Source of the DNA: Apostichopus japonicus
Taxonomy: Eukaryota; Echinodermata; Holothuroidea; Aspidochirotida; Stichopodidae
Assembly (NCBI RefSeq): GCF_037975245.1
Contig: NC_092569.1
Coordinates: 11,286,501 to 11,350,500 of the forward strand
Direction: 5' to 3'
DNA length: 64,000 nt
Positions 1-64,000 of this stretch are shown here, piece after piece; within the stretch, counting starts at the first letter, position 1, and each line of letters begins with the position of its first letter. Under the pieces are notes generated by a model. The model searched no databases. It had not been told where the DNA came from and was given only the letters and a program-made list of their open reading frames with translations. Position numbers and translations under genes: made by a program.

Positions 1-2000
1 GAGCACCAAAACTATAAAAATTCAAACACTTTTTCTTTGCCCATTTTTCCCCTCAAAATACTGTTTTTTTAACATTAATTGACCTTTGGTGACCTCGGAT
101 CACATGACCGTTAAATTTGAAAATATTCCCCTATACCATTCGCAACTTGTCCCAGAATATCACCTGTGTCACACCTTGGCACTGGGAGTTATTGCACTAA
201 ATGTCTGAAAATTAACTTTGACCTTGTATAACTGAACCCACAAAGGTCACCTTGGGTCAACTCATTGAAATTTTTGAACAGTGAGAAGAGAATATAGCAT
301 CAAACTATAAATATTCAAACATTTTTTCTTTGCCCATTTTCTCCCGCCAAAATACGTTTTTTAACATTCACTGACCTTTGGTGACCTCGGATCACATGAC
401 CCTTAAGTTTTAAAATATGCCCCTATACCATTTGCCACTTGTCCAAAAATATCAACCATGTCACACCTTGGAACTGGGAGTTATTGCATTAAATGTCTGA
501 AAATTAACTTTGACCTTGTATAACTTCGCACACGAAGGTCACACGGGGGGGGGGGGGGGGTCAACCCAATGACATTTATGATCAGAAGGAATTTTTAACA
601 TCTGAAAATAGCATCGAAACTGTAAAAATCCCCAAAACACGTAAAGGTCACCAGAGGTCAAATTGAGGTCAAAGGTCACCCATATGCGGGTCGGCAATTG
701 GAATACATTGAAGCAACTGCCAACCCTAACGGACAATTTGTTCTCAAGTTATCGCAAAAATACTCGTTTTCTTATCATTAATTGACCTTTGGTGACCTTG
801 GATCACATGACCATTCGTTTGAAAATGTTCCCCTATTCCATTTGCAACTTGTCCCAAAATATCAACCGTGTCACACCTTGGCACTGGGAGTTATTGCACT
901 AAATGTCTGAAAATTAACTTTGACCTTGTATAACTGAGTCCACAAAGGTCACCTTGGGTCAACTCATTGAAATTTTTGATCGGTGAGACGTGAATATAGC
1001 ATCAAACTATAAATATTCAAACATTTTTTCATTGCCCATTTTCTCCCGCCAAAATACTATTTTTTTAACATTCATTGACCTTTGGTGACCTTGGATCACA
1101 TGACCCTTAAGTTTTTAAATATATGCTCCTATACCATTTGCCACTTGTCCAAAAATATCAACCATGTCACACCTTGGAACTGGGAGTTATTGCATTAAAT
1201 GTCTGAAAATTAACTTTGACCTTGTATAACTTCGCACACGAAGGTCACACGGGGAGGGGGGTGGGGTGGTCAACCCATTGACATTTTTGATCGGGAAGTA
1301 CCTTTGATATCCAAATCTAGCATCAAAACCAAACACTTTCTTTTTTGCCCGTTTTCTCTCAAAATAAGCATATTTTTTCTAATGTGACCTTTGACCTTTT
1401 GACCTTGGTTTCAGATGTAGTTTGATCTCCTGATTCCAAGAAACAAAACAACAAGTCTGTACAGCCATCCTAACTCGGACTGTAAAACTTTGACCCCATA
1501 TAACTTCGCACACAAAGGTCACACAGGGTCAACCTATTGACATTTATGATCGGAAGGTACCTTTGACATCTGAAAATAGCATCAAAACTGTAAAAATCCC
1601 CAAAACATGTAAAGGTCACCAGAGGTCAAATTGAGGTCAAGGGTCACCCAGATGCGGGTTGGCAATTGGATTACATTGAAGCCACTCCAAACCTTCACAG
1701 ACATTTTGTTTTCAAGTTATCGCAAAAATAGTTGTTTTTTAACATTAATTGACCTTTGGTGACCTTGGAAAAATAAATGTTAAGTTTCAAAATGTTACCC
1801 TAACCAGTTCACAACTTGTCCCAAAATATCAATCTTCTCGCACATTGGCACTGGGAGTTATTGCAGTTTTAATATTTTGGGTTTTTGGCCTCTATATAAC
1901 TGACCTTTGGTGACCTTCACAGGCACTAAAAACAATAGGGCTCACCTTCTCACTATGGCGGATCTATATACCAAGTTTGAGTTCAGTCCAACTTTCCCTT
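1..2000. repeat. Higher-order tandem repeat rich in AGGTCA half-sites
   Basis: The motif GACCTTTGGTGACC recurs at about 81, 373, 784, 1077 and 1751. Spacings alternate near 292 and 411 bp, giving a higher-order period of about 703 bp (81 to 784, 373 to 1077). Each subunit also carries a block reading CACTGGGAGTTATTGCA. No protein signal is visible. The array is cut by the left window edge and decays near 1.9 kb. It looks like a diverged satellite or a transposon-internal repeat. Confidence 0.85.
641..678 (+). promoter_or_regulatory. Repeat-borne cluster of nuclear-receptor-like half-sites (DR4, DR5, DR1)
   Basis: Four perfect AGGTCA half-sites lie at 645-650, 655-660, 666-671 and 673-678, so the spacers are 4, 5 and 1 bases. 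A second copy of the repeat at 1613-1646 keeps the same spacing, with GGGTCA as its last site. Direct repeats of AGGTCA with these spacings are classic binding patterns for RXR-partnered nuclear receptors. Whether they act here is unknown, since they are part of a repeated sequence. Confidence 0.4.
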
Positions 2001-2033
2001 GTTGAGTTACAGTGTACCTAAGCAAGCGTCACA

Positions 2034-2090
2034 GACGCACACACACACACACAAGCATACACCCACACACACACACCCACACACACCCTA
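2034..2090. repeat. CA-rich microsatellite
   Basis: Imperfect (CA)n with ACAC/CCAC interruptions at the right edge of the AGGTCA-rich repeat array. Non-coding. Confidence 0.85.
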
Positions 2091-2658
2091 ACCTGACTAC
2101 ATAGGTTCCTTTTGCTAAAGCAAGGAACCAAAAACAAGTTACAAAGTTGCTGGTAGGTGCTTGTTTGATAATTTTGGTTGGTTTCCCAAAGTACAGAGAA
2201 AGTCACTAGTGATAGGCTACTGTATGTGTACTGAAAACTATTCACTTCTTGTCAAGAATGTTAACTAGTTTGTACAGCAAAGCTATAGAAGAGTCTTCAA
2301 TTATTCATTTCTAAGAAAACAAAGCAAATTCATGATTTTTCCTTTACTCTGTTATGTATGGGATGCTTGTTATGTTAGCATAGACCAATAACCTCTTGTT
2401 TGGTTCTTACAAGTGTGGAAAGTTCCTATGAAACTCAATAGCTGTGAATGTTCAATTAAATTCAATACGTGAGGAACAATGAGCACTAGCTAGGTCACAT
2501 TTGGACAGGGTCAAAGCTTCCACTGTTGGGTAGCATTTCCCATCACAAGGAATTAAGTTTGGACCTTAATACATCTTACTTACATATTAAAATTAAACTT
2601 GGAAATGTCCTTTTAATAAGATATACTGAAAACTTGCAATGGATTTAATGATACTAAC
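2091..2658. other. Non-coding interval left of the EGF exons
   Basis: AT-rich sequence with no splice-flanked coding exon that I can recognise. If the EGF gene continues to the left, this would be intron or 3' sequence. Confidence 0.5.
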
Positions 2659-6879
<4,221 letters not shown>

Positions 6880-6880
<1 letters not shown>

Positions 6881-7620
6881 AAGGGATGAGAGTGACTTCC
6901 TACCGCATTTGAATAGGCGTTAGTATGCCTCCTATGGAGTTGTGACTGCGTATAGTGATGGTCGGCCAGTTACATGCCGTTGACGTTTACAATACACATA
7001 GAAGCTTCAGTGAGAGGGGAATTCCTATCCAGTTACTGTACGTGTTAGTGCTATCCGTACAAATGAGTGATGCATTCATCAACGACCAGTCACTGACATC
7101 TTGTTAGCGTGTGCGCTCTTTGTATTTACAAGCGCCGGGGAGATAAACTTCCTATCCAGTTACTGTACGCATTAGTGCTATCCGTAAGGGCAAGAGATCG
7201 TATATATAGGCAGTGATTATGTTTTAGGCCACAAACATAAACACATATATCCAATTACTGTACGCGTAAGTGCAACTGGTATGGAGGTGAGACTGTTCAT
7301 CAGCAACTAACCAAAGAGATACCGTTGACGCAAATATGTTGTACCTTTATGAGCTCTGGGGAGTTGGACTGTCTATTGAGATTCTGTAGTCACTGGTAAA
7401 ATTCATGCAGAGATGTGGTTGCCTAGGAAATATCGTTAGCGTACATATAATTTACCTATATTTACATGCAGGGGAAGACTTCCGATTGAATTATCGCACA
7501 CGTTGCTGATATGGTGTCCCTGCACTGAGTTGATTGTGAACTTACTGCCAGACATCAATGTATTGTAAACACTATAATATGATATACATGTATACAATTG
7601 GAAGAAGACTCCCAATGGAT
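6880..7620. repeat. Diverged ~100-125-bp tandem repeat
   Basis: The block TATCCAGTTACTGTACG followed by TTAGTGCTATCCGTA recurs near 7025 and 7150, with a weaker copy near 7248. Flanking diverged fragments share GAGATGACTTCC-like text on both sides. No coding signal. Confidence 0.5.
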
Positions 7621-8179
7621 AAAGTGTAAGGGTCAATGTTCTTAGATAAATGTAGATTAATGGTGGTTGGAATGTTCTGTTTGCTGCGGCAGTGCTACAA
7701 CAACTTGCCCTTTGGTCGATCAAAATGTTACAATGTCCCCTGTGTTCGCATGAGGGAGGGGTCAGTCAAAGAACATGTCCCCGATTTGACAAAATGTCCT
7801 AGAATGTTTAAATATCCCAAGATATTAATAATAATGTTGTAAAAAAAACAATTTGTCGAGTGTATGTATAGCGTAAGTTTAGTGTAAGTTCTGAAGTTGG
7901 CTATATCAACTCAACATCATTAAAATGTATCGTACTCCATCCATATAGGCTGACAAATAACAGGCATCTCAGTGCAATAAACAGAGATCGAACATGCATG
8001 AGCATCACTGATCTCCTATTACTGCTGTTATCACACATGAACTTCGCCAACTGTAGCCTTTGCAAACTGCAGGTACAAGTAGGCCTAGACCTTCAATTTT
8101 ATTAAAATTTATATACAAAAAGGAAATTTTTCAAAATAAACTTGACTATCACCATTTTGCTTTTGAGTACTGTTAAGCC

Positions 8180-8890
8180 CATACAAATTTCTCAAAGGGG
8201 ACAGGGACACACCTTCCCCCACATTGAGTACAAGAAACCTACAGATTTTGGTGGAGGTCAAAGGTCATGTGAGGTTACCAAGGGTCAAATTGTAAAAAAC
8301 CTTGCAAACAGGATATCTCAAGAAAGGAAACTTGGGCAGACCTCATACTTAGAGTGTAGAAGTACCACATTGAGTACAAGAAGCACATTATTTTTGGTGG
8401 TCAAAGGTCATTTGGGGTCATCAGAGGTCAAATTATGAAAAACTTGTTAACATGATAATGCAAGAATGGAACCTTTGACAGATCTCTTATTTGTTACATA
8501 AATGTACCATATATGTTACTATGTACCTATTACTGCTTTTTGGTGGAGGTCAAAGGTCATATGATCATCAACAAACACCAAACATTTACTTCACTCCCCT
8601 CAAACCTGTCTCTCTACACGACCGCACCTTCTTAAACATCATATCACAAGGGAAGCTTGGACAGATCGCATATTTGGCATGTAATTGTAACACATTGAGT
8701 ACAAGACGCCTGATGTTGAGGTCAATGATTGTTTGAGTTCACCAGGAGTGAAATTGTGAAAACCATGTTTCACACAATAATTCAACAAGGACAGATGTCC
8801 TATTGAGTTTGCTGATGTAACACATTTAGTACAAGAAGCATGTTGTTTAGGTCAACAGTCATTTCAGGACAGCCTGTGTCATTGTGACTT
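8180..8890. repeat. Diverged tandem repeat with DR1-type AGGTCA pairs
   Basis: The motif ATTGAGTACAAGA recurs near 8223, 8373 and 8693, with a variant near 8825. Units also share CTCAAGAAAGGAA and GGTCAAAGGTCAT. Two units (near 8254 and 8547) contain AGGTCA-a-AGGTCA, a perfect DR1 spacing. A related single copy sits at about 15045-15175. The open frames across 8142-8736 run through these repeats and are not credible genes. Confidence 0.7.
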
Positions 8891-8896
8891 CATTGT

Positions 8897-9480
8897 TTGT
8901 CACATCACACTGCTTTTCACTGTATTACTAAGATCAAGCATGTGGTACACCTAGGCCTCACATTTCACGGTGGTGCCCTTCCAACTGGCCTTGGTGCCTG
9001 TAGGAAATCTGATGTTTTTTCGGCCAAAAATGGTTGCCCTTTTTCTCCAATGGCCGCCGTGCCCTTTTTGAGATCCAAATTATATTTTATATCAGCTTTA
9101 ATAAATGGCACACGGCGGCAGCAGGACAATGAGTCAGGGTCAGAAATAAGCGGGGGCTACTGGGGATTCGCCCTTGCAAGTGCTAAGAATGCCCTCCTAA
9201 AGCACAATTGCGAGGGCGAATAAGAAAATAGAAATAAAAGGAAATCACCCTCGTAATATCAGGTGTCTGTGTAAAATTAATTGTGACATGTTTTTGCTTT
9301 AGCTAGGGTTTGCAGTAGTAACGCGCAAACAGTTCTCACAATCCTGCATACAATTTGAAGCAGTGCGGGAGGGTCGCGCACAATCACCAGAAACTTCTCG
9401 CACAGTCACTGGCAATTATAAAATACAGCCTCCACTAAGGAATTTCAGTACCAGCGACAATAACTTAAAATCCCCACAAA
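8897..9480. other. Non-coding interval, no gene recognised
   Basis: Low-complexity and repeat-like text. A block reading TTGCCCTTTTTC near 9035 resembles blocks at about 14088 and 14815, which points to shared repeat origin. No supported coding exon. Confidence 0.4.
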
Positions 9481-9484
9481 TCTC

Positions 9485-9890
9485 TGACCACATGGTAGCC
9501 TAACTTCACACTAAGTCAACACGGAAAACTTAACTAGCCATCTGTTTATTCGCAGTTGTGTCACAAACAAAAAATAAAAATATCCATGAAGAACTGCAAT
9601 CTTCGACCACATGTTAGCCTTACAACCACACTAAGTCAATGGGAAATGTAGCCTAAATTTGCAGCTTTGTTTACATACTTTCTTGCTGCTATCGTCGAGC
9701 GCATGGTAACCCAACACCACATGAAGTCAACAGGAATATCTAGCTTAAGTACAGTATCTCTTCATTAGCTGAAATTGTGATTCAGTTAGCTTGATCATCA
9801 ACTAAAATATCCGTGAAATACTGCAACCTTCGACCACCCTGTTAGCCTAACAACCACACTATTTAAGTCAATGGAAAATGTAGCCTAACC
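9485..9890. repeat. Four-unit ~120-bp tandem repeat
   Basis: Units start near 9489, 9607, 9700 and 9834. They share a GTTAGCCTAAC-like block, CACACTAAGTCAA and AATATCCRTGAA. It is the same family as the pair at 3370-3555. Confidence 0.7.
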
Positions 9891-10239
9891 ATCGGTTTGC
9901 AAAAAACAAAATAAAAAATGGCGGAGCTTTGTTTACGACTTTCAATTTGCTGGAAATTGGCAGTTGTTTGGAAGGTATGTGCTATGTCTTAAAGAGGGAA
10001 TGTTGTATTTTGCGTACACCGTTGCTGTGGCGATGGATTGAAGGTTTTAACTTTGATTCCTATTCAGCGGTATAATGGTTTCATATTTGGTGGTGAGTGA
10101 TTTTATCAACATGGCCAACGACAGCAGAACGATAGGACTACTAAGGTACATGCAGTCAGCGAGGGCATGGAGGGTATGACACTCACTGATGAATACAGTA
10201 CCAAATCAAATTTGACAAGATAAGCATTGACCTTTATCG

Positions 10240-11200
10240 GTACAAGAAACCAGGACAGACAAGAAGTCCAAGTAGACTTACCTGTAGACATTAACGAACC
10301 AAATATGAAAAAGAAAGCAACACTAAATAGCCAAAGTAGACACTGGTGCAGAAGGTAAGTTACTACCTCTACACACAAAATGTTATCTGACAAAATGTTA
10401 CCCACCACCACTAACAACAAGATAAAGACCAGTCCAAATTGAAGTATACAACGGGACTAATATAGCCCACTTAGGAAGCTGTTCGATTGACAGTATTGTG
10501 AATCAACAAAAGAGGATATAATTTAATGTGGTAGAAACAGTCAAACCTGTTATCATACCTGTAGGTCTTGACGTATCAGTACAACTCAAACTGGTAACAC
10601 TCAACTGTGACCTTACAATAGACAAGACACCGGATCAATAATACAGTACCAGTGACTTACTAAAGACATATCCCAGGTGATTTGATGGTATAGGAAAATT
10701 TAAGGAAAGTTCAACATAATTTTGACAAAGACATAACGCCTGTGATACGTACACCCTCTGAGACGCTGCCCATTACATATAGAAAATCAGATCAAGGAAT
10801 TCAGAGATGATAAGGCTAGACATTCTAGCACCGGTGACTGAACCTACAGACTGGGTATACAGTACGTGATACGTACACCCTCTGAGACGCTGCCCAATAC
10901 ATATAGAAAATCAGATCAAGGAATTCAGAGATGATAAGGCTAGACATTCTAGCACCGGTGGCTGAACCTACAGACTGGGTATACAGTACGTGATACATAC
11001 ACCCTCTGAGACGCTACCCATTACATATAGAAATCAGATCAAGGAATTCAGAGATGATTAGGCTAGACATTCTAGCACAGGTGACTGACTGAACTTACAG
11101 AGTGGGTATACGTGATACGTACACCCTCTGAGATGCTGCCCATTACATAAAATCAGATCAAGGAATTCAGAGATGATAAGGCTAGACATTCTAGCACCGG
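10240..11200 (+). mobile_element. Degenerate Ty3/gypsy-type retrotransposon, protease to start of RT (left part)
   Basis: On the plus strand, codons from 10336 read VDTGAEGKLLPLHTKCY, the aspartic protease active-site region (DTGA) of gypsy-type Pol. At 10681 the frame reads FDGIGKFK, the conserved linker just before reverse transcriptase, and further on LDILAPVTEPTDWV. Several in-frame stops (for example near 10411 and 10678) and small frameshifts show it is dead. No LTRs, gag or integrase were recognised. The RT-start segment is tandemly amplified here, and the rest of the RT continues at 17667 after a large insertion. Confidence 0.85.
10742..11200 (+). repeat. Tandem amplification (~124 bp) inside the gypsy RT start
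   Basis: Units begin GTGATACGTACACCCTCTGA at about 10742, 10866, 10990 and 11112. A fifth begins at 17695, beyond the 6.47-kb insertion. Units are highly similar and each covers the same RT N-terminal stretch ending in TEPTDWV. Since the insertion lies inside unit 4, amplification probably came first. Confidence 0.9.
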
Positions 11201-11806
11201 CATGTGAGAATCCGCCCTTTAGTAGCACGGACGTTCACTGATGGACACTGGCCGTCTCTGCACCATTCAGTGTATTAGTTTGGAAAGTGAGCTTGTATAT
11301 TATGTAACTATTTCCCTCTCAAGTAGCGTGATTCACCTTAGCCATGCACGCAAATTAAACATAATTTTTACGTTTGATGATTGTTTCATTATTTTAAGAG
11401 CCTTAGCTGGATCATTTATACCATATAGTGGTCGAATTAACCAATTTGATGCAGTATTCATCAAAATAGGTCAGTTTGAGAAGTTTAATTCTGATCTGAA
11501 CGTTCAAATTGTGCTGATCTCTCAGCGTGCACACTCCCTAGAAGAAAAACCCGCGCGTATTTCAGTTCCGGCGCGACCAGCGAAGCCCGGCGATCGTGAA
11601 TCTGATGCACTACAGCGTTGTAAACACTTTGACTTGGTCTAAAGATTTGGTCGCTATCAAGTTAAAATTGGAATTAAATGCCCTTATTTGTGTCTCGGCC
11701 GTTTGATCAAGTAGAATGGTACAGAAAAGACTTTGATTGAAGAGGTGAGTACTACGCTATGTAGCCTACAACTTCTAGTTAGAACTATGCTACGCTATCT
11801 AGCCTA

Positions 11807-11901
11807 GGCCACAGTCACTCGTACCGTTATGTAGGTGTATAGTATATAAACACGGAGATCATATACTATACACTTACATAACGTTACGAGTGCCTGTGGC
11901 C
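11807..11901. repeat. 95-bp near-perfect hairpin
   Basis: Left arm 11807-11847 pairs with right arm 11861-11901 (41 bp, about 3 mismatches) around a 13-base loop. Arms begin GGCCACAG and end near TATAGTATAT. It lies near the left end of the 6.47-kb element, as subterminal hairpins of DNA transposons or small inserted MITEs do. Confidence 0.85.
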
Positions 11902-12154
11902 AAGGCTTGCCCTGTATCACATTCACATCACTCCAATCCTTGTTTCGTTTCAGGTTTGACAAACTTACTCATACTAAGCCAAGCATAGTCGGAACGTTAG
12001 TTAAGATTATCTAAAATGTTAGGCCTAAACGATTCAAATGCTAAGGAAGCTTAGATATAGGCTAGGTTCTATGCCTTGCCTTGCGCATCACAGAATTTGT
12101 TTGTGTATTATAGCATAGGCCTAGCCTAATACTTATAGTAATACTACTGAGAAC

Positions 12155-12235
12155 ACTAGCCGAGGCCTACTTGTAGTTGTATTGCAAGAACTACAGTATT
12201 AGCTTAGTCTAGAACTACAAGTAGGCTAGTGTGAA
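12155..12235. repeat. Imperfect inverted repeat
   Basis: CACTAGCC...TACTTGTAGTT at about 12155-12179 pairs with AACTACAAGTAGGCTAGTG ending near 12233, with a six-base interruption in the left arm. Smaller and looser than the hairpin at 11807. Confidence 0.6.
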
Positions 12236-13984
12236 TGAGTTAAACAATGTTTGGCCTGATGCTTTCTTTTCTGCTATTATTAGTTTATTACAAGTTCAAC
12301 TTGACAAAAATATAACTTATCTAAACTTACGAGGCTAGGCCGGGTCTTACTAGCTGTGACCTAGCCAAGGTGGAGCCTAATTAAAATCAGTATTCACTTA
12401 AAATCCGGTACTTTCCAAAATTTGTTCTCAGTTATTATCAATGAACAATCAAGGTGACTGATGTCTAGATCTGAGGTAAATTGACCAAAGGTGACCATAT
12501 TTGAATATCTGGCATATATAGGGCCAATGCCATTTTGATGCATGCACAAAGTGAGTGCATCCATCCTAGTAAACTCTAGGCTCTGACTAGGCTAAGCCTA
12601 GTTCCATGTGCCAGGTCAGTTTTTAGTCTTTATGGCTTGTGAGACTTTTGTATAGACCTACAGGAAAAAGCACTTTGCTTATCATAAGGGTTTTAAGTTG
12701 GGCTGACATATTTTTTACCTAACGATAATTAGTAGTTGTTCTGAAGCCACATTGCAGATAAACTAATTGTTCTGTTTAATAACAAAATACCAAGATCTCT
12801 CGCTTTATGGCAAGGGGCACAATTCTCAAGAGTAAACAGCCACCAACAAGTTTTTAACAAATGAGCTAAATGATCAATTTACAGGAGGAGGAGGCTTGTG
12901 ACTACCACTGCACTCTATTGTACGGTATATATAATTTTAAATTTTGGGCTCAAATCCCTTTCAATTAATGCATGACATCGCACACCCCGCCTCTCCATTC
13001 TCCACTTTTGAAAAAGGATTGTATCTTGTGACCATAATGCAGCAGGACAGTTCGATTGCAAGGGGGGGGGGGGGGATATTTCAATGAAAAACATGGGCAA
13101 TGTATTGTTATCTCTGGTAGGGTCAAATAGAACCCATTCATTAATGAGACACCATATTGACTTTTACTTTTCACATGGCACAGTTGAGAACTACACAGTT
13201 GGCACAGTTGAGTTGAGTACCACAAAAATCTTCAGACAAATCATTACAACCCCACCCCTACCAACCTAATTGAATTGGGCCCATACAAAAGAAAACTTTG
13301 AAACTAAAAGCCAAGTCACAGATTATGATCTTTACCCACTGTTCATTTATTGCTTGTTTTTCTTGTAGAACTAACTGTTGGCCTTGAGAGGAATAGAGAA
13401 GGAGAAAGTAAAAAAGGAGCAAAGCTGAGCAAATCCAGAAACAAAGTAGACGCTCCACTTCTGAAGAAGTGAGTTGTGACAGAAAAGTTCTGTCATGGAT
13501 GGCAGAAAACTATGTGGAAGAATGTCCTGTCGTTCTCCATTTCCCGGTAGTAGCCAGAGCTTGAAAGGCCAACAAAGTGGTTGGAAGGCTTCAACTACCA
13601 GCGCATAAACTGCCTGACAAAAGTACAGGTGATGGCACTCCTTCAAATACAAGGTGCAGATGTAATGTTAAAAAACAAAACAGCATTAAGGATAAACTTT
13701 TGGATGGGTTTATGGAGTCGAGGAAACTAATATTTTCATTTGCATGTGACCCATTTTATTGAGACAATGAAGATAGTACATACCATCTCGTGCAGTGTGA
13801 GGATCATGGCTTTCATTTTATTTGCCAGCAGTCAACCACCATGCAACACCTTCCTTTCCTCTTAAGTTTAAATACCCTAAGAATAGGCTGCTTTAGTGTT
13901 ATTGGATTATACAACTATTGGCAGGACTATCCAACAAATAGTCTAACATAAAATTAAAATGTCGTTTGCATAAGGAGACTGTTA

Positions 13985-14850
13985 TGTGTGAGAGCTTTGA
14001 GGCAGCACAAACCACATGGTCACATGCTTTTCGTTTTTGCAGTCAATCGCTGAATACTGTATCATTGTGAAGTACGTAGGTCTGGTTGCCCTTTTTCACA
14101 CTGAAGGTATGGCAATTCTCCAAGTCAAGTCAATTTGCCCCAACCCTCCCCAAACCCACAAACCCATAGCTACGTACAGTACAAGTATGTTATCAAGACT
14201 ATTCTACAGTGAATCTCATTGAATGACACTAATGTCTGTAGGTTTATCCCAAGATAGGTGTATAGTAGTTAAGTTAATATGGTTTGCCTAAGGTATTGTG
14301 ATGCAACTGGAATAAGTGAGAGTGTGAAGGCAGCACACACCATATTGCTTGGTGTGAAGCTTTGCCACACACTCTTTACTGTTTCTGTTAGTGGCTTAAT
14401 AATACTTTGTAATACTTAAGGTCTACACTGGGGGCATATATCTAATAGATCAGTAGACTATACTGTATATGATATGTATATGATACAATATAGGTTTCTC
14501 TTAGTTATGAGAGTGTTAGTATATTTCAAGATATCACTAGTGTGTAGAGTAAGCAATAAACCACCCATCCCACCCCCCCAACCCAGAACAGGCTATTGTA
14601 CAGTAGGTTCATCAAATGGTACAAATGTCAGCAGGCCTACACAAAGAATAGCATAGGATTTTAATGTGGTGTGCAATATCAGGTGACTGATTCGTGAGAG
14701 TGTGAAGGTAGCACATACGGTCTAGTTAGGCTTCAAGCTTAGCCACATGCTTTTCATTTTGCAGTTAATGGCTGAAATATTGTATCATTGTGTAGATTTT
14801 GCACCACAGTATGTTGCCCTTTTTCACATTGAAGGTATGTCAATATATTA
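13985..14850 (+). repeat. Diverged tandem repeat inside the TIR element
   Basis: A segment with GTGAGAG, GGCAGCACA, CACATGCTTTTC, TGCAGT and TTGCCCTTTTTCACA occurs at about 13988-14110 and again at about 14694-14835, with a partial copy near 14318. No domain recognised. Confidence 0.55.
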
Positions 14851-17666
14851 CATTTTCTTGTTGTGCAGTTTCCTTCCAAATGATCTCTCCTTTTCTCCCC
14901 CTAAAAATTAAATTAAAAGCTGCCTCAGTTGTTGAAATGTTCCCAAGATATTTTCTGTATTGATAGAAATATCAGTTTTTGGTTCCAATGATAATTTGTA
15001 GTCATGCAGGTGGATGAGTGATGTGTTTGTGATGTGTTGCTTTTAAACTTGATATCTCAAGAAAGGAAGCTTGGACCAATTTCATATTAAAAATGTTGTT
15101 GTGACATGTTGAGTTCAAGAATCAAGAGACTTATTGCTTTTGGTGGTCAAAGGTCATGTGTAGTCAGAATGTGAAAACCTTGCAAACCATATCTATATGC
15201 TGAGCACAAGAAGACAATAATTTTGGTTATCAGCTGCTGCCGATGTGAGTAATAATTGTCACGTCTCAATACTCTTTGCTAATTGGTCTAATGCAAGCGG
15301 CAGCAACATTTGGGATCGATTTAAAGCAAAGGAAGGTACACATTTTCATGCACTTAATCAACAGTCTTTCTCCAACATGGAGAAGATTGTAATAAACTTG
15401 ATTCCTTGCTGTGGAAATTTTCTCTTCAGGTAAGTGTGTGACTTGTCTTTCTCTTTTTTCTTAATAAGCTGTACAGGTTTTTCCTCACAGAAATTACTCA
15501 TTCTCTGCAATTGTGTTAACAAGGCAATGGTCATCTGATGTCAGTAGAATGTGATTTCAAATCCATGTGAACAACATGATATTATTAACTGGACTGGATT
15601 TTTTTTTTTTCATATGAATATTCTTGTCAGAATCAATACATGAAATCATAACAAAAGGTGAAAGTATATTTCTGAACAAGAAATGCTGCTAGTGAATATT
15701 GTTTACTCTGTGAGCCTATAATATGCAGTTTTTAGTAGTTGTCATTGTTAAACATAGAATTCCCAAAATATTGTAAAATAGATTTCAAAACAATTCAGAA
15801 CTTTTGGTATTTACTGTACATAAGTGCAGTGAATGTGTTAACATCTAGAGGCTCTCACACAGAGCAACAATTTGAGTTCCAGTTACCTATCAAATGGAAA
15901 GTTTAAAAAGCGCTACAAAAGATGTCAATGATGCCATCTGTGATCTTTCAAAGCAACGCTAGAGTCAATTAGACCCCCACCCCCCCCATAATAAAAGTTG
16001 TGCCCCTCCCATGAACAAATCCTACCCAAAGGAAGCTTGATGTTTATGCTGAAAACCTTTATACCTTGCCTTCTTCTGCTGTTCACTGTGACAGGACACA
16101 ATAAAAAGAACATAGCAATGATAAAATCTTGTTTGTTATCCTTTTCTTTGTGCTTTTCATTATTTTGCCTGTACCAAACAGTGTCCCTCTCCACCCCACC
16201 CTGACTGCATGTAAGAGGGAACTAATGACACTGTTAAGGTTCATCAGATACTACTAGTCAGAGCCTGACAATGTTCCACTCTCCCCCACCTCCCCACCCC
16301 CACCCCCATGTTTTCATGTGGGACTTATTAATTGTGTATATAAATAATTTTTGACCTTTCACATGACATTTCCAGTTACAGGCCCTTTTAATTTTTTCCA
16401 TTGTCTCCCTTCTCCTACTCAAAGACCAGATGTGCTTTTGTAATTGACTTCTACAAGCTTCCTAGGAGACAATAGCAAATAATTTGAAAAAAAAACACTC
16501 CTTCTAGAAGCAACAATACCCCTCCCCAAGCTGGTATTTAAAAATCCAGTGAACCCACTTACTAACAAAGAATAAGTTTTGGGTAAAATCAATTGCTGAT
16601 TTCTACATATATTTCTACATATATATTTATTTGACATTATTACAGTACAGTCATGGTGAGATTGAATATCTGGGATGATGGCCTAAAGAAAAAATGCATG
16701 ATGGGCGATGTATGGATAAAATGATTGTTGCTGTACATAATAATAGGATCATTTAAGCAAGCAAACCCTCTTATTGTAGCATCATATTATTAAATCTATG
16801 GCTGATGCTATAATATTACTAGTGACTTAGTTCAAGCAAAGTTTCTGTACAACTAGCCTATTATGATAATTTAGGAAAAAATGCAACATCAAGCATCCAC
16901 TTATGCTATATATTAAATGATAGAAGTTTTCGCCTTTGAGCCACACTTCGCAAATCACGATAGGGGTATATCATTGCACAGTATGGTATGATTCATGGAT
17001 AGGTATGGGTTCCACTATTTCTGCTAACGCAAGTAAGCTCTATACATTTTCCCCGCTGATGCACGAAAGTTCTGTACAATATGATGTAACATTTACTTTT
17101 GGCATGTTCGATGTTGATAAACGATGGGGGAGAGTGGTTTTTAGATAATCCTTTTATTAACTGTAATGCGTTCAAATCATTACATAAATTAATGTCAATC
17201 ACTTATAAATCATTATTATTAATTAAAAAAGGGGAGCTTAGAATCATATCAATCTCTTCAATGGCTTTGTCATATTTCAATTAATAACAATGTATATTCT
17301 CAACACCAAAAGATAATGGTACAGTCCAAGTTGAAACGGACGAGATTCAAGCCAAAATAAAGATGGGGAGGAAGTTTGCCGTGAAGAATATCTGTTTTGA
17401 ATTGTAAACCGGATTACAAGTTTTCGTGAAAAATGCTTTATAGACGAGTATTTTTTCGTTTTAAGGGTGCAATTTCGTACTAAATCATTCGAGCATTTCA
17501 TATTTTGGCATCCTAAATACCAAAATCGAGTTTCGTCTGTCGGATAGAAAAGGAATGTAGCATAGGCAATAGCTACGGAAGATCAAATTTCCGGCGGATA
17601 CCGCAAGAATGCCCGAGGCAGCAAAAATCCTTATGTCCGTACCACTAAAGGGCGGATTTTCAAATG

Positions 17667-18110
17667 GGTGACTGAACCTACAGACTGGGTATACGTGATA
17701 AGTACACCCTCTGAGATGCTGCCCATTACATATAGAAAATCATATCAAGGAATTCAGAGATGATTAGGCTAGACATTCTAGCACCGGTGACTGAACCTAC
17801 TGACTGGGTATCAAGTCTTGCATATATACTAAGAAACCCAACTGGCAATGGCGAATCTGCTTACACCCAAAGGACCTCAATCTGATAATCAAAAGGAGTC
17901 ACCATCACATACCCACCTTGGAGAAAGTGACCCGCAAAAGTTTGCAAACTCAAATCCTTGATGCAAAACATGGATATTGGTCGATTGAACTAGACCAGCT
18001 ATCAAGCCTAGTAGCCTACTGATAACGTTTAATAGACCGTTCGGGAGATAGTGCTGTACCGATTTAAGCACCTACCATTTGTACTTCTATTGTTTCACCT
18101 CATCGGTAAT
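17667..18110 (+). mobile_element. Degenerate Ty3/gypsy-type reverse transcriptase (right part)
   Basis: After the insertion the sequence resumes the gypsy RT unit (17667-17815). It then continues through NPTGNGES, a PP-x-W-R-K stretch standing for the usual PTLE region, and at 17960 DAKHGYWSIELDQ, the conserved finger/palm segment of gypsy RT. Fragments matching the usual F-x-R-x-x-P-F-G-x-Y-R-F stretch follow, out of frame. Stops and frameshifts are frequent. The YxDD catalytic block, RNase H and integrase are not seen, so the copy ends or decays near 18.1 kb. Confidence 0.85.
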
Positions 18111-20280
18111 ATTACACAAGGTAAGTGTGTTTGCACAGTGGCATACGCCCTATACATATCATTCCGTATACAGTAAGTGTACATGTGGGCCTACATTCAA
18201 GTTCAAAGCCAATGGGCACACAGTACTGTATAGAAGTAGACTTTATAAATGTCCGCAGTATATTCCGCAAATATCCAAAGTTTTGCGATTGTTTATAGTG
18301 AAGGCTATGCTTACTTAATCTTTACATTCATGAGAAATGCAGGACATTCAAGCATCTGGAGAGAAGTGATGTTGGCTGGAGGTCATATGACACTGAGTTC
18401 CTGGGTAGGCTTATTGATCTAATGCCCACATCTGGCCATCCTACTATGGGTAGCACAGACAAACAAGTTGATGTACAATTGTGTGGTGGATCAAAACCTC
18501 CAAGGACTTTATAGAGCTCTAGTCTATATGCCACATGGTGAAATTGGATGACATGTGTGTTGCATTGGATGTAACACTAAACAAGCTTATAAATATGTTA
18601 CCAGTAAAATACAGTACAAGAACAGTTTTGTCAGAGGCCTAAGCTTTTTCTAGCATTCAACGTTGGGCTACAATAGCTAGAGCCTAGAGGACCACACAAC
18701 CGGCCTACTGTGCGTAGCCTTACCTAGGCCTAGCCTAGATCTGATCTTGATACCCGTGCTGTGACTGGCCCATATCCACAAATTTTGCATTATTTTTCCT
18801 GCGTAAATCCTGAATAACGTACCTTGGGTTTTGCTTAGTTGCATCATATTGGAAGCCAGCAGTACCGTGAAAAGGAAACATGGCGTAATATCAAAGTTAG
18901 TGAACATGGTGTATATTAGTATTGCACAACCATAATAATGTATCGCTACTGCGGGAGTTAAAATATTCCTCAGGAGCAGTATACACTGGCCAGCCAGCAT
19001 ACGGCGGGTCTGCAACGATAAAATTGTGATTCAAGACCATTCAGCCGAAAATGTTTGACCAACTGTTTGGAATAAAGTCTTACTTGTTCTCAATCGCTAG
19101 CCCTGTTTTAAGGAAGTTGGTTTTCTACTTAATAAGGAAGTGAATTCGACATGACCTTGTCAGTCACGGTTCACAACCTCCACAGTTTGTCAATTTGTTT
19201 ACTTTATTGTCAGCACGTAAGAGGTGGTGTCAAAGTTGGTTCACGTGACTGTAGTTACAAACTACAAACAGCACGGCTGCCTTGATATTTCCAAATGTGA
19301 GTATGCGAAATGCCCCCGACCCTCACTCCAACCCAACCCCCACCCCCATCGAAAGCGAAAGGAAGAAAAGACATGTTAGGAAACTTCTGAGGCGGAATTA
19401 ATAAATGCTTTTCAGTTGGAACAAGGTACAGTTCTCAGTACAAGGATACAAGACGTACCTTTAGCAAGAAGATAATGAGCTACTACTAATCATATACATT
19501 TGCTTTTGCGCATGTACCAATCCGTCGCACTTACTACAGTCCCATGATAGCTTTACGGAAGTCCATGTACAACTGAAAACCCTAGCCCACTAAGTGACCC
19601 CCGTATAATAATGTTGCCTCCTCATTCATGTGTTTAATTGGTCTACGAGGTATATAACAACAACGATAACAACGATATTTCAAAAACAATTTTCATAGAT
19701 GTCCAACGTACGATATCATGAGCTTCTAGCTCCATGTCTAGGACCCAGTGGACCAACAAAAGTTAAAATATCGTAAGTTTGAGAAAATATAAATTGAGAG
19801 AATAAAATACATGAATCGAAAAAAAATATTATCTTTCGCTAATACAAAGATCCAGTTAAATGCCAGTAAAGTAATAATTGAATAATAACTGAAAAGTTAG
19901 CATTATTGAACATACGGATGAAAGAGGGCGCCCGTTCAAAACTCCGGAAAGACATCTTTGTGTTATGTAATGTTACCATATTTTTTCCCCAATTCAACTT
20001 TCTCAAGTCTATTTTAGTAACATTACTTAATGTTACTAATAGATATCCTACATTTGAGTGAATAGTTGATGATGGTCACCCTACCTTAGTAATAGACGAT
20101 CACTTGTAACAAAAAAGTCGATATAGTCATCACCTGTTAAAGAATAGTATGTATCATTAGTAAATCTTCTCGCCAACTTTGAGACTTCAACAAAGTATTT
20201 CTTCACAGTATTCATTCATTCAATTCAACTCAATTCCGACAGCCGAAGTTGCAACATTTTACTTAACCAGAATACTTTGT
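18111..20280. other. Non-coding interval, no gene recognised
   Basis: Contains CCTAGGCCTAG-type short repeats near 18720 and a C-rich stretch near 19320. No domain or splice-flanked exon that I can support. It may hold further decayed retrotransposon sequence. Confidence 0.4.
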
Positions 20281-20289
20281 TTAAACATT

Positions 20290-20990
20290 ATTTGAAACAC
20301 CACAGACACTCAAAACGATATGCTTCTCCCGGAGACCATTTAGGCCATTAGAGGTCAACGATTTAGGCCAAATGCAGATGAACGTCTGAGAACATTGGAA
20401 ACACGATAACTCAAAAATGTGGTATACGCAGATTGACCTGAGTAAGTTCAATTGACTCATTCCTGTCTGTGGAGTCAAGTTTCAACAATGATGTGGTCAA
20501 TGTCTAAAAGCATTGTTTACACGATAACTCCCCTATTAGTGTTTAGATGAGCTTAATACTTGATAGTTAGATCGATATTACTGCAAGAACCTTGCTGCCA
20601 AGGACCGTGCTTTGGAAATGGCAATGTCGAAAAAGTTATGAATTGTATTCTGTTCATTGAATATGCATTCATGGCTTTCACATAGCTTGATTTCAATTTC
20701 GGTAATGCAATCAATACGCTTTGAGGCTGGGTCATGGGTTCAGATTTGGTTTTTGGTATTCACTTGCACCTTGGGAGTTTACGAAATGTTTTACTTTCTC
20801 TGCAAGTCAAATGTCAACAGACTTCGCCTGCAGTCCGAGTGAACGTTTAAAAATCTTGTAAACACGATAATGGACACCTCGAAGTTCAAATGAACTTAAT
20901 ACTTTAAAATTAGGTCAACATTTCTGTAAACAAACTTGCTGTCAATGGTCAAAACTTATGCAACGTTGCACTTAATATTGTCATAGAAAA
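20290..20990. repeat. Diverged tandem repeat with ACACGATAA motif
   Basis: The block ACACGATAACTC (or ACACGATAATGG) recurs near 20402, 20519 and 20862. Each is followed by diverged text containing GAGCTTAATAC/GAACTTAATAC and TTGCTGCCAA/TTGCTGTCAA. Non-coding. Confidence 0.55.
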
Positions 20991-21108
20991 TGTCTCAGGA
21001 ATAACTAAACTTGTTGGGTTTCTGTCTCTAGTTAAAATTTGTGTGCTCTTTGGTCCATAGGCGTACGAGGCGGGGGGGGGGCAGGGGGGCAGACTGCCCC
21101 CCCCCCAA

Positions 21109-21258
21109 ATTTCCAGAGGACAAGAAATTCGGGCAAAAGTCCTGAAAAATTCGGGCAGCCTAAGAGGAGAAAAAAAATATATATATATATATATTTTTTT
21201 TCTCCTCTTAGGCTGTCCGAATTGTTCAGAACTTTTGCCCGAATTTCTTGTCCTCTGG

Positions 21259-21262
<4 letters not shown>
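21109..21262. repeat. 154-bp foldback hairpin with AT core
   Basis: Left arm begins TTCCAGAGGACAAGAAATTC at about 21111. The right arm ends with its complement at about 21261, with roughly 70 paired bases, three mismatches and an (AT)n centre near 21177-21195. A further (AT)n run follows to 21300. The open frames that run through it are palindrome artefacts. Confidence 0.92.
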
Positions 21263-21303
<41 letters not shown>

Positions 21304-21478
21304 GTAGCTTGCCCGAATCTTTTTCAAATTTTTGCCCGACAATTCCATGATTTTCTTTGTTTAGCATCATGATGCCCGAATATTTCCGTGTAACACCACC
21401 GTAAGCGCAGTTCATCTGGGCTACCACGCTTTTTGCACGATCAATTTTTTTTCTAACTAGTCAATTGTATACCTGGAC

Positions 21479-22136
21479 CAAGGGCGGCGGAACCGGGTGG
21501 GCACAGGGGGCACGTGCCCCCCACTTTTCCTCAGCTGCAGGTTAAAAATGTGCCTTTCTTCTACATAAAAATTGAGGTGCCTCAAGTTAGCAAGAGGCCA
21601 GGGAACCAGAATGAACACTCGGGAAGGGCCGTTTCCGAACATCTGAGGGGTTTGTAAAACCAAAATTTTCTATAGTACGCTCCGCGCCAACCAATGGTGG
21701 CGCTCCGCTCAGATAGTCGTGCATACAACTTTGCAAATCCTGGCTAAGCCCCTGACTTTTAATGAATTTCTGTGGGTCAAACTCAAAGCTATTTCGAATG
21801 GAAAAGATATGTTTAGATATTAACAAGAAAAAAACTCTAATTCGGAAGATTCCTACATTAGCAACTAGCATGATTTCACCTCATTTTGTCTCAAAAGAAA
21901 ACTTGTTCTTTGTTTCCCAATTTGCGCATTGGATATTGCAGTGCTAGTATGTATATTTTCCTTAAGGGGGGGGGGGGGGCGTTGATGGAGTGATGTGTTT
22001 ACACAAATAAGATAATACAATAAGAGTTATAAAGGGTACTAAATATAAGGCTGCATCAGTCCAATCGAATATCTGCAAAGTGCCCTTTGATGTCGGTGCC
22101 CCCCCCCCAAGATTAAAAGTGCTTCCGCCGCCCTTG
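21479..22136. mobile_element. hAT-like non-autonomous element (inner, 658 bp), nested
   Basis: Inverted ends CAAGGGCGGCGGAA at 21479 and its complement ending at 22136. The flanking 8-bp duplication is perfect: ACCTGGAC at 21471-21478 and 22137-22144. It lies inside the outer element, so it inserted later. C/G homopolymers occur at 21507-21523, 21966-21979 and 22100-22109. No coding capacity. Confidence 0.9.
21672..21718 (+). repeat. Shared internal block of the two hAT-like elements, copy 1
   Basis: GTACGCTCCGCGCCAACC then ATGGTGGCGCTCCGCT. It recurs with few changes at 22591-22637, once in the inner element and once in the outer, so the two elements are related families. Confidence 0.8.
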
Positions 22137-22590
22137 ACCTGGACATCCCCAACATGAGTGTATATAAGAAACGTATTCTTGTTCATGGATGGTGGGGGGG
22201 GGGGGTGCCTACAAGCCTGGAAGTACAGGTATATCATATTCTTTGTTTTATTTTATACTTTTTTGTGAGACAAATTGCAGTCTCACCCGACACAGCGACA
22301 TTATCCCGCCTACGTGTCGTTGAACAATGTATGTTTTTCTGGTGGTAGCTGAGTACTGTGTTAAAATAATAAATAAGGTAACTAAATAGGAGCTTAAAAA
22401 ATATACTGTCCCATTTTTCCCCTTCAAAGTGATGTTACCATTTTTTCTTCTTCTAATTTACCAAATTTTTGGGGAAGTGTAAATTTCTAAAACGTGAGAT
22501 TATAAAATAAATAATGTTTAGATGCAACTTGCAAGGCCTCAGAAGTGCCGTTTCCGGCAATCTGAGAGGCATTGTGTGCCAAAAATTTTC

Positions 22591-22637
22591 TTGTACGCTA
22601 CGCGCCAACCGATGGTGGCGCTCCGCTTAGATAGTGT
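22591..22637 (+). repeat. Shared internal block of the two hAT-like elements, copy 2
   Basis: Near-identical to 21672-21718: CGCGCCAACCGATGG then TGGCGCTCCGCT. This copy belongs to the outer element, near its right end. Confidence 0.8.
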
Positions 22638-24014
22638 CACGGGAACTTTTGGGCACAAAAAGTTCTGCCCCCCAAACTGAAATGGTCCCGTACGCCTATG
22701 GTTTGGTCCACAATGGACTAGAACTACCATATGTTGGGCGACTACAAAATTTGGTTCAAGTTAATAACTTAAGTTACACATGATGCAGTAAATAGTTCAT
22801 GTTATAGTTCAACTTTTTTACGATTCTTCACTTTGCATGAAAAAATAATCTTTTTCAAAGAGTCGATGTTGAATTGCAACACGAAGCTTACTGGGATACA
22901 TAATTATATGGCATTAAGAAAAGTGATGTTTATCATTTTCGCAAGTTACAAGCTCTAAACTGAGCTATTATTCTTGTTGATGACCCGTTGTCATTTCGTT
23001 TGGGTGGGTCAACCCTACCATCCCATCCCTCCTTCTCCGTTTCTGTCTCTCTCCCCTTCCTCATTCCCTACTTTTCTTCGTCTCATTCCTTTGTATCTAT
23101 CACGTTTTTAAAGTGGTGAGAATTAAAACAAGTAAGTTTAAAACATATTTGTCCTTATTTAGGCATAAACCTTACTAGGAAACGAATTTATCGGATTTTC
23201 TTCTTGGGCCATTAAATAACCAGATCTTATTTGGGGTACACTACGGCACGACGCATATCAAGGTGATATGAAACAACGGTCCATGTTAACGTTACCATCA
23301 ATTCTAATGGAATATTCAGAGAGAATCGGTTCATTCTCGTATTAGCCGAGTGAACTTCGGACGGTTATTTGATGTAAATATATTGAAAAAAAGTAGACTT
23401 TGCGTATTGCAACGCACAGACAGTTTCCTTGTGGGAAAACAGCCTATTTTCTGTTTTAGATTGGCATCGTTGTTATACTTCTTTGTATAACGCTTAAGAA
23501 ACTCTTAGTCTTGCTTCAACAGAATAAAACAAATTGAATTGTTTACAATCTGATTCAAACTTTATGAATTAATTACATTTTAAAAGTTTCAATTGACTAG
23601 GTTCATGAAATTAAATTAATTAATGTATGATTTTGCTGTAGATTGTTGAAATGGTTACTAAATTGATAACATTTGATAAATAATTACGTTGCAGCACAAT
23701 GTTGATTTGTTTTCCGTTGAAAACTGTTAATACAATTAATCATAGTGTTGAAATTGCAACAGAATATTAACAAAGAGGTCTTAATATTAAAACGACACTT
23801 CTACGGTTCCGTATTTTCTGAAATCAACGATTTAAACGTTCCAGGATGACACAAGGAGAGTTACAATTTCTACTGTCAGTATTTAGTCCATTGTCACACA
23901 ACAGTTTGTGTTATTACAAATGCTACATAAAAGTTTGTGAAATAAAATTGTCACACGATGTTTCGAAGAACACAATATTTAAATCAAGTTGATGAATGGT
24001 AGTGTCGGTGTGTA

Positions 24015-24056
24015 AGGGGTGGGTTGGGTGGGTTGGGTGGGTGGGTTGGGTGGGTG
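24015..24056 (+). repeat. G-rich minisatellite (GGGTT-type)
   Basis: Runs of GGGT/GGGTTGGGTGGG with more than four G-triplets in a row, a G-quadruplex-capable tract downstream of gene A. The matching site in copy 2 (55709-55754) has changed to a long poly-G plus fewer GGGTT units. Confidence 0.8.
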
Positions 24057-24358
24057 CTAAAACCTTACGGATACTATGTTCGTCTCTTTCATTTTCAGGT
24101 CATACCGGGCTTGATCCATCATCCAGTGTAATTAGGAATTGAAATAAATAAAATGGTAAATATGAGAAAAGAAGTGTTTATTTTTCTCAAGGTTATAATT
24201 TCAATTGATTGTTTGGAATATTTAACGTTAAATTCGTTATAAATGAGCAAACATTGATAATAGAACAAGAAACATGCCCATTACTTCGGTGTATTGCGTT
24301 GATATATCTTGATATATATTAACGACATCACTGGAGTATATTCATTGTTTTCCTGTGC

Positions 24359-24364
24359 TTTATT
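24359..24364 (-). terminator. Likely polyadenylation signal of gene A
   Basis: AATAAA on the minus strand, about 150 nt beyond the gene A stop. It is conserved at 56060-56065 downstream of gene D. Confidence 0.5.
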
Positions 24365-24512
24365 GTGACGTCAATGTACTTGTCTTTAATATCAGTCACG
24401 TGACTTCTCTATCCCTATTTTTAGTCAGATGACTTCTACATACTTATTCAGGAAAATGAAACTAGCTCCATCTGCTCCAATATTTGTATACGCATTTTTG
24501 TCTAGAAATCCC

Positions 24513-24784
24513 TCAAACTACCTGCTGAAAAGGACGAATCTTCATTTCTGAATATTTGATGTTGTAATTACTGCCGGGTAAGTAGTACCAATAAGGACTA
24601 GTATAACTACTTCGACTGGCGTGGTAGTTTCCATTGAGGCAATAATAACAGTTATTGTACCACCAGGCACCGTGATAATAAACAGCACAGTTGGAACTAT
24701 AAGCATCGTTGTCACTGTCTTTGGTAGTGAACTGTTGGTTCAAGAAATAACGAAGACCATAACCATCAGGGTTGCTGCGAGTGT
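24513..24784 (-). CDS. Gene A FReD-2 C-terminal (binding) exon
   Basis: 272 nt, phase 1 to stop. Contains QFTTKDSDNDAYSSNCAV (calcium loop and first disulfide cysteine), HGAWWYNNC (second cysteine), SEMKIRPF and a QQVV tail. The usual S-N-L-N-G of FReD proteins reads C-L-N-G here, through a 3-nt deletion relative to gene D that removes a residue and adds a cysteine. Confidence 0.92.
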
Positions 24785-27700
24785 CTGCAAAGAAGATCAC
24801 AGAACAAATATATTAACATTCTATGTAATGTCACTGAAAGACAAACATATTGATGTTGCTTGAAATGGGAGTTTCATTTATGAAGGATTTTATTCACGAA
24901 TTAACGTTTATAGTTCATTATTCCATTTATTGCAAATTAAATGTTATCGTTTATTATTCTTAGTTTCTTCCGATTAAGTTTATTAATTTTATACCAAAAT
25001 TATATTTCGGTACTGCTGAAATCACATATGCTGTAACATCTAATGACTAAGAACAAAAATATAAAATAAAATACAAAATATGACGTAAAGTAAGGTGTAT
25101 CAAAAACGTTCATACTGTTTTCGATGAAATAAACCGTAGTAAAGTAATGATAACTGATACGGCATCATTGTTGAGAGTAAATGACACAAAATCCAACATT
25201 GTGGCCTGAAACTTGGTTCTGCCCTTCTGATACAGTTCGATGATGCTAATTTGAATTGTGTGCAATTGTATATTCGAAGAAAGTATTGTATACATAAGTA
25301 GTGCGTGATTGTTGCATGGACGTGGGTGCATAGGTCAGTGTATAACAGAGGTTTCTATGTGTAGGCCTGAAATTGGACAGAACATAGTATGAGAATGATT
25401 TATTATGCTGTTGATGTTTCATGGATCAGGTAATATTATTGTGTCTTTGTTTTAATTAATTATGGAAGGAAGGATACAAATCTCAAGAAGAAAAATATGG
25501 ATAAATCAATCCATCCACTCGTCATCATGTTATAAATTATTGCATTATCACTGCAAATATTTTATTTATGTAAGTTTCCGGTCATTTTTTTTTAGGAAGC
25601 CTTGTAATATGTTATTCACAAGATAACACATAATAAAAACATTCAACTACGTACAGACCGTAGGAGCATTAATAGTTGTAGAATTGTGCAGATATCTAAA
25701 TGATGTTTATGTAACCAAATAAATTGTATAACAAACCCGCTGTTCCACTGTAGGTTCCAAGTTGAGATAACCGATATTTATCGCTTTCGTCATTAATCCG
25801 GAAGTAGTCAAACTTGGCATAGTATGGTGTACCATCTCTGTTCACCATATCAATCCTAATTTCATATCTCTTTTGATTGGTCAAGTTAGAAAGCTTATCA
25901 TTTCCAAGCCAAAACTCGTGGTCTAATTCTCCAAAACCTTCTTTGTAGCTGTCCCATCCGAGGTAGAAATCCTCGGTTCCATCCACACGACGTTGAAAAA
26001 CCTTTGTTTAAATGTGTGAATAAGAGGAATACTTTTGTCATGATCAAATAGGGCAAACTATTAACTAAATTGTCAACATTTTAAGAAACATTAGAGTTGA
26101 AAATCGTTGACTTAAACGAATTTGAAGGAACTGATAAAGAAAAACCTCTCTAAAACATTTTTCATTAAAGAAATGTCCGTTACGTAGATCGTTCATTCAA
26201 CTGCAGATATTAACCTGTAATGAGAGTATGACAAAATCACAAAACGATTGAAAGGGATCTTTAAAACGTGATACATAGTAATGGCTTCAGTGTGGATATT
26301 TTCCTGAAGGAAAATACAGTTCAGTATTTGTTCACTATAAGAATATATTATATTTGCATATTTTACTGGTCGTTTTATATTCTATATAGAATGGAACAGG
26401 GTTATTTTGATATATGGTAACTGTGGTTTAAAGTAAATCCATTAAGAACGAATATCCATTTTTATTTATAGCCTTGTATCAATAACGGTCACTACACTGA
26501 TATGTGATTTACACTTGTTTGTCAAGATACCTATTCTACTACAATCGACCAGAAGGTATATTCTATCACTGCTGTACTTTTGTGTACAATAGTACTTTGT
26601 AGTGCAATGTAATGCATTGTATTTTCTTACGTGCAGCAAGGGTATTGATTGTGTTTGTTGCAGTACAATGTAGTGTAGTATTGTGTGTTCATTGTGGTAC
26701 AATATCTAAAGTGTAGTTTAATACAGTGTATTACCTAATAAGTGTGATCAATGCGGTTATGATCAATGAATTGACTTACCGTCCATCCTCCTCCGTCAGT
26801 CATGTTGCAGTAAACCTCAAAGGCCTCGCCGGTCCACCCGGTTGGTTTGATTCTGTATATATCGTTATCCTCGGATTCATTCTCGTAAATTTCATGACAA
26901 TCTTTAGGATGGCATGCATATTCTTCATCCCATGTGATCTGCCCGTTGGTACAAACACCTTTTCTTGTACATCCAGGGTTCACGTAAGAGCCACCTTCCT
27001 GAAACACAAAATTATTCTTTACTTTAATGTTTACAGATTATATTTAACCCTGAGGTTGTTTTTCTTATCATCCATGGTAAATACTGTTCTGTATTGTAAT
27101 GTCCCCTTGTAAGCACTAAAATTCCCTACGCGGATTAAACTATAATTTGACAGGTATTCCTATAACTGTATAGTTAAATGGACTCAAAAATAATTCATAT
27201 ATTGGAATTTGATTGAACTTATATTGCATTCATTATAAAAGATAGTATTTACAGTGACTGACTGGTTATATGGAAAAATCTTCAACACTGCTGTTGTTTG
27301 TAGAATAGTTGTTGGAAACTGTCATAGTGAATAATCTTTGACATATAGCTCCAGATTTGACTGCCTAAAAGTTTATCAAACCAAATGAAAATCAAACAAC
27401 TTACTGGAATAACTGTCTGTCCCTCTGATTCGTAACATCCACACTGTTCTTGAGGTACACAGGCTGATCCCTTCATGAAATATCCATCGGAACAAACACA
27501 GGCTTCGACTTCATTACAGACCCCATCCTGACACACTTCTGGAGCACCACAAGTCCGCTGACAGGAGTTACTGCAGTTTCTATAGACCATGTTGTAGGGG
27601 CAAAGTGTTATAACGTCTGCGGGAATAAATATGTAGGTAAAATTGAAACATATTGATGATGTAAACTTCGTTGTGTATTTTAACTGCAATGAACATGCTG

Positions 27701-29637
27701 TGAAACTTGTATCAAATGCCTATATTACAACATACTCCATCAGAAAAACAAACACATGGCTAGGTGTAAATGATCTCTAGCGATATCATCATATATTTGT
27801 ATTGTTCTCAGATAAGTTCTTAACATAAGTGGCAACTGTTTACCTGACAAAACTGAATCCATTAGTTGTCAGCCTAAAAATGAATCAGTAATTTCCTTAA
27901 GTTACTGTTTCACATAATAGTAATACAAATGTCAAATGGAAGGTACAAGTTACACTGGTGATTGGGTAAACATGGGCAGATCCACGAAGTAAATAGGAGG
28001 GCAGTGTGGCACATGGGTCGTTAAAGCTGATTCCAATGTAGGGGAATCTGCGGTCGCTCTCCTAGAAAAAAAAGTCTCGACTTTAGATTGCAGATTTAGG
28101 CTATAAATTATGTCTAATATAAGGCTTTTACTTAAGAATGTGCCAATTACTGCATTTGTTTGTGTTGCGTTGAAGGGGAGGGAGTGGGGGTCATCACAGA
28201 TTTCTGGATCCGCGCCTGATACGGCTATATGAAGTCGAAGCTGCCAATTGTGGTGAACTAAAGGTCATCTGACCTGATAACTGGGAAAAGGGGAACAAAT
28301 ATTAAGGATATTAAGCAGAAATGTTGATATAACTTACCTGTTCTTCCAGAAAAATTTCCGAGACTGAACAACTTGAAGTTGCTGAATTCATCACTAATGC
28401 GGAAGTTATCGTAAGAAACACGTATTAAGGAACCATATGATGATGTCATCTCAATGACCAATTGATACTTCTTTTGATTGGTCAAGTAAGAAAGCCTCTC
28501 ATTACCGAGCCAGAATTCCTGAGATAAAAAGCCGAAGCCAGACTTGTAGCTGTCCCAGTCACGACTGAAGTCGATGGAACCGTCAATGCGACGTTGTATT
28601 ACCTAACAGTGTAAATGATTTAGGAAATGATATCAAAGTCATTGATGTGTGCATTGTGAAAAAACGTCACTAGAAACCATTATTTTGCCAAAGATAGTCT
28701 ATAATGCTTTACATCAGGATATGCATACTGTGTATTATGTATGCGCATCTACCTATTGTGGTATCACCCGGAAAAATTGGTAAATAAAAAGGGGAAGGGA
28801 AAGAGAAACAGAATAAGAGAGAAAGAAACATGTAAAAGTAAATCGACTGGAGAGACCTACCGTCCATCCACCAGAACTGTCTGCGTTATCACAGTAAACC
28901 TCAAACGGTTCTAGATAACCATCTGGTTTGATCATGAAAACACCAGTAGAGTTATGAGATGAACATTGCTCCTGGACTTCTCTGCAATCTCTCGGGTAAT
29001 TCGATTGTTGGTAGAAGAAAAACGACGAACCTAGTACGTCCAAGAAAGTAAATTGGTTTGCTTTTGAGAGTTGATTAACAGTGAAGTTTAAATAAAATGT
29101 TATTGTCATGTCTAACTAGCATGCGATGAATCTAAATATTAGCGTATTATAATATTAATGTTTTTAGCACGCTGTTGCCTGTTCTAGCTGATATCCAACT
29201 TATCATTTGAAGTACACAAATCTTTCCAAATCGAACGAAAACGAAAAGTATATTTGTATAAAACATTCACAAGAAATGATCACTGCATGTTAATACCGAT
29301 TGCTAAGGAAGTAACATCATAAATCTAACATAAACCTATGTATTCAAAAAATTCTAATGATATTTAATCATGACGTTCTTACCTGAAGACTTCATTTACA
29401 TAACATTAAAGGACTGCAAAGTTAACTTACTTAAACTATTATCACTGACCGTTAAATACCACTGATTAGGAAATAGCATCATAATTATAACGTTAATACA
29501 CATATTCGTATAATTTGTATGTTACTTAATCATGACGTCATATTTTGATGACTCATTTACATAAGATTAGAGGCCTGCCAAGTTCACTTACCTACACTAT
29601 TATCACCAGTGTTGTCATTGATTGTCTGTAGAGCATT
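24513..29637 (-). CDS. Gene A: half-FReD / TIL / FReD secreted protein
   Basis: Seven minus-strand exons join in frame: 29592-29637, 28861-29030, 28338-28602, 27405-27616, 26780-26998, 25737-26001, 24513-24784. They give 482 codons plus TGA, without a start exon. Domain order: short linker; incomplete fibrinogen-related domain (subdomains A and B only, from PRDC through WLGN to FSGRT); cysteine-rich TIL domain with TILa-like tail; complete FReD ending KIRPF. The last exon carries the calcium-loop DSDND and the conserved C-A-V...GAWWY block, so the second FReD looks functional. Probably secreted and lectin-like (family knowledge plus inference). The start exon is not certain; a candidate lies at 37865-37945. 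An almost identical but broken copy is gene D, and gene C is a divergent relative on the other strand. Confidence 0.88.
25737..26001 (-). CDS. Gene A FReD-2 subdomain B exon
   Basis: 265 nt, phase 0 to 1. Reads VFQRRVDGTEDFYLGW, HEFWLGNDKLSNLTNQ and ends GTYSGTAG. Acceptor CAAAG, donor GTTTGT. Seven nucleotide differences from the gene D copy. Confidence 0.92.
26780..26998 (-). CDS. Gene A TILa tail and FReD-2 subdomain A exon
   Basis: 219 nt, phase 0-0. Begins EGGSYVNPGCTRKGVCTNGQ, the TILa/VWC-like continuation that follows TIL domains, then KDCHEIYEN...IYRIKPTGW...FEVYCNMTDGGGWT of the FReD. No EGF between them, unlike gene C. Confidence 0.9.
27405..27616 (-). CDS. Gene A TIL-type cysteine-rich exon
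   Basis: 212 nt, phase 1 to 0. Cysteines follow the trypsin-inhibitor-like pattern: LCPYNMVYRNCSNSCQRTC, CVCSDGYFMKGSACVP, QCGCYESEGQTVIP. TIL domains occur in VWF/zonadhesin-type proteins and in protease inhibitors. Which role applies here is unknown. Confidence 0.88.
28338..28602 (-). CDS. Gene A FReD-1 subdomain B exon
   Basis: 265 nt, phase 0 to 1. Reads VIQRRIDGSIDFSRDW, EFWLGNERLSYLTNQ and ends FSGRTG. In ordinary FReDs the C-terminal binding exon follows. Here the next exon is instead the TIL exon, joined in frame (phase 1). Confidence 0.9.
28861..29030 (-). CDS. Gene A FReD-1 subdomain A exon
   Basis: 170 nt, phase 1 to 0. Starts SSFFFYQQSNYPRDC and ends GGWT, with the FReD hallmarks FMIKPDG and PFEVYCDN. 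HNST is a possible N-glycosylation site. Acceptor TACTAG, donor GTAGGT. Confidence 0.88.
29391..29610. repeat. Local ~160-bp duplication around the linker-exon donor
   Basis: TCATTTACATAA...CTGC(A/C)AAGTT...CTTAC(T/C)TA..ACTATTATCAC occurs at about 29391-29447 and again at about 29551-29607. The second contains the gene A linker-exon donor. The first contains a decayed but still GTAAGT-bearing version. It is preserved in copy 2 (about 61080-61300). Confidence 0.75.
29592..29637 (-). CDS. Gene A linker exon
   Basis: 46 nt, phase 0 to 1. Reads NALQTINDNTGDNSV. Acceptor TTGACAG, donor GTAAGT. It corresponds in position and phase to gene C exon 47139-47169 but not in sequence. The weakest of the gene A exons, but conserved in copy 2 (61280-61325). 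Confidence 0.65.
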
Positions 29638-32600
29638 CTGTCAAATGGAAATTAATACAAAATGTAACAGCGCAGTTAATTGGCAAATTTACGTATTCAG
29701 GTGTAACTAAGGTGATGTACACTTTACTCAGTATTTTAATTGACTGATATGCTGCAGTGCAGTGGGTGGTAAATGTGTGTGTGTATTGGGAGGGATGGGG
29801 CTGGCTTGGTGATAAAACCGTCGTGCCTATCTCGCCACTTATTGCTACATGCGAAAAAAATCTGGGAGGTGAGTAGGTTGATGGAACGAGTTGGAACTTT
29901 CTAGTTCGCAATGCAACAATGTAATTAATCAGGCTATTGTTTCGAATTGTAAATTCTTTTAACAAATGCTTATCCATTTAACCTCCAATTATGAAGCTTG
30001 TTTGTTGATATCAAATACACAAACTTAACGGAGAGTATATCATTTGAAACGAATGACTATATAACGACACTACTATCACCCATATAAACCTAGATATAAG
30101 TTACGTTTTGTAAAATAAACAAATTAATTCACAACTTCGCATATTTATGTTAAAAGCGTTACAAAGCCATTAGACGAACAAGTTTAGGAAGAGGCAATTA
30201 CTCTAACGTAGATATTCTATCTAGTACTTTGATATATATCTATGCCTCTTTAACATAAACGAAGTATCATTTAGCAATAATTTCCTGTTTGGCACAAATA
30301 TAACAAACATATTGCGCTACAAAAATCACTCTGGGGAAGTTGTGACAACAAAATCACAATACTTGCATTGGCAGTGAATATAAAGTCACGTAATTTTTTT
30401 TTTTAATTTAAAGGAAGAATAGTCCATGACAAGATTTCCTTGTTTTTTTAAGAGACAAAAGATTTCTCAAAAATCTTGTTTTTTTGAAGTAGCAGTCACA
30501 ATTAGATAAAGAAATCCACAAAAGTTATTAAGCTGTGAGCAACTAAATATTACTGTATCTTGGAGCATTTGTAATTAGAGCTCATTGAAGTAACACACTT
30601 CATCAGAAGCGAACCAGGCGGCTGCGTAGAGTACGTTTAAGATAACATCAATATTACAACGAGAACCCTAAATTAGCAAACAGGTCGCGAAATGGGTAGA
30701 CAATTTTGTATATAATATTCGATGTATGAGGCACCTGCCTCCGTGCTCTCATCACTTTAGTTACAAAACTACAACTACTTAGAAAAATATTTTAGCTTCA
30801 AACCGCCAAGGCCTACAGACACAAATTAGTTACATAACCACCACTGCCTAAAGACAGACTTTCGTTACAAACCTCCATTGCCTAGAGACAAAATTTAGTC
30901 ACAAAACCATCATGATCTAGAAACACACTCTCATTTGGTTCCCAATAAATATTCAGCTGTATTAATTTAAACTAAAATTTTGTTAACAATTAAAAGATAC
31001 ACAGTCATCATCATTTCCGCGGTAGAATTGTTTTCTCAAAAATGATTAAAAAGAAGTATTATTTTCTGGGCCACGAGGATAATCCTACATCCTGTCATTT
31101 AATTTTCTTTCTGTATCTGAGAATAGCACTAACAGGGATGTCACCATGACAATGAAGTTAAGAATTTGTTCCCTTTTTGTTGATGATGCAAACAAACAGG
31201 AAAATATAATTCATGAACAAATATTGATTATACCTTCCTGGTAAAATATGATTGAATGGGAAATTGACTCCGTTAGAATATCCTGAATTTGCTCCAAACT
31301 AGTGAGTTTTGTCACTCTATAAGATCTTAGTTTTGCAAATATTTACATTGAAAATATTGAAATAAATTGGAACAGATGCTTTCAACTTATTTCTACACGT
31401 TTTAAGGAGATTTTATCAACATTAGTGTAAATTTAATATTTACCAAACATATACGCTATGCCAAAAAGTAAAGAAGACTTTATTTTATAAAAACAAAATT
31501 TAAAATTTAAACATGTTAAGGTAGTATTGTAGCCTGTTTTTAAAAAAACGTACCTATGAATTAATACCAAAGTACGGAAATACACTTTTTGCTGTAAAAT
31601 AACAAATTAATACACAGCTATCAGCTGGATTTTCCGATGCAGGTGTTTTGTAACAGAGACTTGGCAAAAATTGGGTGATAATTTTCTCTGCTACGAGGTA
31701 GAAATACACTGCAATCAAAATCCCTGCTTTTATTGGGGATAGGGGGAGGGAACCTTAATTTGATTTATAATTCACTATTATAATATTATAATATTCTGAG
31801 TTTTTTCCATACTTGTGAATGATTTCAATCTGTAAGAGATCGATTTAAAAAAAAGTACTCGCAGAGCGGGAATGACTGAATGAAATTCTACCAGATACTT
31901 TGATTTAGTGTTATACGGTGCAAGCAGACATTACCAACAAAAGCATGAAAGTAAAAAACAACATGTGTTTTAACATGTGTTCCATAATATGAGCACCGAC
32001 CGATATATTGCAATGCGAAAACTTAATGAATTTTAATTTATTTCATGATTAAAAAAATAGCATACAAAAATATGGAAAAGGGGTTATTACTAATATACTG
32101 TCAAATATTTTCGTCCTTGAAGTAATCGTCACAATTTCTGGCATCGGAATGCTCCTTATACTTATATTTCAGCAAATTGTTTACGACCGTACAGCAAAAT
32201 ATCAATAAAATGTGAATTTAAATGAAAATGGATACTGGTACAACAGTAACTACAGGGTCAGCTCCTAGGCAAGAAAACATGAGATGTGAAACAGAATTTG
32301 CTTGTGTAGTATTTCGACCGATTGATTCGATAAATCATTTTGTTAAACAAAGCTATATTTTGGTCGGAAGAAATTGCGTCATTTGAAGTTCCAATTCAAT
32401 AATGATTAAAAGAGTAAGAGCTTAATTTCAAAAGAAAAATTAAAATTTATATACTGGAGACGGTGAATGTCACATGACTGAAAGCAAACCACATTTGTCT
32501 TTTTTGTTTGTTGATTACTGATAAAAGCTTCCGTCTTATGAAATAGCATTGGAGAGTAAAATGCTGATGGTTTTCTCAATGTATCATTTAACGTTACATT

Positions 32601-35600
32601 TGCCTATAACATTTTTATCATTTACAAGTCATATCTTTACAGAGCGATACTATTCATTGTGAAGCATCAGTGAATAGACGTCGAAATAGGCAACCGAAAG
32701 TGAAAATGAATTCAAATTAAAGAAACACATTTTTGTTTTCTAGATGTGTATAAGAAATTATGATTTGCAATTTTTCAACATTTACGGCAGATAACAGTTA
32801 AAAATGATCAGACAAAACCCCATTAGAATATTTGTCACTACTTAAGACAATGGGCGAATATGATATAGATGCCGTTTGTTTTCAACACATTTTTCTAGTC
32901 CTTGCAAAATGTTGTTTGCGACTTGATTGTTTCTTCTTCTAACTATTAAAAATTACTGTTACCTAAATTATTGATCCCAGCAAGTAGAGATTATATTCAC
33001 ATTCTTATTACCAAATAAAACAGGAAATGTGGAGATAAATTGTATGTTCTATATGAATCATATCCTCCCAAGTCCAGGTTTCCAGGAAAGAGATCGAAAT
33101 TGGATTGCTTCACTTTTTAAAAACAAGAAACTGCTTTCGACTAAATTTTGATGCAAACAAACAGAGACAAAATTAACTTTTTTTTCCGAAATAGAAAGGT
33201 TTGAAATAACAAAGCCTGACACAGGTATAGCTTACGTTAGCTAGCAGGTCTAGGTATAACTTCACTATTTAATTTGGCTAAAAAGGTTCCCGTGTTACTA
33301 AAATGTAATGGCTTCAAGCGTATACCAATAAAAGTTATGTAGAATAGAGATAACAGCTTGACTCAGTGATATAATTTAACATATCATATTTCTGCTAAGC
33401 TCTACGATTAGATATTATATTAAATAAAACCTTTAAAGCACTTTGTGTGAATAACACTAATGTATACGGGGGGGGGGGGGGTTGCAATAGCGTGCTATTT
33501 TCAAATAATTTTGTTAGACGCTTTCCTATCAACTTTACACTTTTTATCCTGTTTTAATTATGTTTGAAATAAATTTTCATTTAGCGCTAAACATGACGGC
33601 AAAGCTACTTTCATCGACTAGGTTGTTAGGCAGATAAGTATGGCCAAAATGTTATTATACGGTTTATCGTTTAAACAAACAAATTTAGAAAGAGAGTGAC
33701 ATAATACAGTTTGCAGATAGAACACGATTTAATAAAAGTCAGTTTTGTAAACTTGAAATAAAAAACTGTTGATGATAAAGACGCTACACATATAAGATTT
33801 GGTAACACAGAAATTAAATGCTTTGATAATATGCTAAACATAAAAATTGTAAATGTAAAGATACGTTGTTCCTTGTTTGACTTTTCCGACTTTTTCAATT
33901 GTAATCTTAAAAGGCAACATATTTCATTAAAATAAATTATTTTTATATAAACATATTTCACATTTGTATGAATTGACGCAGGTAAATGATACTTTAACTA
34001 GCAGATCTAGGTTTAACGTCACTAATTTAAGTTGGCTCTAAAGGTTTTCTTGTTTTAACAATTTTGAGAGTGAAACAAGAGGTAAGAAACACAAGAGTAA
34101 GGTGATGAGATGTAATAGCTTTTGATAATTGGCATATTATTTAGAACTGGAAATTGTTACTAAAATTAATGTACAATAGAGATTAAAGCTTTAGTCAGTG
34201 ATATAATATTACATATGATTATTTTGCAAAGCTTCACGATCGTAAATGATATTAAATAAAACATTTAAAAAGGTTTGTGAGAATACCACTATTATGTATC
34301 GGGGGATGCAATAGCTTGCTATTTTGAAATAATTTGTCAGACGCTTTCCTAAAAACTTTGCAATTTTTGATTCTCTTTTAAATATGCTTGAAATAAATTT
34401 TCAGTTAGCGCTAAACATGACGGCAAAACTACTTTCGACTAGGATGCTTTACAGTTTGGAGATAAAACACGATTTATTGAAATTCAGTTTTGTAAATTTG
34501 AAAAAAAACTTGAATAAAGACGCCACACATATAATGTTTGGTAACAAGGAAATTAAATGCTTTGGTAAATTTCTAAACAAACTACTTGTAAATGCAAAAA
34601 TACGTTGTTCTTGTTTAACTTTTCCGACTTTTATTTATTGTTATCTTAAAAGGCAGCATATTTCAATAAAAAAAATTATTGTGATATAAACGTATTTCAG
34701 ATTTGAATGAATCGATTAATAATTTGATGAATACTACTTAATGGTAGCTTATCCTTTAATACGTTATTTTGAGTTACTTAAACTGGCACAATTATGAACA
34801 ATTGTCACTTAATGTAGATTTTTACTTCCATTTTCATAAATTTGGGAAACTACTATTTCAACTGTAAATTTAAGTTTTTTGTTTGAGTATTCGTCAATCG
34901 CTCTTTAAATGTAATAATATTCAATCACTAAAATCTTGTTGAGAGTTGTTAAATTACACTTATTATTTCGAAGCGATGGTTTTATAATATTGTGGAATTT
35001 ACACTCGGAAGGAAAATTAGTTTTGTTTGTGTTCAGTTATGCCAAAAAACAAACATAAACGTTCAGTCTTTGAAACTTACATTCTTTAACAGTTGCTATT
35101 GATTCTTACACATGGTTGAGAAGAATATTCACTATTAATTGCTATAAAATGAAAGTGTTTGACTTTGATCGAAAGGATTCAATGAAATGTACATATAATA
35201 TCAATGACATATTTACCTTAAAATGATAATAAACTGTTGACAAATTTAATTAATTACTTGTATTTTTTCTAGTTTTCATATTTTTTCACCAAGGTAATAT
35301 TGCATTTAAAATAAAAAGTATGGGCCAGAATAATTTTGCTGAATTTATTTTCCAGTGTAAAGATTAATACTAAGAACTTTTTAAACCTAAGTAGTTTTTA
35401 TTAGAAATACAACAACTTTGTTTTTTTACTGCTAGGAAGGGCAAAAGTTACTTACATAAATTGGTATACTCTACCATGGTGACTGAAGCTTTAAAATTAA
35501 CTGCAGCTAAATAACAAGTGAAGCTAATTGAATTAAATAATGATGAGAGGTAATAACAAAGTATCAAAATATCAAAATTCTAAACTCACCACCCGTTGTG

Positions 35601-36600
35601 AAAAGAGACAGCCTGTTGTCCAAAAGAAAAGAAAAACTTCAAAAACTTTGCACAATTTTCTGATCATCTTGATAATGGAGAGAATTGGAGTGTTCGGTGA
35701 CCTGCTCTCTTCTGATGTAAACGTTGATAATGATTTCCTCTAAGGTGAAGCTACAAAATACCGAGCCACAAATTAACCTGTAGCCTACAGTAGAGGAGAC
35801 TGGCCAAGCAGCTGGACATAACCAATGTTGCCCATCGTGTTAATTGTCATATTGTACTGATAACATACCCTTCAACATTATGACTTTGGTGATAAACGTC
35901 ACTTATCCATATCGGTAAATTTTTCAACACGGATATACGTATGATAAAATTATGCGGTGTGTATTTATAGGCTTTAATTGGCAATGGGTTATGGGGTTAC
36001 ATAAACGTCGGTCGTGGGGGAAATCTTCATAGTATAATTATTATGTTAATAAAGCAGGTAGAAACAGTCAATTTGTAATAATTGTCTTCTAAAATATATT
36101 TTAATCTATTTTGTGCAAGTAGAGTAATTAATGTGAAAATAATAACACATGGACATATAATAGCTATATTGCTTCATTTGCTTCTGGTGAATTGAACACA
36201 ATACATGTACAAATCAGAGAGTTTTCTGTCTGGCTGTATTTTACAAACTATTGAAGAATGAAACGTTTTAAATCAATGTATTCTATATCGTTGTAGTTGC
36301 CATGACAGTTCTGGGCAAATAATTTCAATATCTTGAGCATTTCGATATATTATATTTGTCATCTGAAATTCTATTGTATGTCGAATTGTTAGTTGTATTT
36401 GCCTTCTTAGGGCCAATTAAATTTAAATTGTATGTTTTACAAAAAAACATTTCAACCAATAAAGTAAATTTAGATCACAAGAAGAACTTAAAACCTTCCG
36501 TATGTAATAGTTATTTATTCTTCAAGTGTGAACGATGCGTACACTCTTAACCGACTCTTAACCGGTAGGGCAATATATGCAGGTACTTTCTTTGAAACCT
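29638..36600. other. Gene A upstream intron or 5' region
   Basis: About 7 kb of AT-rich sequence with no convincing exon. It holds a poly-G run at 33470-33481 and a local duplication at 33241-34715. If the candidate first exon at 37.9 kb is right, this is intron 1. Confidence 0.5.
33241..34715. repeat. ~757-bp direct tandem duplication (two units)
   Basis: Unit 1 begins CTAGCAGGTCTAGG at 33241 and unit 2 begins CTAGCAGATCTAGG at about 33998. They stay alignable through GCGCTAAACATGACGGCAAA (about 33584 and 34409) to AAAGGC(A)GCATATTTCA near 33915/34655. Diverged and non-coding; the open frames there are AT-rich artefacts. Confidence 0.85.
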
Positions 36601-36603
36601 TAC

Positions 36604-36896
36604 CTTATGTGTGTATAAATGATAATACATTCCCATGAGGTGCAATAAGAAGTATGGAGCGGGATATGTTCTCTCTCACTTTGAACATGATCAAACCAAG
36701 TACTGGAGTTGATCGTCTGCTCAACTCTATGACTCACACCGTTGCAGACTATGATGGCATAAACAGGTTGGGCCGATTTACTAGTCATACGACCACCTGA
36801 TGCATTTGCAGTGTAACTTATGAATACTCCAGATCTTTGGTGAAGGAAGTGGTTTAGAATAATTGACCCAATCTTCGGGCTTCCTTGACTAAGAAT
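36604..36896 (-). CDS. Possible orphan exon, weakly CUB-like
   Basis: The minus-strand open stretch has acceptor TTGCAG before 36896 and donor GTAAGG after 36604. It reads ILSQGSPKIGSIILN and RSGVFISYTANASG, which resembles the last strands of CUB domains. An earlier donor (GTGGTC right after NASG) would give a shorter exon. The full 293-nt version ends in phase 2 and does not join any exon I can name. It could belong to an unseen minus-strand gene or be chance. Confidence 0.3.
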
Positions 36897-36964
36897 CTGC
36901 AAGTTTTATAACCATTTATAATAATAGTGCTATGAATGGCGAACGCGTCCGTAATCCTCTAAGT

Positions 36965-37320
36965 CAGGGGTGGGCAACCTACGGCCGCGGGCCACATGCG
37001 GCCCGCCACTGATTACTTTGCGGCCCGTGAGATGTCTCAAGAAAAAGAAAAAAAATCAATCTATTTTACATCATCACAAAAACGAGCTAGTTGCTTAGGT
37101 TTATCGGCACTAATGAATGCCTATTATTCCCATTAACTATCAACTGTACTGTATTGACATCATGTTTTTGTGAATACAGATTTAGTACACACACCTATTG
37201 CTTGAAAGTCCTCGGAATGAAATATTTGAAATCAACAGCAGGTCGTTGGTTAGGTGCGGACAAGTTAAATTTTTACTTCTTGTTTCTGGCCCATTTATTC
37301 AAAAAGGTTCCCCACCCCTG
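36965..37320. mobile_element. hAT-type MITE, 356 bp
   Basis: Ends CAGGGGTGGGCAA and complement of CAGGGGTGGGGAA. The flanking 8-bp duplication is perfect: CTCTAAGT at 36957-36964 and 37321-37328. The interior has CGGCCCG-type repeats, as in many hAT (Charlie/Tip100-like) elements. Non-autonomous. Confidence 0.95.
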
Positions 37321-37864
37321 CTCTAAGTGATCAAGTGTACCAAAGAAAAAAAAACCCCTTCTACAACGCGACAGAATCCGCATTCAATAAACGAAGTGTT
37401 GGTGAAATTAGGACATTGTGGGGAAATGCTTCTTGGATTGCTTCCAAGTCCGATATGAAAATATATAATCAAAGCAAAAATAATTTATCTCTTGTAAAGT
37501 TTAATAATCTTGTGAAGATCGTTTAAATCGTCTTCGAATTTGAGAAAGTATACTGGACCTTACAAAATGATCGCTCTTTTTTATTATTTAAAAATACTAC
37601 TATATCGGTCGTGATTTTACTTGGGTATATATATGTTCACAGTTACACAGAGCGTGTGTGATAGAATCAGCTGTCGCTTTTACAAATATCTACTTTTGTA
37701 AAAGATTATCATATTAATTTTTTTTTTAAAAGAGAGACAAAAGCTGTGGTGATATTAAGATGTTAGAAAACAAATGAATATCTCGTTCGCAGCTGTATCA
37801 GTTGTCTTTTGTTCCTCTCTTCTGCAGGACTGTCTTGAAAATACCTCTTATTAACCAAGTTTAC

Positions 37865-37945
37865 CCTTGAACTGAAAAGTAAAATAAAACGTGTAAATGT
37901 AAGCACATAACATAGAATTTGAACCAATATTGGCCGTCGCGTCAT
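37865..37945 (-). CDS. Candidate signal-peptide exon (gene A first exon?)
   Basis: Minus-strand ATG at 37943-37945 opens MTRRPILVQILCYVLTFTRF, followed by ILLFSSR and a GTAAAC donor. The basic start and hydrophobic core look like a signal peptide. The exon would be 81 nt, phase 0, exactly the length and phase of gene C exon 1, and phase 0 fits the gene A linker exon at 29637. The intron would be 8.2 kb. An upstream in-frame ATG exists. Unproven. Confidence 0.38.
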
Positions 37946-40900
37946 TTTGCATATTGAATGATGATATACTTCAGTAGCAGAATAACACTTATCCACGTCG
38001 GTAGAAATACACACAGATTAGTCTTTTCGTTCTTTCATTGAGTTAATTTTGAAGCTTGGATGTTTAATAGTCTTGCAGGATGAGAATTTTTGTCTGTATC
38101 AATTAATAGAATGATTTAGATATAACTTACAATATAGATCGATGTTATTACAGCCAGTGGAACTGTAATTAACTCTAATGATAAAATATATTCAGTAATA
38201 AGCGTCCATTAGTTATCTACAGTTTTAGGTTATTGGCAGTTTCATCGTACACGGATCCGCCAGTGTTGATGTGAAATGCGCATCACGAGAACAAACAGAA
38301 AATCATCATACGTGTTACTATACAGTATCCTATTTCAATGTCGGAATGTTACATATATATTGATCGGTAATTCAGGACAGGTGGAACGCACACATGGTTT
38401 TCGTGATGGTGGGTCTGTGTTACGCTTAGATCTAAATGTAAATGGAATAGATCTCTTAATTTTGAAGAGCACCTACAATTAAGGGTACGGCCTATAAAAG
38501 CGGATTCGACAGGTAATATGAATTGATGATGGTAAACGATAAGAGCTACGCTTGGGGGTACGTTTAAGGTACTAAGAAAATATGGTGTTTAAGGTTACAG
38601 GGCTATGGGTTGGGGTAAGTAATGAGGTAAAGGGTTGAAGAGAGAGGGGTAGATTGACCTAGGTAGAGCTATGTGAGGATTATGTTACACCCAAAGCCTG
38701 TTCACAATATTAGTCTTCCTATCCATTTAGTTCAAAATTCATATAACGTAGCTTGTATCACTTACCAGTAACTTACAAACCTGCCTTACATATCACAGTC
38801 GGCATCAAATATAAGGGTAGGTCTAGAATGAACAGTTGCACTGTTACAGAATAATATGGCTAGAAGATCATTACAAGAAGGAGCTATATCCTATTGCTTG
38901 ACAGCCAAACAGCGGAATATGAAAAGGGAACTTTTATACCGACACAACATGGATTATATTAAGAAAAAAGTCAGATATAGGGTGGTAAGGATCCCTTATG
39001 AAGTTTAATCAGGGTACATAGAGGTTAGATCCAGATTAAGGACGACAGTGCTGTCGAATTCAATACAAAACTGGAAATGAGTATCGATTTCTTGCGGCAT
39101 TGTAAAAGAACGTACCAGAGTAGGTCCATAATTCCCCTTCTGAGTTGGAGTTTTGTGCTTTGAAATATCTACGAGAGAACGAAACACATATGAAATTGCT
39201 GCACTGCCCTTGACCCAGCACTTCCCCTCATTCGACACCTTGCCTCTAGCGATGAGGCATAGACACTTTGGCAATCATTCAAATATTCATGAGGAAATCA
39301 TAGTACCAGTTGTGATTCGTTGATTCAATATGGAAGAACAAACCCTCAACGTTAAGTTTGAATTGTAAATGACAGATAATACTATCTTCTGTTTTAGCAC
39401 TCATTCAGCAAATTCAGAAACAACCTGCTAACAAGTGCATTCCAATTATCGTTAAACAGCAAAATTTGCCTCATTTTCAAACAAGAGAATGAAAACTTCA
39501 CTGGAATGTCTTTAAAACCGATATACTTGTACTATAAAAGCTCAGCCTTTTATACCATGTAAAGTGTACAAATGGTCGTTATATAGGCTAAACAGGAAAC
39601 AATTCGCCATTTGTGATTGAGATGTCATTGACAGAAAAAAGGTACGAAGAGACAACAACAAGTAAGCAAATATCAGGGACATAAATATTGATAACTCTAA
39701 GCCTTGAATAACATGTAGTTTCCCGTAATATCCTGTTTAGTGTAATAGAAGTGTAAATAGTGTAAATGGTAAATTTAATAACTTAAAGACGGAAGACTGA
39801 AAATCACTTCAGACCTTTATATTTCAAAATAACATAACTGTGGAGGTTTGGGTGTGTGGAGTAGGCGAGAGGTATGGGTGGACGTGTGTGTGTTCGCGCG
39901 AGAGTGTGTGGAGTATGCGAGGGGTAAGTGTGTGTGTGTGGGGGGGGGGGTGGTAGGTGGAGACAAAGGAAAGCGATATAAATAGAATAAACCCAACACT
40001 TTACGTTAAATGTTCAACTTGCTCAATGTTCAATTGCACAAACTTGTTATAGTTCTTTACAGAGCATATGTCAATGGAAACAATTTGTGCTATTTAAGTT
40101 AAGACCAAGAACAGAATTTTATTTTTTATTTCGTTATTTATGTGATTTCCCTTTTTAGCAATTCGGCGTTCTGGTTTCGATCAGACATACGCAACAAAGA
40201 AAGAGACAATGTAAAATGAAAAGACTTGAAGTAGATACAACTTGTAGAAGTTAGTTTAGATGAAAACTTGAATCCTTGAAATCACGCAGATATACATAGA
40301 AAATACCAAACAAATATGAGAAACAAAACAAAGTAAAACCGAAAGTTCATTAGTACTGCTATCTCTACAAAACTGACCGGTTACACCTCACACCTCACAT
40401 CTCACACAAGAAAAAAATGAGAAGAACAGGCAAAGTACTAACCTAAAATACTTTCTCAGATGCATAGGTGTTTAAACATTCGACCGTTAAAGCCGAAGCC
40501 AGGTAGAAAATATTACCTCAATAGATTTTTATACAGTATTTCGACTCGTCAGTCACGTCATACATTCGTAACGCTCAAATCGATTACCCAATCAGCGAGA
40601 CTTGCTCATCAATGTTCCAACGTTAAAAAAAACCTCCTTTATTATACACATTCATGCTGGCAAATATCTTTCTAAAGCATACATCAATTAATGTATGCCT
40701 AACTGTGATAATAAGATGCAAATCACTCATTACATATACATTAGGTAAGATTTCATCATACTGACACAACACTCTTTATTTGTATTACTTACATATTAAT
40801 ATATTCGAAACTATACAATAAATCAACTTCAAGTTGCCAGTTTCTTTCACAGTGTTCAAAGTCATCCGTATCGGCCCTCACATTTTAGCATGCTACAAAG

Positions 40901-42419
40901 CTTTCAAAAAGACTCTGTTAGAGTTTCCCCGATCCTCCAAATAAGTCCCTGTCATTGTGGATTATAAATAAACAATTAAAAATATCAGTGTGAATATGTA
41001 ATTTTAATAAAATGATAGGAATGGATGATCACTTGCTTTCTCTTGCTTATTTTGTATTATTTACGATAACCTTTAATGTAGAAATGTAAAGTGTGTTTTC
41101 ACAGACAAAATTAAAATGACCCTAAAAGTCCAAAGCACACACAAAATGTCTAATACAGATATTGTAACAATTTTAGGTACAAATAGTAGGTGAATACGGT
41201 ATTTATACTTCGTGAGATCATGCCTATTAATGAGTGGAATGGGTTAAAACGAACTGCAACCCCACCAGAATATTTAAATGAGATGGGGGGTGGGGGGTTC
41301 ATGGGGTGGTGTGGAAGGGCGGGGTGAGGATGGGTGTTGGGGAGGAGTACAGCTATGATATAGATGAGTGAGTGAGTTTGACTTCATGTATTTTTTTCAA
41401 TTTATCTTATAATTAGACTAACAATTCCATCTGGTTCCTCCACTTCTTCCTCATCCTCCACCCGAATACCGATTCGAAAACATGTTCAGGTGCGACCGTT
41501 AACTTCAAACTGATTTGATGAGTTTGATCGGTCGGAGTAAGGTCGTAACGGAGTTTTTCTTGCAGCTCATACATTTGCCAAACAAAAAGAAGAAAAGCAA
41601 GGTCAAAGTTGAAGGAAATAATTACTTTTTCGAAAAGTCATTTTGTGTTTTTCAAATTTGCTACGAGGAATCATGACATAACTTAAAATGGTACAGTTGC
41701 TTGGTACTTGTTATTAAAGCTAATTTGAATTCCTCTGAATGTATTTTTGCGTTCTCCAGAAGGTCAAGAACTATCTGAATTTCTGCAGGGGATTCGCCCC
41801 ACTCCTGTCTCACAGCCAATGGCAATGTACGCAGTCGGATATACCTGCTGTGCGTGTGATTTAAACAATATTAAAGAAATTGACGCTTTTGTTGGCTTTT
41901 GTTTTCAAAACTTTGCTCGAATATAGTCAACTAGTGTCTCCAAAAAGCTAGTTTGTTTTAATTTTCAACACCTGCAACCTTCAGAAAGTGTGGTATGTAC
42001 ACACAATCATAACCGTGTATTACCCTTCATCCAACTCCGCCAGACATATTATACATATGCGATATATCGTTTATAACATCTTCATTTACTTCCTCGTTTA
42101 AAATTATATCAGCCGCTTGAAGACTTGCGCATTGGAACCTTGTCACATCCAATCATGATACTCCATGACATTTCGTAGCTTCTACTTACATACATCCTAA
42201 CGGAAGACAATAAGGGACTTGTCAAGATGGGATGGTCCACTAGTCATAAACGTCATGTAATACGATAAAGTCCATTAAAAGTTTCAACAAGCGTCTTCGG
42301 TACTTATTTTTTTGAGAATTTCCGCATTTGAAGTGAAACTGCCAACCGTCCTTGATAGTAACCGTAGTCATTCCTGAGGATAATCTCAGTTATCATTCGT
42401 AAAGCACAGGGCTCGCAAG
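37946..42419. other. Divergent intergenic region between genes A and C
   Basis: No supported gene. Contains GT/G-rich simple sequence at 39840-39960 and a G-rich tract at 41283-41348. No clear TATA box within 100 bp of the gene C ATG. Open frames at 38276, 39005 and 40460 have no recognisable domain. Confidence 0.45.
41283..41348 (+). repeat. G-rich tract about 1.1 kb upstream of gene C
   Basis: Many runs of three or more G in 66 bp (GGGGGGTGGGGGG and similar), quadruplex-capable by pattern. No known role. Confidence 0.7.
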
Positions 42420-42500
42420 ATGGGGAACCAAAGAAGAGAACTTTTCTGCTTCAACTTTTTCACATTGTTGATAGGATGGAATGTCCTTGCATTAATAACG
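42420..42500 (+). CDS. Gene C exon 1, signal peptide
   Basis: Begins MGNQRRELFCFNFFTLLIGW and ends NVLALIT before GTAAGT. Charged start, hydrophobic core. 81 nt, phase 0. Confidence 0.85.
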
Positions 42501-45500
42501 GTAAGTTTCTGAAACTTTCTATGGTCTGGTTGGGTGAAACGTCTTTAAGCTGAGGACTGCAGCTACAGACAAAGATTTAACATCTTCGTTATTTTTTTCG
42601 CATCTAAGATCATTTTTGGTCTTCCTTTTAAACTGAAGATAACACTGTGTATTTATTATCACTACAACGTTTGTACGCCAAGTTGTATTTACAATAACTG
42701 ATACCGAAATACAGTTTACAATTTTTAGTGACGTTATTCAATAATTGCACGATATGTTTTCGAATTTTTTACATCTCAGCGTTTCAATATTCCAAAGAAA
42801 AATTTAGAAATAGAAACAGTCTTGTTTTAATAGGTGATGTAGTTTAAACATCAGTAAAGTGAAATAGCTATTTTACGAAACACTCCGATATAGGCTGCAC
42901 TTCTATTTTCTTTTAACAAGTTAAAAAAGCAAAATCAGTTGTGGTCTTTACTCAACCTGCTCTCAAAAAGAGAGTAAAACCTTTAAACTGCAATGCAAAT
43001 GCTATTTATAAGACTTTCTTAATCTATTAAGAAGTGTTATATCTTCACAAGTTGCAACTTAGTTTGATAAATTTCGTGTCTAGCAAATAGAAGAAGGAAC
43101 AAATGCGCAAGGACTAGTTAAAACCTATTTTGTTGAAGATTTTTAGTCTTTTTTAAACCATTTAACCAAGCTCGATATACACAATTATTACTTCGTGTAA
43201 TATTCAGTTTTCAATATCTTCCATTATAAGAAATGTAGCTTGCTCAGCAAACGTACATTTTAAAAGTTTGAACATAAACATGATCTATAAAATGTACTAA
43301 ATCATGATATTCATCATCAAAAGTTGCGCACTCTGTCGACTGATGATTTCCTTTGGCAGTGAAGACTTTTTCAGCTATGATAACCCAAGCTTGTCAGTTT
43401 GAAATATACTTAGATGATTAAGACTCAATTATTCAGTTTGAGAATGTCGATGTAAGGAACTAGATTGAAGACTATATATAACAGCGTTCCTATTTAATAT
43501 CCTGTGAATTGTTTCTTTCGTGCACTTCACAAAATTATTTCGTGAAACTCATTTGTCAGAGTAAACTGGTTTAAATCTTTCTTCATCCAATAAACAAAAG
43601 TATTTTCTGTTTTCTTCTCAATTTAAATATTGATAAGCTTGGACGGAAGCATTGTAAATCCAAAATCGATTGGTTTTTGAACTGCAAATGCAATGTCTAT
43701 TTCATATTTACGGTGAGATCAACTTGACACGGTGTAACCGTCGCTATTTTTGAGACAGTCTGCTTCTACGACATTATTAACAAACGTATTCACAAAAGGT
43801 AGTGTTTTTTTTTTATAATTTACGCTTAATGTACCATGCATACGTACTCACTAGATATTATTCTGGGTTTTATTCGTGATACCTTCATGGTTTTCAATCA
43901 ATGCAGATTGTCTACCGCAGATTATGAATGAACTTACACTCGAATACCGTTCTAAAGAAGTCAAAGTATAGTTTTTACTGGGATAAAGAGATCTCAAGAA
44001 AAATAGGTTTTAACTGAAGCGAAAGAACCGCAAATGATTTTTTTTTATACAGTCTGCTTCTACGAAATGTTTAACAAACGTATTCACAAAAGATATTGTG
44101 TTTTTTTTTCTATAATTTACGCTTAATGTATCATGCATGCGTACTCAATAGATATTATCCTGGGTTTTATTCGTGATAGCTTCATGGTTTCAATCAATGC
44201 AGATTGTCTACCGCAGATTATGAATGAACTTACTCTAGAAAACCATTAGAAGAAGTCAAAGTATAGTTTTCACTGGGATAAAGAGATCTCAAGAAAATAT
44301 AGGTTAAAACTGAAGCGCAAGAACCGCAAATGATTTTTTTTTGGGATACAGTCTGCTTCTACGACATTTTTAACAAACGTATTAGTTGGTTTCACGAATA
44401 TGGTGGCTAAAGGATGTACTCCAGTTCTGCTTTTGGATTCACCTTATTAAATAGAAGAAGTGAATACACATGAGTGAGTGGTCTTTATTAACGGGTTTCT
44501 ATTTTTAACACTTTCATTAAAACAATAAAAATATGTGTTCATTAAATAATGAACATGAGTTCATATTAGTGTGAAGGAAATTATAAGGAACGATCATAGT
44601 TTGGTTTCAGTGTGATTTCGAAGCAGCATCATGTGAAAGGAACCTTAGTCGCAAAATTATATATAGACGGGATCTAAAATAAGAAAAGGCAACAGCCCTT
44701 GTTACAGGTGTATGCCTACTGCTTTGATTTAACCGAATATATTTTTCTCGTGTAAAATAAAGAACCAAAAATGTGTTAAATTGTAAGGAATAACGGTAAT
44801 GATCAACATTTTTACAAATTGATTGATAAATTTAAATTATCATTTTTAACAACGATATTTCCTTTGTTATATTTAGTGTAACCTTTGTAATAACATTTTG
44901 CGTTGTTAGAAAAGGTGTGGTATTATCATATCCTAACACCTTAAACTCCATGTGGGCCATGTGTCAAGGGTCTCGCGCTTTAAAAAATAACCGGCAACGT
45001 TGAAGCCGAATTTAACCATTTTATGATAAAGCTAGAAATCCAATGCAGATGAAGGAAACTGTCGAATTAATGCATTAAACACCAAGTTCATTCATATTAT
45101 ACTTTACTTTTTTCATAATAATATTTTTAACGATTCAAATTGATCACGCAGACATTTTCATGTAATGCTAGTATTCTTATTAAAAAACGCACAAGTTTTC
45201 TGGTTTAACAAAATGATATAGCTGACAATCTGCAAAGCTTTGCAGGCTTTCAGTTATGCTATGACAAAAATCTGTGGTTAAAATACCAAATATCAGCATT
45301 ATCTTTTACCTCGGCCTTTTTGGTTACCAATTCACTTACACATCCTTGTGTTTAACCCAAAGGGATCCCCGTAATCGCATGTACAGAAAAGACTCGTATG
45401 GTCACAGAGAAATTACCTTGCAGTATAGTTGGCGTATGTATGTTACCGTGCACATCAAATGCATGTCGAATAAATATCATAGCATTGTGTTCTAAGAACT

Positions 45501-48500
45501 TTTCAATTACATGGGAACGGAAGCTTGTTGTAAACGTGATGGTAACATTTAGGGGTTATCTTCCAGTATATGTTTCTTGTAGATTTATACAGATTTTCTT
45601 TTTAATTGATTTAACAGATTTTTAACGTAAAGCTACACATCAGGGGCCACTGACCCGAATTGTGAACTTTACAAATACATGGTTAACGCATAAGTTTATG
45701 ATAATGTGATGATTACATGTTGAGGTTCACTCCATTGCAATTTATGTATATTTTAATAATTTACCGCTCTGTTCTGGACATACCAAACACATTTTTAATG
45801 TTACTTAAAGTTACATACGAGTAGCCAATGAGTTCACATTATCGGTATAACTTCATTTCATTCTCGCAGAAAATATCGCAATTTGGTGAATAATGAAAAT
45901 ATTAAGACATTAGATTTAACAAATATAAAATAATCAATGTGTACATATACTTGCCAGAGCGATATTTCTCTATACAAAGGAATTGTCCAAGCGGCTAAGC
46001 GTAGATTCCGTTCACACGAACCAGTATTTCAATTTTATATCCAGATACCAGACAAAGGTACCGAGTTAAATGCATGCGATCTAATGAAATTCATTTCAGA
46101 CTTTTCCAGAACATAAGGATTGAGCATATGTTTTTAATTCCTACAAAGTTTTTGTTCACTGCTTTGATGTTTTTTTAAAACATCGGTAAAAATAGAATAT
46201 CCTGCCAAGAAAGTCTATTTAATTTTATTACGTTTTCCTGTCGAACGTTATTGACACTGATCGCTTCTCGGCCTTTTGGCTAAGATCTTGTCTAGTATCT
46301 GTTCCCTTTCGAGGGGAATCGTGATACACCTGACGATGATCACACAGTCACATTCACAGGCTCGATGCAAGGGGACTGGGATTCAGAGCGGAACAGTCTT
46401 TCGGTTGTTTGGTTTTCTTGCCCAGGTTTTTTCCTGGATGACTTTGTTTTTAAAGTATTGACACTTCGCCTCATTTATTTGGAAGACTGCAGTGAGAAAC
46501 TGCACTGGCAACTTCCAGGCAGAATTAAATGTTGCTTGCGAAAACAATGAAATGATAACAAAATGAGTGAGAGCAAATATGAACCATAGCTGTAATTTTC
46601 ATCTCGCATCACGGCGGATATTTTCGTGTAAGCTTTGCATTGTACATTATCAATTCGAGTCGAGAATAGAAAAAATAGTATTATCTTTAGAGAGAGAATG
46701 TGCTGGTCAAACTTATCGAATTTGTCCTACAAAAAGAAAAATTATATACCGACAAGGAAATAGAGAGAGACGAAAAGGGTTTTGACAGTTGTTGTTATTC
46801 TGAGGATATCTGAATCTGATAAAGTGAAAAACATATGGACGACCGGACACTTTGAGTAAACATGCTTTGTTTTTAAAGAACATCCCCCCATCCCTCCCTC
46901 TTGAAAAATATCCTTTGTTTCAGAAAATATTTTAACTCCGACCTGCTATACGTTAGTTGTTTCCCCCGTGAGTACTATTGTTTTGTTTAGATTAGGTATT
47001 TGGAATTTGCGATAAATGCAGTTATAATTACAATTTTACGCACTATATCACTGAAAGTTCTTCACAGAAATAATGCTGTAATATTCATATTTACGAGGTT
47101 ATAAAGATCAGTCTATACGTTTCTTGTCTTACACTCAGGCTTCCGCTGACGTCCCAGATCAATCATCGAGTAAGTTACTTTTTAATGTTGACCATAAGTA
47201 AAATTTCTTACACTTTAGCTTAAAAACATTCACAAACCATTTACAATTCCAGGCGATAATATTCATATTTGAATTAATCTACACGTTTGTTCATTAATGA
47301 AGATTCTTCCGTAAGGATACAGTTAGTATAAGAAAATAAACACAAACTTGTTATAAAATTGAATACAAATTGTTGAGAGAGGAGGGAGGAGGGAGGAGGG
47401 AGGAGGGAGGAGGGAGGAGGGAGGAGGGAGGAGGGAGGAGGGAGGAGGGAGGAGGGAGGAGGGAGGAGGGAGAGAGAAATAAAATTCATTGACAGATACT
47501 ACCTATCTCGATCGTTTTAAATGTTGTTAAGATGATGCGATTGGCTCTGAATAATCGGCGTGTATGCAAACCGGGCAGCGAATTTTGTTTCCCAAACAGG
47601 TTTGGAATTGTGTGTAAATAGTTGCTCATGATTGGTCGGAAAAGTTACGTCATCACCGTAAAAACCTTTACTCTGAGTTAACAAAAATGTCTGCATTCAT
47701 TCGTTGCAAAGATACACCCGTTGAAAATTAACCGCTTTTCGTATCTTTGAAATTAGTTTAGACATATTTAGCATACTAGTTTGTTATGATTGTATGATCA
47801 ACTATCGATGTTTGATCGAAGTTTTCTGTGTTAACATCGCATAGTGAAAGATTCGTACACCAAAGATATGCTGTAGGCCTATATGTATTAATACTGTGTA
47901 CGCAGTGCAGTGACGGAAATGTATCATTCCTGCAGACTATACTGTTTTGCGTGTATTCATTCAAGACTAATGAATTCGCGTCGTGAAGTTGATTTTAGCG
48001 TACCCATTCCACAAAACGAATTCCAATTTCAATTAAACGGCTCGCAAATCTTAGAAAACGTAACCACGAACCCAATGGAATGAAACGAATGTATCATAAG
48101 AAAGGTCAATAATTGATACAAGCATTATAAGTAAAGTTAGGGCGTTTGAAGGGAAACCCCGTAACTAGACCTTATTAAGTGTCAGTGTGTTATTCAGTGT
48201 TTGTCTTCGAGCTTCCAAGCGATGGTCATAATTGGTGCTGACGTAACGAGCAGTTTTGGCTGAAAACTCTGTAATTGCAAACCTGTTAGTGGAAAAATAT
48301 TCCATGTATTGATCATGATGGTTGCACTTTTTACAACAACAACAAAGATAAAGTTAATGCTGCTGTCATCCATTATTTTCTGTTATAGGTTCATCTTACT
48401 TTCTATTTCAATCAACCGAGTACCCGAAGGATTGCCAAGAGATCCTCAGAGCATGTTCAAATACCAAAAATGCATCTGGTGTTTACACAATCAAACCAGC

Positions 48501-51500
48501 TGGTTTCCCAGAGCCGTTCGAAGTGTACTGTGATAACAACTTAGGCAGTGATGGATGGACGGTAAGTTTTTTTTTACAAACATTCAAAATATAATACTGG
48601 ACCAGTCAATAAAACAGACAAACGGAATACTCAAATCAAATAGGAACTTTAAAATTGAAATTCTGTTTGGCAAACCTCTTCGAACAATAGGAGACCGAAA
48701 TTTGTGATTCATAAAGTAGCATTAAAATCTCATACCAACGTATAGAAAATTATGTTAATAAGTCACGCCATGTTTTTCAAATAATACGAGAGAAATGTTC
48801 AAGTTTCCTACTTACTTCGATTTTATGCAGCTGAAATGAAATATTGTCAAGAGTGACGTAGTGTGGACGACTGGAATCAACTTTCTTTAATCCTTTAAAT
48901 ATCATTCATTCAGGGTACCTTACATTAGTTTGAATAATATCAACCACAGTTTGAGAAATACTATATAAGGTTTGCTAGAATTGATCAACAAGGCCAAACG
49001 TTCTGGCATGACTTTGGGGGATAAAAGATGTTTATGAGGAATAATGTGGAAAATTAGACATACCTTCATTGTGTTTTATTACGACAGGTAATACAGCGAC
49101 GTACGAATGGATTTATCAATTTTAATCGGAATTGGGACGATTACAAGCACGGCTTTGGATTTCTGGGAAGTGAATTTTGGTTAGGAAATGAACAAACTGC
49201 TTACCTAACAAATCAAAAGAAGTATCAACTTCGTATGGACTTTACGAATGCTGTAGGGCACTCGTATCACGTGACCTTCGACGATTTTCGTATCGCTGAT
49301 GAATGGAGCCAATATTCTATTCAAAGTCTTGGAGACGAAGGTGGCAATGCAGGTAAAGGTCCATCTCAACGAAAATGGATTTTCAATCTTATTTCATGTT
49401 TTCATTAGAACTATGTTAAAGAAGACAATGTAGGTACGTGCAACGTTTCTCTCTAATTGTTCAAGGTTTCTTTAGAGTTTCTAGTAGAATATATTCAAAC
49501 ATATATTTATCATCCAAAAAGAAAAAAAAGCACAGCACCACAATTTGAATAGAACTATTAACCTTAACGTAATAATAGAATTTAACAATTTCCTTGTCGT
49601 TGTCAAGAAGTATTGCTTACCATAACTTTAATACGGGTTAATCTTTTCACATCCCCCCCACTGTCTGTACTGTAGGTGATAAAGGGTTTATTGGCAGCGA
49701 TTACGACATTTTTGTTTGGACCATTTAATAATTCAATGCGTCACACCACCAAGTCAAGTTTAAGATAATTTTTCTTTTACCTTCATCCAGGTCCATTTAT
49801 TGAGTGGTGTCCATCTAATACGAGGTTTGCTAACAGTACATGTGAGAGACGTTGTACCGAACCAAATACGTGTATCCCTTCAGCATCTATGGAATCAGGC
49901 AGATGTATCTGTCCAGACGGTTATATGATACAAGGAGAGGACTGCATACCTTATAGTCAGTGTGGATGCTTTGTACAAGAAAAGGGAAGTGTGCTTAATG
50001 TAAGTCAATGGATCAGTGAGAAGTTTTTTTTTTTTTTTCATTGAAGCTGCTCCAAAGATATATGCTGATTTTGTATACTTCTTCCATAAGCTAATAATGG
50101 TATGGAAGATTTTGCAGCACTAGTCAATTCCTCATTTCCACATGCTGTATTACTTATATTTACGATGTTCCTTCTTCGCTAAATCTTTCAGGTTACTGTT
50201 TGCATATATTATTCTATGAACTATTAATGAATATTACTTGAAAAAAAAACTGGTCATGGCAATTTGACTTAAATTCATTAGTAACAAGTGATTCAGCAAA
50301 TTAGTTTTTGATAAACTGAAATTGTTAAAGTATATTTTCCACGACAGGACGGTGAATCATTTGTCAATTCTGACTGTACTTCCCGTGTAAACTGCAGCGA
50401 TAATCGGCTGATTCATGAAGATGACTACCAGTGTAGTGACGATGCAACGTGCCAGGAGAGAGACGGCGTGCAAAGATGCATTTGCAACGATAGATTTGAA
50501 GGAGATGGGATAACATGTATTCGGAAAGAACCCCGGAAGGATTGCTACGAGATATACAATACAGGGATCCATATCGACGGGGTTTATACCATCTATCCTT
50601 CTGGCTGGGAGGAATCTGGCTTCCAAGTCTACTGTGAGATGTCAACAGACGGAGGAGGATGGACGGTAAGTCTTCACATTTCACAAAAGAGTGATAACTT
50701 CTAACCGCCTTGATCGAGTTGAACGCGGCCCACGGGCAGTACAGGTTTGAATATAAAAAGGCACTACGAAGCTTCTTCTCGATTAAGCAGGATAATTTTG
50801 TTGATATATCAATTCGATTGTGCATCACTATGTCTGACGTTGAATATCTATTGAACTTCACACTCACCGGAAAGATGATTTCACATAACGAATTTGAGAG
50901 TTTTGTTTTGCTGAGTGTGTTTACTGAGCGAGAGATGTCCAATGCACTAACGATGTTTTATCGCTACTAGCTCTCAGTAGCGTTAGCCTTGTGTCGTCTT
51001 ACAAGAAACAGCTTCTAGACACAAATATCAGTATCTAAACATAACAGTACTGGCTGACCTAGCTTTCTTCGCGAGAGAAACATGATCAATGGTCTGAGAC
51101 AATTTTAAGAGCAACACTCTGTGGCAGAAATTGTTTGCTGGCGATAAACATCTCGAGAACTTTCTCATAAAAATAATTACATTCTCATTCATTTGCGCCA
51201 TTTCAGATATGTGGCGATGCATGAATTTACCTTTTTTTTTCTTTTGTACAGTATTATACGATTTCCTTATCGTTACTACGTATTTACAACACATGTGTTA
51301 CGTTTAAAACGGGTTGCGAACCAAATTCCTTGAAATGTGTGAAAGCGTTGTCATCCATCGGGTTTTGGAAAAAAAAATCTGCTGAGCACTAGGTAGATAT
51401 AATAAATAATATATCAGATAAAAATTTACGAGGAAACAATAACAAAAACAGCATTGGAACGATATTTAACTTTATATCATATTTATACCATTACATATTT

Positions 51501-53426
51501 CTAGGTTCTCCAGCGAAGGAGGTCTGATTCAGTTAACTTCTATCGTGTTTGGAATGCATACAAGCACGGGTTTGAAAGTCCAAGCGGTGATCACTGGCTT
51601 GGTAACGACAAGATTCACGACCTTACAACTCAGAAGTCATACCAACTTAAGGTGGATCTGACAGATTCAACTGGTTCACAGTACTACGCCCTCTACTCCA
51701 GATTCAGCATTGGAGACGAGGATAACAAATATACGCTCTCTTTAGGCTCGTTCTCTGGAAATGCAGGTTGGTGTATTTTGCAACATTTACTTTATAAAAC
51801 TTTGGTTTGATAACTTTCGTTCTTGGTTTGGTTAACAATGCACCACACTCCACAGGATTCACAGAAAAATGCTCGAGAAAAAGAAAGTTGCTAAGTGAAA
51901 CAAAAAATATAAACATATAATATATTACCCCTTTTTACAGTTGCTGTTAATCGTCATCTACTACATCAGTACTGTCTTAAATAGTGATTTTAATAAACCT
52001 ACAAGACCTCGTGGCTAAATTTTGAGAAGGGAATGGGAAACAAAAATGCACTCAAGTTTAATATAATTTGACCAGCCACACGTTTGGCATTACTTACTCA
52101 TTGGAAGATGCAGTTATCAAATATATCATAATTAAAACAAAAACTGAGCCTAATGCTATTCAATCTACTTGCTGATCGAAAAGACACGAACAATGATTAC
52201 CTTAACTGTTCGAGTCTGAAAAACTGGAATTTTAGAACAAACGTTTTAACTTTGACACAACAACTGAATCTGCTGTAATAGATGTGGGCTATGTCTATAT
52301 CACTATTAACCAAATATCGCTTGTATTGTGACTGTGATAAGCGATAGAGTTGCGAGGTTTGGCGGGATCACGACCACTACACCAGTCTACATTGGTTTTA
52401 AATTCCTCTTTTTTGTTATATTGAGAATATTTCAATGACAACGGTGTTCATATGATGTCCTCATTAATCACTTTACTATGATATCATTAATCTGAACAAA
52501 TGCAATGATGTACATAATTTAATCGAATGTGACTCATGCACACCACACATTCGGAAGTGATGATATTGACACCATATATGATGTGATGTTAAATTGGTGA
52601 ATGTGTCTCTCAAAGGCGAAAACAAGTTTTGAACTAATGCACAATTGGGTAGTTATAATCTCGTTGACGAAAAGACTTCCTGAATGATGCATCTTATCCC
52701 TTTAGATTCGCCCTGAAACAAATTCATCTAATCGAACATTTCTTTCACTTCCGATGAATTGAGTATATTGAAAAACTAAATGTACGAACCTGGCTTACAT
52801 AAAGAATGAAAACGAATAGTTTTCAAATCGAAGTGGCGATAAATTATATCCATTTATCCACACCCACCAGCCTCTCCCCTCCTCTCACTACAAATAACCA
52901 TACTTCCTTTTGCACTTAAACAAAATCATAATAATATTCACATACAAGCATGTATTGAATACTTGCAAGCATGGTTACATATACATTAAAGGTTAAATAC
53001 GGTTATTAAATTAATTCTAAAGTTTAACTGACAACAAATTCCTGCCATGTTATGGTTTGAGTTTTTCCATTTCCTATGTATGCGATGCTGATTAAATACG
53101 TCCTTTTTTTCATCCTCTCAGGTTATAACTCTATGGGCTTGAACTCCGGAGATCCGTTCAGCACGCGCGATAGGGACAACGATGGCACGGATGATTGCAA
53201 CTGTGCACAGAGGCATCAAGGTGCCTGGTGGTACCCTCATCGTTATTATAATGATAACAATAATTGCTTTAAATGGTATGGAAGTGGATATTACCGCCAT
53301 TGCACTTATGCTAACCTCAACGGAGACTTCCAGTACAGCGACTACAGCGGAATCTTCTGGTATAAACTTTCTGGGAACGATTGCGGTATTGCCGGTACAA
53401 AAATGAGGATACGACCAGTTGGATAA
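42420..53426 (+). CDS. Gene C: signal peptide / half-FReD / TIL / EGF / FReD secreted protein
   Basis: Eight exons join perfectly in frame: 42420-42500, 47139-47169, 48389-48561, 49088-49352, 49791-49999, 50348-50665, 51505-51766, 53122-53426, giving 547 codons plus TAA. Order: signal peptide; short linker; incomplete FReD (subdomains A and B); TIL domain; TILa-like tail with one EGF-like domain; complete FReD with calcium-loop DRDND and two conserved C-terminal cysteines. The ATG is chosen because a hydrophobic segment follows at once and the exon ends in GTAAGT. All introns are GT-AG. Probably secreted recognition or lectin-like protein (family knowledge plus inference). It is the only intact, complete member of the cluster, a diverged paralogue of genes A and D in opposite orientation. 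Confidence 0.92.
43756..44390 (+). repeat. ~295-bp tandem duplication in gene C intron 1
   Basis: CAGTCTGCTTCTACGA begins at 43756, 44050 and 44349. Units 1 and 2 are nearly identical over their length, including AATGCAGATTGTCTACCGCA. The third copy is truncated after about 40 bases. Confidence 0.92.
46260..46350 (+). ncRNA. U2 snRNA-like 5' segment (pseudogene or snRNA-derived element)
   Basis: The first 28 bases (ATCGCTTCTCGGCCTTTTGG then CTAAGATC) match the invariant 5' end of U2 snRNA. TAGTATCTGTTC follows, where U2 has the branch-site pairing region and stem IIa start. The five bases before TAGTA read TTGTC instead of AAGTG, so the GTAGTA box is CTAGTA. A short hairpin (TTCCC/GGGAA) stands where stem IIa should be, and then similarity fades. 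No Sm site (AATTTTTG-like) or 3' stem-loops are evident. It lies in gene C intron 1, same strand. Most likely a pseudogene or U2-derived SINE, less likely a variant snRNA. Confidence 0.6.
47139..47169 (+). CDS. Gene C exon 2, linker
   Basis: 31 nt, phase 0 to 1. Reads ASADVPDQSS. Acceptor CACTCAG, donor GTAAGT. Position and phases match the gene A/D linker exon although the sequence differs. Confidence 0.75.
47379..47472. repeat. GGGAGGA minisatellite, about 13 units
   Basis: Perfect 7-bp purine repeat on the plus strand in gene C intron 2. The strand asymmetry allows triplex (H-DNA) formation, and array length is likely polymorphic. The polyproline-like frame on the minus strand is an artefact of it. 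Confidence 0.95.
48389..48561 (+). CDS. Gene C exon 3, FReD-1 subdomain A
   Basis: 173 nt, phase 1 to 0. Reads SSYFLFQSTEYPKDCQEI, YTIKPAGFPEPFEVYCDN and ends DGWT. NASG is a possible N-glycosylation site. Acceptor GTTATAG, donor GTAAGT. Confidence 0.92.
49088..49352 (+). CDS. Gene C exon 4, FReD-1 subdomain B
   Basis: 265 nt, phase 0 to 1, the same size as the FReD-B exons of gene A. Reads VIQRRTNGFINFNRNW, EFWLGNEQTAYLTNQ and ends GGNAG. Only 438 nt of intron follow before the TIL exon, with no C-terminal FReD exon in it. Confidence 0.93.
49791..49999 (+). CDS. Gene C exon 5, TIL-type cysteine-rich domain
   Basis: 209 nt, phase 1 to 0. WCPSNTRFANSTCERRC, CICPDGYMIQGEDCIP and QCGCFVQEKG show the TIL cysteine spacing. 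NSTC offers a glycosylation sequon. Donor GTAAGT. Confidence 0.92.
50348..50665 (+). CDS. Gene C exon 6, TILa tail, EGF-like domain and FReD-2 subdomain A
   Basis: 318 nt, phase 0-0. DGESFVNSDCTSRVNCSD is the TILa-like tail. CSDDATCQERDGVQRCIC then FEGDGITC is an EGF-like domain of nidogen type. KDCYEIYNTG through GGGWT starts the second FReD. The gene A/D exon in this position lacks the EGF. Confidence 0.93.
51505..51766 (+). CDS. Gene C exon 7, FReD-2 subdomain B
   Basis: 262 nt, phase 0 to 1. Reads VLQRRRSDSVNFYRVW, HWLGNDKIHDLTTQ and ends FSGNAG. The usual EFWLGN reads DHWLGN. Donor GTTGGT. Confidence 0.92.
53122..53426 (+). CDS. Gene C exon 8, FReD-2 C-terminal (binding) exon
   Basis: 305 nt, phase 1 to stop TAA. 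FSTRDRDNDGTDDCNCAQ (calcium loop), HQGAWWYPHRYYND, then NLNGDFQYSDYSG and TKMRIRPVG. It is about ten residues longer than gene A/D in the region between the WWY block and NLNG, and adds cysteines there (NNC, RHC). Confidence 0.93.
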
Positions 53427-53787
53427 CAAACAATATCTACCATATACATATAGATTGTAAAGTTTCGTAAAATATGGATCCTGAGATTTTATTATCAATT
53501 ATGCAATTACAGTTTCATCAGCTTTCCAGAATTTACTCGTCAGCCTTGCATACCAAAAGTTCATCGGACTATATAATTTTTTTCCTCTGTTTCAGAGGAC
53601 TATTGAGTATTACAACAACAATATGGTGGACACAACCAAAAGCAGTAATGTGACAGTTATGTGTAGAAAAATTGAAGTGGAGATAGATCTAGGAAAGTTC
53701 ACATATGAAAGGTACATCTGTTGCATCCATTTTGTTTACCATTTTAAAGTGAAACACGAACTTATGTGTACGCTAACCAAAACGCAA

Positions 53788-53809
53788 AATAAAAATATCA
53801 ACAAATAAA
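53788..53809 (+). terminator. Likely polyadenylation signals of gene C
   Basis: AATAAA at 53788-53793 and again at 53804-53809, about 360 nt after the stop codon. Confidence 0.55.
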
Positions 53810-55708
53810 AAAGTCCTCGACCTGTCTTCATTTGAGAGTACCAACACAGCATGATGTATTTACATCTTCAGTTGTGTCTGCCTTATATATGGATGACGCA
53901 CACAGACCCACCCGCCTGCATCACTGCAAAGGTTACGATTCTCATCGAAACGGGTTTTATTTGCCCCCGCCCCCCCCCCACCCCGCCCGCTTTGCCATGC
54001 ACCCTACCCCGTTCTATTCTGAGCCGTTCTTGTTTTTCTGCTAAAAATGTTACAAATTATTCTACGAACATAGTTGTTTTAAAATCTACCGTTCACCTCT
54101 TCTAGAATGAAAAACTAACCGGCCATGTTAGAGCACGGTGCTGGGGTGACCATATCAATTACTATTGATAATGAACAAACTTTATATCACATAGCTAGGA
54201 TTAGTACTAGATATCATCTTCCATATTTTACAGATTTCATACATGTTACAGCAAGTGCCAATGCACAAGACTTGTGTATTTTCCCATTTTAACGGAATAG
54301 CAAGTAATGAAACTATAAAAGATGTGGTTAGATAAAACGTCTTGCCAAAGTTCTTCTTGTTTTTCTGGTTCACCATTCTCATTTGGATGGACGCTGTCTC
54401 ATCTATTTCTTTCGCTGTTATTGGTCACCATCAATGGACCCTATGATGAGCAATACGTTTGTTACCTTGCCTGCCTGCATTGACGTAAACGTCACAGCAT
54501 TGAAGTGTGTCTTGGCAACATCCAAGGTAACTCCTTGCCCCAACCCTTGCTGACGTCATCATTACCTTCCCTTGGGAGACTTACACATTGCAAGAAAAAA
54601 TAATCTTTTTCAAAGAGCCGATGTTGAACTGCAAGAAGCAGCTTACTGGGATACATAATTATATGCCATTGAGAAAAGTGGTGTTTATAAATATTTTCGC
54701 AAGTTACGAGCTCTAAACTGAGTTATTATTCTTGTTGATGACCAGTTGTCATTACTTTGAGTAGGTCAGCCCTTCCCTCCCATCCCTACCATCCCTTCCC
54801 TCACTCTCCCCTTCCCTCTCCGTTTCCGTCTCTCTCCCCTTCCTCATACCTTACTTTACTTCTTTCTACTCCCTTTGTATCTATCACGTGTATTCCTTTT
54901 TAAAGAGGTGAGAATTAGAACAATTAAGTTTAAACATATTTGTCCTTATTTAGGCATAAACGTTATTCGGAAACGAATTTATCGGATTTTTCTTCTCTCG
55001 CCATTAAATAACCAGATCTTCATTTGGGTTGCATTATTAGTGCACCACGGCACGGCGCATATCGAGGACACATGTCACAACGGACCATGTTAATGTTACC
55101 AGCAGGTCTAATGGAATTTTAAGAGAGAATCGGTTCTTTCTCCTATTAGCTGAGTGAAATTCAGTTTCCTTTAGGGGAAAAAACAGCGTATTTTTCCGTT
55201 TTAGATTGGCATCGTTGTTATACTTCTTTGACAAACGCTTGAAGATGAGTGAAACCCTTAGTCTTGCTTCAAAAGAATAAAAAAACTGTATTGTCTGCAA
55301 TCTGATGCAAACTTAATGAACTATTACGTTTGTTGTAGATTGTTGAAATGGTTACTAAATTCATAGCATTTGATAAATAATAACTTTGCATCACAATAAT
55401 GATTTTTTTCCGTTGAAATATGTTAATACAATGTATCATAGTGTTGAAATTGCCACTGAATATTAACAGAGAGGTTTTAATATTAAAACGTCACTTCTAC
55501 GATTCCATATTTTCTGAAAACAACGAATTAAACTTTGCATGATGGCACAAGGATAGTAAAAAATTCTACTGTCAGTATTTAGTCCATTATTACGCAACAG
55601 TTTGTGCTATTACAACTGCTACATAAACGTTTGTGATATAAAATTGCCACACGATGTTTCGATGAACTCATTTAAATCTAGTTTTTGAGTGGCAGTGTCG
55701 GTGTCTAA

Positions 55709-55754
55709 GGGGGGGGGGGGGGGGGGTGGTGGGTTGGGTTGGGTTTGGTGGGTG
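55709..55754 (+). repeat. Poly-G / GGGTT tract, copy 2 equivalent of 24015-24056
   Basis: Starts with about 20 consecutive G, then GGTGGTGGGTTGGGTT. It differs in structure from copy 1, showing fast turnover, or sequencing uncertainty in the homopolymer. Confidence 0.75.
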
Positions 55755-56059
55755 CTAAAACCATACGGATATACTATGTTCGTTTCTTTCATTTTCAGGT
55801 CATACCGGGCTTGATCCATCATCCAGTGTAATTAGGAATTGAAATAAATAAAATGGTAAATATGAGAAAAGAAGTGGTTTTTTTTTCTCAAGGTTGTACT
55901 TTCAATTTGATGTTTGGAATATTAAACGTTAAATTTCTTATAAATGAGCAAATATTGATAAAAGAACAAGAAACATGTCCATTACTACGGTGCATTGCGT
56001 TGATATATATTGATATACATTAACTTCATCACTGGAGTATATTCATTGTTTTCCTGTTC

Positions 56060-56065
56060 TTTATT
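56060..56065 (-). terminator. Likely polyadenylation signal of gene D
   Basis: AATAAA on the minus strand about 157 nt past the gene D stop, conserved with 24359-24364. Confidence 0.5.
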
Positions 56066-56221
56066 GTGACGTCGATGTACTATTCTTCAATATCAGTCAC
56101 GTGACTTCTCAATCCATATTTTCAGTCAAATTTCTTCTATATACTTTTGAGGAAAAAGATACTAGCTCGATCTGCTCCAATATTTGTGTAAGCATATTTG
56201 TCTAGAGATCCCTCAAACTAC

Positions 56222-56487
56222 CTACTGAAAGGGACGAATCTTCATTTCTGAATATTTGATGTTATAATAACTGCCGGGTAAGTAATACCAATAAAGACTG
56301 CTATAACTATCTCGGCTGGCATGGTAGTCTCCATTGAGGTTGGAATAATGACAATTCTTGTACCACCAGGCACCGTGATAATTAACAGCACAGTTAGAAC
56401 TATAAACATCGTTGTCACTGTCCTTTGTACTGAACTGGTAGTTGAGGTGATAACGAAGAGCATAACCATCAGGGTTGCTGCGAGAGT
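56222..56487 (-). pseudogene. Gene D FReD-2 C-terminal (binding) exon
   Basis: 266 nt, phase 1 to TAG. QFSTKDSDNDVYSSNCAV, HGAWWYKNCHYSNLNGDYH and SEMKIRPFQ. It keeps the usual SNLNG that gene A lost, and ends three residues earlier than gene A through CAG to TAG. Confidence 0.9.
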
Positions 56488-57428
56488 CTGCAAAGAAGAA
56501 CGAAGAACAGATATATAAACATTCTATCTAATGTCACTGAAATACAGACATATTGATTAGCTTGAAATGAGAGTTCAATTTATTAAGAGTTTCATTAATG
56601 AATTATCGTTTATGGTTCATTATTCCACTTATTGCAAATTAAATGTTATCTTTTATTATTCTTAGTTTCTTTCAATAAGGTTTTTTAATTTTATACCACA
56701 ATCTTATTTCGGTACTGCTGAATCACATATGCTGTAATATCTAAGAACAAAATATATAAAATAAAATACAAAACATGACGTATAATAAGGTGTATCAAAA
56801 GCGTTTATACTGTTTCAATGAAATAAACCGCAGTAAAGTATGTTAACTAATACGGCATCATTGTTGCAAGAAAATGACTCAAAAGCAAACATTGTGGCCT
56901 GAAACTTGGTTTTGCCCTTCTGATACAGTTAAATGATGCTAATTTTAATTTTGTGCAATTGTATATTCGAAAAAAAGTATTGTATACATAGTGTATGATT
57001 GTTGCGTGGACGTGGGTGCATAGGTCAGTGTATAGCAGAGGTGTCTATGTGTAGGTCTGAAATTGGACAACAACATGGTATGAGAATGATTCACTTTGCT
57101 GTTGATGTTTAATGGATTAGGTAATCTTATTAGTGTCTTTGTTTTACTTATTTATGAAAGGAAGGATACAAATCTCAAGAAGAGAAATACGGATAAATCA
57201 ATCCATCCACTCGTCATCGTGTTAATATATTATTGCATTATCACTGCAAATCATTTATTTATGTAAGTCTTCGGTCAAATATATGTAGGAAACCTTATAA
57301 TATGATATTCCCAAGATAACACATAATAAAGAACATTTAACTACGTACAGACCGTAGAAGCATTTATAGTTTTAGAATTGTTCAAATATCTAAATGATGT
57401 GTATGTAACCAACTAAATTGTAACAAAC

Positions 57429-57693
57429 CCGCTGTTCCACTGTAGGTTCCAAGTTGAGATAACCGATATTTGTCGCTTTCGTCATTAATCCGGAAGTTGT
57501 CAAACTTGGCATAGTATGGAGTACCATCTCTGTTCACCAGATCGATCCTTATTTCATATCTCTTTTGATTGGTCAAGTTAGAAAGCTTATCATTTCCAAG
57601 CCAAAACTCGTGGTCTAATTCTCCAAAACCTTCTTTGTAGCTGTCCCATCCGAGGTAGAAATCCTCGGTTCCATCCACACGACGCTGAAAAAC
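57429..57693 (-). pseudogene. Gene D FReD-2 subdomain B exon
   Basis: 265 nt, open. Two amino-acid changes relative to gene A (IDL for IDM, KFDNF for KFDYF). Confidence 0.9.
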
Positions 57694-58467
57694 CTTTGTT
57701 TAAAAGTGTGAATAAGAGGAATACTTTTGTCATGATCAAATATAGCAAGCGATTAACTAAATTGTCAACATTCTTAGAAACATTAGAGTTGAAAATCGTA
57801 GACTTAAACGAATTTGAAGGAACTGATAAAGGAAAACCTCTTTAAAACATTTTTATTTAATTTATTTCCATTACGTAGATCGTTCGTTCTACTGCAGATA
57901 TTAGCCTGTAATGAGAGTATGACAAAATGACAATTCGCTTGAAAGGGATCTTTAAATCGTGAGAGAGCAGATACATAGTAATGGCTTCAGTGTGGATATT
58001 TTCCTGAAGGAAAATACAGTTCAGTATTTGTTCACTATAAGAATATATTGTATTTGCATATTTTACTCGTCGTTTAATATTCTATGTAGAATGGAACAGG
58101 GTTATTTTGATATATGGTAACTGTGGTTTAAAGTGAATTCATTAAGAACGAATATCCATTTTTATTTATAGCCTTGTATCAATGACGGTCACTACACTGG
58201 TTTGTGATTTTGTTTGTCTATTCTACTACAATCGACCAGAAGGTATATTCTATGACTCTTGTACTTTTGTGCACAATAGTGCTTTGTAGTGCAATGTAAT
58301 GCATTGTATTTTCTTACGTGCATCTAGGGCATTGATTGTGTTTGTTACAGTACAATGTAGTGTAGTATTGTGTGTTCATTGTGGTTCAATATCTAAAGTA
58401 TAGTTTAATACAGTGTATTGCCGATTAAGTGTGGTTATGCGCGGTTATGATCAATAGAATGACTTAC

Positions 58468-58686
58468 CGTCCATCCTCCTCCGTCAGTCATGTTGCAGTA
58501 AACCTCAAAGGCCTCGCCGGTCCATCCGGTTGGTTTGATTCTGTATATATCGTTATCCTCGGATCCATCCTCGTAAATTTCCTGACAGTCTTTAGGATGG
58601 CATGCATATTCTTCATCCCATGTGATCTGCCCGTTGGTACAAACACCTTTTCTTGTACATCCAGGGTTCACGTAAGAGCCACCTTC
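58468..58686 (-). pseudogene. Gene D TILa tail and FReD-2 subdomain A exon
   Basis: 219 nt, open in the gene A frame, about five nucleotide differences. EGGSYVNPGCTRKGVCTNGQ start, GGGWT end. Confidence 0.88.
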
Positions 58687-59093
58687 CTGAAACACAAAAT
58701 AATTCTTTACTTTAGTTTTTACAGATTACATTTAACCCTGATGTTGTGTTTTTTGTATCATCCATGGTAAATACTGTTCTGTATTGTACTGTCCCTTTGT
58801 AAGCACTAAAATTCCATACGCGGAGTAAACTATAATTTGACAGGTATTCCAATAACTGTTTAGTTGAATGGACTCAAAAATAATTTATATATTGGAGTTT
58901 GATTGAACTTATATTGCATTCATTATAAAAGATAGTATTTTCAGTGACTGACTGGTTATATGGAAAAGTCTTCAACTATGCTGTTGTTTGGAGAATAGTT
59001 GTTGGAAACTGTCATAGTGAATATTCTTTGACATATAGCTCAAGATTTGACTGCCTAAAAGTTTAAAAATCAAATGAAAAACAAACAACTTAC

Positions 59094-59304
59094 TGGAATA
59101 ACTGTTTGTCCCTCTGATTCGTAACATCCACACTGTTCTTGAGGTACACAGTCTGATCCCTTCATGAAGTATCCATCGGAACAAACACAGGCTTCGGCTT
59201 CACTACAGACCCCATCCTGACACACTTCTGGAGCACCACAAGTCCGCTGACAGGAGTTCAGCAGTTTCTATAGACCATGTTGTTGGGACAAAGTGTTATA
59301 ACGT
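59094..59304 (-). pseudogene. Gene D TIL exon with one-base deletion
   Basis: 211 nt. Gene A has AACTGCAGTAACTCC; here it reads AACTGCTGAACTCC, giving TGA at 59258-59260. Downstream text is otherwise conserved (CSDGYFMKGSDC in the original frame), so the loss is young. Confidence 0.9.
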
Positions 59305-60025
59305 CTGCGGGAATAAATATGTCGGTAAAATTGAAACATATTGATGATGTAAACTTCGTTGTGTATTTTAACTGCAATGAATATGCTGTGAAACTTGTAT
59401 CAAATGCCAATATTACAACATGCTCCATCAGAAAAACAAACACATGGCCAGGTGTAAATGATCTCTAGCGATATCATCATATATTGTTATTGTTCTTAGA
59501 TAAGCTCTTAACATACGTGGCAACTGTTTACCTGACAAAACTGAATCCATTAGTTGTCAGCCTAAAAATGAAGCAGTAATTTCCTTAAGTTACTGTTTCA
59601 CATAATAGTAATACAAATAGCAAAGGGAAGGTACAAGTTACACTGGTGATTGGGTAAACATGGGCAGATCCACGAAGTAAACAGTAAGGCAGTGTGGCAC
59701 ATGGGTCGTTAAAGCTGATTCCCATGTAGGGGAATCTGCGGTCGCTCTCCCAGAAAAAAAAGTTTCGACTTTAGATTGCAGATTTAGGCTATAAATTATG
59801 TCTAATATTAGGCTTTTACTTAAGAATGTGCCAATAACTACATTTGTTTGTGTTGCGTTGAAGGGGAGGGGGTGGGGGTCATCACAGGTTTCTGGATCAG
59901 CGCCTGATACGGCTATATGAAGTCCAAGCTGCCAATTGTGGTGAACTAAAGGTCATCTGACCTGATAACTGGGCTAAGGGGAACAAATATTAAGGATATT
60001 AGGCAGAAATGTTGATATAACTTAC

Positions 60026-60290
60026 CTGTTCTTCCAGAAAAAATTCCGAGACTGAACAACTTGAAGTTGCTGAATTCATCACTAATGCGGAAGTTATCGT
60101 AAGAAACACGGATTAAGGAACCATGTGATGACGTCATCTCAATGACCAATTGATACTTCTTTTGATTGGTCAAGTAAGAAAGCCTCTCATTACCGAGCCA
60201 GAATTCCTGAGATAAAAAGCCGAAGCCAGACTTGTAGCTGTCCCAGTCACGACTGAAGTCGATGGAACCGTCAATGCGACGTTGTATTAC
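60026..60290 (-). pseudogene. Gene D FReD-1 subdomain B exon
   Basis: 265 nt, open. About four nucleotide differences from gene A. Again joined to the TIL exon, with no C-terminal FReD exon between. Confidence 0.88.
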
Positions 60291-60549
60291 CTAACAGTGT
60301 AAATGATTTAGGAAATGATATCAAAGTCATTAATGTGTGTATTGTGAAAAAACGTCATTAGAAACTATTATTTTGCCAAAGTTAGTCTATAATGCTTTAT
60401 ATCAGGATATGCATACTGTGTATTATGTATGCACATCTACCTATTGTGGTATCACCCGGAAAAAATTGGCAAATAAAAAGGGGGAGGGAAAGAGAAACAG
60501 CATAAGAGAGCAAGAAACATGTAAAAGTAAAACGACTGTAGAGACCTAC

Positions 60550-60719
60550 CGTCCATCCACCAGAACTGTCTGAGTTATCACAGTAAACCTCAAAAGGTTC
60601 TAGATAGCTATCTGGTTTGATCATGAAAACACCAGTGGAGTTATGAGATGAACATTGCTCCTGGAATTCTCTGCAATCTCTCGGGTAATTCGATTGTTGG
60701 TAGAAGAAAAACGACGAAC
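60550..60719 (-). pseudogene. Gene D FReD-1 subdomain A exon
   Basis: 170 nt, open. SSFFFYQQSNYPRDC start, GGWT end. A few replacements relative to gene A (for example FQEQC for VQEQC and KPDSY for KPDGY). Confidence 0.87.
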
Positions 60720-61279
60720 CTAGTACGTCCAAGAAAGTAAATTGGTTTGCTTTTGAGAGTTGATTAACAGTGAAGTTTAAATAAAATGTTATTGTCATGT
60801 CTAACTAGCATGCGATGAATCTAAATATTAACGTATTATAAGAATAATGTTTTTAGCACGCTGTTGCCTGTTCTAGCTGATATCCAACTTATCATTTGAA
60901 GTACACAAATCTTTCCAAATCGAACGAAAACGAAAAGTATATTTGTATAAAACATTCACAAGAAATGATCACTGAATGTTAATACCGATTGCTAAGGAAG
61001 TAACATCATAAATCTAACATAAACCTATGTATTCAAAAAATTCTAATGATATTTAATCATGACGTCTTACCTGAAGACTTCATTTACATAACATTAAAGG
61101 ACTGCAAAGTTAACTTACTTAAACTATTATCACTGACCGTTAAATACCACTGATTAGGAAATAGCATCATAATTATAACGTTAATACACATATTCGTAAA
61201 ATTTGTATGTTACTTAATCATGACGTCATATTTTGATGACTCATTTACATAAGATTAGAGGCCTGCCAAGTTCACTTAC

Positions 61280-61325
61280 CTACACTATTATCACCAGTGT
61301 TGTCATTGATTGTCTGTAGAGCATC
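61280..61325 (-). pseudogene. Gene D linker exon
   Basis: 46 nt, same phases as gene A. First codon GAT instead of AAT. Splice sites intact. Confidence 0.65.
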
Positions 61326-64000
61326 CTGTCAAATGGAAATTAATACAAAATGTAACAGCGCAGTTAATTGGCAAATTTACGTATTCAGCTGTAACTAAGG
61401 TGATGTATACTTTACTCAGTATTTTAATTGACTGATATGCTGCAGTGCAGTGGGTGGTAAATGTGTGTGTGTATTGGGAGGGATGGGGCTGGCTTGGTGA
61501 TAATACCGTCGTGCCTATCTCGCCACTTATTGCTACATGCGAAAAAAATCTGGGAGGTGAGTAGGTTGATGGAACGAGTTGGAACTTTCTAGTTCGCAGT
61601 GCAACAATGTAATTAATCAGGCTATTCTTTCGAATTGTAAATTCGTTTAACAAATGCTTATCCATTTAACCTCCAATTATGAAGCTTGTTTGTTGATATC
61701 AAATACACAAACTTAACGGAGAGTATATCATTTGAAACGAATGACTATATAACGACACTACTATCACCCTAATAAACCTAGATATAAGTTACGTTTGGTA
61801 AAATAAACAAATTAATTCACAACTTCGCATATTTATGTTAAAAGCGTTACAAAGCCATTAGACGAACAAGTTTAGGAAGAGGCAATTACTCTAACGTAGA
61901 TATTCTATCTAGTACTTTGATATATATATATGCCTCTTTAACATAAACGAAGTATCATTTAGCAATAATTTCCTGGTTGGCACAAATATAACAAACATAT
62001 TGCGCTACAAAAATCACTCTGGGGAAGTTGTGACAACAAATTCACAATACTTGCATTGGCAGTGAATATAAAGTCACGTATTTTCTTTTTTTTAATTTAA
62101 AGGAAGAATAGTCCATGACAAGATTTCCTTGCTTTTTTAAGAGACAAAAGATTTCACTCAAATCTTGTTTTTTTGAAGTAGCAGTCACAATTATATAAAG
62201 AAATCCACAAAAGTTATTAAGCTGTGAGCAACTAAATATTACTGTATCTTGGAGCATTTTTAATTAGAGCTCATTGAAGTAACATACTTCATCAGAAGCG
62301 AACCAGGCGGCTGCGTAGAGTACGTTTAAGATAACATCAATATTACAACGAGAACCCTAAATTAGCAAACAGGTCGCGAAATGGGTAGACAATTTTGTAT
62401 ATAATATTCGATGTATGAGGCACCTGCCTCCGTGCTCTCATCACTTTAGTTACAAAACTACAACTACTTAGAAAAATATTTTAGCTTCAAACCGCCAAGG
62501 CCTACAGACACAAGTTAGTTACATAACCACCACTGCCTAAAGACAGACTTTCGTTACAAACCTCCATTGCCTAGAGACAAAATTTAGTCACAAAACCATC
62601 ATGATCTAGAAACACACTCTCATTTGGTTCCCAATAAATATTCAGCTGTATTAATTTAAAATAAAATTTTGTTAACAATTTGAAGATACACAGTCATCAT
62701 CATTTCCGCGGTAGAATTGTTTTCTCAAAAATGATTAAAAAGAAGTATTATTTTCTGGGCCACGAGGATAATCCTACATCCTGTCATTTAATTTTCTTTC
62801 TGTACTGAGAATAGCACTAACAGGGATGTCACCATGACAATGAAGTTAAGAATTTGTTCCCTTTTTGTTGATGATGCAAACAAACAGGAAAATCTAATTC
62901 TTGAACAAATATTGATTATACCTTTCTGGTAAAATATGATTGAATGGGAAATTGACTCCGTTAGAATATCCTGAATTTGCTCCAAACTAGTGAGTTTTGT
63001 CACTCTATAAGATCTTAGTTTTGCAAATATTTACATTGAAAATATTGAAATAAATTGGAACAGATGCTTTCAACTTATTTCTACACGTTTCAAGGAGACT
63101 TTATCAACATTAGTGTAAATTTAATATTTACCAAACATATACGCTATGCCAAAAATTAAAGAGGACTTTATTTTATAAAAACAAAATTGAAAATTTAATT
63201 ATGTTAAGGTAGTATTGTAGCCTGTTTTTAAAAAAACGTACCTATGAATTAATACCAAAGTACGGAAATACATTTTTTGCTAAAAAATAACAAAACAATA
63301 CACAGCTATCAGCTGGATTTTCCGATGCAGGTGTTTTGTAACAGAGACTTGGCAAAATTGGGTGATAATTTTCTCTGCTACGAGGTAGAAATACACTGCA
63401 AACAAAATCCCTGCTTTTATTGGGGATGGGGGGGGGGAGGGAACCTTAATTTGATTTATAATTCACTATTATAATATTCTGAGTTTTTTCCATACTTGTG
63501 AATGATTTCAATCTGTAAGAGATCGATTTAAAAAAAAAGTACTCGCAGAGCGGGAATGACTGAATGAAATTCTACCAGATACTTTGATTTAGTGTTATAC
63601 GGTGCAAGCAGACATTACCAACAATAGCATAAAAGTAAAAAAAAACATGTGTTTTAACATGTGTTCCATAATATGAGCACCGACCGATATATTGCAATGC
63701 GAAAACTTAATAAATTTAATTTATTTCATGATTAAAAAATAGCATACAAAAATATGGAAAAGGGGTTATTACTAATATACTGTCAAATATTTTCGTCCTT
63801 GAAGTAATCGTCACAATTTCTGGCATCGGAATGCTCCTTATACTTATATTTCAGCAAATTGTTTACGACCGTACAGCAAAATATCAATAAAATGTGAATT
63901 TAAATGAAAATGGATACTGGTACAACAGTAACTACAGGGTCAGCTCCTAGGCAAGAAAACATGAGATGTGAAACAGAATTTGCTTGTGTAGTTTTTCGAC
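61326..64000. other. Upstream part of duplication copy 2
   Basis: Near-identical to 29638-32320. No exon recognised in either copy, and conservation is uniform rather than exon-like. Confidence 0.5.

What the first reader, a model, noticed from the sequence alone, without database searches (positions are those of the whole stretch)
42420..53426. Half-FReD / TIL / EGF / FReD architecture, shared by three genes
In genes A, C and D the first fibrinogen-related domain has only its A and B exons. The phase-1 junction that normally leads to the C-terminal binding/calcium exon is used to splice in a TIL exon instead, followed by a complete FReD. The gap is the same in the diverged gene C and the A/D pair, so it is stable rather than a recent deletion. 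Gene C adds an EGF. I know of ficolin-like, tenascin-like and FREP-type layouts, but not this one. A degenerate FReD without its binding pocket could serve as a scaffold or dimer interface.
Basis: partly seen in the sequence, partly recalled or inferred. Interest (0 to 1): 0.75.

Follow-up and report, generated by a model that had tools for sequence, protein, structure and literature searches.

The report
Half-fibrinogen lectin family with variable heads
A sea-cucumber-like genome carries a very large family of secreted fibrinogen-type proteins that pair a conserved half domain with a complete binding domain, many of whose members bear a highly variable tyrosine- and cysteine-rich loop at the expected binding site; the layout looks undescribed, but its function is untested.

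Summary
Gene C (42420-53426, +) reads through eight exons: leader, FReD exons A and B, TIL, TILa, EGF, then a complete FReD (547 aa). Gene A has the same order without EGF. Gene D is a copy of A in a repeat spaced 31.7 kb apart, and its TIL exon is frameshifted, so the window holds two independent witnesses, not three. Genome-wide the same B-exon-to-TIL succession occurs at least 247 times on one chromosome, plus 5 on another, and never in control orientations. None of 64 B-TIL introns read holds a third FReD exon; 60 keep both splice sites in phase 1. The half-domain B exons form one clade and are under purifying selection (dN/dS 0.22). EGF is the rule; A/D lack it. In many members the last exon of the complete FReD carries a Tyr/Cys-rich insert of mostly 20-43 residues beside the known acetyl-binding site, nearly always different between genes. 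Best reading: secreted lectin-like proteins with a conserved half-FReD/TIL/EGF scaffold and a diversified head. FREP expansion in Apostichopus japonicus is published; no listing of eight literature searches described the half-FReD layout. Function, expression and structure are untested.

The parts
42420..42500 (+). gene C exon 1: start codon and hydrophobic leader (signal peptide by inspection only)
   Evidence: open frame, GT donor
47139..47169 (+). gene C exon 2, short linker
48389..48561 (+). gene C exon 3: FReD exon A of the half domain (A1)
49088..49352 (+). gene C exon 4: FReD exon B of the half domain (B1), ends in phase 1
49791..49999 (+). gene C exon 5: TIL, enters in phase 1
   Evidence: Pfam TIL 17.0 bits, below cut-off
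50348..50665 (+). gene C exon 6: TILa + EGF + exon A of the complete FReD in one exon
51505..51766 (+). gene C exon 7: FReD exon B of the complete domain (B2)
53122..53426 (+). gene C exon 8: FReD exon C with insert, stop codon
28861..29030 (-). gene A exon A1
28338..28602 (-). gene A exon B1
27405..27616 (-). gene A TIL exon
26780..26998 (-). gene A TILa + A2 exon, no EGF
25737..26001 (-). gene A exon B2
24513..24784 (-). gene A exon C2, no long insert
60550..60719 (-). gene D exon A1
60026..60290 (-). gene D exon B1
59094..59304 (-). gene D TIL exon, frameshifted relative to A
58468..58686 (-). gene D TILa + A2 exon
57429..57693 (-). gene D exon B2
56213..56487 (-). gene D exon C2

Best explanation
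These are members of one large family of secreted fibrinogen-related proteins in which the first FReD ends after exon B and is joined in phase 1 to a TIL-TILa-EGF unit followed by a complete FReD (shown by sequence). I infer that they work as soluble, probably oligomeric, lectin-like recognition proteins: the half-FReD and the Cys-rich TIL/TILa/EGF unit form the assembly part, and the complete C-terminal FReD is the binding head. In many members the head is diversified by a length-variable Tyr/Cys-rich loop that sits where ficolin-type FReDs hold acetylated ligands. Shown: order, phases, family size as a lower bound, one clade of B1, purifying selection on B1 and TIL, the variable insert and its position. 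Inferred: secretion, oligomer, ligand binding, immune or coelomic-fluid role.
For: Order A-B-TIL-(TILa-EGF)1-3-A-B-C in 20 of 20 loci as far as each stretch reaches, and in 8 of 8 further gene-C-type loci and L124, likewise. 247 B-to-TIL pairs on C9, 0 in both control orientations. No C exon in 64 of 64 introns at E up to 10. Phase-1 donor in 61, acceptor in 63, both in 60 of 64; other phases: 1 donor, 0 acceptors. B1 one clade, 99/93. B1 dN/dS 0.22 [0.18-0.29]. Of 66 inserts that fit the pattern, Tyr 27%, Cys 12%, 63 distinct; they fall between the WWY and the C..SNLNG of FIBCD1, next to Arg412-His415 (passages of PMC10825690; the placing on that numbering is my count). TILa, EGF and A2 share one exon in gene C, which ties the two halves into one gene. 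FREPs are listed in Holothuria tubulosa coelomic fluid (passages of PMC12119288).
Against: No transcript or protein of this layout was seen. Insert dN/dS is 0.33 [0.27-0.40], so diversifying selection is not shown; insert dS is also high (1.15), which fits slippage, uneven gene conversion or misalignment. Exon A1 of the half domain is less constrained than A2 in the gene-C group (0.68 against 0.29). Some copies look broken: 8 of 80 C exons read have a stop, and gene D is frameshifted. Genes A and D have no long insert. L120 has two half domains in a row without TIL. The extra Cys of A1 is also in the ordinary FReD of L121. Whether the coelomic-fluid FREPs have this layout is unknown.
Confidence: 0.55

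Rival explanations
1. Matrix or adhesive proteins: the Tyr/Cys-rich loops are cross-linking sites, and the proteins build body-wall matrix, a clot or a regeneration scaffold rather than recognise microbes.
For: Tyr and Cys enrichment of the insert. FREPs rise in visceral regeneration of A. japonicus (passages of PMC5638244). Papers on echinoderm adhesive secretions hold the words trypsin inhibitor-like and EGF (listing only).
Against: The insert is confined to one place beside the binding pocket, and 63 of 66 are distinct, which a simple cross-linker would not need. There is a single terminal head, not long repeats.
Confidence: 0.25
2. The half-FReD is a passive relic carried along by tandem duplication, with no role of its own.
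For: Arrays are tandem and recent copies exist (31.7-kb spacing). Gene D is frameshifted. Exon A1 is weakly constrained in the gene-C group (dN/dS 0.68, 10 loci).
Against: B1 dN/dS 0.22 [0.18-0.29] in 31 genes, and 0.43 in 12 gene-C loci against 0.57 for B2 there. B match of at least profile positions 2-82 of 88 in 63 of 64 intervals. Stops inside B matches are rare: 1 of 150 hits, 2 of 150, 1 of 150.
Confidence: 0.1
3. The two halves are separate genes, or the third exon of the first FReD is used from elsewhere, so the layout is a gene-model artefact.
For: No transcript evidence here.
Against: TILa, EGF and A2 lie in one exon of gene C. Both splice sites in phase 1 in 60 of 64 intervals, never both in another phase. 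No C exon in 64 of 64 intervals.
Confidence: 0.03

Closest known systems
Ficolins, FIBCD1, tachylectin-5A (complete FReD lectins)
   Same: C-terminal FReD with the same parts; the second FReD of L018 matches FIBCD1 at E 5.1e-51
   Different: an extra N-terminal half-FReD, a TIL-TILa-EGF unit where ficolins have collagen (recalled), and a long insert in the pocket region
Expanded FREP family of Apostichopus japonicus (PMC5638244)
   Same: most expanded family of that genome, mainly clustered on one linkage group (passages)
   Different: the passages read describe no half-FReD, TIL or insert; the whole text and supplements were not read
Tenascins
   Same: EGF before a terminal FReD (recalled); tenascin-R FReD is the second PDB match of L018
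   Different: no FN3 match in the window proteins, a half-FReD in front, TIL present
Molluscan FREPs of Biomphalaria
   Same: diversified FReD family linked to immunity (abstracts in listings)
   Different: those carry one or two IgSF domains; here TIL/EGF and a half-FReD
TIL-TILa unit of von Willebrand-type D assemblies
   Same: TIL exon followed by TILa; the D-assembly comparison is recalled
   Different: no VWD or C8 match in the two window proteins

Membership tests
Fibrinogen-related domain (PF00147), second domain | full-length profile match | tested here: met
   3-220/221 in gene C, 2-220/221 in gene A
Fibrinogen-related domain (PF00147), first domain | full-length profile match with the C-terminal part | tested here: not met
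   2-132/221 and 2-131/221 only; no third exon in 64 of 64 introns
TIL (PF01826) | score over the curated cut-off | tested here: inconclusive
   gene A 30.4 vs 24.5; gene C 17.0 and L018 19.3, below it
Ficolin-type acetyl-binding lectin | pocket residues and calcium-site Asp residues conserved | tested here: inconclusive
   D17, N18, D19, WW and C..SNLNG invariant or nearly so in 60 C exons, but by my count Tyr405 of FIBCD1 aligns to His in L018 and the insert enters beside Arg412-His415
Ficolin-type acetyl-binding lectin | binds acetylated ligands | not testable with these tools
   needs protein
Molluscan FREP | IgSF domain before the FReD | tested here: not met
   no IgSF among Pfam hits of the two window proteins at E up to 1
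Tenascin | EGF and FN3 repeats before the FReD (recalled) | tested here: not met
   no FN3 hit in the two window proteins
A. japonicus FREP expansion | same species and clustered FReD genes | tested here: inconclusive
   671,581,487 bases in 35 contigs against 671.6 Mb in 34 scaffolds; species inferred, not named by any tool

The most novel reading that the evidence does not exclude
The family is a germline-encoded recognition repertoire of an echinoderm: hundreds of secreted proteins with one conserved assembly arm (a half-FReD that pairs or links chains) and a head whose binding pocket holds a Tyr/Cys-rich loop that differs from gene to gene, comparable in kind, not in descent, to Tyr-rich antibody CDR3 loops.
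Probability: 0.25. Interest if true: 0.85.

Novelty: new variant of a known kind. Interest (0 to 1): 0.62.

Why it matters
FReDs are usually drawn as one globular domain. A selected half domain kept at over 240 loci would show that its first two parts can serve alone, probably as an assembly module. The variable loop at the binding pocket would give a concrete, testable source of recognition diversity in an animal without antibodies, and a new way to read the published FREP expansion of sea cucumbers.

Tried and rejected
Hidden third exon in the B1-TIL introns: none in 64 of 64. Apparent loss of the last exon in L116 and L117: rejected, since about 1.1 kb of extra sequence would place it beyond the fetched stretch. 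Positive selection on the insert: not supported by counting, dN/dS 0.33. Structure of exon B1 and exon C2 alone, six and three window rows: mean pLDDT 41.1 and 37.5, not used, no fold search run. Two larger alignments (60 and 29 rows) were not handed to structure prediction, because its rule names window proteins and loci of other tools only. First exon limits for gene C were partly off by one base and were redone. A first splice count with a loose donor rule (62 and 63 of 64) was replaced by one with phase controls. The tree has 88 columns and 17 open forks; only the B1 clade is used. Each genome search scored only its 150 best candidates, so counts are lower bounds; 77 TIL and 32 B exons stay unpaired.

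Full report
The observation. In the window, gene C (+) reads through eight exons with AG and GT at every internal junction and an open 547-residue product. The exons are leader, linker, FReD A1, FReD B1, TIL, one exon with TILa, EGF and A2, then B2, then C2. The phases of entry are 0-0-1-0-1-0-0-1: B1 leaves in phase 1 and TIL enters in phase 1, as B2 leaves in phase 1 for C2. Gene A (-) has the same layout from A1 on, but TILa runs straight into A2 in a shorter exon, 219 against 318 bases. Pfam reads the first FReD only to position 132 of 221 in C and 131 in A and the second to position 220 in both. No other credible C exon exists in the window.

Corrections to the finding. A and D lie in repeats with a spacing near 31.69 kb; the families with that spacing that are listed are 88-100% identical (20 of 23 families shown), so they are one witness. 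D's TIL exon is one base shorter than A's and is frameshifted, whereas its other exons read on. The EGF that seemed special to C is present in 20 of 20 further loci, including L004-L006, whose B1 exons group with gene A, so A/D most simply lost it.

Scale. With B and TIL exons as single-protein queries, the chromosome C9 shows at least 279 B-type exons and 324 TIL exons. Of the 324, 247 have a B exon upstream on the same strand, 385-1808 bases away; none has one in the reversed order or on the other strand within 2.5 kb. The pairs run from 4 to 35 Mb of the 37.5-Mb contig. Five more pairs lie on C20. Each search scored 150 candidates, so these are lower bounds; 77 TIL exons and 32 B exons stayed unpaired.

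Test of the missing exon. I fetched 20 spread loci of 8 kb, 36 B1-TIL intervals, 54 C-exon stretches and 8 gene-C-type loci. Own profiles found the order A-B-TIL-(TILa-EGF)-A-B-C in 20 of 20 loci as far as the stretches reach. A1 is whole in 17, cut by the edge in L002 and L003, and not within the stretch in L001. C2 is one piece in 16, two pieces in L004, L008 and L016, and only a first third in L015. TILa-EGF occurs three times in L015 and L019 and twice in L018. Across 64 B1-TIL intervals no C-exon match appeared even at E 10. A consensus-like donor in phase 1 is present in 61 and an acceptor with a pyrimidine tract in phase 1 in 63; both in 60. In phase 0 the same rule finds 1 donor and no acceptor, in phase 2 none of either. 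L054 lacks the acceptor AG. C2 was seen in 6 of the 8 gene-C-type loci; in the other two it lies beyond the stretch.

Exceptions and neighbours. Of six further loci, L124 has the layout, with its last exon in two pieces; L120 has B-A-B-A-B-C, two half domains in a row without TIL; L121 is an ordinary single FReD; L119 and L123 show B and C in direct succession, and L122 an uninterrupted A-B-C. So half domains are not tied to TIL in every case.

Origin and selection. In a tree of 74 B exons the 38 first-domain exons form one side of a branch (99/93; 98% of bootstrap trees), next to the ordinary FReD of L121. Only 88 columns support it. In 31 genes of the 29-36 Mb group (33 less two with identical C exons), dN/dS is 0.22 [0.18-0.29] for B1 and 0.29 for TIL. 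In the gene-C group it is 0.43 for B1, 0.37 for TIL and 0.57 for B2 (12 loci each), 0.71 for C2 and 0.68 for A1 (10 loci each), but 0.29 for A2 (12 loci). So B1 and TIL are kept by selection, while A1 is less constrained than A2 in that group. Some copies are broken: 6 of 54 C-exon stretches and 2 of the 26 gene loci in which C2 was reached have a stop inside C2.

The head. Of 83 sources (54 stretches, 28 loci, gene C) 73 gave an uninterrupted C exon, and 66 of these fit a pattern for the insert. Of the 7 that did not, five (L005, L006, L007, L010, L020) have no long insert, L015 is cut short and L112 has an insert that misses the pattern. The 66 inserts are 20-43 residues long, one 85, with 27% Tyr and 12% Cys against 8% and 4% in the flanks, and 63 are distinct. 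The sample is not random: 48 come from the hits of one query in one region. The insert lies between the WW[FY] and C..SNLNG motifs, shown against FIBCD1 4m7f. In FIBCD1, Cys414, His415 and Tyr431 hold the acetyl group, and Arg412-His415 help to line a second pocket (passages). Insert dN is 5.4 times that of B1 [4.3-7.3], but its dS is also high and dN/dS is 0.33, so variability is shown and diversifying selection is not.

Cysteines. Exon A1 has three Cys in 23 of the 24 A1 exons read whole, A2 has two in 26 of 26, B1 none in 62 of 62. An odd Cys in the half domain would allow a link to another chain or to TIL; the ordinary L121 A exon has it as well, so it is not special to the half domain.

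What it does. I take the layout and family as shown, secretion as likely from the leader of gene C, and the scaffold-plus-variable-head mechanism as inference. Holothuria tubulosa coelomic fluid contains many FREPs (passages of PMC12119288), and FREPs rise during regeneration in A. japonicus (passages of PMC5638244). Neither says, in what I saw, whether these carry the layout.

What is known. FREP expansion and clustering in that species is published. Eight paper searches, in open-licence papers only, were aimed at the layout or the loop. Their listings, capped in most, show no title or abstract that describes it; two searches found no paper. Supplements were not open to me. So the expansion is known, and the layout and the loop appear new as far as searched.

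Noticed in passing
window 46260-46356 (+), intron 1 of gene C: U2 snRNA-like stretch, 44.7 bits against a cut-off of 46, spanning both ends of the 192-position model in 97 bases: probably a shortened U2 pseudogene.
   Followed up: partly
window 23.7-32.3 kb and 55.4-64.0 kb: Segmental duplication with a spacing near 31.7 kb carrying genes A and D; A-type and C-type genes interleave on opposite strands from 10.98 to 11.70 Mb of C9.
   Followed up: partly
L120 (C9:22410000-22415400): Gene with two half-FReDs in tandem before a complete FReD, without TIL.
   Followed up: no
C9 29-36 Mb, exons compared: Synonymous divergence is higher in the last exon than in B1 (3' flank of C2 to B1, 1.4 [1.04-2.16]), as if the 5' part were homogenised by gene conversion.
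   Followed up: no
window 47375-47472: Fourteen copies of GAGGGAG in intron 2 of gene C.
   Followed up: no
window 9-542, 10742-11200, 43747-44383: Tandem arrays of 292-, 124- and 296-base units.
   Followed up: no
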